Positions 1 through 48,593 of a stretch of 48,593 nucleotides of DNA are shown here, one piece after another. Location of the stretch: assembly GCF_000934845.1 (NCBI RefSeq), contig NZ_JXIQ01000111.1, positions 1-48,593 on the forward strand, in the 5' to 3' direction. Under the pieces are notes generated by a model that was given only the letters and a program-made list of their open reading frames with translations, ran no database searches and was not told where the DNA came from. The stretch is from Mesobacillus subterraneus. GTDB lineage: Bacteria; Bacillota; Bacilli; Bacillales; Cytobacillaceae. Positions within the stretch are counted from its first letter, which is position 1, and each line of letters begins with the position of its first letter. The position numbers and the translations under genes are program-made.

Positions 1-38
1 CGCGGAAAGCGAGTTTCTGGAGTGGAAAACGATTATCA
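1..38. repeat. Fragment resembling a dispersed Bacillaceae intergenic repeat
   Basis: The first bases (GCGGAAAGCGAG, then a CTGGAGTGGAAA stretch) resemble a short sequence I remember as scattered between genes in many Bacillus-type genomes, often at gene ends. It is cut by the window edge and contains no gene. The assignment is from memory of the family and was not checked by a search. Confidence 0.35.
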
Positions 39-52
39 GCCAAACCAAAAAG

Positions 53-79
53 GACCGGGCGGTTTTTGCCCTTTTTTAC
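53..79 (+). terminator. Weak terminator of an upstream gene outside the window
   Basis: A short GGGC/GCCC stem around a T-rich loop is followed by a run of six T. It probably closes a gene lying before the window. The stem is only 4 bp, so the call is tentative. Confidence 0.35.
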
Positions 80-225
80 TTAAAGAGTTGTGAAATTTCT
101 AGCGCATTTTCGAGAAATTGTTGGGAAAATGACAAAAAAATCTCTTTCCTTTATCACATCGTTACAAAGATTTAGACTAATATGAAAGTAATGGTTTGTA
201 TAAAAAACATAACGGAGGGGAAAGT

Positions 226-2286
226 ATGTCATCGATTAGTCAGGTTAAAACCGTTTGTGGTTATTGCGGTACAGGTTGTGGACTGATTTTGGAGGTGGAA
301 GATAATAAGATTGTTAAAATCAGAGGAGATAAAGAGGCGCCTGTTAACAAAGGGCAAACTTGTGTGAAAGGGGCTTTTGCCTATCAATATGTTCATTCAC
401 CTAAAAGATTGGATACACCGTTGATTCGAAAAGCAGGCGAGCTTGTTAAGGTAACATGGGAAGAAGCATATGAGTATATCGCTAGCCATTTAACGTCGAT
501 TAAAGATCGATTTGGCCCAGAAGCCATCTCTATGTTTGCTTGTGCAAGGACTACTAACGAATCTAATTATGTTACCCAAAAATTCATGAGAACAGCTATC
601 GGCAGCAATAATATTGATGGCTGTAACCGAACCTGACACGCTCCAAGTGTCGCCGGTCTGGCGACTGTTTTTGGCAGTGGTTTCCCTACCAATACTTTAG
701 AAGATATCGATGAGGCTGAGGTTTTATTGCTAATGGGTTCAAATACGACTGAAGCTCATCCAATCATTGGGAATAAAATGAAGAAGGCCGCCAAAAATGG
801 ACTTAAAATCGTGGTTATTGATCCTAGAAGAATTGATATGGTCAAATCCGCACATAAACATTTACAAATTAAGGTTGGTACAGACATTGCCTTAATCAAT
901 GCGCTGATCCGGATTATCATAACTGAAAATTTATTCGACCCGGATTTCATCGGTAAGAACACGGAAGAGTTTGATGCTCTGCTGGAAAAAGTCAATAGGT
1001 ATACCCCTGAATATGCAGCAGAAATCACGGGATTAAAGGCAGAAGACATCATCGAAGTGGCACGTCTGTATGCTGTGTCAAATCGTTCGATGATTGCCTA
1101 TACACTTGGGATCACCGAGCACCACTGTGGTGTAAACAATGTATTTGATATCGCAAATCTGGCATTGTTGACAGGACATATTGGGAAGAAAGGAGCAGGT
1201 ATCATGCCTCTTCGCGGACAAAATAATGTCCAGGGTGCAGGTGATATGGGGTGCCTGCCTAATCAGCTTCCAGGTGCAGTCAGTTTGCTGGATCAGGAAT
1301 ACCGGGCACGATTTGAGGCAGCGTGGGAAACAGAAATCAGCCAAAAAATTGGTGATACCCAAACAAGGGCATTGGATAAAATGGAAACTGGAGAGGTTAA
1401 AGCTTTATACTGCATTGGTGAGAATCCATTGGTAGCAGATGTCCACATGAATCATACAAGGAGATTATTAGAAAAACTCGATTTACTTATTGTCCAGGAT
1501 ATTTTCCTGACCGAAACGGCTGAAATGGCTGATGTGGTGCTCCCTGCGAAATCATGGGGAGAGGTTGATGGAACTTATACAAATACGGACCGCAGAATCC
1601 AGCGGGTCCGAACAGCAGTTAAGGCACAGTCTGGTGTAAAAGAAGATTGGGAGATATTATCAGAACTGTCTACGAAGATGGGCTATCAAATGAGTTATCA
1701 TTCCAGTAAAGAGATTTGGAATGAAGTAAGAGAACTTGCATGGGAGATGTACGGCGGAATTTCCTACGAACGTTTGGAAGAGGAATATGGGGTACATTAT
1801 CCATGCCCTAATGAAAATCATCCTGGTACGAAAATCATGCATGAGCGATTTTATGCTGGAACAGACAACAGCGAACGCTCAAGTTTTGTTCCTGTTGACT
1901 TCACGCCGCCGCTGGAAACCCCAGATGAAGACTATCCTTTTACACTGACAACAGGCAGACGTTATGAGTCGTATAATACCAATACCCAAACTCGTTATTA
2001 CGCACCTGGTGTAAAAATAAAACAAACAGAAGAAACATTGGATCTCCATCCTGAAGACGCTTTGCGGTTATCAATGGTCGATGGTCAACTCGTTCGAGTA
2101 ACTTCTCGGAGAGGCACACTTGTTGTAAAAGTGAAAATAACGGAACAAGTAGTCCCTGGACTTGTGTTTATGAGCTTCCATTGGTCGGAGGTACCTACCA
2201 ATGTGCTAACTTTGAATGAATTTGATCCAATCTCTGGAACAGCAGAATTTAAAGCATGTGCGGTTAAAATCGAAAACATTACCTGA
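226..2286 (+). CDS. fdhF: Selenocysteine-containing formate dehydrogenase, catalytic subunit (TGA 634-636 read as Sec137)
   Basis: Molybdenum bis-MGD enzyme oxidising formate to CO2; 686 residues if the TGA at 634-636 is read as selenocysteine. An N-terminal [4Fe-4S] motif has Cys11, Cys14, Cys18 and Cys46, followed by CVKG with the conserved Lys48. The TGA lies in NNIDGCNRT-U-HAPSVAGL, the position of the catalytic Sec-His pair of E. coli FdhF, and the frame continues intact for another 549 codons of molybdopterin-oxidoreductase sequence. The ATG at 226 is chosen because GGAGGGG sits just upstream; an in-frame TTG at 196 has no such site. Unlike the second formate dehydrogenase (8967-11924) it lacks the N-terminal ferredoxin domains, so its electron acceptor is unknown. 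No partner subunit is adjacent. Automated annotation would probably split it into two ORFs or call it a pseudogene. Confidence 0.93.
634..665 (+). promoter_or_regulatory. UGA selenocysteine codon and bacterial SECIS hairpin of fdhF
   Basis: After the TGA at 634-636 there are 12 nt and then a perfect 6-bp stem, GTCGCC (649-654) and GGCGAC (660-665), closed by the loop GGTCT. The loop begins 18 nt after the UGA. This resembles the E. coli fdhF SECIS, whose apical loop contains GGUCU and is bound by the C-terminal domain of SelB. The bulged U of the E. coli element is not obvious here. Confidence 0.85.
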
Positions 2287-2292
2287 TGAAAC

Positions 2293-2326
2293 AAAAATCC
2301 CTTATTTAAGGGATTTTTGCTTTTTT
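2293..2326 (+). terminator. Terminator of fdhF
   Basis: AAAAATCCCTT and AAGGGATTTTT form a stem immediately after the fdhF stop, followed by GC and six T. Confidence 0.85.
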
Positions 2327-2440
2327 AATGCTATTTTTCCCAAAAGGAGCAGTGAATTCTGTACATTTTAGTATGAAAAGGAGAAATATAACAGAAAACG
2401 TTAGTAATAATCAAACTATTCAGACTTTTTGACATGTTCT

Positions 2441-2457
2441 CGTTATATTACTGTTAT
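2441..2457 (+). promoter_or_regulatory. Candidate WalR (YycF) box upstream of the YocH-like gene
   Basis: CGTTAT-N5-TGTTAT matches the WalR consensus TGTWAH-N5-TGTWAH with one mismatch. In B. subtilis WalRK controls yocH and other cell-wall genes. The site is about 100 bp before the start codon. Call by pattern only. Confidence 0.4.
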
Positions 2458-2554
2458 TCTCGTCATCAAACTTATATGTGGTTGTTCTTTTTCTCCTGAA
2501 ATTCTATGGTACGATAATTCACGTGATAAAAATTAGCCGATGGGAGGCAAACAA

Positions 2555-3319
2555 ATGAAAAAATCAATAGTATCTTTGGTTGCAGCTGCGGCAATTTCTG
2601 TGGCTGCCGGGACACAAGCACAGGCAGAGGAGATCGTCGTACATAAAGGGGATACACTTTGGGGTCTTTCGAAGGAATACGGCGTGTCAGTAAATTTATT
2701 AAAGAAATGGAATAATCTTTCGAATAATGTAATCCACCCAAATGATTTATTAGAAGTTTCCCCTATAAAATACGTGCAAGTGCGAAAAGGGGATACCCTT
2801 TGGAAACTATCTAAAGCATATAACGTTACTGTTGAGGAACTAAAAAAATCAAATAAATTATCTTCTGACCTGATCTATCCTGGGATGAAGCTGGAAGTTT
2901 ATACCGATATTCCAATTGAAATAAAGACAGAGAAATCTTCTGCTAAAAAGCAACCAGCTGCTCCAGTAGTAACTCCGGTGTCAGCACCTGTTGAAAAAAC
3001 GACAACCGCAGTAAAGCCTGCTGCTACAACGAACCGATTAACCGTTGAGGCGACTGCGTATACAGCAAATTGCCCCGGATGCTCAGGGATTACCAAGACT
3101 GGAGTAAATCTGAAGGCAAATTCTGATGCGAAAGTTATTGCTGTTGATCCTTCTGTGATTCCACTTGGCTCAAAAGTTTATGTGGAAGGATACGGTTACG
3201 CAACAGCTGAAGATACCGGTGGAGCGATCAAAGGCAATCGCATAGATGTATTTATACCTTCGCAGGACGGAGCAGTCGAATGGGGCCGAAAGCAAGTAAA
3301 GGTGACAATTCTCGATTAA
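2555..3319 (+). CDS. Secreted YocH-like cell-wall protein: two LysM domains and a C-terminal 3D domain
   Basis: A 254-residue exported protein. Residues 1 to about 29 form a signal peptide (MKKSIVSLVAAAAISV, then AQAEE). Two LysM repeats follow, each with KGDTLW and a Y-x-V core, at about 32-75 and 81-124; they bind peptidoglycan. A Pro/Ala/Thr-rich linker leads to a 3D domain (about 168-254) with the EATAYTA, AVDPSVIPLGSKVYV and AEDTGGAIKGNRIDVF motifs, including the three Asp residues that name the family. The architecture matches B. subtilis YocH, a muropeptide-active wall protein. ATG 2555 is preferred over 2540 because GGGAGG lies 7 nt before it. A WalR-like box lies upstream. Confidence 0.9.
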   Translation: MKKSIVSLVAAAAISVAAGTQAQAEEIVVHKGDTLWGLSKEYGVSVNLLKKWNNLSNNVIHPNDLLEVSPIKYVQVRKGDTLWKLSKAYNVTVEELKKSNKLSSDLIYPGMKLEVYTDIPIEIKTEKSSAKKQPAAPVVTPVSAPVEKTTTAVKPAATTNRLTVEATAYTANCPGCSGITKTGVNLKANSDAKVIAVDPSVIPLGSKVYVEGYGYATAEDTGGAIKGNRIDVFIPSQDGAVEWGRKQVKVTILD

Positions 3320-3333
3320 TAATGATTAGGATA

Positions 3334-3364
3334 AAAGAGCATTGACCGTAGTCAATGCTCTTTC
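3334..3364. terminator. Bidirectional terminator between convergent genes
   Basis: A perfect 13-bp stem, AAAGAGCATTGAC and its complement, with a CGTA loop and T or A runs on both sides. It serves the YocH-like gene and also holds the last codons and stop of the minus-strand coiled-coil gene. Confidence 0.85.
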
Positions 3365-4122
3365 TGGCTCTTTTCTTTTTTTATTATTTTTTTCTGTTGG
3401 CGGATGTTTGGTAGGATGAAGCTGAAAAGAAAACTGGTCCATTTGGAATAATGGTTTTCAAGCTTTTCGAGGAAATCATTAGCCATATTTGAATGGACGT
3501 TTTTTATTTCACTCAATTGATCTGAAATTCTTTCTCCGACAGCATCCTGCTTACAGAGTTGTTCCATAACGGTTTCATGGTAAACTCCTTGCAAGTCCAT
3601 ATGATTTTTAACCATATTTTGTAGTAGTTCCTGCTTCTGCTCCTGAATAAAAAGTGACTTGGTGACATCCTCGTATTCGAGCAGTTTTCTGTTTAAGTCG
3701 ACGATCATCGACTGCTGATAGGCCAGCTGGTCCAAAATTGCCTGGTTTGTCAGTTCCTCGCTTAAGAGTGTTTTTGAAAGTTGTTCATGCATTTTTTCTA
3801 ACTTCATTAATTTTTCGTCCAGATCAGAAGTCGATTCTTTTTGCTCGTATATATTCTCGATCACTTTCTCGGATATTGTTTCCTGCTTTGCAAGTGTGGA
3901 AAACAGTGACTTAAACTGTTGCAGTTGTTCCTGTCTGTTCTCTTGAAATGTATTTTCAAATTTTATAACACTTCCAGAAAACTCATTGTTAAGTTTTTCC
4001 TGTTCATTTAACACTTCATGAAGGTAATTTATGTGAAATTTTGCCTGATTTTCAGGTTCCTCAACTTTTTGTTGGTTGCTGAAAACTTGTGGGGAGACAA
4101 AATCATTGACAAATAAAGGCAT
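3352..4122 (-). CDS. Hypothetical coiled-coil protein
   Basis: A 256-residue protein I do not recognise. From about residue 35 to 220 it is rich in Glu, Gln, Lys and Leu in heptad-like order (LDEKLMKLEKMHEQLSKTLL; NRKLLEYEDV), so a long coiled coil is likely. It has no signal peptide. A short hydrophobic patch near the C-terminus (WTSFLFSFILPNI) precedes a basic tail (KKIIKKEKSQK), which could mediate peripheral membrane contact. GGAGTGAT lies about 8 nt before the ATG. It is transcribed alone, convergent with the YocH-like gene, and its stop lies inside the shared terminator. Confidence 0.75.
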   Translation of the reverse strand: MPLFVNDFVSPQVFSNQQKVEEPENQAKFHINYLHEVLNEQEKLNNEFSGSVIKFENTFQENRQEQLQQFKSLFSTLAKQETISEKVIENIYEQKESTSDLDEKLMKLEKMHEQLSKTLLSEELTNQAILDQLAYQQSMIVDLNRKLLEYEDVTKSLFIQEQKQELLQNMVKNHMDLQGVYHETVMEQLCKQDAVGERISDQLSEIKNVHSNMANDFLEKLENHYSKWTSFLFSFILPNIRQQKKIIKKEKSQKEH

Positions 4123-4272
4123 GGGATAATCACTCCATAAAATAAGTTTCTTACATCTTATGTGTTTTCCCCTTTAATTGGTACTTGCGAAAGATAACAC
4201 TAATTACCGTTCATGAAAACAGGCAGATGCAGCAAGCTAATAAAAACTGGGACAAGGAAAGGGGCGGCAAAT

Positions 4273-5028
4273 ATGCTACCAGACGAGCAGGTAAGGGAAT
4301 TACAAGCAGAACTACTTAAAAATAAAAAGGAGCTAGAAGGCCATCTAGCTGCCAACGACCATTTCGATTTAAGGAGTGGCCATACCCATGAATCAACAGG
4401 AGAGCTTTCTAGTTATGATAACCACCCAGGTGATGAAGGAACAGAGTTATTTGAACGTGAGAAAGATATTGCACTTAACGATCACGCGGAATACCTGCTA
4501 AATAATATCAATTTAGCATTACAGGCGATCGAGGCAGGAAGTTATGGAAAGTGTGAAACATGCGGAAACGACATTCCTTTTGAGCGGTTAAAAGCAGTGC
4601 CGGATACGAGGTTTTGTATAGAACACACACTTGACAGGACCGTTTCACATAATCGTCCGATTGAAGAAGGAGTATTAATCCCGCCATTTGGGAAATTTGA
4701 TTTAGATGATAAAGAGGAAAATGTTGGGTTTGACGCAGAAGATTCGTGGCAGGAAGTAGCCAGTTGGGGCACTTCAGAAACTCCCTCCGATTTCATTGAA
4801 CCGAAAGCAGATTATAATGAAATGTATATTGAATCGGAAGAAAACATTGGATATGTCGAGGATTTTGAAAACTTTGTTGGCAATGATATCACCGGAAAAG
4901 AAATAAAGATATATCCAAATAAACAGCACGAAAAATACGAAGAGGAGTTGGACAAAGAAAATATCATGACGTCATTTGGAGACCTACCTGCTTACGAACA
5001 CGATCCGTATGTTGAAAAAGATAAGTAG
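4273..5028 (+). CDS. yteA: YteA-like protein with DksA/TraR-type zinc finger
   Basis: A 251-residue soluble protein of the YteA family, found in spore formers. An acidic helical N-terminal half (LRSGHTHESTGELSSYDNHPGDEGTE) is followed by a zinc-binding segment, CETCGNDIPFERLKAVPDTRFCIEH, around residues 95-120; the last ligand appears to be His rather than Cys. The C-terminal third is acidic and contains long Glu/Asp stretches. DksA-type proteins reach into the RNA polymerase secondary channel, but the role of YteA itself is not established. ATG 4273 follows AAAGGGGCGG; an in-frame ATG 60 nt upstream (4213) lacks a site. Transcribed alone and closed by a 16-bp hairpin. Confidence 0.85.
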   Translation: MLPDEQVRELQAELLKNKKELEGHLAANDHFDLRSGHTHESTGELSSYDNHPGDEGTELFEREKDIALNDHAEYLLNNINLALQAIEAGSYGKCETCGNDIPFERLKAVPDTRFCIEHTLDRTVSHNRPIEEGVLIPPFGKFDLDDKEENVGFDAEDSWQEVASWGTSETPSDFIEPKADYNEMYIESEENIGYVEDFENFVGNDITGKEIKIYPNKQHEKYEEELDKENIMTSFGDLPAYEHDPYVEKDK

Positions 5029-5033
5029 AGAAC

Positions 5034-5068
5034 GCCAAAAAAAAGACCAAGCTGGTCTTTTTTTTGGC
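5034..5068 (+). terminator. Terminator of the yteA-like gene
   Basis: A perfect 16-bp stem (GCCAAAAAAAAGACCA and complement) with a 3-nt AGC loop; the distal arm contains eight T in a row. Its symmetry makes it usable in both directions. Confidence 0.9.
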
Positions 5069-5145
5069 TGTCGACGATGATTAAAATCGCTTAAGTCGGG
5101 GAATAGACAAGCATATTGTAAATGGAGAAATGAGGTGTGCGTTTA

Positions 5146-6009
5146 GTGAAAGAGAAAATGAAACGTTATGGGAAAAGTTTGTTCGGCGAGCTGAAAAAAG
5201 ATCGAGTAACCGGTCTTGCTGCCCAACAGGCATATTATTATATGCTTGCCTTGTTTCCATTGCTGATTTTGTTAATTGCCATCGTTCCCTACTTAAATAT
5301 CGACCAGCAAAAGGCAATCGATGTAATCAATCAAATGTTGCCAGAAGAATCCGCACAATTATTAAGAGATAATGTAGTAAAGCTCGTAAGTGAACGAAAT
5401 GGCGGACTGCTTACTTTCGGGATCATCGGTACGATCTGGTCTGCGTCAAATGGGATGAACGCATTTATGAAAGCGATAAATGTTGCCTATGATATAAAGG
5501 AAACGAGATCCTTCCTTAAGGCAAGGCTTGTCTCGATTCTATTGACACTTGGGTTAATCCTCGCTTTTGTAGTTGCGTTATTGCTCCCGGTTTTCGGGAA
5601 TGTCATATTAAATATGATCCAAACGATCATTCCCATTCCGGAACCATATGATATAATCTTCCAAGTGATCAGGTGGATTACAGGGATTGCTGTTATGGTA
5701 ATTGTACTGACAGGATTGTATCGAATTGCTCCAAACAAGCATTATCCATTTACGCATGTATTGCCAGGAGCAATTTTTTCTACTATTGTTTGGCAGCTGA
5801 TTTCTCTCGGATTTTCATTTTATGTCAGCAATTTTTCAAACTACTCGGCAACATACGGTAGTCTTGGCGGAGTGATCGTGTTAATGCTTTGGTTGTTTCT
5901 GACAGGATTGGCACTCGTACTAGGTGGTGAAATAAATGCGATTTACCATAGAGACAAGATGGGGGAAAAACAAATGAATAAAGATCAAAAAATTTCAGCA
6001 AACGGGTAA
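5146..6009 (+). CDS. YihY/BrkB family integral membrane protein
   Basis: A 287-residue polytopic membrane protein of the YihY/virulence factor BrkB family (formerly mis-assigned as ribonuclease BN). The family signature GLAAQQAYYYMLALFPLLILLIA opens the first membrane segment, and about five more hydrophobic segments follow, including the C-terminal GGVIVLMLWLFLTGLALVLGGEINA motif. The biochemical function is unknown. GTG 5146 is chosen because GAGGTG lies 8 nt before it; GTG 5137, using GGAG upstream, is also possible and would add three residues. Single-gene unit with its own terminator. Confidence 0.88.
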   Translation: MKEKMKRYGKSLFGELKKDRVTGLAAQQAYYYMLALFPLLILLIAIVPYLNIDQQKAIDVINQMLPEESAQLLRDNVVKLVSERNGGLLTFGIIGTIWSASNGMNAFMKAINVAYDIKETRSFLKARLVSILLTLGLILAFVVALLLPVFGNVILNMIQTIIPIPEPYDIIFQVIRWITGIAVMVIVLTGLYRIAPNKHYPFTHVLPGAIFSTIVWQLISLGFSFYVSNFSNYSATYGSLGGVIVLMLWLFLTGLALVLGGEINAIYHRDKMGEKQMNKDQKISANG

Positions 6010-6040
6010 AACAGCAGGATTTCATTCCTGCTGTTTTGTT
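6009..6040 (+). terminator. Terminator of the YihY-family gene
   Basis: AAACAGCAGGA and TCCTGCTGTTT form an 11-bp stem with a 6-nt loop, starting at the stop codon and ending in TTTTGTTT. Confidence 0.85.
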
Positions 6041-6245
6041 TACCCAGTGGGAACAGTAGAAAAAGCAGGACCAGGTGTTCAGAATGGAAAAAAGGGAGAC
6101 GGGGTAGTCATTCCGTTTAGCGTTTCGTACGGTGAACGATTTATTGTCAAACCCCCTTTTGAAATTCGATTGAATAACTTGAAACAAGAACATCAGTAGC
6201 GTCCTCTCCATACACTGGTATAAATGCTTTTGGGGAGGATTCCAG

Positions 6246-6674
6246 ATGTATCCTTATTATAATTACTACAGGCAAAATCAAAAATTAATCAATAACTTAT
6301 CCAGAGCAATCAATGGTGAATACGCTGCAACAAAATGTTATGCAGAGCTAGCCGCAATGGCACCAAGTGCAGAACAGAAAAAGCGAATCAAGGAAATATT
6401 AAATGATGAAAAAAGACATTTGCAGCAAATCTCTCAAATTTATTCAGCAGTAACAGGAAAGCAGCCTCAGTTGCAGATGATGGAAGAGTGTAAGAATTCT
6501 TATGTTCAAGGACTTGAAGCATCCTTTAAGGATGAACAAGAGACGACTGATTTTTACCATGATATCGCAAATAAAGCTACAAACTCCGTCATTAAAGAAG
6601 TTTTTAGGCGCGCAGCATATGACGAGCAAAACCACGCAGTGTGGTTCCTTTATTTTTACGAGAAAGAGAAGTAG
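6246..6674 (+). CDS. Ferritin-like (rubrerythrin-type) di-iron protein
   Basis: A 142-residue helical protein with the di-iron four-helix pattern: Glu25 (INGEYAA), DEKRH with Glu55 and His58, a second Glu-rich helix (FKDEQETTDFYHDI) and DEQNH near the C-terminus. Ferritin-like proteins of this size bind two irons within the bundle. The N-terminus is Tyr/Asn-rich (MYPYYNYYRQNQ), which recalls spore-associated ferritin-like proteins of Bacillus, but that link is inference. GGGGAGGA precedes the ATG. Monocistronic; the terminator stem starts at the stop codon. Confidence 0.82.
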   Translation: MYPYYNYYRQNQKLINNLSRAINGEYAATKCYAELAAMAPSAEQKKRIKEILNDEKRHLQQISQIYSAVTGKQPQLQMMEECKNSYVQGLEASFKDEQETTDFYHDIANKATNSVIKEVFRRAAYDEQNHAVWFLYFYEKEK

Positions 6675-6703
6675 GAACTGGAGATTTCTAGTTCCTATTT
6701 TTT
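6672..6703 (+). terminator. Terminator of the ferritin-like gene
   Basis: TAGGAACT and AGTTCCTA, extended inward by three more pairs, then six T. The proximal arm begins in the stop codon. Confidence 0.8.
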
Positions 6704-6816
6704 ATACACCAGAAAGGATAATATTCATTTTGAAATACATAAAGGCAATAATAAGGCACAATGCTTTTTGGGTATGGCATCGAAGTTTTCACTGTTTCTA
6801 CACATTTAATAGAAAA

Positions 6817-6841
6817 ATTCTAGTGTATTTTACACTAGAAT
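6817..6841 (+). promoter_or_regulatory. Perfect inverted repeat upstream of the TsdA-like gene (candidate operator)
   Basis: ATTCTAGTGTA is followed by TTT and its exact complement, 55 bp before the start codon. There is no T-run, so it is not a terminator for a preceding gene. The TGTA/TACA core is compatible with several dimeric regulators; no specific one is claimed. Confidence 0.5.
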
Positions 6842-6896
6842 GGGTATAGGGAAAATGAATTTTTGTATTGGAAAATCTACATAGGGAGGAATAGAA

Positions 6897-7829
6897 ATGA
6901 AGAACGGTCTCGCAATTATTATTGGATTTTTGATCTTAGGATCGTTATTTATCGGCTGGAAAATCAGTCAAGATCTTGGAGCCTCAGAAACAACGACTGC
7001 GCCACAGCAGTCAGAAGGAACGGCTAGCAATACAATTGAGTTTAATCCGCCAAGCATCGAGGATGTTCCAGATGGGCCACTAGGTGAAAGCATAAAATAT
7101 GGTTATGATTTAATGATGGATACGAATACAATAGCCGATGAATATGTAGGCAATAATTTATCCTGTGCAAGCTGTCACGCAAATGGAGGCACAGTCCAAA
7201 ATGGTGCCCCTATGATCGGCTTAACTGCTGTTTACCCAGAGTATAGGCCTCGTGAAGGAGAAGTATTTACACTTGAGGATCGAATTAACGGATGTATGAT
7301 CCGAAGTATGAATGGCCAAATGATTCCTGAAGACAGTAAAGAAATGAGGGCAATGATTGCTTATTTGCATTATTTGTCTGAAGGAATACCAGCAGGGGCG
7401 GATATTCCCTGGAGAGCAGCCAAAGAGCAAAAACAATTTCCAGTTCCAAGTATAGAGGATGGAGAAAAGGTGTATGCACAATCCTGTGCAAGCTGTCATG
7501 CAGCAGATGGAGGAGGTACTGGTCCTAACACGGGACCGGCTCTATGGGGAGAAAATTCCTTTAATGATGGAGCGGGCATGTCAAGACTGACGAACATGGC
7601 AGGATATGTTCAAAAAAATATGCCTAAGGGACAGGGAGGAACATTGACGGATCAGCAGGCAATCGATGTGGCTGCATATATCCTTAGCCATGATCGGCCA
7701 GAGTTTAAAGGGCATGAAAAGGACTGGCCAAAAGGCGGCAGACCAGCAGATATTATGAATAACGAAAAACGAGAGCAAATTAAGAACGGGACAATCGATT
7801 GGGAGGCAATGGTTACGGTAAAGAAATAA
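6897..7829 (+). CDS. tsdA: Membrane-anchored dihaem cytochrome c, TsdA-like (thiosulfate dehydrogenase/tetrathionate reductase family)
   Basis: A 310-residue protein with an N-terminal hydrophobic anchor (LAIIIGFLILGSLFIGW) and two covalent haem sites, Cys90-x-x-Cys93-His94 and Cys197-x-x-Cys200-His201. Between and after them are stretches typical of TsdA: YRPREGEVFTLEDRINGCM, RSMNG, LWGENSFNDGAGMSRL and the C-terminal DVAAYILSHDRP. TsdA couples two thiosulfates to tetrathionate, or the reverse, outside the membrane; the conserved Cys in INGCM may be involved at the active-site haem, but I cannot verify the ligand. The direction here is unknown. An uncleaved anchor instead of a free periplasmic form suits a Gram-positive cell. 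Transcribed alone behind an inverted repeat. Confidence 0.8.
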   Translation: MKNGLAIIIGFLILGSLFIGWKISQDLGASETTTAPQQSEGTASNTIEFNPPSIEDVPDGPLGESIKYGYDLMMDTNTIADEYVGNNLSCASCHANGGTVQNGAPMIGLTAVYPEYRPREGEVFTLEDRINGCMIRSMNGQMIPEDSKEMRAMIAYLHYLSEGIPAGADIPWRAAKEQKQFPVPSIEDGEKVYAQSCASCHAADGGGTGPNTGPALWGENSFNDGAGMSRLTNMAGYVQKNMPKGQGGTLTDQQAIDVAAYILSHDRPEFKGHEKDWPKGGRPADIMNNEKREQIKNGTIDWEAMVTVKK

Positions 7830-7833
7830 GGAC

Positions 7834-7877
7834 ATAGAGAAACCCAGCACTTTTAAGTAGGTGCTGGGTTTCTCTAT
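7834..7877 (+). terminator. Terminator of the TsdA-like gene
   Basis: A perfect 17-bp stem, ATAGAGAAACCCAGCAC and complement, with a 10-nt loop. No long T-run follows, only ATATTAT. Confidence 0.8.
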
Positions 7878-8020
7878 ATTATCATTAAATAAAATGATAT
7901 GTAAGTATGTGAATATGCTAAAATAAACAGTGACTAAGAATCAATAGCAGTATATAACTATATACTATCAAATTGCTAGCTGATAGATAAGTGTTTTAAT
8001 TTTGAAGGGAAGTTTGGCAA

Positions 8021-8209
8021 ATGAATGAAACTCAGAGGATTCAATTAAACGTCAGGGTCACTAGGGAAACCTCGGACAAGCTTGATGAAATCGTAGAATA
8101 CTATCAAGAACATACGAAGATTGGCAGAATATACAAAGGGGATGTTTTATCAGATATTATCGAAAAATCATATGAAATCATGCTGAAACAGAAGCGGTTA
8201 AATCGATAA
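8021..8209 (+). CDS. Small ribbon-helix-helix-like protein
   Basis: 62 residues. The N-terminal IQLNVRVTRETSDKLDEIV looks like the beta strand and first helix of a ribbon-helix-helix DNA-binding protein, and KGDVLSDIIEKSYEIMLKQ like its second helix. GAAGGGAAG precedes the ATG. No toxin partner is adjacent: the next gene is a small membrane protein with its own ribosome-binding site. Target and role unknown. Confidence 0.65.
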   Translation: MNETQRIQLNVRVTRETSDKLDEIVEYYQEHTKIGRIYKGDVLSDIIEKSYEIMLKQKRLNR

Positions 8210-8330
8210 ATTAATATGACAAATTGTCAATAAATAAAAGTGACAATAAAGTGAACAAAACAGTTGCAGCAATCAATAATTAATCGTATTATTTAAATAA
8301 TCTGAATAAACGATAAGGTGGTTATTGATT

Positions 8331-8573
8331 ATGATGCGGATGTCGATTGCAGGCGTAGCCGGATTTGTCCTAGTGTTTATTGAGTCCTATATTGTTATGA
8401 GCCTGAAAAAATATGAAGCGATTGATTTTGGAGGGATTGCCCCGTTTGTTAGTGTCTGGACAATGAATTTTTTTCTGGTGTTCTCCATTTTAACCCACAT
8501 AAAATTTTGGTATGAAGACCGTGAAGCTCAGCGAGAAGAAGAAGCTGCACAAAGGGACAGATTTCTTAACTGA
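8331..8573 (+). CDS. Small hypothetical membrane protein
   Basis: 80 residues with two predicted membrane helices (IAGVAGFVLVFIESYIVM and the VSVWTMNFFLVFSIL region) and a charged C-terminal tail rich in Glu and Arg (YEDREAQREEEAAQRDRF). ATG 8331 follows AAGGTGG with 9-nt spacing; a second ATG is immediately downstream. Not recognised. It converges on the small gene at 8630-8776 with a hairpin between. Confidence 0.65.
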   Translation: MMRMSIAGVAGFVLVFIESYIVMSLKKYEAIDFGGIAPFVSVWTMNFFLVFSILTHIKFWYEDREAQREEEAAQRDRFLN

Positions 8574-8580
8574 TCGTGAC

Positions 8581-8620
8581 AGAGAAAGGCCATTTTACAA
8601 ATGACCTTTCTCTTTTTTTG
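8581..8620. terminator. Bidirectional terminator
   Basis: AGAGAAAGGCCATTT pairs with AAATGACCTTTCTCT with one C-A mismatch, followed by seven T. It lies between convergent small genes. Confidence 0.8.
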
Positions 8621-8629
8621 TAAATATTT

Positions 8630-8776
8630 CTACTCATTCTCAACCTCTTCAATATGATCACGTTCTGCCTCTTCAGCGGCAATTCTAAGTTCCTGGAAAA
8701 ATAATTGATCATTGCATACCATGCTGTGCTGCTGGTCCTGCTCCGATGCATCGTCTTTGTTTTGCTCTTTTTTCAC
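8630..8776 (-). CDS. Small acidic protein of unknown function
   Basis: 48 residues from a GTG start. The case for a real gene is the Shine-Dalgarno GAGGAGGTTGATC placed about 8 nt before the GTG. The product is hydrophilic (many Gln, Asp, Glu), carries one Cys in HSMVCNDQ, and ends in the acidic helix EEAERDHIEEVENE. No relative recognised. It converges with the membrane protein at 8331-8573. Confidence 0.55.
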   Translation of the reverse strand: MKKEQNKDDASEQDQQHSMVCNDQLFFQELRIAAEEAERDHIEEVENE

Positions 8777-8966
8777 TCGGATCAACCTCCTCATTGGATT
8801 TTTCCCTTTTCTGATAAAAATCATGCAAACACAACTCCATTTTTCTCATCATTAATATTCCAATTCCAACAATCTTTTAAAAAAACAACAAAAAATTGGT
8901 TAGGAATGCTTACTAAAAGGGTAGGAAAAAAAAGAGTGATTTATATACAGAAAGGAAGATGAAGCT

Positions 8967-11924
8967 TTGTCTGGCAAAATGAACGTAACAATCAACGGAG
9001 CCGAAGTGATGGCTGATGGAAATCAAACAATTCTTCAATACCTTTCAGACAGCTCGATTGAGGTACCAAGTGTGTGCTTTCATCCAAGTCTTGGACCGAT
9101 CGAGACATGCGATACCTGTATTGTAGAAGTAAATGGACAATTGGTTAGATCATGCTCAACCGTTCTAAAAGATGGGGATGTCATTGACACAGTTGCGCCT
9201 GACGTCAAGCAGGCACAAACGATCGCAATGGATAACATCCTTCATAACCATGAACTGTACTGTACAGTCTGTGATTACAATAATGGGACTTGTGAGGTAC
9301 ATAACACAGTTAAAGAAATGAAAATCAACCATCAGAGTATTCCATTTGATCAGAAACCATATGAAAAGGATGAATCCAACCCTTTCTATCGTTATGATCC
9401 GGATCAATGTATTTTATGCGGAAGATGTGTCGAAGCATGCCAGGATGTCCAGGTAACGGAAACCTTGAGAATTGACTGGGACAGTGATCGTCCGAGAGTT
9501 ATTTGGGACAATGGTGTTCCGATCAATGAATCATCCTGTGTATCTTGCGGACATTGTTCAACAGTTTGTCCTTGTAATGCGATGATGGAAAAAGGAATGG
9601 AAGGCGAAGCTGGTTTCTTGACAGGAATTGCAAAAGAAACTCTACGTCCGATGATTGAGATTACCAAAGGAGTAGAAACGGGATATGGTTCAATTTTAAC
9701 TATTTCCGATATAGAATCGGAGATGAGGGACTCAAGAATTAAGAAAACCAAGACTGTTTGCACCTACTGTGGTGTTGGTTGCAGTTTCGACGTATGGACG
9801 AAAGGACGGCACATCCTGAAGGTGGAACCACCCGCAGAAGCACCTGCAAATGGCATTTCAACTTGTATAAAAGGGAAGTTTGGCTGGGATTATGTCAATA
9901 GCGAGGAACGTTTGACGAAGCCGCTTATTCGGGAAGGTGACAGTTTTCGGGAGGCTGAATGGGAGGAAGCATTGGAACTGATGGCGAAGAAATTCACTGA
10001 AATCAAAAAGGAATATGGTCCTGATTCCCTAGGCTTCATTAGTTCATCCAAATGCACAAACGAAGAGTCTTATTTAATGCAAAAGCTTGCCAGATCGGTA
10101 ATCGGTACAAATAATATCGACAATTGCTCCAGATACTGTCAGACGCCTGCTACAGTAGGGTTGTTCAGAACAGTTGGGTATGGAGGGGATGCAGGATCAT
10201 TCGAAGATATCGCAATGGCTGATTTGGTTATCATCATCGGATCGAATACAGCTGAAGCACATCCGGTCCTAGCTACAAGGGTAAAACGTGCTCAAAAATT
10301 AAATGGGCAAAAAGTGATTGTAGCAGATCTTCGTGAGCATGAAATGGCAAGCCGTGCGGATCTGTTCGTTAGACCAAAAGCAGGGAGCGACTTAGTTTGG
10401 ATCTCGGCGGTAACGAAATATATTATTGATCAAGGCTGGGCTGATAAAGAGTTTTTGGAAAATAAAGTAAAGGGTCTTGGTGAGTACGTTGACAGCCTAG
10501 GTGGTTTTACCCTTGATTATGCCGAAAAAACTTCCGGACTATCAAAAGATACACTCATTGAAATCGCTAAAAACATTCATGATGCCAAAAGGGTATGTGC
10601 ACTATGGGCAATGGGAGTTACACAGCATCTTGGTGGAAGTGATACTAGTACTGCAATTTCCAACTTATTGTTGATCACAGGAAACTATGGTCGCCCCGGC
10701 ACTGGTGCGTACCCACTTCGAGGGCACAATAATGTACAGGGTGCAGGCGATTTTGGCAGTTCACCAGATTCATTGCCAGGGTATCAAAAGGTATATGATG
10801 ATGCAGTGCGGCAAAAATTCGAACAGTCATGGGGCACAGTGCTACCAGCAAAGCCAGGCTTTAACAATCATGAAATGGTAGAAGGCATGCATGATGGTTC
10901 GCTCAAAGCGCTTTATGTTAAAGGGGAAGAGATGGGACTTGTCGACTCCAACATTAATCATGTCCAGGCAGGCTATGAAAAGCTAGATTTCTTTGTTGTC
11001 CAGGATGTTTTTTTCACAAAGACAGCACAATTCGCTGATGTAGTGCTGCCGGCAAGCCCTAGTTTTGAAAAAGAAGGCACCTTCACGAATACGGAGCGCA
11101 GAATTCAGCGCTTGTACCAGGTGTTTGAGCCAGCAGGTGAGTCAAAACCAGATTGGCAGATTTTGATGGAAGTGGCAAACCGCCTCGGTGCAGGGTGGAC
11201 GTATGAACACCCAAGTGAAATTATGGCAGAAGCAGCAAGCCTAATGCCGATCTACGCTGGTGTCAGTTATGAACGTATGGAAGGATACAACAGCCTTCAA
11301 TGGCCGGTACAACCGGATGGTACTGACAGTCCCGTTCTTTATTTGGATGGATTTCCGTTTCCTGATGGAAAGGCAAGGCTATACCCAGTAAAATGGTCCA
11401 TTCCTATTCAGTTTGGTGAACAATATGACATTCATGTCAATAATGGCCGTTTGTTGGAGCATTTCCATGAAGGAAATCTTACTTATAAATCAAAAGGAAT
11501 TTCTTCAAAAACACCAGAAACATTCCTTGAAGTCTCACCTGAGCTTGCCGAAGAAAGAGGCTTGAAAGATGGAACTTTAGTCAGATTAACCTCTCCCTAT
11601 GGAAATGCCAAAGTTAGATGTGTGGTAACAGACAGAGTTAAGGGAAAGGAAGTCTATCTGCCAATGAACGATCAGGGCGATGCGGCAATCAATCTCCTAA
11701 CAAGCAGCTTTGCAGATAAGGACACAGACACACCTGCTTATAAGGAAACGAAAGCGAAAATGGAAATTCTTCAATATGAAGGCGTCAATCCATTGCCAAG
11801 GACCAACTTCAGGTACGGAAATCCACAGCCGCAAATCGGTGTCCAAGTCCAGAAAAAGTGGGCTCGTCCAGATTATATTTTCCCTGGGGATCTTGTGAAA
11901 AAGGAGAGGGCACAGCATGGCTAA
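8967..11924 (+). CDS. Formate dehydrogenase alpha subunit, cysteine form, with N-terminal ferredoxin domains
   Basis: A 985-residue YrhE/YjgC-type formate dehydrogenase. In order: a [2Fe-2S] ferredoxin domain ([15 protein letters not shown], then C), a His-Cys3 segment ([17 protein letters not shown]), two [4Fe-4S] motifs ([11 protein letters not shown] and [11 protein letters not shown]), the molybdopterin [4Fe-4S] site (CTYCGVGC with STCIKGK) and the bis-MGD domains. The catalytic position is Cys391 in [13 protein letters not shown], where the first gene in the window has Sec137. The TTG at 8967 is used because AAAGGAAG lies 8 nt before it; ATG 8979 is too far. The stop overlaps the next start by 8 nt. 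Predicted cytoplasmic; the electron acceptor is not shown by the sequence. Confidence 0.93.
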
Positions 11925-12471
11925 AGCAATCACAACTATTAACCGGATCGAGTTGACAGCGGAACAGAAAAGAAAGTTAGATCTGGAAGAAATCGAGACG
12001 GCATTAATTGATAACAAAGAATCCATATTACAATCACTAGACATCATCAAGCATATGAAGGAGCGCGGCGTTCTGTCGCTTCTTGATGGATTGTTCAGCG
12101 AAGGGGATAAAGTCCTTAATGTTCTAGTTAAAGCAGCGGATAATGCTGAAGCTACCAATACCTTAAAAAACTTATTGCTGATGGTAGGTGTTCTCGGAAC
12201 CATCAATGTCCAGCAGCTTGAGCCGCTATTGTTGAAATTGAATTCCGGGGTTGCCAGAGTGGCAGAATACAGGGATAGTGATGATGACAAGCTTGGTTAC
12301 TTCGACATCGTCCGTTCATTGAAGGATCCGGAAATCAATCGCGCTCTGTCTCTGCTTTTTGAATTCCTCAAAGGCATGGGGGAAAAAACGGAAGGGCTGG
12401 AAAGGACGACCCAGCTTCCGGAAAATCAGGATCTTCATCAGAGCAAGGATGGCAGGCTGGAGAATCGGTAA
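11917..12471 (+). CDS. DUF1641 protein associated with formate dehydrogenase (YrhD/YjgD-like)
   Basis: 184 residues. Overlaps the upstream formate dehydrogenase by 8 nt, so the two are translationally coupled. The segment [40 protein letters not shown] is the DUF1641 core; the same pairing with a formate dehydrogenase is seen in B. subtilis (yrhE-yrhD, yjgC-yjgD). Mostly helical, no cofactor motif. A role as accessory or small subunit is likely but unproven. A terminator follows, so fdhD is a separate unit unless there is read-through. Confidence 0.85.
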
Positions 12472-12481
12472 AAAAGATAAT

Positions 12482-12528
12482 GCAGGGGGCATCCTGATCT
12501 CATTTGAAATCAGTGCTCCCTGCTTTTT
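12482..12528 (+). terminator. Terminator after the formate dehydrogenase/DUF1641 pair
   Basis: GCAGGG...CCCTGC, GCA...TGC and CTGAT...ATCAG form a long, slightly interrupted stem ending in five T. Confidence 0.8.
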
Positions 12529-12601
12529 CAAGTTTGAAAATTTTTTAATGGGATAAAAGTAAAGGACGATAAGGTAAACTCAAATAGAGAGGATGGTTGT
12601 T

Positions 12602-13423
12602 GTGAAACCAGTCGAAGTGAAAAGGGAAATCCTTCGTTTCGGGAATGGCCAAGCCGAAAGACTGGAAGACAGCATTGTTACAGAATTCACTATCACTGTG
12701 AAAGTGAATGGAGAAGAACTCGTGACAATGGTCTGCACGCCAGATTATATCGAAGAAATGGTCATAGGGTATCTCGCTTCGGAAGGAATCATCAAAAAAT
12801 ATACCGATATAGAAGATTTATGGATTCAGGAAAAAGAGGGATTTGTTCATGTAAAAACTTCTCGATCCAATTCTATTTATAAGGATCTACAGGGGAAACG
12901 TTATTTAACATCATGCTGTGGAGCAAGCAGATCTGGATTTGTATTTGCGACAGATGCTATGATAGCAAAAAAACTTCACGGGGTAAGGACGGAGCTCGAA
13001 GTTGAGGATTGCTTCAGGCTTATGGAGGAAATGCAAGAATCCGCGGAACTTTTTCAAAATACAGGAGGAGTCCATAACGCGTCTCTTTGCAGTCTGTTTG
13101 GCCCAGTCGTGTCACGAATGGATATAGGACGCCACAATGCACTCGATAAAATTTTTGGGCATTGCCTGAAGAATGATATTTCGATTCAGGATAAAGTGAT
13201 TGTTTTCAGCGGCCGGATTTCCTCTGAGATTCTGTTGAAAGTTGCCAAGATCGGTTGCCCGATCGTATTATCGAAGTCCGCTCCAACCGAGCTTGCCCTT
13301 AAGCTAGCCGATGAACTAGGAATAACAACAATAGGTTTTATCAGAAATGGTTCACTGAATGTTTATACCCATCCAGAACGCATTGTAGAAGCAAACAATA
13401 ATGTCATAGAAAGTCAGGTATAA
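12602..13423 (+). CDS. fdhD: FdhD, formate dehydrogenase accessory sulfurtransferase
   Basis: 273 residues. FdhD passes sulfur from a cysteine desulfurase to the bis-MGD cofactor, which formate dehydrogenases need for activity. Key features: the CC pair Cys105-Cys106 in LTSCCGAS, the core TGGVHNASLC, the DIGRHNALDKIFG motif and the C-terminal GCPIVLSKSAPTELALKLA motif. GTG 12602 is chosen because GAGAGGA is 8 nt upstream; ATG 12593 would sit on the ribosome-binding site. It could serve both formate dehydrogenases in the window. Confidence 0.93.
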   Translation: MKPVEVKREILRFGNGQAERLEDSIVTEFTITVKVNGEELVTMVCTPDYIEEMVIGYLASEGIIKKYTDIEDLWIQEKEGFVHVKTSRSNSIYKDLQGKRYLTSCCGASRSGFVFATDAMIAKKLHGVRTELEVEDCFRLMEEMQESAELFQNTGGVHNASLCSLFGPVVSRMDIGRHNALDKIFGHCLKNDISIQDKVIVFSGRISSEILLKVAKIGCPIVLSKSAPTELALKLADELGITTIGFIRNGSLNVYTHPERIVEANNNVIESQV

Positions 13424-13443
13424 ACCCCTGGCTTTTCTTTTTT
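13411..13443 (+). terminator. Terminator of fdhD
   Basis: An 8-bp stem (AAGTCAGG with CCTGGCTT, one G-T pair) overlaps the stop codon and is followed by TTCTTTTTT. Confidence 0.65.
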
Positions 13444-13508
13444 CCTTCCATCCTTGAGATGGTATAAGGGATGTGAAAGTATGGGAAAATGGAGGGGAGA
13501 GCGGAAGG

Positions 13509-13700
13509 GTGATAGAATGGGTGAAAAAAGAGATGTTCGAACGTGCAGGCTTCTCCACTGTTTATGATCAACATGGCTACAAAATGTGGATCAGCGCGCT
13601 TGAAGACAGCATCGATGCCGAACTGTTAGATCACGTTGCAGATGCATATTCATTTGAGAATGCCGATACGATGTACTATGATTTTCTGTTCCAATTATGA
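13509..13700 (+). CDS. Small hypothetical protein
   Basis: 63 residues from GTG 13509, preceded by GGAGGGGAG at a usual distance; GTG 13473 and GTG 13521 in the same frame are alternatives. The product (FERAGFSTVYDQHGYKMW, then LEDSIDAELLDHVADAY) has no motif I know, but its composition and strong ribosome-binding site favour a real gene. It lies 52 nt upstream of mug and may be co-transcribed with it. Confidence 0.5.
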   Translation: MIEWVKKEMFERAGFSTVYDQHGYKMWISALEDSIDAELLDHVADAYSFENADTMYYDFLFQL

Positions 13701-13752
13701 ATTTTTAGACCTTGTTGTACAGGGAGATATAGAGAGAAAGAGGGGAGAGCTT

Positions 13753-14271
13753 ATGCAGCCAATATCAGACCATTTAAAGAAAAATCTAGATATTGTCTTT
13801 GTCGGTTTCAATCCAAGCATCCGCTCATCCGAAACAGGGCATCATTACGCCAATCCAAATAACAGGTTTTGGAAGATTCTTTTTGAAGCCGGAATTACCC
13901 CTATCAAATATGATTCCTCAGAGGATTTCAAGCTTTTGGAACTAGGATTCGGCATGACAAATATCGTGGCGAGACCGACCAAGGCAGCAGATGAAATTAC
14001 GAAAGACGAATACCAGGAGGGAAAGCTGGCACTCCGACAGAAAATCGAGGAATACCGTCCAAAAATTGTCTGCTTTGTTGGGAAAGGAGTTTATCAGCAA
14101 TACAGCGGAAAGAAAGATTTACCATGGGGAAAGCAGAACGAATCTGTTGTTGCAGGAACAATCGATTTCGTCGCCCCATCCTCAAGTGGCCTTGTCAGAA
14201 TGAAGCTAGATGAAATAGTCGCTATTTATAAACAATTGCCAGATTGGATTGAACAATTAAAAACAGATTAG
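13753..14271 (+). CDS. mug: Mismatch-specific uracil/thymine DNA glycosylase (Mug/TDG family)
   Basis: 172 residues. Removes uracil or related bases from G-mismatches in double-stranded DNA. The active-site motif is GFNPSIRSSETGHHYANPNNRFWKIL, with GFNPS in the place of GINPG and the water-coordinating Asn. The second motif is APSSSGLVRM, close to the NPSGLSR intercalation loop of E. coli Mug. GGGGAGAG precedes ATG 13753. Confidence 0.88.
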   Translation: MQPISDHLKKNLDIVFVGFNPSIRSSETGHHYANPNNRFWKILFEAGITPIKYDSSEDFKLLELGFGMTNIVARPTKAADEITKDEYQEGKLALRQKIEEYRPKIVCFVGKGVYQQYSGKKDLPWGKQNESVVAGTIDFVAPSSSGLVRMKLDEIVAIYKQLPDWIEQLKTD

Positions 14272-14300
14272 CGAGCAAAATATTGAAAAAGAGAAAAAGA

Positions 14301-14327
14301 GGTCACCAATAAGCGTGATTGGTGACC
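14301..14327. repeat. CACCAAT/ATTGGTG palindromic hairpin after mug
   Basis: GGTCACCAAT and ATTGGTGACC pair perfectly around the 7-nt loop AAGCGTG. No T-run follows, so a simple terminator is unlikely. Stem and loop resemble the three units at 27942-28067, suggesting one dispersed repeat family. Confidence 0.6.
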
Positions 14328-14445
14328 AACAAGAATTTTCTAAATAATAAAGACTGAGGAATAACAAAACTGTCAAACAAGAGGCTGTAAGATATGGCTG
14401 ATAAATTTTATATTTGCTATCTATTTTGATTTTCACTATATCAAA

Positions 14446-14580
14446 AATAAAAACCTTACTGTGGCAAGGCTTCACAGATTATTGCGGTGAACCTGCAAAG
14501 CAGGGCCTCTGCCTTCCGTACAGTGGTTAAGTGTCCCGCAACAAGCTAATGTCCGGCAGAGGCAGTTATATTTTAACACA
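14446..14580. ncRNA. Candidate structured RNA, unidentified
   Basis: In a 406-bp gap between mug and ppiB there is a compact run of stems: GCCTCTGCC (14507-14515 region) with GGCAGAGGC (near 14563) enclosing about 45 nt, CCTGC-AAA-GCAGG, and GGCTTCAC with GTGAACC. Read on the minus strand the block ends with CCTT/AAGG followed by TTTTTATTTTT, a weak terminator. Read on the plus strand TTGCTA-17-TATATC lies just before it as a possible promoter. Strand is therefore uncertain. I could not match it to 6S, SRP, tmRNA, RoxS or a riboswitch, and it is not tRNA-Sec. Confidence 0.4.
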
Positions 14581-14677
14581 TACTTTATAAAAAAATACAA
14601 TTTCAAGGTGGATACTTTTATTTTCAAAAGGAATAATGGTATGATAACAATGATTTTACCTTAAGGAGATGATTTTC

Positions 14678-15115
14678 ATGGCTAAAAAAGGATACATAGA
14701 AATGCAAAATGGTGAAAAAATTGAATTTGAACTTTATCCAAACGAAGCTCCTGGAACAGTTGCGAACTTTGAAAAGCTTGCGAACGAAGGCTTTTATAAT
14801 GGATTAACGTTCCACCGCGTTATTCCTGGTTTTGTAAGCCAGGGGGGATGTCCTCAGGGAACAGGTACTGGCGGACCAGGATATACCATCAAATGTGAAA
14901 CAGAAGGCAACCCGCACAAGCATGTACCGGGTTCACTTTCTATGGCGCATGCAGGTAAAGATACAGGAGGAAGCCAGTTCTTCATCGTTCATGAATCTCA
15001 GCCGCATTTAAACGGTGTTCACACTGTTTTTGGAAAAGTTACTTCCAATTTGGAAGCAGCAAAAACGATGAGCAATGGGGATGTAATGGAAAAGGTCGTC
15101 GTAACAGAAGAATAG
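14678..15115 (+). CDS. ppiB: Cyclophilin-type peptidyl-prolyl cis-trans isomerase
   Basis: 145 residues, the usual length of Bacillus PpiB. Catalyses cis-trans isomerisation of Xaa-Pro bonds during folding in the cytoplasm; no signal peptide. The cyclophilin core is complete: [25 protein letters not shown] contains the catalytic Arg and Phe, then [19 protein letters not shown] and [23 protein letters not shown] lies at the right distance for ATG 14678 rather than ATG 14669. Confidence 0.95.
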
Positions 15116-15122
15116 TCAATGT

Positions 15123-15149
15123 AAAAAAGAGCTTTAAAGCTCTTTTTTT
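15123..15149 (+). terminator. Terminator of ppiB
   Basis: AAAAAAGAGCTTT and AAAGCTCTTTTTT form a self-complementary block with seven T at its end. Confidence 0.88.
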
Positions 15150-15223
15150 AATCATTGAACCGAACGTATGATCCTGTTAAAATGGAATTGAGATATGGCT
15201 TGTCAAGCTAATAATAAATAAAT

Positions 15224-15274
15224 TTGACTATACTATCTAATTTATTATAAATTAGATTATGAGATCTAATTTAT
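15224..15274 (+). promoter_or_regulatory. Promoter with three ATCTAATTTAT half-sites upstream of the SatD-like gene
   Basis: The 11-mer ATCTAATTTAT occurs at 15235-15245, inverted at 15247-15257, and again direct and exact at 15264-15274. The first two form a 23-bp palindrome with a single central base; the second and third form another inverted pair. TTGACT (15224-15229), 16 bp, then TATAAA gives a promoter whose -10 box lies in the palindrome. Repressor binding here would block it. The SatD-like product has a C-terminal helix-turn-helix and is the obvious candidate (inference). Confidence 0.7.
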
Positions 15275-15292
15275 TAGCAGGGTGGAATGACA

Positions 15293-16024
15293 ATGCGACC
15301 GGCTTCAGTTTTTATAATGGATGTATCGAATTCTTCCTCAGTGAAGAATGGAGAAACATTGAGCAATTATATAGGTCAGCTTGAATCGACGGTGAAAAAA
15401 TGGTACGTAAATTCCGGAAGTATTCAGGTTCATCACCGGGCCGGAGATGAATTGATTTTTTTGGCCGAAGGATATTCAACTGCTTTTATTACTGCTTTTT
15501 ACATCAGCCGAATATGGAAGTTTCAACAGAATGCACCATATTTCGGATTGTCGTTTGGCAACATTGAGAAAAGCATAGAAGCTATTGAGATTGAAAAATG
15601 GATTCATCCGATCGTTAAACAGGCAAGAATCGCAAACGAGCATCTAAAAAAGCAAAAAGACAGAGAATCTTTTTTTTTCCTGACTGATGGTTGTCAACAA
15701 GAGCATCAGATTTTGATGAATGGCATGCTTAGCCTTCAAAATGTATTAATCACCCATCAAACAGATATACAGAGATTGGTTTGTTCCCTGTACCTTATTT
15801 ATGGCAAGCAGAAGGCAGTCGCCGATATTCTTGGGCGGTCTGCTCCTACTGTTTACAGTCATTTTAAAAAGGGTCACAGTGAACAGGTTCTGAAAAGTTT
15901 TCAGGACATTCTCAGTGTATTGGAATCTCTTCAAAGGAGAAATTATGCTGACTCAGAGAACAGTGTCGAAGTTAAAATAAAAGATGACATTAAAAGCCAG
16001 TTGCGGGAAGTTTTCAGCCTCTAG
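15293..16024 (+). CDS. SatD-family protein with C-terminal helix-turn-helix
   Basis: 243 residues of the SatD family, named after the S. mutans secretion and acid tolerance locus. The N-terminal part (ASVFIMDVSNSSSV, IQVHHRAGDELIFL, APYFGLSFGNIE) looks like a nucleotide-cyclase-like fold without obvious catalytic residues. The C-terminal part, LVCSLYLIYGKQKAVADILGRSAPTVYSHFKK, reads as a helix-turn-helix. ATG 15293 is preferred because GGTGG lies 7 nt upstream; ATG 15287 is too close. The DUF3307 gene follows after 21 nt, so the two form a pair. Probably autoregulated through the palindromes upstream. Confidence 0.75.
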   Translation: MRPASVFIMDVSNSSSVKNGETLSNYIGQLESTVKKWYVNSGSIQVHHRAGDELIFLAEGYSTAFITAFYISRIWKFQQNAPYFGLSFGNIEKSIEAIEIEKWIHPIVKQARIANEHLKKQKDRESFFFLTDGCQQEHQILMNGMLSLQNVLITHQTDIQRLVCSLYLIYGKQKAVADILGRSAPTVYSHFKKGHSEQVLKSFQDILSVLESLQRRNYADSENSVEVKIKDDIKSQLREVFSL

Positions 16025-16045
16025 GTTTTGGAGAAAGGAGAAGGC

Positions 16046-16915
16046 ATGCTTTTATTAAGTCTTATTGTTGCTCATTTACTAGCTGACTTTTACCTGCAGA
16101 CGGATCGAATGGTGGAGGACAAGCTCGGGAGTTTGAAAAAGCATTTATTACATCATTTTATCGTCAATACAATTGTCCTAGTTGGAGGATGGTTCCTTTT
16201 TAACAAGCAAACGGATCCGATGATGGCCGTCGTTTTACCGATAATATTTATTACTTCTTCTCATTTGATCATAGACTTGTTCAAAATTAAGCTGATTGAT
16301 CAATATACAGCAAGTTATAACTTTAATAGTCTTTGGTTTTTTGTTCTCGATCAGCTTCTTCATGGGACAATGCTGCTGGCTGCACTGCAATTGTTTTATA
16401 GGGTTCCCATGGTTTCAAGTATACAAAGGTTTTTAGAGCTTCTTTTTACAGAAGGCCGGCAACTGGATGCTGCTACAGTGCTACTGGTTATTTTTATCAT
16501 TTTGATCTTGGGTACAACGGTCAGTGGGCATATCGTCAGGATCCTGCTTGGCTCTCTTCCTGGGCAACTATTGACCTTTGAAGGGAAATATAGCTTTAAA
16601 AATGAATGGAAGGAGCCTTTAACCCCCCGGAATAAAGGAGAAAGTGGACTTTCCGAACAATACAGCTACATGATCTTCAATAAGCATGATATGTCCCGAG
16701 GGAAACTAATTGGCTATATTGAACGGCTGCTGGTCATTCTTCTGACTTATTATAGTTCTTACCCGGCAATTGCCTTCATTGTCACTGCTAAGTCGATTGC
16801 GCGTTTCAAGCAGATGGATGACCGGGACTGGGCTGAATATTTCTTGCTCGGAACATTGACTTCCATGTTTCTGGGCATCCTGTTCGGTATCCTTCTAAGG
16901 GAATTACTCAACTAA
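16046..16915 (+). CDS. DUF3307 integral membrane protein
   Basis: 289 residues. The N-terminal LLLSLIVAHLLADFYLQTDRMVEDKLGSLKKHLLHH is the DUF3307 signature, with conserved His and Asp residues in and next to the first membrane helix. Five or more further hydrophobic segments follow. Function unknown; DUF3307 proteins repeatedly pair with SatD-like regulators, as here. AAAGGAG lies just before ATG 16046; an in-frame TTG at 16028 has no site. Convergent with the EamA gene, with no clear terminator in the 54-bp gap. Confidence 0.82.
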   Translation: MLLLSLIVAHLLADFYLQTDRMVEDKLGSLKKHLLHHFIVNTIVLVGGWFLFNKQTDPMMAVVLPIIFITSSHLIIDLFKIKLIDQYTASYNFNSLWFFVLDQLLHGTMLLAALQLFYRVPMVSSIQRFLELLFTEGRQLDAATVLLVIFIILILGTTVSGHIVRILLGSLPGQLLTFEGKYSFKNEWKEPLTPRNKGESGLSEQYSYMIFNKHDMSRGKLIGYIERLLVILLTYYSSYPAIAFIVTAKSIARFKQMDDRDWAEYFLLGTLTSMFLGILFGILLRELLN

Positions 16916-16969
16916 CTGAGCAAAGGAAGATTACTGCTGATTAACTAGACAGGAGGAGAGACCGAACAG

Positions 16970-17863
16970 CTACCCTTTGATCTCTAATAAGGACTTCGGC
17001 AGTTCCTTCCTTTTAGGGAGGTAAGTAAGGGAAACTCCGAGTAATGTGGTCATACCTCCCGCAATGGTCAAAAAGCTTGGGATTTCTCCCAACCACACCC
17101 AGGCTACCAGAAAAGAAGCGGCAGGTGTAAGATACAATGAACTGGCTGCTTCAGACGCGCCGGATTTGGCCATTATATAGGCTAGAGCGAAGTAGGCTAT
17201 TACTGTAGGGAAAACCCCTAGATAGACAGCGCTTACTGTAGACCCTAAAGGTGCCGAAGCGATTTGTGTTAAAGTTCCGGGAGCAAAGAAACTCATTAAG
17301 AAGGCAGCCGTCCAGATCGTATACGCAGTAAAAGGAAGGGGACCGTATTTTTTCAGATATTTTTTTTGGAATACAAAGTAGAGTGATTCTGACAAGGAAG
17401 CAATCAAGATGAAAACGACTCCCATTCCTAGTTCGAACCCGCCACCAGATTCAGTGGATATAAGAAAGATTCCTACCATACTGATGGCAGCGCCGGTCCA
17501 GTACATTCTTCCAACACGCTCCTGAAAGAAGATCCTCCCTAACAATCCTATGAAAACAGGCGATGTAGATACAAGCAAACTAGCTGCACCAGCGTTGACC
17601 GTTTGTTCCCCGAAATTCAGGGCTGTTTGATAAACTGCAAATCCCAGAAATCCAAACAGGAAGATGACGGGTAAATCCTTCATTTCCGGCAGCTTCATTT
17701 TGGTGATAGCAGCATAAAAAGCTAGTGTAAGAGAGCCTACTAGGAGCCGAAGGAAGCTCAGTTGCTCAGGAGAATATCCTTCAAGCCCATGTTTTATACC
17801 GGCGAATGCCGAACCCCATAATAAGATGACGAGCAAGTGCGCTATTGTCAGTCTAATATTCAT
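16970..17863 (-). CDS. EamA-family (DMT superfamily) transporter
   Basis: 297 residues with ten hydrophobic segments arranged as two EamA repeats, each of five helices (GSAFAGIKHGLEGYSPEQLSF in the first; the second begins near FILIASLSESLYFVFQKKY). Drug/metabolite transporters of this type usually export amino acids or other small metabolites; the substrate cannot be read from sequence. ATG 17863 is used with GGGGTG about 7 nt before it; GTG 17872 would add three residues. Divergent from a MocR-type regulator 137 bp away, which probably controls it. Confidence 0.88.
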   Translation of the reverse strand: MNIRLTIAHLLVILLWGSAFAGIKHGLEGYSPEQLSFLRLLVGSLTLAFYAAITKMKLPEMKDLPVIFLFGFLGFAVYQTALNFGEQTVNAGAASLLVSTSPVFIGLLGRIFFQERVGRMYWTGAAISMVGIFLISTESGGGFELGMGVVFILIASLSESLYFVFQKKYLKKYGPLPFTAYTIWTAAFLMSFFAPGTLTQIASAPLGSTVSAVYLGVFPTVIAYFALAYIMAKSGASEAASSLYLTPAASFLVAWVWLGEIPSFLTIAGGMTTLLGVSLTYLPKRKELPKSLLEIKG

Positions 17864-17923
17864 GTCATTCACCCCTAAAAAACCCTACCAACTTAATCTT
17901 CATTTCTCTTATGTCTTCCCAAT

Positions 17924-17948
17924 ATACATTGTGCTTGGTAAAATGTAT
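17924..17948. promoter_or_regulatory. Inverted repeat between EamA and MocR genes (candidate operator)
   Basis: ATACATT (17924-17930) and AATGTAT (17942-17948) are separated by 11 bp, in the middle of the divergent gap. This is the expected place for a MocR regulator to bind. Pattern evidence only. Confidence 0.4.
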
Positions 17949-18000
17949 CCATCCAATAGGAGTTTTATAAAACCAACCAATTTTGGAAGGAAGCCTGCCA

Positions 18001-19410
18001 ATGAAAGCACCGAAGTACAAACTGATTAGTGCCTATATAAAAGAACAGATTACGAACGGTACCTGGCCAGTGGGCAGCAGACTTCCAAGCCAGCGCGAGC
18101 TCGCCAGGCAATTTGAAGTGAACCGTAGTACTATTATTACAGCGCTCGACGAATTGGCAGCAGATGGACTGATTGAAGGAAAACTCGGAATGGGGACTGT
18201 GGTAATCAATAACACGTGGACGTTGATGCGGGCAGTTCCTCTTGTGAATTGGAATGAACAGGTAAAGCTTGGCGCTCATCAAGCGAGCATACCAACTGTT
18301 CAGGCGATAAACCAGGCAGAATCAAATGAAAACTTGATTCAGCTCAGTAAGGGTGAGCTCTCAAAAGATTTATTCCCGCTAGACGATATGAGGGCTGTAA
18401 TCACAAAAGTGGGACGAAATTTGGAACCTTTCGGGTATGAGGATCCGAAGGGGAATCTACTTTTAAGAGAGGCAATCTCGAAATACCTTAGTCAAAAAGA
18501 CATCAAAGTTTCAACCTCTTCCATCATAGTAGTTTCTGGTGCTTTGCAAGCGCTCCATCTTATTTCTATAGGCTTGCTGGAAAGGGGATCAACAGTTTTC
18601 CTGGAGGATCCCTCTTATGTAAATTCTTTATCTACTTTTCAATCAGCTGGCATGAAGCTTCAAGGAATCTCAATGGACAAAGAAGGCATCCTTCCCGAAA
18701 AAATAGAAGTTGCTCATCAAAATAAAAATTCTGTATTATATTGTCACCCTACTTTTCATAATCCTACTGGTGCATTAATGGGATGGAAAAGAAGACAGGA
18801 GCTGCTCAAGCTAGCGGAGCATAAACAAATTCCAATAATAGAGGACGATGTTTATAGTGACCTTTGGCTGGACAGTCCGCCGCCTTTGCCTATCAAATCT
18901 CATGACAGGAATGGCAATGTCTTATATTTAGGCAGCCTGTCAAAAAGCCTGAATCCAGGACTTAGGATTGGCTGGATTGTCGGTCCGGAAGCCGTAATGG
19001 ATCGCCTGGCAGACCTGAAAATGCAAACGGACTATGGGACAAGTTCCATTTCTCAAAGAGCAGCTGCAGAATGGCTTTCAAGCGGATTGTATGAGCAGCA
19101 TTTACTAACAGTAAGAAAGCATTTGAAGGCGCGCAGAAATGCAGCACTGCAGGCATTGGATACTCACTTAAGCCGGTATGCTGAATGGGAACAGCCTGCA
19201 GGGGGATTTTTCATCTGGGTTAAATTCAATCCGGAAGTTGCTTTGTCTGATTTATACCGGAAAGCTCTCGCGCATGGAGTACTGATTAATCCTGGCAAGA
19301 TCTATTCAAACCAAAAAAACCAGTATTTCAGGCTCTCTTTTGCAAATGGCCGGATTGATGACATTGTTAAGGGAATCGCTGTATTAGAATCGTTGATTAA
19401 AGACTGTTAG
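18001..19410 (+). CDS. MocR/PdxR-type transcriptional regulator: GntR helix-turn-helix fused to an aminotransferase-like domain
   Basis: 469 residues. Residues about 5-72 are a GntR winged helix (LISAYIKEQITNGTWPVGSRLPSQRELARQF, NRSTIITALDELAADGLIEGKLGMGTVV). The rest is a fold-type I aminotransferase domain with GSLSKSLNPGLRIGW, which carries the Lys for the PLP Schiff base, plus the EDPSYVN and HPTFHNPTG motifs. Such proteins sense an amino compound through PLP and control a neighbouring gene, here most simply the divergent EamA transporter. GGAAGG precedes ATG 18001. Confidence 0.9.
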   Translation: MKAPKYKLISAYIKEQITNGTWPVGSRLPSQRELARQFEVNRSTIITALDELAADGLIEGKLGMGTVVINNTWTLMRAVPLVNWNEQVKLGAHQASIPTVQAINQAESNENLIQLSKGELSKDLFPLDDMRAVITKVGRNLEPFGYEDPKGNLLLREAISKYLSQKDIKVSTSSIIVVSGALQALHLISIGLLERGSTVFLEDPSYVNSLSTFQSAGMKLQGISMDKEGILPEKIEVAHQNKNSVLYCHPTFHNPTGALMGWKRRQELLKLAEHKQIPIIEDDVYSDLWLDSPPPLPIKSHDRNGNVLYLGSLSKSLNPGLRIGWIVGPEAVMDRLADLKMQTDYGTSSISQRAAAEWLSSGLYEQHLLTVRKHLKARRNAALQALDTHLSRYAEWEQPAGGFFIWVKFNPEVALSDLYRKALAHGVLINPGKIYSNQKNQYFRLSFANGRIDDIVKGIAVLESLIKDC

Positions 19411-19475
19411 AATAAAAGAATAGGAGATTGTCCACATAGCAGCTAAATAAAAAAACACCGAGGAGAATAGGATTT

Positions 19476-20231
19476 ATGAAATTAGTATCATGGAATGTGA
19501 ATGGCATAAGGGCTTGTGCCCAAAAGGGTTTTTTGGATTTTTTTCGGGAAGCGGACGCAGATTTGTTTTGCATTCAGGAAACGAAGCTTCAGGAAGGCCA
19601 AATCAGCCTTGAATTAGAAGGGTATCACCAGTTCTGGAACTATGCGGAGAAGAAAGGGTATTCAGGGACTGCAGTTTTTTCGAGGCAAGAGCCTGTATCA
19701 GTAACATACGGTATTGGGTCAACTGAACACGATCATGAGGGCAGGGCCATCACCCTCGAGTTCGACAGTTTTTATGTCGTCAATGTCTATACCCCAAACT
19801 CACAACGTGATCTTGCTCGTTTAGGCTACCGTTTATCGTGGGAAGTTAAGCTGCGGGAATACTTGCTTGAATTAGAAATTGCGAAACCTGTGGTCCTTTG
19901 CGGGGACCTTAATGTCGCACACAAAGAAGAGGACTTAAAAAATCCTAAATCGAATCACGGGAACTCCGGTTTTACAGAGGAGGAACGAGGGAAAATGACA
20001 GAACTGCTCAACAGCGGTTTTGTTGATTCATTCCGATATTTGCACCCTGATGCCAGGGATGTGTACACTTGGTGGTCGTATATGAATAAGGTGAGAGAAA
20101 GAAATATTGGCTGGCGGATTGATTACTTCATTGTGTCAGAAAAACTGGCACCAGCCATTCATCAAGCAGGAGCAGAATGTTTCGTCATGGGCAGCGACCA
20201 CTGTCCTGTGATACTTGAATTAAATAAATAA
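19476..20231 (+). CDS. exoA: Exodeoxyribonuclease III / AP endonuclease
   Basis: 251 residues. Cleaves the phosphodiester 5' of abasic sites and degrades 3' ends in base-excision repair. Complete EEP-family motif set: MKLVSWNVNGIRAC, IQETKLQ (metal-binding Glu), GDLNVAHKEEDL, WRIDYFIVS and the catalytic GSDHCPVI at the C-terminus. GGAGAATAGG precedes the ATG. Its presence not far from mug gives two steps of base-excision repair in the region, but they are separate units. Confidence 0.94.
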   Translation: MKLVSWNVNGIRACAQKGFLDFFREADADLFCIQETKLQEGQISLELEGYHQFWNYAEKKGYSGTAVFSRQEPVSVTYGIGSTEHDHEGRAITLEFDSFYVVNVYTPNSQRDLARLGYRLSWEVKLREYLLELEIAKPVVLCGDLNVAHKEEDLKNPKSNHGNSGFTEEERGKMTELLNSGFVDSFRYLHPDARDVYTWWSYMNKVRERNIGWRIDYFIVSEKLAPAIHQAGAECFVMGSDHCPVILELNK

Positions 20232-20241
20232 GTTTTTTGAG

Positions 20242-20272
20242 TCCTCTGGATAGTGTTCCAGGGGATTTTTTT
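20242..20272 (+). terminator. Terminator of exoA
   Basis: TCCTCTGGA with TCCAGGGGA (one G-T pair), a 6-nt loop and seven T. Confidence 0.85.
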
Positions 20273-20477
20273 GCATAAAAATTAAACAGTATGACCTAAT
20301 CCCCTTTATAAAATGGAGGGTAAACGAGCTGAAAACAACGCTTTTAAAAGAAATTCATAAATAATAAAACCTTTTCTTTTGCTTTCCTCCCAAATGTTAT
20401 ATACTATAAATTAATAAGGATAACACATTAAAAAATCCTTGATAATATTACATAATTATTATTGGGGGACGTTGGTG

Positions 20478-21125
20478 GTGAGTTCTATTAAACTTACAAA
20501 ACGGCAGGAGGAAATCGTGCAAATCGTCAAAGAGGACGGACCGATTACTGGTGAACAGATTGCTGAGAAGCTGAAGCTGACACGGGCAACCCTTCGTCCC
20601 GACCTGGCGATTCTGACGATGGCGGGCAGTCTTGAAGCAAGGCCGAGAGTCGGCTATTTCTTCAATAAGGACAAAGAGAGACCATTTCAACCGACAGAGA
20701 TACTAAACTTAAAAGTAAATGATTATAAAGGACATCCGATTGTGGTACAAAAATCTTCCTCTGTGTATGATGCAATCGTCCAGATGTTCCTTGAGGATGT
20801 GGGAACTTTGTATGCAGTCACTTCAGAGGGGGGGCTGGCTGGAGTTATTTCGCGAAAGGATTTACTAAGGGCTTCGATTGGAAATAAGAACCTTGAGTAT
20901 CTCCCAGTTAGCGTGATCATGACCAGAATGCCGAACATCATAACGGTAAAGCCAGAAGAAAAGCTAATTCAGGCTGCAAGGAAACTGATAACGAACAAAA
21001 TTGATTCACTTCCTGTCGTTCGGGAACTCAACAGTAATCCTGATTTATATGAAGTCATCGGACGAATAACGAAAACAACGATTACTAAGGTATTTTTAGA
21101 AATTGCTGAGCAAAAATTTGTCTAG
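20478..21125 (+). CDS. ccpN: CcpN, repressor of gluconeogenic genes
   Basis: 215 residues. N-terminal helix-turn-helix (LTKRQEEIVQIVKEDGPITGEQIAEKLKLTRATLRPDL) then two CBS domains (about 75-130 and 140-205; VYDAIVQMFLEDVGTLYAV, IQAARKLITNKIDSLPVV). In B. subtilis CcpN represses gapB and pckA during growth on glucose, with ATP and ADP acting through the CBS domains. GTG 20478 is selected because GGGGGAC lies 8 nt before it and the product then starts MSSIKL, like known CcpN; GTG 20475 is possible. yqfL follows after 14 nt, as in B. subtilis. Confidence 0.93.
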   Translation: MSSIKLTKRQEEIVQIVKEDGPITGEQIAEKLKLTRATLRPDLAILTMAGSLEARPRVGYFFNKDKERPFQPTEILNLKVNDYKGHPIVVQKSSSVYDAIVQMFLEDVGTLYAVTSEGGLAGVISRKDLLRASIGNKNLEYLPVSVIMTRMPNIITVKPEEKLIQAARKLITNKIDSLPVVRELNSNPDLYEVIGRITKTTITKVFLEIAEQKFV

Positions 21126-21139
21126 GATGTGAGCGAACT

Positions 21140-21952
21140 TTGGAACGGAAGGAAGTTGTCTATGTGGTATCCGACTCTGTCGGAGAAACAGCAGAATTTG
21201 TAGTGAAAGCAGTGGCAACACAGTTTAACGGCGGACAGGTAGATATTAGAAAGCATTCATATGTTGAAAACGAGGAAGACATTGAGGACATATTGTTGAT
21301 AGCTAGGCAAGGATATTCCATCATCGCTTATACCATTGTTGTACCGGCACTGAAAGCCTATTTGGATCGAAGGGCTCAAGAGGAGGGGATATACGCAGTT
21401 GACTTGTTGAATCCACTGATGAAAGCCTTTGAAAAGAAGTTCAACAAAGAACCTAACCATCGGCCGGGATTGATGCGCAAATTGGACGACGAGTACTTCC
21501 GCAAGATCGAAGCAATCGAATTTGCGGTCAAATACGACGACGGCCGGGATCCACGAGGAATAGTAAGGGCTGATATTGTCTTGATCGGCGTTTCCCGAAC
21601 ATCAAAAACCCCATTATCCATGTACCTTGCCCATAAGCGTTACAAGGTAGCCAATGTACCAATCGTTCCTGAAGTCAAACCGCCGGATGAATTGTTCCAG
21701 ATTTCTAGAAACAAATGTGTAGGATTGATCATTTCGCCAGATAAGCTGAATGCAATCAGGACGGAAAGGCTGAAAGCACTTGGCCTTGGGGCCAGAGCGA
21801 ACTATGCCAGTTATGAAAGAATTCTTGAAGAACTGGATTATGCAGAAAAAATCATGAAACGTGTTGGCTGCCCGGTCATCAATGTTTCCAATAAGGCGAT
21901 TGAAGAAACTGCAGGGCTAATACTGGATATTTTAAAAAGCGAGAGGAGCTAA
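21140..21952 (+). CDS. yqfL: Pyruvate phosphate dikinase regulatory protein (bifunctional kinase/phosphorylase)
   Basis: 270 residues of the PPDK regulatory protein (DUF299) family. Inactivates PPDK by ADP-dependent phosphorylation of a Thr and reactivates it by Pi-dependent dephosphorylation. The nucleotide loop is GVSRTSKTP and the N-terminus YVVSDSVGETAEFV is typical. Begins with TTG; AGGATGTGA is about 12 nt upstream, slightly long. It lies between ccpN and ppdK, 4 nt from the latter, so regulator, modifying enzyme and target form one operon. Confidence 0.94.
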   Translation: MERKEVVYVVSDSVGETAEFVVKAVATQFNGGQVDIRKHSYVENEEDIEDILLIARQGYSIIAYTIVVPALKAYLDRRAQEEGIYAVDLLNPLMKAFEKKFNKEPNHRPGLMRKLDDEYFRKIEAIEFAVKYDDGRDPRGIVRADIVLIGVSRTSKTPLSMYLAHKRYKVANVPIVPEVKPPDELFQISRNKCVGLIISPDKLNAIRTERLKALGLGARANYASYERILEELDYAEKIMKRVGCPVINVSNKAIEETAGLILDILKSERS

Positions 21953-21956
21953 GCGA

Positions 21957-24629
21957 ATGTCTAAATATGTGCATCTTTTTAATGAAGGAAATAGCGGAAT
22001 GAAAGAAATACTGGGTGGAAAGGGTGCCAATCTGGCGGAAATGACACGTATTGGACTTCCAGTGCCTTACGGATTCACGATTTCGACTGAGGCATGTACC
22101 GCTTATTATGACGCTGGAAAGATGATCACCGCAGAAGTGAAAGCTCAGGTGCTAGAAGCACTTGATGAGCTCGAAGAAAAAACGGGAAAGAAGCTCGGGA
22201 ATCCTGAGAACCCGCTCCTAGTCTCTGTACGGTCTGGTGCAGTATTCTCCATGCCGGGAATGATGGATACCGTTCTGAACCTCGGCATGAACGATGAAAC
22301 GGTTGAAGGAATGGCGAAGCTTACAAATAATCCAAGATTTGCGTACGATTCATATCGCCGTTTCATCCAGATGTTCAGCAATGTCGTGCTTGATATCGAC
22401 GTGTTCTTCTTCGAGCGTTTGCTAGAAGAAACAAGGAAAGCAAAAGGCTATCATTCAGATCCTCAAATGATGGCAGAAGATTGGATGGAAGTCATCGAAG
22501 AATATAAGAAGATCGTGACAAAGCATACGAGGAAACATTTTCCTCAGGATCCAAAGGAACAGCTTTTCCTTTCGATCAATGCTGTATTTGACTCATGGAA
22601 CAATCAACGGGCGATCGTGTATCGACGTTTAAATAAAATTCCATCCCATTTAGGAACAGCGGTAAATATTCAGAGCATGGTATTTGGGAATATGGGAAAT
22701 GACTCGGGAACCGGGGTTGCTTTTACGAGGGATCCATCAACTGGCGAAAGCATCCTGTATGGAGAATACTTGATCAACGCACAGGGAGAAGATGTCGTGG
22801 CAGGCATCCGGACTCCACAGCCAATCCAGACATTAAAAGATGAAATGCCTGCTGTGTATCGGCAATTCGTGGACACTTGCAACCGGCTTGAACAGCATTA
22901 CGAGGACATGCAGGATATTGAATTTACGGTAGAACGCGGGAAACTTTTCATCCTCCAGACACGGACGGGGAAACGCACGGCACAGGCGGCTATCCGAATT
23001 GCCACAGAGCTTGTGAAAGAAGGAATTATTGATAAAAAAACTGCCTTGCTCCGTGTAGATCCGGAACAGCTTGACCAGCTTCTTCACCGCAGGATTGATG
23101 AAAATCATGAACGCAACCAGCTAGCGAAAGGTCTTCCTGCGTCACCTGGTGCCGCTACCGGCAAGGTTGTTTTTGATGCAGATGAAGCTGAGTTGCTGGC
23201 AAATGAAGGCCAAAAAGTCATTCTTGTGCGCCCGGAAACGACTCCTGATGATATCCATGGGATTATTTCTGCCCAGGCTGTTGTGACCAGCCGCGGCGGA
23301 ATGACAAGTCATGCTGCAGTAGTGGCTAGAGGCATGGGGAAAGCCTGTATTTGCGGATGCGAAGCGATGAAAATCGATTTGCACGAAAGAAAGTTTCAAG
23401 TTGGCGAAGTTATCGTGAAGCACGGGGATATCATCACGATTGATGGGGGAACAGGTGAAATCATGCTCGGCGAAATCCCAATGATTGAACCTGAGCTTTC
23501 TGCCGAGTTCCAATTATTACTGTCGTGGGCAGATGAGGAGCGAAAAATTGGCGTTCGTGCGAATGCAGATAATCCACAGGATTCTGCTAAAGCACTGGAG
23601 TTTGGTGCTGGCGGTATCGGCCTTTGCCGTACAGAGCATATGTTCATGGACGCTGCCAGGGTACCAATTGTCCAGAAAATGATTCTTGCGGAAACTTTTG
23701 ACGAGCGCAATGCCGCACTTGATGAACTCCTGCCAATGCAACAAGGGGATTTTGAAGGAATCTTGGAAGTGATGCAGGGACTGCCTGTGACGATTCGCTT
23801 GCTTGATCCTCCATTGCACGAGTTCCTGCCTGATAAAGAAGAACTTTTGGTGGAGATTACAAAACTGCAAATTTTGGATCCGAAATCAAAGGAACTTAAG
23901 GAAAAAGAAGCATTGCTGAAGAAAGTGCGCCAGCTGGATGAGTTCAATCCAATGCTTGGACACCGTGGCTGTCGCCTAGGGATGATTCATCCCGAAATAT
24001 ATGAAATGCAGGCTAGAGCAATCTTTTATGCAGTAGCGAACCTCGCTGACGAAGGGATTGAGGCAAAGCCTGAAATCATGATTCCGTTAGTAGGCCATGT
24101 AAATGAGTTGAAAGAAATGCGTGAGCTTGTGAACGCAGCTGCACTTAGCATAAAAGAAGAAACAGGCAAGCAGTTTGAATATACAGTGGGAACGATGATT
24201 GAAATTCCTCGTGCAGCACTAACTGCAGATCAAATTGCCGAGGAAGCAGATTTCTTCTCATTTGGAACAAATGATCTCACGCAAACAACATTTGGATACA
24301 GCCGAGACGATGCAGAGGGAAAATTTCTACAGACTTATATCGATCAAAAAGTCCTTCCTGAAAATCCATTTGCCGTTTTGGACCGTGAGGGAGTGGGCAA
24401 GTTAGTGGAGATAGGCGTGGAACTTGGCCGCAAAACAAAGCCAGGTTTGAAGACTGGAATTTGCGGGGAACATGGCGGGGAGAAGAGTTCGATTGAATTC
24501 TGCTATAAGGCTGGACTTGACTACGTCAGTTGCTCTCCTTACCGCGTGCCACTTGCGAGACTTGCTGCAGCACAGGCAACCATCCGTTTTGGTAAAAATA
24601 ACCACAAAGAAGCTGTAACAGCAAAATAG
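21957..24629 (+). CDS. ppdK: Pyruvate, phosphate dikinase
   Basis: 890 residues, full length for bacterial PPDK. Interconverts ATP + Pi + pyruvate with AMP + PPi + PEP. Order: ATP-grasp domain (GGKGANLAEMTRIGLPVP; VSVRSGAVFSMPGMMDTVLNLG), central swivelling domain with the phosphohistidine motif GGMTSHAAVVARGMGKACICG, whose Thr is the target of YqfL, and the C-terminal PEP/pyruvate domain (GLCRTEHMF, HEFLP, GTMIEIPRAAL, FFSFGTNDLTQTTFG). Last gene of the ccpN-yqfL-ppdK operon; GAGAGGAG precedes the ATG. Confidence 0.96.
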   Translation: MSKYVHLFNEGNSGMKEILGGKGANLAEMTRIGLPVPYGFTISTEACTAYYDAGKMITAEVKAQVLEALDELEEKTGKKLGNPENPLLVSVRSGAVFSMPGMMDTVLNLGMNDETVEGMAKLTNNPRFAYDSYRRFIQMFSNVVLDIDVFFFERLLEETRKAKGYHSDPQMMAEDWMEVIEEYKKIVTKHTRKHFPQDPKEQLFLSINAVFDSWNNQRAIVYRRLNKIPSHLGTAVNIQSMVFGNMGNDSGTGVAFTRDPSTGESILYGEYLINAQGEDVVAGIRTPQPIQTLKDEMPAVYRQFVDTCNRLEQHYEDMQDIEFTVERGKLFILQTRTGKRTAQAAIRIATELVKEGIIDKKTALLRVDPEQLDQLLHRRIDENHERNQLAKGLPASPGAATGKVVFDADEAELLANEGQKVILVRPETTPDDIHGIISAQAVVTSRGGMTSHAAVVARGMGKACICGCEAMKIDLHERKFQVGEVIVKHGDIITIDGGTGEIMLGEIPMIEPELSAEFQLLLSWADEERKIGVRANADNPQDSAKALEFGAGGIGLCRTEHMFMDAARVPIVQKMILAETFDERNAALDELLPMQQGDFEGILEVMQGLPVTIRLLDPPLHEFLPDKEELLVEITKLQILDPKSKELKEKEALLKKVRQLDEFNPMLGHRGCRLGMIHPEIYEMQARAIFYAVANLADEGIEAKPEIMIPLVGHVNELKEMRELVNAAALSIKEETGKQFEYTVGTMIEIPRAALTADQIAEEADFFSFGTNDLTQTTFGYSRDDAEGKFLQTYIDQKVLPENPFAVLDREGVGKLVEIGVELGRKTKPGLKTGICGEHGGEKSSIEFCYKAGLDYVSCSPYRVPLARLAAAQATIRFGKNNHKEAVTAK

Positions 24630-24637
24630 CGATCTAT

Positions 24638-24670
24638 GGGGCGTGCGCTAAAACCACGCTCCTTTTCTTT
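24638..24670 (+). terminator. Terminator of the ccpN-yqfL-ppdK operon
   Basis: GGGGCGTG with CACGCTCC (one G-T pair), 9-nt loop, then TTTTCTTT. Confidence 0.7.
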
Positions 24671-24808
24671 CGCGATAGACTTTATTTCCTTATTAATAGG
24701 TAACTGATGGAAAAAAGGGTATACTGTATTATAAGTAATTCCTCGGGTCTTCTGGTATTTGGACTTACCATGAGAAGGCGTGAGACTAAACCAGAGAGGA
24801 TGAGGAAA

Positions 24809-25189
24809 ATGTTAATCAAACTATATCAGGCAAAAGCAGGCGATGGCAACAAAAAGAAGGGGCTACGAAGAACAAAATCTTACTTTTCGACACCAGAGGA
24901 TGCATTGTCAGAGGCATTCGCATTAAAGGAAAAAATGGATTCAAGATATGAAAATGAAATTGAATGGGATTATCAAGGGGATTTAACAGGAACTCCTGAT
25001 AAAATGAAGATCCTTCGGGGATATTTAAATGGCAATCGGAAAAGCACAGCATTTTATCTGGAAATTCTAAGTATCGAAAATAATAATGCGATAAAAACAG
25101 TATTGCCATATAAACCAAAGTCGGTAACCAAAGATGATAAAAAGATAACAACTAAGGTAATGAAAAAATTAAAGTTAAAAAATGCGTAA
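24809..25189 (+). CDS. Hypothetical basic protein
   Basis: 126 residues, not recognised. Lys-rich, with basic ends (GDGNKKKGLRRTKS; KKITTKVMKKLKLK) and an acidic middle. It has no signal peptide or membrane segment. AGAGG lies 9-10 nt before ATG 24809; longer in-frame starts have no better site. Single gene with its own terminator. Confidence 0.6.
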   Translation: MLIKLYQAKAGDGNKKKGLRRTKSYFSTPEDALSEAFALKEKMDSRYENEIEWDYQGDLTGTPDKMKILRGYLNGNRKSTAFYLEILSIENNNAIKTVLPYKPKSVTKDDKKITTKVMKKLKLKNA

Positions 25190-25215
25190 GATACCCATTG
25201 CTCTGATGTAACAGG

Positions 25216-25252
25216 AAGGTTCGCACATTCATCATTTTTGTGCGGCCTTTTT
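25216..25252 (+). terminator. Terminator of the 24809-25189 gene
   Basis: AAGG..CGCAC pairs with GTGCG..CCTT around a long loop, followed by five T. Confidence 0.7.
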
Positions 25253-25334
25253 CTATCTTGCGGAACCTATTGCAAAACGAAAGGAATATATTTCGGAACA
25301 CCAGCCATATGATAATACAAAAAGGTGTGATCAA

Positions 25335-26594
25335 ATGGCTGTGCACATTGTGAAATCAGGGGAAAACCTCTGGACTCTTTCTAAAATGTATGGTGTAACG
25401 ATTCAACATATTGTGGAAACGAATGGCCTTCCTTCCGTAAATCTTATCGTGCCTGGTCTCGCCCTTTACATCCCAGATCAGCAACCAATCATCAGGTATT
25501 ATAAAGTAAAAGCTGGCGATACATTGTGGAAACTTTCCATACAATTCCAGACGAGTATCGCCAATATATTGACTGCTAATCCGGGTCTAGATCCAAAAAG
25601 ATTATTCATTGGCCAGAACATCAACATACCTTCTCCTATTAAACCGCGTTTTGCCACCTTAGGATTCATCGTACCTGGATCTTCTCCAACATTCCTTACC
25701 GATTTAATGGAAATCGCACCCCAGCTTACCTACCTTGCAGTTGCAGCATTTTCCTTCACGGAAGAAGGATATGCCTATGTAGCAGGCGATGACCTCCCAA
25801 TTGTCCGAAAGAGCACAGAGTTGAATATCCTTCCCTTATTATTGATTCAAAATACAACATTGTCTGGATTCAGCAAAGAGCTTGCAGGAAGAGTTCTGTC
25901 CACTCCGGCTTACCGAAGGAATCTGGTAGCAAGCCTGGTGAATCTGGCGTTAAAAAGAGGATACAGGGGAATTAGTGTAGACATTGAATTTATTCCTCCT
26001 CCTCAACGAGAGGAGTTCACCTCATTCCTCAAGGAACTAAAAACAGCAATGGGAAGTCTTATTTTGCATGTAAATGTACATGCAAAGACGGAAGATCTTC
26101 CATCCAACCCAATTGTAGGTGCGCATGATTATAAAAAAATTGGAGAGATCGCTGATATTGTCGCTGTTATGACCATTGATTATGGGTATCCAGGCGGCCC
26201 GCCAGATCCAGTTTCACCGCTTTGGTGGATCGCGTTTGTTGTCAGGTATTCTTTAACATTGATACCGCGTGACAAACTGCAGATTGGCCTATCGTTATAT
26301 GGACATGACAAGATAAGTTTAACTAGTCGGTATCATGCTGTTTCCGTGCTGGCTGCCCAAAACCTAGCCATCTCAACAGGCTCCGTCATCGAGTATGACA
26401 ATGCTGCACAATCACCATGGTTCAGATTTTGGAGAGGGACGGAGGAACACATCGTCTGGTTTGAAGATATCCGCAGTTATATAGAAAAATACAAACTAAT
26501 CGATTTATATGGATTGTATGGAGCAACATACTGGCAATTGAGCTACAAAGCTCCGCAAAACTGGGCTTATCTTCATAAGGTCGAGATCATATAG
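25335..26594 (+). CDS. LysM-GH18 protein, spore cortex or peptidoglycan glycosidase (YaaH/SleL-like)
   Basis: 419 residues: two N-terminal LysM domains (about 2-47 and 53-98; KSGENLWTL, KAGDTLWKL) and a glycoside hydrolase 18 barrel. The catalytic strand reads GYRGISVDIEF, where the final Glu of D-x-E is the proton donor; MTIDYGYPGGPPDP and YGATYWQLSY are further GH18 landmarks. No signal peptide, which is typical of spore-coat loaded enzymes such as SleL/YaaH that act as N-acetylglucosaminidases on cortex muropeptides during germination. AAGGTGTGATC precedes the ATG. Exact paralogue (YaaH, YdhD, YvbX) not settled. Confidence 0.88.
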   Translation: MAVHIVKSGENLWTLSKMYGVTIQHIVETNGLPSVNLIVPGLALYIPDQQPIIRYYKVKAGDTLWKLSIQFQTSIANILTANPGLDPKRLFIGQNINIPSPIKPRFATLGFIVPGSSPTFLTDLMEIAPQLTYLAVAAFSFTEEGYAYVAGDDLPIVRKSTELNILPLLLIQNTTLSGFSKELAGRVLSTPAYRRNLVASLVNLALKRGYRGISVDIEFIPPPQREEFTSFLKELKTAMGSLILHVNVHAKTEDLPSNPIVGAHDYKKIGEIADIVAVMTIDYGYPGGPPDPVSPLWWIAFVVRYSLTLIPRDKLQIGLSLYGHDKISLTSRYHAVSVLAAQNLAISTGSVIEYDNAAQSPWFRFWRGTEEHIVWFEDIRSYIEKYKLIDLYGLYGATYWQLSYKAPQNWAYLHKVEII

Positions 26595-26688
26595 GGGAGC
26601 TGGTTTGAAAAGGTTTGGATTCGAAGCTTATGCTGGTTCAGAAAAGACATTATTCGATTATTAGATCAGGAAGATTTTAGGACGAACC

Positions 26689-26716
26689 AGGCAATGACTA
26701 TCATTGCCTTTTTCTT
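26689..26716 (+). terminator. Terminator of the LysM-GH18 gene
   Basis: AGGCAATGA and TCATTGCCT with a CTA loop, then TTTTCTTTT. It lies 95 bp after the stop. Confidence 0.8.
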
Positions 26717-26830
26717 TTGCTGTTAGGGTAGAATGTAAACGAGTTTGGCAATAATCATCAAGATTAGTTGCTATTTCTAAAATAACCATTCAATATACAT
26801 AATAGGAAACCCAATTATGGAGGGAAAAAA

Positions 26831-27409
26831 ATGTTGAAAAACCAGGTGGAGAAGTATCTCGCAACACAGGATGGATCTGTCGAATTACCAAATGTCATGA
26901 AAGAATATGCCAAACAACAGGGATTGATCGAGGGAAAAGATGCTAAGGTGATAGATTCAGGCAGCCTTTTTGCTCAAGCATACATCGAAAGAGGGGACAA
27001 AGAAACGGAGGATTTCCTAGGAAAGGAGTCATTCGATTTTCTTGAGCAGCCTATCACCTATTTTAAAGACCGGAAAAATGAATTCATGTACATAGAATCG
27101 AAATGGTTTGATTTGATTGGAGTCGATGCTGTGAGTTTTGAAAAAGATGAAGTTTTTGGGACGTACGATGTTATGCTTGGCCTAAAGCGGCAAAAAAAGC
27201 TGGCGCCAGCCATTAAGGTCTATTTGGAGCAACACCTCCGGGAAGATGGATACGACTTACTGTTCGACGGCGACGAGGGAATATGGAGTCTTAACTTCGC
27301 ATTGAATGGCCTGGAAGGATACAAGGAGAGTTTAACCATAAAGGAAGCATTTTCTCTAATTTATGATTTTCTATTCAGAATGGTGGAATCGATAGAACAA
27401 AAGCAATGA
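26831..27409 (+). CDS. Hypothetical soluble protein
   Basis: 192 residues, family not recognised with confidence. Begins with MLKNQVEKYLATQDGSVELP and contains the aromatic-acidic stretches MYIESKWFDLIGVDAV and DGYDLLFDGDEGIWSLNFALNGL; the N-terminal 40 residues look helical. No membrane segment or signal peptide. GGAGGG lies before the ATG. Single-gene unit with a hairpin straight after the stop. Confidence 0.7.
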   Translation: MLKNQVEKYLATQDGSVELPNVMKEYAKQQGLIEGKDAKVIDSGSLFAQAYIERGDKETEDFLGKESFDFLEQPITYFKDRKNEFMYIESKWFDLIGVDAVSFEKDEVFGTYDVMLGLKRQKKLAPAIKVYLEQHLREDGYDLLFDGDEGIWSLNFALNGLEGYKESLTIKEAFSLIYDFLFRMVESIEQKQ

Positions 27410-27434
27410 AAAGCGCCTTCAAGGTGCTTTTTTA
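27409..27434 (+). terminator. Terminator of the 26831-27409 gene
   Basis: AAAAGCGCCT pairs with AGGTGCTTTT around a 3-nt loop and runs into six T. Confidence 0.8.
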
Positions 27435-27711
27435 TAATATCGGAATTTATGTGTTGACCCTTTTTTGTGAAGCCGCAGCACAAACCATTTTTAGCTTTAA
27501 AAGAAGCTAACCCATGAAGAAGAGGCTAGCCTAGGTCCTTTTTATCCCAATGGCAGCCCTTTTCACTAACCTTATAACAAACTGAACAAAAAACCGATCA
27601 CGACAATTGCCCCAATGATCATTAGAATACAAAACATCCCCTCTATTATAATATGCTTAAATACTATGACTATATTTGAAAAGATTCGGTAGTCTCAATC
27701 AGATGCTTGCG

Positions 27712-27924
27712 CTACACCCGTACAACAGAAGCTTCATTTGATACCAATTTTGTCAGCTGTGTCCATTTAGGTTCTACATCGATACCTTCCATAAGTTCGA
27801 CAGTTAACAAGAAGGATACAAGTTTGGACAAAGAGGTTGCCTCCACTGGCTTTTGACGGCTGTAAAGGTAAAGAGTCCCATCCAATTTGCTGGCAGTCTG
27901 ATAAATTTCAAGCATTTTCTTCAT
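27712..27924 (-). CDS. Possible small hypothetical protein
   Basis: 70 residues, mixed hydrophobic/charged, with LSKLVSFLLTVELMEGIDV as the most helical part. Upstream only the weak GAAAGAGA could serve as ribosome-binding site. It lies in a gap next to tandem repeats and nothing similar is recalled, so it may be a chance ORF. Confidence 0.35.
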   Translation of the reverse strand: MKKMLEIYQTASKLDGTLYLYSRQKPVEATSLSKLVSFLLTVELMEGIDVEPKWTQLTKLVSNEASVVRV

Positions 27925-27941
27925 GGAAAATCTCTTTCGAA

Positions 27942-28067
27942 CCCAATAAGCCGTATTGGTGCCCTAAAAAACCAGAAATTGGGAAAATAGGCAACCAATA
28001 AGCTGTATTGGTGACCTAAAAAACCAGAAAACGGGAAAAGATGTCACCAATAAGCTGTATTGGTGCT
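27942..28067. repeat. Three tandem copies of a 52-bp hairpin-bearing repeat
   Basis: CCAATAAG...TATTGG starts at 27943, 27995 and 28047, an exact 52-bp period. Each unit holds an inverted repeat, ACCAATA/TATTGGT with a 5-nt AGCTG or AGCCG loop, followed by a CCTAAAAAACCAGAAA-like spacer and a GGGAAAA stretch. Copies 2 and 3 are nearly identical; copy 1 has a mismatch at the stem edge. The same stem with a similar loop occurs once at 14301-14327. Confidence 0.85.
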
Positions 28068-28270
28068 AAAAATGTCTTTTCACATAAATACACCTAGCAT
28101 ACAATCTCCGTTCCGATTAAGTTCCGTTTCAAGCAGGAGAAGGAAACGGCGTAGAAAGGTGATTGCCACTAGGAAGTTGCGACAATCATAAAGGTTGCTT
28201 GCGCTTTTTTTTAACGCTTTAACAGAGTATCATACTACTATATTAGATTACTAAAATTTTCCAAAAATAG

Positions 28271-28299
28271 TTGACAGCAGTCAGCTGAAAAAATAAAAT
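28271..28299 (+). promoter_or_regulatory. Sigma-A promoter of the hut operon
   Basis: TTGACA (28271-28276), 17 bp, TAAAAT (28294-28299): five or six of six matches in both boxes with ideal spacing. It gives a leader of about 135 nt before hutH. Confidence 0.75.
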
Positions 28300-28371
28300 T
28301 AATGTAAGTTATTAGTCAATAGTTAAAATTCAGAAAAAGAAATGTTGCATTGCCTATAGTCCAGCAGTCAT

Positions 28372-28420
28372 AAGGAGGCGATGATGGTTATCTTTGCCAT
28401 TATCGTCTTCTTTTTATTTT
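28372..28420 (+). terminator. Attenuator-like terminator in the hut leader, containing a 14-codon ORF
   Basis: A 16-bp stem (28372-28387 with 28397-28412, including G-T pairs) is followed by TTTATTTT, so transcription should stop just before hutH unless the hairpin is prevented. In B. subtilis the hut operon is controlled by HutP antitermination at a terminator upstream of hutH. The proximal arm contains AAGGAGG and two ATG codons; the reading frame gives [14 protein letters not shown] then TGA at about 28422, so translation through the hairpin is possible. No hutP gene is present in the window. Confidence 0.75.
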
Positions 28421-28441
28421 ACTGAACAGGGGGTACGTAAA

Positions 28442-29962
28442 ATGGTTGTGTTAACAGGTGAATCATTATCCCTGGAACAAATCAGGCAGGTTTGTTATCA
28501 GGATGAAATCGTGGCGATTGGTGCGGAAAGTATGGAAAGAGTGAAAAAAAGCAGGGAAGCTGTAGAAAAAATCGTTGCGGAAAAGCGGACGATTTATGGA
28601 ATCAACACGGGTTTTGGCAAATTCAGTGATGTCGTCATCGATGAACGAGATGTCAACTCCCTGCAATTGAATTTGATTCGTTCACATGCCTGCGGAGTGG
28701 GAGACCCTTTTCCAGAAGTGGTTTCCCGAGCGATGCTTTTGCTGCGACTTAACGCTTTAATCAAAGGATATTCCGGAATCAGGCCAGCCATTGTAGAACG
28801 ATTACTGGAATTGCTGAACCTGCAAATCCATCCAGTTGTACCGCAGCAAGGTTCGCTTGGTGCTTCTGGAGATTTAGCTCCGCTTTCCCATTTGGCATTG
28901 GTTTTGCTTGGAGAAGGCAAGGTTTTTTATCAGGGGAAGATGTGTGCCACTTCAGAAGCTTATGAAAAAGAGGGCCTGGTAGCGATCGAGCTAAAAGCAA
29001 AAGAGGGCCTGGCATTAATCAATGGTACGCAGGCAATGACGGCAATGGGAGTGATCAATTGGTTGGAAGCAAACGATTTGGCTTATCAGTCAGAGTGGAT
29101 TGCGGCTCTTACCATGGAAGGACTAGAAGGAATCATTGACGCATTCCACCCTGCGGTACATGCGGTGCGAGGTTACCAGCAGCAAGTGGATGTAGCAGAA
29201 CGTATGCGGAACTTGCTGGCAGGTAGCAAACTGACGACACGTCAAGGGGAAAAACGTGTCCAGGACGCTTATTCGCTAAGATGCATCCCCCAGGTACATG
29301 GTGCCTCCTGGCAGGCTCTCGATTATGTAAAAGAAAAGCTTGAAATAGAAATGAATGCTGCTACGGATAATCCGCTTATTTTTGACGATGGCAAGACTGT
29401 AATATCGGGCGGCAATTTCCACGGCCAACCAATCGCCATTGCGATGGACTTCATGAAAATTGCTGTGGCGGAATTTGCGAGTATTTCTGAAAGGCGGATT
29501 GAGCGGCTTGTCAATCCTCAGTTGAATGACCTTCCGCCATTCTTAAGCCCGCAGCCTGGACTCCAGTCTGGTGCGATGATCATGCAATACAGCGCTGCCT
29601 CTCTTGTTTCTGAAAACAAGACGCTAGCGCACCCAGCCAGTGTAGATTCTATCCCGTCCTCAGCTAACCAAGAAGACCATGTGAGCATGGGGACCATTGC
29701 AGCCCGCCATGCATACACCATAATTCAGAATGTCAGGCGTGTGTTGGCCATAGAATGTATTTGTGCACTCCAGGCGGTTCAACTCCGGGGGATTGAAAAA
29801 ATGGCGCCAAAAACAAGAGCATTTTATGAGGATGTCAGAAAAATTGTTCCATCGATCACAGAAGACCGCGTATTCTCTGAAGATATAGAGAGACTGACAG
29901 AGTGGCTAAAAAAAAATAATTGGCAGTGGACAGGAATAAAAAGACATGTGAGTCTAGCTTGA
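28442..29962 (+). CDS. hutH: Histidine ammonia-lyase
   Basis: 506 residues. First step of histidine degradation: L-histidine to trans-urocanate and ammonia. The self-formed MIO cofactor comes from Ala141-Ser142-Gly143 in [22 protein letters not shown] and [12 protein letters not shown] are further active-site signatures. ATG 28442 is chosen because GGGGGT lies about 8 nt upstream; an in-frame start 48 nt earlier would fall in the leader terminator. First gene of hutHUIG; hutU follows after 29 nt. Confidence 0.96.
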
Positions 29963-29991
29963 TCAATAATTTATCAAGAGGAGTGAAAAAG

Positions 29992-33957
<3,966 letters not shown>

Positions 33958-33966
33958 CACAACCAA

Positions 33967-34003
33967 CATAACCTGCAGACGAATGAAGTGTCTGCAGGTT
34001 ATG
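33967..34003 (+). terminator. Terminator-like hairpin after hutG
   Basis: A perfect 14-bp stem, CATAACCTGCAGAC and complement, with a 9-nt loop. Only TACTTTACTT follows, so termination may be partial. Confidence 0.7.
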
Positions 34004-34220
34004 TACTTTACTTACAGAAATATGCAGCCACCCGTTGGCTAAGTGGACAAAGCTTTTTCTTATCCGCAACAGAAGCTATATGTTGAAGTTGTTTTGTTAG
34101 GTTGATCGGAAAACAGTTTGCATAATGGCATATGTAAAAAGTGTCTGGTTTTCGTAGCTTGAACTATTTTGGATTTAAAGTTAGAGTTGTTTTATATATA
34201 GTAAAAGAAGGTGTCTGCAG

Positions 34221-36107
34221 TTGAGCAAGAGGTATTTTACCATCGGGATGGCAGGGCATATTGATCACGGGAAAACGTCGTTGACCAAGGCGTTGACCAA
34301 TGTCGACACAGACCGACTGAAGGAAGAAAAGGAACGGCAAATTTCGATTGAGCTGGGTTTTGCGCCACTATATGAAGATGAAGAATTGCAAATTTCCGTA
34401 GTAGACGTACCCGGTCATGAGCGCTTTATCCGCCAGATGATTGCTGGTGTTGCAGGGATTGACCTTGTTGTTCTTGTTGTTGCAGCAGATGAAGGGGTTA
34501 TGCCGCAAACCCGTGAGCACCTGGACATTCTTGGGTTCCTGGGCATCCGTTCAGGAATTATAGCGATTACAAAAATTGACAGGGTGGAGGAAGACTTCAT
34601 CGAACTTGTGAAAGACGACATTCTTGGAGAGCTTAAAGATACGGTTTTTGAAAATGCGCCTTTTATGTTGGTTGATAGCCTTTCTAAAAAAGGAATTAGC
34701 GAATTGAAAGAAAGAATCATTGACACACTGAAAGAGCAAGAAATGCGGGACGTTAAGGGGGCATTCCGGCTGCCAATCGACCAGGTATTTACCGTAAAAG
34801 GCCAGGGCACTGTTGTTAGAGGCACGGTTTACGAGGGAACAGTCGAAGAAGGACAGCAATTAAGAGTCTTGCCAACGGGGCTCGAAGTAAGGGCTCGTCA
34901 GCTTCAGGTTCATCATCAGCCTGCCAAAAAAGCGTTCGCGGGTCAGCGGGCTGCCATTAATCTTTCCGGGATATCTAGGGATGAACTTGAACGGGGAGAA
35001 GTGCTAGTTTCATCTGAACATTTTATCGTTACCAACACAATAGATGTTGCAATAAGAGTGGTGGAGGATCTCGACCACCTGGTAAAACAAAGGACACCGA
35101 TTAAATGCCATATCGGTACTGCTGAAGTAATGGGACGGATTGTCTTTTTTGACCGAAACGAACTAAAAGAAGACAATGGGGAAATTCTTTGTCAGCTGCG
35201 TCTTGATGAAAAGATCGTCACTAAACGTGGAGATCGGTTCATTGTTCGCAGGCCAAGTCCGCAAGAGACGATCGGAGGCGGTTGGGTAATCGACCCGCGT
35301 GGAAACAAGTATCGTTTTGGCCAGCAGACAATGGAGGAGTTGGAAAAAAAGAAAGCAGGAACCCCAATCGAAAGAATGAACGCTGCCTTATATGAGGCAA
35401 AAAGCCTGACGATCGAAGAGCTTATTAAGCGGACAGCACTGGATGAGCAATCTATTTTAGCCAATCTTAAAGATGATCAGTTTGTCAAAATTTCTAATAA
35501 AGAATATGCCTTGACATCAGTCATTGACTTTATCGAAGAAGATATCAAAGATCGACTGGAAGACTATCACTCGGGAAATGCAATGCGTCCGGGCATGTAC
35601 AAAGCTGAATTGCTGCAAACTTTGCAAACAGCATTCTCGAGATCATTGCTGGAATTCATAATCGATAATGGTATTAGCAAGGGCTTATTTGTGAGAAAAG
35701 ACCAATATATCTCTCTTTCCGCATTTTCTCCACATGTCCCAAAAAGTTGGGAAAAACGGACAGAAACTCTGGTCAATGAACTGAAAAAGGACGGCTTGCA
35801 GGTGGCCTATTTGAATGATTATTTAAAAAAAGCAGGCATTCCTGACTCCATTTCCATAGAGTTAAAACGATTCTTGGAAGACCAGGGAGTAATTGTGATG
35901 CTAGATGACCAATATGCCTGGTATGGAGAACATTTTGCAGAAGCTGTCCGGAAGTTAAAAGACCATACAAAGGATGAATTTGAAGTTTCACAAGCCAAGG
36001 AAGCAGTAGAGTTATCACGTAAGTATTTGATTCCATTTCTTGAACGTCTCGATTCACTAGGATATACAAAAAGAATCGACAATAAGAGGATCTGGAAAAA
36101 GAAATAA
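34221..36107 (+). CDS. selB: Selenocysteine-specific translation elongation factor SelB
   Basis: 628 residues. GTPase that carries Sec-tRNA(Sec) to ribosomes paused at UGA next to a SECIS hairpin. The EF-Tu-like G domain is complete: GHIDHGKTSL (residues 12-21), DVPGHERFI, and ITKID. Beta-barrel domains follow (FTVKGQGTVVRGTVYEGTVEEGQ), then about 250 residues of winged-helix repeats that bind SECIS RNA. TTG start with AAGGTG about 8 nt upstream. No selA is adjacent on the 5' side, which is hutG. Its presence is strong support for reading the TGA codons at 634 and 36458-36460 as Sec. Confidence 0.96.
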   Translation: MSKRYFTIGMAGHIDHGKTSLTKALTNVDTDRLKEEKERQISIELGFAPLYEDEELQISVVDVPGHERFIRQMIAGVAGIDLVVLVVAADEGVMPQTREHLDILGFLGIRSGIIAITKIDRVEEDFIELVKDDILGELKDTVFENAPFMLVDSLSKKGISELKERIIDTLKEQEMRDVKGAFRLPIDQVFTVKGQGTVVRGTVYEGTVEEGQQLRVLPTGLEVRARQLQVHHQPAKKAFAGQRAAINLSGISRDELERGEVLVSSEHFIVTNTIDVAIRVVEDLDHLVKQRTPIKCHIGTAEVMGRIVFFDRNELKEDNGEILCQLRLDEKIVTKRGDRFIVRRPSPQETIGGGWVIDPRGNKYRFGQQTMEELEKKKAGTPIERMNAALYEAKSLTIEELIKRTALDEQSILANLKDDQFVKISNKEYALTSVIDFIEEDIKDRLEDYHSGNAMRPGMYKAELLQTLQTAFSRSLLEFIIDNGISKGLFVRKDQYISLSAFSPHVPKSWEKRTETLVNELKKDGLQVAYLNDYLKKAGIPDSISIELKRFLEDQGVIVMLDDQYAWYGEHFAEAVRKLKDHTKDEFEVSQAKEAVELSRKYLIPFLERLDSLGYTKRIDNKRIWKKK

Positions 36108-36112
36108 CCAGA

Positions 36113-36156
36113 AGAACAGCAGAAGCCAAGAGAAAGAGGTCTGCTGTTCTTTTCAT
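36113..36156. terminator. Terminator between selB and the convergent Sec-thioredoxin gene
   Basis: AAGAACAGCAGA and TCTGCTGTTCTT form a 12-bp stem with a 16-nt loop, followed by TTTTC. Confidence 0.8.
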
Positions 36157-36214
36157 CATGTATTTGTTTACATAACATTATTATTGTCAATAGTTTAAAA
36201 TTAATACGGCTCAC

Positions 36215-36544
36215 TTATTCTCCAAAAAAACCTTCATATACCTTCGAGACATCCGCCCTTAATTTTTCAACTTGGACGATCCTTGCCTCCCTAATATATT
36301 CTCTGCCATCTGCATACAGGACGAGAACAGGTACTGTGAACACCATTAGGAATCCAGCAATTTCGGTGACCTTCCCCGCATTAACCAGTCCTGTCTCGAT
36401 TTTAGGAAAATCTTTCAAAACATCCTCGACCTGAGGAAGCAATCCATGACAGACACTTCAACTATCGGTTAAAACGTAAATAAAACTTAATTCGTTTTCG
36501 TTGATCAACTTTGTAACCTCATCCATGGATGTTAATTCCTTCAT
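36215..36544 (-). CDS. Selenocysteine-containing thioredoxin-like protein (TGA 36458-36460 read as Sec29)
   Basis: Reads as 109 residues if the in-frame TGA is decoded. From an ATG at 36544 with AAGGAG 10 nt upstream, the frame gives MKELTSMDEVTKLINENE, FIYVLTDS, then U29-S-V-C32, then HGLLPQVEDVLKDFP and the thioredoxin-fold second half with the cis-Pro loop FTVPVLVLYADGREY. Sec thus takes the place of the first, nucleophilic Cys of a CxxC redox motif, exactly where selenium would be useful. The remaining 80 codons are open. A SECIS-like hairpin follows the TGA. The gene converges on selB. Likely a cytoplasmic thiol/selenol oxidoreductase; the partner is unknown. Without Sec it would be annotated only as a 75-80 residue fragment. 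Confidence 0.88.
36423..36460 (-). promoter_or_regulatory. UGA selenocysteine codon and SECIS-like hairpin of the thioredoxin-like gene
   Basis: On the minus strand, TCCTC-AGGTC-GAGGA (36437 down to 36423) forms a 5-bp stem with a 5-nt loop, extended by further pairs beyond one T-T mismatch. The loop begins 25 nt after the UGA. Its GGTC recalls the GGTCT loop of the fdhF hairpin. Confidence 0.68.
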
Positions 36545-36641
36545 CTGAAATAAACTCCTTTCTTTAAAATAGAATAGCCACTTGAACTTTTATCATACTA
36601 AAAAAAGGGGAAAGGGTATAATAATAAGGAGGAGTGATCGT

Positions 36642-37238
36642 ATGGGAAATACTTGGCATGAACGTTTTGGTTCAGACCAATATATTTATGGGGAAGAACC
36701 AAATCAATTTATCAGAGAACAGTTCCACAGACTGAAAAAGGGTAGCAGTATTGTCGCGTTTGCAGAAGGCGAAGGACGAAATGCAGTATTTATTGCGAGG
36801 CAGGGGCATCATGTTACAGCATATGATTATGCGGAAAATGGTTTGAGTAAAACTGAGGCGTTAGCAAAACGGTATGAGGTGAAATTGTCAACGGAGCTAA
36901 AGGATTTAACACGAGACTCAGTACCCGTTGAAGAATTTGAAGCAGCCTTTATGGTGTTTGGACATTTTAGTAAAAACGATCAAAAAAACGTGATCAACAA
37001 ATTGATTTCCACTGTCAAACCAGAGGGGATCATCATGTTTGAAGTATACTCAGAAGACCAAGTGAAATACGGTACAGGCGGACCAAAGTCCGTTGATATG
37101 CTTTATAACCCATTTGATGTATTGCAATGGATTAAGGACTATCATGTTCTTCATTTTTTTTATGGAGAGCAAGAAAGAGTAGAAGGAGAATTGCACAGGG
37201 GAACTGGTCATGTTATTCAGGTGATCATCAAGAAATAA
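36642..37238 (+). CDS. Class I SAM-dependent methyltransferase (TehB-like)
   Basis: 198 residues. SAM-binding motif I appears as IVAFAEGEGRNAVFIARQGHHVTAYDYAENG; the following strand ends in FEAAFMVFGHF. Start MGNTWHERFGSDQYIYGEEPN is typical of small methyltransferases annotated as tellurite-resistance-like. The substrate cannot be deduced; methylation of oxyanions (tellurite, selenite) is only a thought suggested by the neighbouring selenium genes. ATG 36642 follows AAGGAGGAGTGAT. Confidence 0.85.
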   Translation: MGNTWHERFGSDQYIYGEEPNQFIREQFHRLKKGSSIVAFAEGEGRNAVFIARQGHHVTAYDYAENGLSKTEALAKRYEVKLSTELKDLTRDSVPVEEFEAAFMVFGHFSKNDQKNVINKLISTVKPEGIIMFEVYSEDQVKYGTGGPKSVDMLYNPFDVLQWIKDYHVLHFFYGEQERVEGELHRGTGHVIQVIIKK

Positions 37239-37285
37239 AAAAAGAATAATTTGAGAACCAACGTTCGATAAAATGAAATACGAAA

Positions 37286-37309
37286 GAGCTCCTGGGCCTC
37301 CGGGAGCTC
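37286..37309. terminator. Hairpin between convergent genes
   Basis: GAGCTCC and GGAGCTC with a 10-nt G/C-rich loop. Tails are short, so strength is uncertain; the minus direction has TTTCGTATTT. Confidence 0.6.
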
Positions 37310-37332
37310 AGCCAGATTGCAAAAGTGTATGA

Positions 37333-37629
37333 TTAATGATGCTCCTTATAGTTTGTGAATATTTCACCATCAGTATCGCTGTATTTGATTTCTACTTCTG
37401 TATCATCAAAAAACCATGTGTCATTGGATTCAACATAAAAGGTTATTCCGTTCAGTTCCTGCTGTTCGGCAGCAACGGCTGGAGCTTCTAGCGAAAATGC
37501 TAAGCTGTAGCCTTTATTCTTGTCACCAAACCCTGCATATTGAGGATAAAGGCGGATGTGAAACGGTTTTGAAGTATCGAATTCTCTTTCAAACCATTTT
37601 AATGCTTCTTGATCAATTTTGATTGTCAT
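37333..37629 (-). CDS. HesB/YneR-like protein
   Basis: 98 residues of the HesB/YadR/YfhF family, YneR subgroup (IKIDQEALKWFEREFD, PFHIRLYPQYAGFG, YSLAFSLEAP, GITFYVESNDTWFFDD). Related to A-type Fe-S cluster carriers, but there is no Cys at all, so it cannot bind a cluster through the usual Cys ligands. Function unknown. Single gene, convergent with the methyltransferase. Confidence 0.82.
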   Translation of the reverse strand: MTIKIDQEALKWFEREFDTSKPFHIRLYPQYAGFGDKNKGYSLAFSLEAPAVAAEQQELNGITFYVESNDTWFFDDTEVEIKYSDTDGEIFTNYKEHH

Positions 37630-37762
37630 CTTGGCACCATCCTTTCGTTACCTATATTGTATAGGTTGGAAGCTATCTTTTTCCATGCTTTATGTCACAG
37701 AAAAAAAGATGTCATAAAAGGATCAATATTTCACTAAAGGAATTCGATGGATTTTTATAAAG

Positions 37763-37785
37763 AAAGCTCCTTAAACCGGAGCTTT
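37763..37785 (-). terminator. Terminator of the radical SAM gene
   Basis: GAAAGCTCC and GGAGCTTTC, 9 bp with a 7-nt loop, followed on the minus strand by TTTATAAAAAT. Confidence 0.7.
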
Positions 37786-37797
37786 CAGGCAATATTA

Positions 37798-38955
37798 TTA
37801 ACGATTTTTTCCTTTGCGAAAAACTTCCGGGATATAGACACAGAATGGCTCGCTTTCCATGTAGTCTCCTGTGACTGCATAGGTTCGTGAACGGGAACCC
37901 CCACAGACATAACGGAATTCGCAAACACCGCATTTTCCTTTGTATTGATCAGGACTTCGGAGATTCTTGAAGATCGGAGAGTGTCGATAAATCTCCGCCA
38001 AAGGTTTCTCCCGAACATTTCCGCCAACTAAAGGCAGCAATCCGGATGGCATCACATCTCCTGTGTGAGAAATGAAAACAAATCCATTGCCATCATTGAC
38101 ACCTTTTGGGGCGCGTTTCAGGCCATCGACGACGGAAGCCATATCTTTTGTTAATGTGTCTTCATAACGAATTTCATCTTTGTTCACGCGATGTTCTTTG
38201 GCTTTTTGTTGGAATACAACCCTGCGGTAATGCTGAGCTGCTGTTGTTTTAATATCATATGGAGCAGTCTTACTTACTTCGTACAGCCAACGGAACACTT
38301 TTTCATGCTCTGCAGGTGTCAAGCAGGCATCTAGCTGACCTCTGCCGGTAGGAACCAAAAGGAATATGTACCACATCACAACTTTTAGTTCTTTCATCAG
38401 TTCCGCCATTTGTTCTAAATGATCATAATTATAACGTGAGATGACAGTATTAAGCTGCAGCGGCATTTTTAATTCATTTAAATATTTGACTTTTTCAATT
38501 GTCAGATGGAATGACCCTGGAGTACCACGAAAATGATCATGTATCTCTGGAGTTGGTCCGTCAAGGCTGAAAGCCCATCTGGATAAACCAACTTCCTTGG
38601 CTCGTAGCATTTTTTCTTTTGTAACATTTTCAGTAGCACTTGGTGTCATCGAGACGCGCATGCCCTTCTTCACCGCATATTCAGCCAGTTCGAATAGATC
38701 TTCTCGCATCATGCAGTCGCCGCCTGTAAACACAAGCATAGGGTTGCCCATTTCATGAATTTGATCGATAAGCTTCAGTCCTTCCTCAGGACTTAACTCC
38801 ATAGGATCAGGCTTGTTTTGTGCATCAGCCCGGCAGTGGATACATTTTAACTGACAAGCTCTAGTTACTTCCCAAATAACAATAAAAGGATTTATGTTAA
38901 AATCCAGTTCAGCTAATGAACTGTTTGTGGAATGACCATTTCCTGTATTTTGCAC
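37798..38955 (-). CDS. Radical SAM/SPASM domain protein
   Basis: 385 residues. Radical SAM cluster motif CQLKCIHC (C-x3-C-x2-C) near residue 34, the GGDCMMREDLFEL segment, and a C-terminal SPASM region with CGVCEFRYVCGGSRSRTYAVTGDYMESEPFC, which would bind auxiliary clusters. It resembles the Bacillus family known as TIGR04053, relatives of NirJ/PqqE-type maturases. No candidate peptide substrate is adjacent, so the reaction is unknown. GTG 38955 has AGG 8 nt upstream; ATG 38961 is possible and adds two residues. Divergent from the 39145 gene. Confidence 0.87.
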   Translation of the reverse strand: MQNTGNGHSTNSSLAELDFNINPFIVIWEVTRACQLKCIHCRADAQNKPDPMELSPEEGLKLIDQIHEMGNPMLVFTGGDCMMREDLFELAEYAVKKGMRVSMTPSATENVTKEKMLRAKEVGLSRWAFSLDGPTPEIHDHFRGTPGSFHLTIEKVKYLNELKMPLQLNTVISRYNYDHLEQMAELMKELKVVMWYIFLLVPTGRGQLDACLTPAEHEKVFRWLYEVSKTAPYDIKTTAAQHYRRVVFQQKAKEHRVNKDEIRYEDTLTKDMASVVDGLKRAPKGVNDGNGFVFISHTGDVMPSGLLPLVGGNVREKPLAEIYRHSPIFKNLRSPDQYKGKCGVCEFRYVCGGSRSRTYAVTGDYMESEPFCVYIPEVFRKGKNR

Positions 38956-39144
38956 TTTCATCACCTGCTTTTATCGTTTTATTCCTACATTATAAAATAG
39001 GCGGGTAGGTTTGCATGTAAGGAATGTTACATGATAGCAACAAAAAGAATGAAGAACTTTTCCCGTATATTGAATGTCCAATGCCTAATACTAAAGAGAG
39101 GAGGGGATATTTTTTCTCCTCTAAATTATAAAGGGGTGCTTTCG

Positions 39145-39579
39145 ATGAATCGAACTGCTTGGATGTCTGGGTTGATGAAGTCGAATATTCTTCAATCTTT
39201 ACTGAAGATGTTTGGGTATAAACGCAAGAAATCACGCTCCATGACGTTTTCAGTTATGGGTGTTGTAGCAAGTGCCGCAGCCGCATTTGCTTTCCGAAAT
39301 AGAATGGGAAATGGAATGAGGCAGCTTTTTCAGAACACAAGCACTGGAAATTCGCAAAACCAGCCCATATCTGCCGGATTAACGGAGTTCGCCAAAGAAA
39401 TAACCTCAGGCATGCCGAATTCTCAAAAAACAAACAATACTTCTGTTGACCATGCTCAAAATGCGACTGATCCTGAGAGCAGTAATATGATCAATCAAAT
39501 TGCTGCAGCCGCTAAGCAAGAAGGAAATGGGCAAAAGGTTGACCAAATGACAGAACAATTAATTAAGCGAAATCTCTAA
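39145..39579 (+). CDS. Hypothetical protein with one hydrophobic segment
   Basis: 144 residues, not recognised. N-terminal basic stretch (YKRKKSRSMTF) then FSVMGVVASAAAAFAF, a short hydrophobic segment, then a Gln/Asn/Ser-rich tail (LFQNTSTGNSQNQPIS, NTSVDHAQNATDPESSN). Low complexity in the tail suggests a flexible extracytoplasmic or spore-surface part, but this is inference. AAAGGGGTG lies 9 nt before ATG 39145. Ends in a 15-bp terminator. Confidence 0.65.
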   Translation: MNRTAWMSGLMKSNILQSLLKMFGYKRKKSRSMTFSVMGVVASAAAAFAFRNRMGNGMRQLFQNTSTGNSQNQPISAGLTEFAKEITSGMPNSQKTNNTSVDHAQNATDPESSNMINQIAAAAKQEGNGQKVDQMTEQLIKRNL

Positions 39580-39587
39580 CAGGAAAT

Positions 39588-39634
39588 GCAGAACGGCCCG
39601 CTGAAATTTAGCGGGCCGTTCTGCGTTATTTTAT
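39588..39634 (+). terminator. Terminator of the 39145-39579 gene
   Basis: GCAGAACGGCCCGCT and AGCGGGCCGTTCTGC, 15 bp with a 7-nt loop, followed by GTTATTTTAT. Confidence 0.85.
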
Positions 39635-39947
39635 AAAATGTTACGAGATTGCCATGTTATTAGTCCTTTTTCCTCTTGTCTTACACTCAAAATAGGAATA
39701 GTTACATAGTTAGATTACATTACAATGAAGTTAAGCTTTTGTTGCAAGAACATTACAACAAAAAAATAAAAGTGAAAAATATAGACTGTATAGCCTGTAA
39801 ATAAAAGGTTTATTGAATAGTTTGAGAAGAGAACGAATGAATGATCACAGGAAAACTATTCCTTGTAAACCAATATTTATAGATTCAAAACTAGTTTGAG
39901 AAACTCTACTATTAATTTGTAAACGAAATCAAAGGGAGTTGCTCAAC
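39635..39947. other. Leader region of the LytE-like gene
   Basis: About 310 bp without a gene. AT-rich; GTTACA and ATTACA elements near 39700-39720 are spaced 7 bp instead of the 5 bp of a WalR box. No riboswitch motif recognised. Confidence 0.45.
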
Positions 39948-40958
39948 ATGAAAAAACAAATTCTGACGGTAGCTGCAACAGCTGGCATTTTATTTACATC
40001 ATTCAATGGTTCTGCTAGTGCACATGAAAAAGTATACACGGTACAATCTGGAGATTCTTTATGGAAGCTTTCTAACACATACAATGTTGCGGTGAATGAT
40101 CTTCAAAAATGGAATGATCTATCAAATTCGACAATCTATGTAAATCAAAAACTTTCCGTCCAGGCCCCACATGGTCACTCCAATACTGCCGCTCAAAGTG
40201 CGAGTGTAGACGGCTATATTGTAAAGTCAGGGGACACTTTATGGGGGATTGCAAAATCAAACGGAATGTCGATCAGTACCTTAAAATCTCTCAATCGATT
40301 ATCTTCTGATGTTCTTTATCCTGGTCAAAAATTAAAGGTTTCTGATACGGCTGCTCAGCCTGCTTCAGTCGTGCCTGCAAGTACATCGAATACATACACA
40401 GTCCGTAGCGGTGATAATTTGTCAACGATTGCTTCTCGCCATCAACAAACGGTGTCGAAGTTGAAATCGATCAATAATCTTAAATCAGACCTTATTTTTC
40501 CGGGGCAAGTATTGAGATTATCAGGAACTGTTGCCACTCCGATTGCAACAAAAGTGTCAACTGCATCTGCACCTGTAGTTGCAACATACGGCTCCACTTC
40601 ACAGGTGAATAGATTGATTGCAGAATCAAAAAAATACTTGGGAGTGCCATACGTTTGGGCTGGTAGCTCTCCATCTGGATTTGATTGTTCTGGATTTCTG
40701 AACTATGTCTATAATAAAGCAGGAATTTCTATTCCAAGAACAGTATCTTCCATTTGGGACGCAACTAAATCTGTTTCCTCCCCACGTGTAGGAGACCTAG
40801 TATTTTATGAAACATATAAAACTGGTCCATCACATGCAGGCATTTATCTTGGCAATGGCAAATTTATTCATGCCGGGTCCTCTAGAGGAGTAGAAATTAG
40901 TGATATGAATAACTCTTACTGGAAAGCTCGTTACCTTGGTGCAAAAACTACTTTTTAA
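39948..40958 (+). CDS. lytE: Secreted D,L-endopeptidase, LytE-like: three LysM domains and NlpC/P60
   Basis: 336 residues. Signal peptide to about residue 29 (ILTVAATAGILFTSFNGSASA). Three LysM repeats (about 31-74, 91-134, 152-195; QSGDSLWKL, KSGDTLWGI, RSGDNLSTI) tether it to peptidoglycan. The C-terminal NlpC/P60 domain has Cys247 (GFDCSGF), His296 (SHAGIYLG) and a third polar residue in FIHAGSS, the catalytic set that cuts D-Glu-mesoDAP bonds. In B. subtilis LytE acts in lateral wall growth and is WalR-controlled. AAAGGGAG lies before ATG 39948. Confidence 0.92.
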   Translation: MKKQILTVAATAGILFTSFNGSASAHEKVYTVQSGDSLWKLSNTYNVAVNDLQKWNDLSNSTIYVNQKLSVQAPHGHSNTAAQSASVDGYIVKSGDTLWGIAKSNGMSISTLKSLNRLSSDVLYPGQKLKVSDTAAQPASVVPASTSNTYTVRSGDNLSTIASRHQQTVSKLKSINNLKSDLIFPGQVLRLSGTVATPIATKVSTASAPVVATYGSTSQVNRLIAESKKYLGVPYVWAGSSPSGFDCSGFLNYVYNKAGISIPRTVSSIWDATKSVSSPRVGDLVFYETYKTGPSHAGIYLGNGKFIHAGSSRGVEISDMNNSYWKARYLGAKTTF

Positions 40959-40984
40959 CTCGTTATCCGTAATTTTGGTGCTGG

Positions 40985-41010
40985 AAACCTCCTTTAGGGG
41001 AGGTTTTTTT
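40985..41010 (+). terminator. Terminator of the LytE-like gene
   Basis: AAACCTCC and GGAGGTTT with a 6-nt loop, ending in seven T. Confidence 0.85.
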
Positions 41011-41162
41011 ATTTTATTGTTTTATCATGAGTAACTTACACTTTAGTACTATAAATACTGCTTTTAATTTGTAAAGCATATCTTACATAACGTATAATCC
41101 AATTAAAATCTTTTTTAAGTCAAAAAGATTTCTTGTTAGTTTACGACTTGGAGGCATATAAA

Positions 41163-41519
41163 GTGAGGATCCCGATCTTAAAATTAAAAGATTATCTGCT
41201 GGTTTCTATCCAAGTTGAATTGGATGACCAGACTGTATTGACCTTTCAGGAGGATTTGTTGGATAAAATTAAAGCTACAAGTGCAAAAGGTGTTGTGATC
41301 GATCTTACTTCTGTTGATATGGTTGATTCCTTCATAGCAAAGGTTTTGGGCGATGTTATCGTAATGACAAGCTTGATGGGAACAAAGTCCGTTGTTACAG
41401 GCATACAGCCAGCAGTAGCCATAACTTTGATCGAATTGGGCATTACATTGGATAATGTCCATACCGCTCTGGATCTGGAACAGGGCATTTCGATATTAAG
41501 TCAGTTGTTAGAGGTTTAA
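41163..41519 (+). CDS. rsbS: RsbS-like STAS-domain antagonist
   Basis: 118 residues, one STAS domain. RsbS forms the stressosome core with RsbR and holds RsbT until phosphorylated. The phosphorylated Ser is present in [12 protein letters not shown] (Ser56 here). GTG 41163 with GGAGG 8 nt upstream is chosen; a longer frame to 41133 has no site. Followed after 4 nt by rsbT. No rsbR, rsbU, rsbV, rsbW or sigB is near, unlike the B. subtilis operon. Confidence 0.85.
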
Positions 41520-41523
41520 CCAC

Positions 41524-41925
41524 ATGACCGAATCGATTTTAGTAAATATAAAAAATGAATTCGATATAGTACTTGCTCGGCAAAAAGGGAGAGAAGTTTC
41601 AAAAAAGCTTCAATTTGGAGGGGTCGATCAGGCAAGGATCACGACAGCAATTTCTGAACTTGCCAGGAATATATATTTGTATGCAGGCAGCGGTCAGATC
41701 ACGATAGAGATATTGCATGAAAACGGCAGAAAAGGAATCAAAATTATAGCTGCTGATAATGGAACAGGAATTAATGATATCAGGATGGTATTGCAAGATG
41801 GCTATTCAACATCTGGCGGACTTGGTGCAGGCCTTCCTGGAGTGAAAAGGTTAATGGATACTTTTGATATTGACTCAACGGTTGGTGTCGGAACAAAAAT
41901 CATCATTACGAAATGGATAAGATAA
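41524..41925 (+). CDS. rsbT: RsbT-like serine protein kinase (anti-sigma-factor type ATPase)
   Basis: 133 residues, GHKL ATP-binding fold: N-box ISELARNIYLYAGSG, then DNGTGI and GLGAGLPGVKRLMDTF. RsbT phosphorylates RsbS/RsbR and, when released, activates the RsbU phosphatase. Here it has its switch partner RsbS but no visible RsbU; the output must be encoded elsewhere or be different. ATG 41524 lies 4 nt after rsbS; no terminator is obvious in the 296 bp that follow. Confidence 0.87.
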   Translation: MTESILVNIKNEFDIVLARQKGREVSKKLQFGGVDQARITTAISELARNIYLYAGSGQITIEILHENGRKGIKIIAADNGTGINDIRMVLQDGYSTSGGLGAGLPGVKRLMDTFDIDSTVGVGTKIIITKWIR

Positions 41926-42221
41926 CCGAAGTTATTATCCTGTTTCTACCCAAGAAAGACCTTTTATTCTTTTTGATGGAATCGAAAAAAATATTGGAAG
42001 CCGTACGCTGAAAGTGCAAAAAAATAAATTACGCTGAAGAAATAGAAATATCTAAATTTTCCACGAACAAGAATTTTTTTCATTGTGTTCTGCGGAAAAT
42101 TATGTTAAATTTAACCAACATATGATATTTGTCCAAATAATGAAATTTTTCCACGCAACGAAAAAGTAGAAAAACGCAAAAGGGGAAAATTGTAAAATTT
42201 ACATAGAAATGAGGAATAAGA

Positions 42222-43247
42222 ATGATCGATTTACGAAGTGATACCGTTACCAAACCGACTGATGAAATGCGCAGAGCAATGTATGCTGCAGAAGTGGGTG
42301 ATGATGTATATCAGGAAGATCCCACTGTTAATGAACTAGAAGAAACTGCTGCTGAGATACTTGGAAAAGAAAAAGCGTTATTTGTTACTAGTGGAACACA
42401 GGGAAATCAAATTGCGGTACTTACTCATTGCCGTCCGGGTCAGGAACTGTTGCTTGAAGAAGAATCCCATATTTTTTATTACGAATCAGGAGCAGTAGCT
42501 GCACTTGCTGGAGTCCAAACGAGGACAATCGCAGGAAAAAAAGGGGCTATGGATCCAAACGATGTTCTAAACGCCATCCGTACAGAAGATATCCATTATC
42601 CCGAAACAGGATTGATTTGCCTCGAAAATACCCATAATAGGGCGGGAGGGGCAGTTATCCCAGTTGAAAACATGGAAGCAGTTTACAATACCGCAAAAGC
42701 AAATAATGTACCTGTTCATCTCGATGGTGCCAGATTATTCAATGCTGCGGCTGCAGCGGGAGTCGATGTAAAGGAATTTGCTAAATACACGGATACAGTT
42801 CAAATATGTCTTTCAAAGGGATTAGGAGCCCCAATTGGTTCCATTATTGCAGGAAGTTCCGATTTTATTAAAACAGCAAGAAAATGGAGAAAACGATTAG
42901 GTGGCGGAATGAGACAGGCTGGTATCATCGCTGCGCCAGGATTAATAGCTTTGACGAAAATGAAAGATCGGCTTGGAGAAGATCAATGGAATGCCAGGAT
43001 TCTCGCAGAAGGAATCGAATCGATTCCAGGGATGAAACTGGCTAGGCAGCCAGAAACAAATATTGTAGTCGCCGATGTTACAGATTTAAATATCACCTCT
43101 GAGGAATTTGTGAAAAAACTGCGGTCAGAAGGAGTAATTTCTGGAACTTTTGGTCCAACCCTTGTGCGTTTCGTTACTCATTACGATGTAAGTGAGGATC
43201 AAATTCAGAAGGCGATTGAAGCAATTGCAAAAGTAGCCAAAGATTAA
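42222..43247 (+). CDS. ltaE: Low-specificity L-threonine aldolase
   Basis: 341 residues, PLP enzyme of fold type I splitting L-threonine or L-allo-threonine to glycine and acetaldehyde. Begins MIDLRSDTVTKPTDEMRRAM; FVTSGTQGNQIA, HLDGARLFNAA and ICLSKGLGAPIGS, which holds the PLP lysine, are all present. GAGGAATAAG precedes the ATG. Single-gene unit in a 296-bp AT-rich surround. Confidence 0.95.
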   Translation: MIDLRSDTVTKPTDEMRRAMYAAEVGDDVYQEDPTVNELEETAAEILGKEKALFVTSGTQGNQIAVLTHCRPGQELLLEEESHIFYYESGAVAALAGVQTRTIAGKKGAMDPNDVLNAIRTEDIHYPETGLICLENTHNRAGGAVIPVENMEAVYNTAKANNVPVHLDGARLFNAAAAAGVDVKEFAKYTDTVQICLSKGLGAPIGSIIAGSSDFIKTARKWRKRLGGGMRQAGIIAAPGLIALTKMKDRLGEDQWNARILAEGIESIPGMKLARQPETNIVVADVTDLNITSEEFVKKLRSEGVISGTFGPTLVRFVTHYDVSEDQIQKAIEAIAKVAKD

Positions 43248-43250
43248 AAG

Positions 43251-43284
43251 AAGGCTGGATGTTCTGCATCCAGCCTTGATTCTT
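43251..43284 (+). terminator. Terminator of ltaE
   Basis: AAGGCTGGATG and CATCCAGCCTT, 11 bp with a 5-nt loop, then GATTCTTTT. Confidence 0.75.
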
Positions 43285-43683
43285 TTCTAAACGTTATCCA
43301 CATGCCGATATTTGTTGTGGACCAGAATTATCATAGAAAAGAATTTTTTAGATCTATGAAGAGCTTTGGAAGCTTTTTTCTTCTTCATTCCTTGCGCGTA
43401 CAATCGCTGATAATGAGTTTTCTTAATAGTTGATGCGGAGTTAGCTATTTTTTCATTCCATTTTATTACTAGCTTAGAAATTCTTTAAAATGGTATTTTG
43501 AAAGGTAGAAGTGAGAGCGGAATTTATAAATGGACTATATATTATATATTTCTCCTAATGGGAAAAGAGTAGTGCTCTGCTTTTTTCCCAACTATGCGGG
43601 CTTGCTGAAAACAGAAAATTTGAAATATACTAATAGTGTAGCCTGGCATGCTGCAAATTTTTTAAGAGGAGAGGAGCATAAGG
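43285..43683. other. Non-coding gap before the subtilisin gene
   Basis: About 400 bp. AAGAGCTTTGGAAGCTTTTTTC near 43360 is terminator-like. A plus-strand frame from 43530 overlaps the subtilisin start and lacks a ribosome-binding site; a basic minus-strand frame (about 43310-43490) lacks a start. Neither is called. Confidence 0.5.
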
Positions 43684-44970
43684 ATGAAGAAGAAAAGAGT
43701 GTTCGGAGCCGCTGTACTTAGTTTGGCAATGGGTATTTCCATGTTCGCAACAGGTGCTTTTGGCGCCGGTACACAGGAAAGTCAGGATACTTACCGAGTG
43801 TTAATTCAGGGTCCGAGTGCAGAAAAAGCAAAAGTGAAAGGACAATACGGCAAACGGTGGGAATTTGGAAAACAAGGTTTTACGACTGAAGTGAACAGCA
43901 AGCAATATCAGGCATTGTTGAAAAATAAGAATATCGAAATCTCTCAAGTTGGTATGTATACAGTCGATGGCCGAGTCGAAGGAAATAGCAATGGAAAGGG
44001 GAAAGGCAAGGGTGACTATACTGTCCAGGCATCCTACCCATCCGACCAGACACCATGGGGCATTCAAGCAGTCTATAACGATAACTATATCCAATCAACT
44101 AGTGGTGGAGACGGAATCAAGGTAGCTGTTCTGGACACAGGCATCAACCGAGATCACATTGATTTGACAGACAATGTTGAACAGTGTAAGGACTTTACCC
44201 AATCTTCCTCTTCACTGGTCGATGGGTCTTGTACTGACCGCCAAGGACATGGTACACACGTTGCCGGAACGGCCGTAGCGAATGGAGGTTATGATGGTGC
44301 TGGGGTTTACGGTGTAGCACCGGAAGCTGAACTATGGGGATATAAGGTTCTTGGAGACAATGGATCTGGGTATTCTGATGATATCGCTGGAGCAATCCGT
44401 CATGCTGCTGATGAAGGTGTCCGAACCGGAACGCGGGTTGTCATCTCCATGTCTTTAGGATCTAGCGGCAAAGATTCGATGATTGCAAGCGCAGTTGACT
44501 ATGCATACAGCAAAGGTGCTTTAGTGGTTGCTGCAGCTGGAAACAGTGGTCCGAGTGCCAATACAATCGGGTATCCAGGTGCACTTACGAATGCAATTGC
44601 TGTTGCATCACTTGATAATACATTTGTAAATGGTACCTATAAAGTATCCGACTTTTCTTCTCGTGGCAACCCAAATACTGATGGGGATTATTATATTCAG
44701 GAAAAGGATGTTGAAGTTGCAGCACCTGGCGGCGGAATTTATTCTACTGCAGTAGATGGCAACTATACGACTATGAGCGGAACTTCCATGGCAACTCCGC
44801 ATGTTTCTGGACTTGCTGCGAAACTATGGTCTTCGAATAAATCATGGAGCAACGCCCAACTTCGTTCGGAAATCCAAAGGCGGGCAAAACTTTATGACAT
44901 TAAAGGAGGAACAGGAGCTAGCACAGGTGATGACTACGCATCCGGATTCGGTTTCTCTCGGGTAAAATAA
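43684..44970 (+). CDS. Secreted subtilisin-like serine protease (S8 family)
   Basis: 428 residues. Signal peptide (VFGAAVLSLAMGISMFATGAF), an inhibitor-type propeptide (TYRVLIQGPSAEKAKV to about residue 110), then the protease domain. Catalytic triad Asp151 (AVLDTGINRDHIDL), His189 (GHGTHVAGT) and Ser368 (SGTSMATPHV). Two Cys in VEQCKDF and DGSCTDRQ flank a loop before the His and could form a disulfide, as in some psychrophilic and thermophilic Bacillus subtilisins. AGGAGAGGAG precedes the ATG. Immediately upstream of a peptide-receptor regulator, which may control it. Confidence 0.93.
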   Translation: MKKKRVFGAAVLSLAMGISMFATGAFGAGTQESQDTYRVLIQGPSAEKAKVKGQYGKRWEFGKQGFTTEVNSKQYQALLKNKNIEISQVGMYTVDGRVEGNSNGKGKGKGDYTVQASYPSDQTPWGIQAVYNDNYIQSTSGGDGIKVAVLDTGINRDHIDLTDNVEQCKDFTQSSSSLVDGSCTDRQGHGTHVAGTAVANGGYDGAGVYGVAPEAELWGYKVLGDNGSGYSDDIAGAIRHAADEGVRTGTRVVISMSLGSSGKDSMIASAVDYAYSKGALVVAAAGNSGPSANTIGYPGALTNAIAVASLDNTFVNGTYKVSDFSSRGNPNTDGDYYIQEKDVEVAAPGGGIYSTAVDGNYTTMSGTSMATPHVSGLAAKLWSSNKSWSNAQLRSEIQRRAKLYDIKGGTGASTGDDYASGFGFSRVK

Positions 44971-44988
44971 TTTAAATGCTTACACTTG

Positions 44989-45034
44989 AAAGCCATCTGG
45001 ATGAAAAGATTGATTCCAGTGGCTTTATTTTTTT
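44989..45034 (+). terminator. Terminator of the subtilisin gene
   Basis: AAAGCCA/TGGCTTT and CTGGA/TCCAG stacked with one bulged T, then seven T. It separates the protease from the regulator gene. Confidence 0.8.
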
Positions 45035-45155
45035 ATTTACAGTATTATCTGAAGGTATAATTTTTAAAATATAGAATTTTTTAAAAATAGTACTTTTGGA
45101 CAGTTTTAATTTCTGGAAAAGGTGGTAGATTAATAAGAAAACAGTAGGTGAACGT

Positions 45156-46376
45156 ATGCAATTTGGACCATTAATCAAATTTTACAGAATCCGGCATGGG
45201 CTAACACAAACGGAACTGGCTAAAGGCATATGTTCAGTTTCACATTTAAGCAAAATTGAAAGCAACTCAAAAGAAGCGAATGGCGAAACAATGAGCCTCC
45301 TCCTCGAAAGGCTGGGCGTCAACCTGGTATCCATCACAAAAAATGAAGAACAGATTAAGCAGCTAATTAAAGAACTAAATGAAAAAATCGATTTTATACA
45401 AGAGGAAGAAGCAGATACAATTATGCAATTAGGAAAGCAATTCGAAGAAATTATTCCATTCACGACCTATTTACATACATATGAACTTACCAAATTTAGG
45501 TATTTGATTTTCAAGCACAGATTTACCGAAGCCCATGAACAATATGAATCATTGAAGAAACAAAAGAAAATATTTTCCCAACCTCAAATGACTTTATTTT
45601 CCTATCTGCATGCTGTAATGTTATTAAAGAAGAGAATATATAAGAAAGCAGATAAGATCTTAGACACTATTGGTAAGGGATCAAAGTTTGACATACCGGA
45701 TGGAGAATTACTTTATCATCGTGCTTTGGCTAAAACTTCTCCAGAAGATTTAGGTTACGCTATTTATTATGGGAAGATGGCACTGCAAGAATTCATGGAA
45801 CAACATAATTTTAAAAGAATTTTGCATGCGTTGATGTTGCTTGGTATCAACTACACCAATTCTAAGATCTATGAAGAAGCCGAAGATTGCTATAAAAATC
45901 TCATCAGAAACGCAGAAATTTTACAGGAAAAGAAATTATTACCTGAAATATATCACAATATGGCATATCTTCAAAAAAAGCTTAAAAACTATAAAAAGGC
46001 GATTTTCTTCTTTGAGAAAAGCTTGTCTTTACAAACTAAAGGAACACAACACTATCTCATTACTCTCTTTTCAATCGGAGAAATCCAATATGAGCTGCAA
46101 AATAAAGAAAAAGCAAGGAAAGCTTTTGAGGAAGTATACGAATTATCTAAAGACACAGAAAATCGAAAGTATAGATTATTAGCAAATTATTATTTACTGA
46201 CTTGGGATGCTCCAGAAAAATCGTTAGACTACTCTGAAACCTTGGTGATACCATTTCTTGAAAAAAGTGATGGCAAAAGTGAAGAATTAATTTGGTTTTA
46301 CAAAATGCTATCAAATCACTATCGAAAGATGGGAAGATTTGATCAAGCAGTAAAATATATAGAAAAAATTAATTGA
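45156..46376 (+). CDS. RNPP-family peptide-receptor regulator (helix-turn-helix plus TPR; NprR/PlcR-like)
   Basis: 406 residues. N-terminal XRE helix-turn-helix (about 5-58: FYRIRHGLTQTELAKGICSVSHLSKIESN), closely like NprR and PlcR. The rest is helical TPR repeats (YHRALAKTSPEDLGYAIYYG, YNMAYLQKK-type units, KNYKKAIFFFEKSLSLQ), the part that binds a re-imported peptide in this family. The next gene starts 12 nt after the stop and encodes a 24-residue peptide, the usual receptor-then-propeptide order. The regulator probably activates or represses targets when the peptide accumulates. Confidence 0.88.
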   Translation: MQFGPLIKFYRIRHGLTQTELAKGICSVSHLSKIESNSKEANGETMSLLLERLGVNLVSITKNEEQIKQLIKELNEKIDFIQEEEADTIMQLGKQFEEIIPFTTYLHTYELTKFRYLIFKHRFTEAHEQYESLKKQKKIFSQPQMTLFSYLHAVMLLKKRIYKKADKILDTIGKGSKFDIPDGELLYHRALAKTSPEDLGYAIYYGKMALQEFMEQHNFKRILHALMLLGINYTNSKIYEEAEDCYKNLIRNAEILQEKKLLPEIYHNMAYLQKKLKNYKKAIFFFEKSLSLQTKGTQHYLITLFSIGEIQYELQNKEKARKAFEEVYELSKDTENRKYRLLANYYLLTWDAPEKSLDYSETLVIPFLEKSDGKSEELIWFYKMLSNHYRKMGRFDQAVKYIEKIN

Positions 46377-46388
46377 GGAGGAAATTGT

Positions 46389-46463
46389 ATGAAAAAGATG
46401 GTAACAGCATTACAGACAAGTGCTATGGCAGCGAGCATGCCGCCAATTTTACCTCCAGCATGA
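46389..46463 (+). CDS. Putative signalling propeptide for the RNPP regulator
   Basis: A 24-codon ORF directly behind the receptor gene. GAGGAGG overlaps the receptor stop codon and lies 8 nt before this ATG, so translation is well supported. The product starts with MKKMVTAL, has an Ala/Ser-rich middle and ends SMPPILPPA. A basic start with a short apolar middle and a Pro-rich C-terminus is what a secreted pheromone precursor would look like; the mature signal may be the last 5-8 residues. Shorter than NprX or PapR. A strong terminator follows, so receptor and peptide form one transcript. Confidence 0.78.
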   Translation: MKKMVTALQTSAMAASMPPILPPA

Positions 46464-46472
46464 ATAACTATC

Positions 46473-46502
46473 AAAAAGGCCTAATTTAGGCCTTTTTGTT
46501 TT
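46473..46502 (+). terminator. Terminator of the receptor-propeptide unit
   Basis: AAAAAGGCCT and AGGCCTTTTT, 10 bp with a 5-nt loop, then GTTTTT. Confidence 0.9.
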
Positions 46503-46676
46503 TAATAAATCAAAGACACTTCTTTCAAATTTAATTACGGTGTTAAAAAATGTAGCAATGACTTGGGAAAATTTTTACTGCGTTCATTAACCCCCAGACC
46601 CCTCAAATAAAAACCGAACTATATTCATGAAGCCCGCATGGACAATCGATCGTCTTATTGACTGAGGAGGTTCGGT

Positions 46677-46805
46677 ATGGGAAGAATTAGCACGGATATT
46701 GACGAGCTGTTAGAAGAAACAACGGAAAAGGCTGACGATGATTTACGTTTTTCACTGAGCCAGATTGAAATTGACAGTTTGCTTGAAGATACACGACATT
46801 GGTAA
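46677..46805 (+). CDS. Small acidic protein of unknown function
   Basis: 42 residues from ATG 46677 with GAGGAGG 6-7 nt upstream. Strongly acidic: starts MGRISTDIDELLEETTEKAD and ends EIDSLLEDTRHW. Mostly one amphipathic helix. Not recognised. It has its own terminator and sits between the signalling cassette and the decayed helicase. Confidence 0.6.
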   Translation: MGRISTDIDELLEETTEKADDDLRFSLSQIEIDSLLEDTRHW

Positions 46806-46818
46806 ATTAGAAATAAAT

Positions 46819-46849
46819 CCGTTCCAGGTCTTGCTGGGCGGTTTTTTTT
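46819..46849 (+). terminator. Terminator of the small acidic gene
   Basis: CCG-TT-CCAG pairs with CTGG-G-CGG around GTCTTG, followed by eight T. Confidence 0.75.
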
Positions 46850-46912
46850 GATTGAATCATAGAGAACATATGTACTATAATGGAATAGAAGGTTAAGCAG
46901 GGAGTGAACAGG

Positions 46913-48529
46913 ATGAAGAAGATAATAAAAATTCCGGTAAGGGTACTGGCTGAATATGTATTTAAAACCGGAAGCATTGAATTGGGTTTTAAATCCGCAT
47001 CCTCTTTCTCTGAAGGCTCAAGGATCCATCGGGAAATCCAAAAAACGTATTAAAAGAGGGATCGAAGTGAAGTTTTTTTAAAAGCAGAAATGGAATTTGA
47101 GAATCTTTTATTTCTGCTTGAAGGCCGTTGTGACGGATTGCTTTTTTCGGGAGAGTATAATATCACGATTGAAGAAATTAAGTCGACGTCTTTGCCTTTG
47201 GAGAGTATGGATGAGCGAACAAATCCTGCTCACTGGGCGCAAGCACAATGCTATGGCTTTATGTTTTTAAAGGAACAGGGGAAAGACCAGATAGATCTCC
47301 GGCTGACTTATGTTCACAAAATTTCTGGTGACAAGAAGTTTTTCACAAGAACATTTTCCTTAGTTGAATTAGAAGATTCCGTTAGAGAAATGATCGCAAA
47401 TTTTGCACCATATGCCCGATTGCAGGTGGAACATGGTTTGAAAAGGGATCTGAGCATAAAAAAGCTGAACTTTCCATTTCCACGATATCGGCAGGGCCAG
47501 CGACAGCTTGCTGGGGCCGTCTATAAGACAGTCACGGAAGGAAGGACGTTATTTGCCAATGCACCGACTGGGATTGGCAAAACCATTTCAACGATATTTC
47601 CTGCAGTTAAGGCAATAAGGGAGGAACGAATTAGGAAGTTATTTTATTTAACTGCCAAAACAACAACAAGGCAAACCGCGGAGGAAGCGTTCAGTCTTAT
47701 GATAAAAAAAGGCTTGGAAATAAGGACGGTGACAATCACCGCAAAAGCTAAGGTGTGTTTTACCAGTGAGGGAAAGTGCAACAAGAACGATTGTGAATAT
47801 GCAAATGGATATTATGACAGGATAAATCGATGCAGTGCTTGATATCCTCCGCAAGGAAGCAATTCTGGATAGAAGCTGCATTGAAAAATATGCCAAAAAA
47901 CATAGAGTCTGCCCTTTTGAGTTTTCATTGGACCTGGCATATGCCGCAGATGCGGTCATATGCGATTATAATTATATATTTGATCCAAAAGTCTCATTGA
48001 AAAAACTGTTCGATGAACAAAAAAGGAAAACCATCCTTCTTGTCGATGAGGCACATAATCTCGTGGATCGAGGACGGGATATATTCTCTGCGACATTGGA
48101 AAAATCACCTTTTCTTCAGTTGAAAAGGGAATTTAAAGAAAAAAATCATTCATTAGGTGATATATCCAAACGTCTTAATAACTATTTTATTCAATTAAGA
48201 AAACAGGTTGGTTCATCAAAAACTATGGAGTTTGAGGAGCCGCTCGAGGAATTGAATCAGTTGGTGGCAGAGTTCATTGAACATGCTGAAAATGAACTCA
48301 TTAGAGCAGGAGAATCAGACTTACTGCTTGAAACTTTTTTCGTTGCCCAAAATTGGCAAAGAATCACCAGATTATATGATGAACGGTTCATTTTATATGC
48401 TGAAATCGAAAAAATGATGTGCGAATTAAACAGTTTTGTCTGGATCCCTCTCATTTGATTAAACAGGCAGGAAAAAGCTTTAAGTCTCGAATCTTTTTTT
48501 CAGCCACCCTTAATCCTATGAGCTATTAC
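46913..48529 (+). pseudogene. Decayed DinG/XPD-type Fe-S DNA helicase with N-terminal nuclease-like domain
   Basis: The reading frame starts at ATG 46913 (GGGAGTGA upstream) but is broken three times: an in-frame TAA at 47051-47053, one extra base near 47828, and one missing base near 48420-48430. Across the breaks it is one superfamily 2 helicase: a PD-(D/E)xK/Cas4-like patch (EGRCDGLL, IEEIKST), Walker A (ANAPTGIGKTIST), Fe-S cysteines (VCFTSEGKCNKNDCEYANG, later CPFEF), the DEAH box (LLVDEAHNLVDRG) and FFSATLNPMSYY (motif III region). Recognisable similarity stops at 48529, before the C-terminal half, where an IS-like sequence may begin. Intact relatives are common in Bacillus. Sequencing error is possible but would have to hit this gene three times. 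Confidence 0.8.
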
Positions 48530-48593
48530 AGATTTTCCGAACGGGAAAGTCCACTACGGTGCGATAGCACCCCCTTTAGGGGTGGGATGAGAG
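48530..48593. mobile_element. Possible IS200/IS605-type element end
   Basis: Directly after TTAC (48526-48529), where helicase similarity ends, the sequence turns into a GC-rich block ending with a CACCCC-CTTTA-GGGGTG hairpin and GGGATGAGAG. Hairpin ends without inverted terminal repeats, inserted 3' of TTAC, are typical of IS608-like IS200/IS605 elements. No transposase or TnpB is visible because the window ends. Confidence 0.35.

Follow-up and report, generated by a model that had tools for sequence, protein, structure and literature searches.

How should a TGA codon be read when it stands inside an otherwise open thioredoxin-like reading frame, at a position where related proteins carry cysteine? 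If it is taken as a stop, the active site of a thioredoxin-like protein would be lost. The question is raised by a locus in a 48,593-nucleotide stretch of Mesobacillus subterraneus DNA (contig NZ_JXIQ01000111.1; the whole stretch is hereafter called the window), for which a preliminary description had proposed a selenocysteine (Sec) thioredoxin encoded beside selB. The sequence comparisons described here point very strongly to a genuine selenoprotein in which Sec opens a CxxC-type motif. This reading rests on homology on both sides of the TGA, the pairing of Cys with Sec among homologues, a conserved hairpin, a full Sec pathway and the occurrence of selA in every TGA-form genome tested. The proposal of a Sec thioredoxin is therefore supported by the TGA aligned with Cys, the SECIS-like hairpin and the Sec pathway, as a prediction and for a thioredoxin-like protein rather than TrxA itself.

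The reading frame and its TGA among relatives

The gene lies exactly where the preliminary description had placed it, and the strand, which had been left unnamed, is the minus strand (Table 1). Read from the ATG at 36544-36542 to the TAA at 36217-36215, this strand holds one open frame with a single TGA; the plus strand holds several stops there. The TGA opens the motif U-S-V-C-H, with the 28 codons before it and the 80 after it that had been claimed, and the ribosome-binding site and cis-Pro loop of the same account were also found. The loop is T70-V71-P72, which we take to be the cis-Pro position by analogy with thioredoxin.

Table 1. Features at the thioredoxin-like locus and the second selenoprotein gene of the window (positions in the window).
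Feature	Position	Strand	Evidence
Predicted Sec-containing thioredoxin-like CDS, Sec at residue 29 of 109	36215..36544	-	Frame reading, homologues, purifying selection before and after the TGA
In-frame TGA, read as Sec, U29 of U29-S-V-C32	36458..36460	-	Conservation; TGC/TGT in Cys homologues
Ribosome-binding site AAAGGAG, 10 bases before the ATG	36555..36561	-	Sequence
SECIS-like hairpin: inner stem UCCUC/GAGGA, loop AGGUC, U-U mismatch, two outer pairs	36420..36440	-	Fold, conservation
selB, Sec-specific elongation factor; convergent with the selenoprotein gene	34221..36107	+	TIGR00475, 368.5 bits (cut-off 242.25)
TehB-like class I SAM methyltransferase, divergent	36642..37238	+	Pfam Methyltransf_25, 40.2 bits (cut-off 27); TehB, 22.8 bits (cut-off 20.4)
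fdhA, formate dehydrogenase alpha subunit; TGA at 634-636, hairpin loop GGUCU after the TGA	196-2286	+	

Relatives of the gene were sought at increasing taxonomic distance. The first search covered 61 genomes (the genome itself, 20 of the same genus, 16 more of the family and 24 of the order), of which 44 matched at E 0.001 and 32 had a close homologue (E <2e-20); 23 of these 32 carry the TGA and nine do not. Within the genus of the window the TGA form is present in all 21 genomes. A family profile search over 193 genomes at E 1e-12 matched 57, with the TGA in 50 and without it in seven. In an order sample of 397 genomes, 175 matched, and among the matches listed at least four genomes from three other families of the order carry the TGA (G564, G224, G540 and G501), a count that is a lower bound because forms weaker than about E 1e-31 may be missed. 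The phylum sample (398 genomes, E 1e-20) gave 23 matches and no TGA form outside the order; its two TGA forms are that of the window and that of a congener. A plasmid search returned 16 records with relatives, each below 60% identity. The weak matches of the first search (E >1e-6) stand outside the TGA counts, and some of them contain a TGA (G035, and second matches in G006, G009, G012 and G018). Two public records, filed under Chryseobacterium sp. ISL-80 (L037) and Pseudomonas sp. ISL-84 (L041), contain this Bacillaceae gene together with its surroundings, and their titles look wrong.

The position of the TGA is constant. In all 54 TGA-form genomes read in DNA (50 of the family and four outside it) it falls at residue 29 of the window protein, including one gene cut at a contig end (L094), for which the residue was placed by extension from the downstream part. 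The Cys homologues have TGC or TGT at this position. Such homologues aligning at residue 29 had been named beforehand as a check of the proposal, and they were found, with homology spanning both sides of the TGA. An alignment of 25 homologues, seven of them Cys forms with Cys at the TGA position, contains 12 invariant columns distributed on both sides, including Y23, V31, C32, P37 and P72; T70 is invariant as well. Between the window and 19 distinct congeners, pN/pS is 0.13 before the TGA (27 codons) and 0.12 after it, and over 52 distinct TGA forms it is 0.32 before and 0.24 after, values that are rough since pS is near saturation. The parts before and after the TGA both appear protein-coding and constrained.

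A tree of 79 distinct proteins places all 48 TGA forms, which span four families, on one side of a branch (support 92/89) with one change of state, and the 54 genomes are therefore not independent. This result is limited by the small number of columns and by several long branches; the tree omits L047-L070 (most of them the same genes as L007-L028), L094, L137-L141 and identical proteins. A simple point reversion from Sec to Cys was considered for the Cytobacillus-type genomes and rejected: their Cys forms (L080-L083) fall outside the TGA group, none of them being nested within it, and this favours replacement between lineages. Elsewhere, the locus L078 is a Cys form (TGC, codon at 1906) whose following bases resemble the hairpin core described below (CTGCCGCAGGTGGAGG), in a genome that has selA; this is possibly a recent change from Sec to Cys.

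A SECIS-like hairpin within the coding region

The hairpin that had been noted downstream of the TGA is confirmed, its loop AGGUC beginning 25 nt after the TGA. In all 54 TGA genomes a core pattern, CTNCCYCAGGTNGAGG, begins 18 bases downstream of the TGA. Among distinct 63-base sequences, the core occurs in 47 of 47 TGA forms and in none of 31 Cys forms, although the pattern was composed after inspection of the TGA forms and the signal follows in part from the protein, as Cys forms often lack the Gln and Glu residues concerned, so that only its synonymous part counts. This part also differs between the two groups. The Gln codon is CAG in 47/47 TGA forms and in 6 of the 16 Cys forms that have Gln, the first Glu codon is GAG in 47/47 against 4 of the 7 Cys forms with Glu there, and the Pro codon is CCT or CCC in 47/47 against 8/31. 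Furthermore, across 29 distinct TGA forms synonymous conservation is higher at the seven hairpin codons than at the remaining ones (p 0.0002 by permutation; the codons were picked after viewing the alignment, and relatedness is uncorrected). When the sequences were recoded synonymously at random, at most 5% of the recodings were equally stable for 37/47 TGA forms, as against 2/31 Cys forms. The loop is AGGU(C/U) in most TGA forms, with G at loop position 2 followed by another G, at 25 nt from the UGA. According to PMC13188914, the bacterial SECIS model has G in the first two loop positions and a loop lying 16-37 nt after the UGA, features that the hairpin core of the TGA forms displays. In one TGA form (L118, TGA at 1161) the motif reads U-S-V-G-R, with Gly in place of the resolving Cys and the hairpin core intact; it is either a variant without a resolving Cys or a case of early decay.

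Folding the window hairpin as a single sequence yielded no signal; the signal comes from the comparative tests. Taken alone, the hairpin of the window is not stabler than shuffled sequence (z -0.17, and -0.15 in a longer stretch). Codon 41 of the window gene is GAT, which produces the U-U mismatch in the stem, and GAT or GAC is found there in 4 of the 54 TGA forms, the window included. L035, one of two Cys forms folded, has a different and fairly stable hairpin (-10.4 kcal/mol), and the TGA form L030 reaches a z of only -0.84, so energy alone cannot tell TGA forms from Cys forms. No Rfam family matched in the window at the gathering score, a result that is not counted against a SECIS element in a coding region.

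With these comparisons at hand, other readings of the TGA can be weighed. The gene might be a pseudogene or the product of a sequencing error, in which a Cys codon has become a stop and the gene is decaying; TGC and TGT are one base away from TGA, and Cys forms do exist. However, a TGA that recurs at the same residue in 54/54 TGA-form genomes, with pN/pS of 0.12-0.13 against congeners on both sides of it and accompanied by a hairpin that 31 distinct Cys forms lack, leaves this reading practically no chance, and we reject it. We also reject, as extremely improbable, the view that the TGA is a working stop which ends a short leader peptide, a second protein being initiated independently further downstream. 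Candidate start codons do follow the TGA (e.g., Met67), but the Cys homologues form one continuous protein across the site, purifying selection acts before the TGA, and a downstream product would be left without two strands and a helix of the model and without the catalytic residue. A further possibility grants a real selenoprotein and holds that the U-U mismatch makes Sec insertion inefficient here, so that a truncated product dominates. In its favour, the window hairpin has a fold energy of -7.7 kcal/mol, compared with -11.5 kcal/mol for L008 and -12.7 kcal/mol for L023. Against it, the AGGU loop is intact, as are all five pairs of the inner stem, GAT or GAC stands at codon 41 in three other TGA forms, and purifying selection on the protein persists; it appears quite improbable. 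The selenoprotein reading, with Sec inserted at residue 29, is the one followed below.

The selenocysteine pathway and the neighbouring genes

Besides a tRNA-Sec (58 bits, cut-off 47, anticodon tca), the genome holds selA, selB and selD, and the Sec pathway is thus present. It also encodes other candidates for its use: five fdhA-type genes score over the family cut-off, two of them with one in-frame TGA each, and selD itself has one in-frame TGA. One of these two fdhA genes is the second selenoprotein gene inside the window, and the other lies elsewhere in the genome. The hairpins after the TGA of both fdhA genes and of selD have GGU within or beside the loop, and the stems of the two fdhA genes differ by a compensating change (GUCGCC/GGCGAC in one, GUCACC/GGUGAC in the other).

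The distribution of selA agrees with the distribution of the TGA. It scores over its cut-off in 54/54 TGA genomes (23/23 in the first search and 31/31 in the further genomes) as against 9 of the 17 Cys genomes tested (5/9 and 4/8), a contrast softened by the fact that selA is widespread in the group, being found in 48 of the 61 genomes, 20 of which have no close homologue of either form. selB is over its cut-off in 22 of 23 TGA genomes, the exception being G010, a genome that is 66% complete. In a TGA-form genome of the same genus, selA is in two overlapping pieces (G015:C1:1845480-1846866), which reflects either a frameshift or a sequencing error.

The preliminary description had placed the gene beside its dedicated elongation factor. 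The product of the adjoining gene has SelB winged-helix Pfam domains, and the first part of the claim stands for the window and its genus, where 20 of 21 genomes have a convergent selB on the same contig, at a distance of about 0.1 to 2.6 kb (in G010, the sole exception, no selB over the cut-off was found). It does not extend to the Cytobacillus-type loci, as no selB lies within 5 kb at any of the seven with 5 kb flanks (L040-L046); the tally comprises the genus genomes and these seven loci, the flanks of the other loci being too short. Since the adjacency is confined to the genus, and two fdhA genes and selD would likewise be served by SelB, the word dedicated carries little functional weight.

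On its other side lies the divergent gene of the TehB-like methyltransferase; no conserved neighbour is found more often beside the TGA form. It is present in 41 of 54 TGA genomes and at none of 35 Cys loci (which correspond to 31 distinct sequences, one locus being short-flanked); counted by locus, with some genomes entering twice and L047-L070 excluded, it is found at 49 of 62 TGA loci. It was not seen in the remaining 13 TGA genomes, one of which lacks the upstream flank and which include all four outside the family. The methyltransferase falls in no NCBIfam family, its best scores being 57.4 bits for MduS (cut-off 380) and 33.8 for TehB (cut-off 303). Beyond it, at 37333-37629 on the minus strand, lies a gene for a small protein without Cys that matches Fe-S_biosyn (HesB/IscA-like) weakly, at 21.8 bits and under the cut-off of 26.3.

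The methyltransferase neighbour suggests a possible role of the selenoprotein in chalcogen chemistry, and its conservation makes a thiol- or chalcogen-related compound the foremost substrate candidate. The adjacency could mean that the two genes share a role in the chemistry of sulfur, selenium or tellurium; kinship alone could also account for it. A more specific proposal is that the two proteins process selenium or tellurium compounds jointly, with reduction falling to the Sec-thioredoxin and methylation to the methyltransferase. The occurrence of the neighbour in 41/54 TGA genomes against 0/35 Cys loci and the TehB Pfam matches over the cut-off argue for it, but the 13 genomes in which the neighbour is unseen, all four outside the family among them, the confounding of adjacency with kinship and the absence of a fitting NCBIfam family argue against it, and we consider it unlikely. 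Decidedly unlikely, in our estimate, is the broader idea of a subfamily, possibly of one origin and present in four families of one order, that has kept its dependence on Sec while the protein family around it uses Cys, and that works with the divergent methyltransferase as a pair for handling selenium or tellurium; if it were true, selenium would build the enzyme that handles excess chalcogen.

Protein family, proposed mechanism and relation to known selenoproteins

With U given as C, the window protein scores 24.1 bits against Pfam Thioredoxin (PF00085), a thin margin over the cut-off of 23.5, and a whole-genome search with the same model listed five other proteins over the cut-off and not this gene. 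Canonical TrxA models are missed by far (TIGR01068, 23.6 bits against a cut-off of 96.8; NF047697, 28.6 against 140). In NCBIfam only two families matched at E 0.001, both of them thioredoxins below their cut-offs, and no named selenoprotein family was over its cut-off. The best AlphaFold2 model, built with 10 sequences, has a pLDDT of 80.8 and a pTM of 0.74, the other four models ranging from 67.2 to 47.7. In this model two strands and a helix precede the TGA, and the active-site residues 26-36 are coil of middling confidence. The best 50 Foldseek hits in the PDB are mostly thioredoxins, with TM-scores by query length of 0.59-0.77. A thioredoxin fold is thus supported by modelling in which only the best of five models is of good confidence. 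The canonical TrxA motif is W-C-G-P-C. The window protein shares the fold class and the cis-Pro position with TrxA (TIGR01068) but lacks this motif, and as judged from its sequence it is a thioredoxin-like protein, not a canonical TrxA.

For the selenoprotein reading, the following course of events is proposed. Translation would start at the ATG at 36544, and a ribosome arriving at the TGA (36460-36458) would encounter the hairpin at 36440-36420. SelB carrying Sec-tRNA-Sec would bind the AGGU loop, so that Sec would be inserted without termination and a thioredoxin-fold protein of 109 residues would be made. In the product, Sec29 would attack a substrate that may be a disulfide or may carry sulfur or selenium in another oxidised form, and the selenenyl-sulfide would be resolved by Cys32, a mechanism taken from other UxxC thioredoxin-like proteins of the superfamily. 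We infer that decoding takes place in the cell, that the protein is catalytic, that electrons flow towards the substrate, as in a reductase, and what the substrate may be.

Sec-containing thioredoxins of the UxxC type are known, and the window protein looks like an unlisted subfamily by its sequence. A Sec-containing UxxC bacterial thioredoxin assigned to PF00085 is given in tables of PMC9312934 and PMC13188914, with WP_010956703.1 as the example. From the description in these tables, it shares with the window protein the thioredoxin family (PF00085) and a Sec that comes first in UxxC; the window protein differs in its weak fit to the general models and in having S-V between U and C. The HUIPC-motif (NF047660) and SaoT (NF040730) proteins, listed in PMC13188914, are also thioredoxin-like with UxxC, but neither is among the NCBIfam models that hit the window protein at E 0.001. 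PMC13188914 contains no word starting with 'Bacill', and the two mentions of 'Bacillus' in PMC9312934 concern a selenite reductase and its reference. A table of PMC1794560 counts three selenoprotein families in Bacillales, so an earlier mention of this subfamily is possible. Passages in PMC2398784, PMC5029168 and PMC1088965 were also covered. Among the titles and abstracts listed in literature searches, in a collection with few subscription journals, none concerns the subfamily.

The gene would add a genus-wide selenoprotein to the Bacillaceae, of a kind that the searched passages of the reviews do not name. In addition, close relatives, some with selA and some without, carry either the Sec or the Cys form of one small protein, which offers a natural comparison of what Sec buys and bears on how Sec and Cys lineages replace one another. 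A hairpin within a coding region that leaves its mark on synonymous sites also provides a small, self-contained element on which SelB from this group could be tested.

Among solved structures, the one closest in sequence is 4euy (BCE_0499 of Bacillus cereus ATCC 10987), a thioredoxin-like Cys form on which we found no literature under either BCE_0499 or 4EUY. Its match to the profile covers positions 1-100 of 108 and reaches 99.8 bits, its match to the window protein reaches 53 bits, and it has C-G-V-C where the window protein has U-S-V-C.
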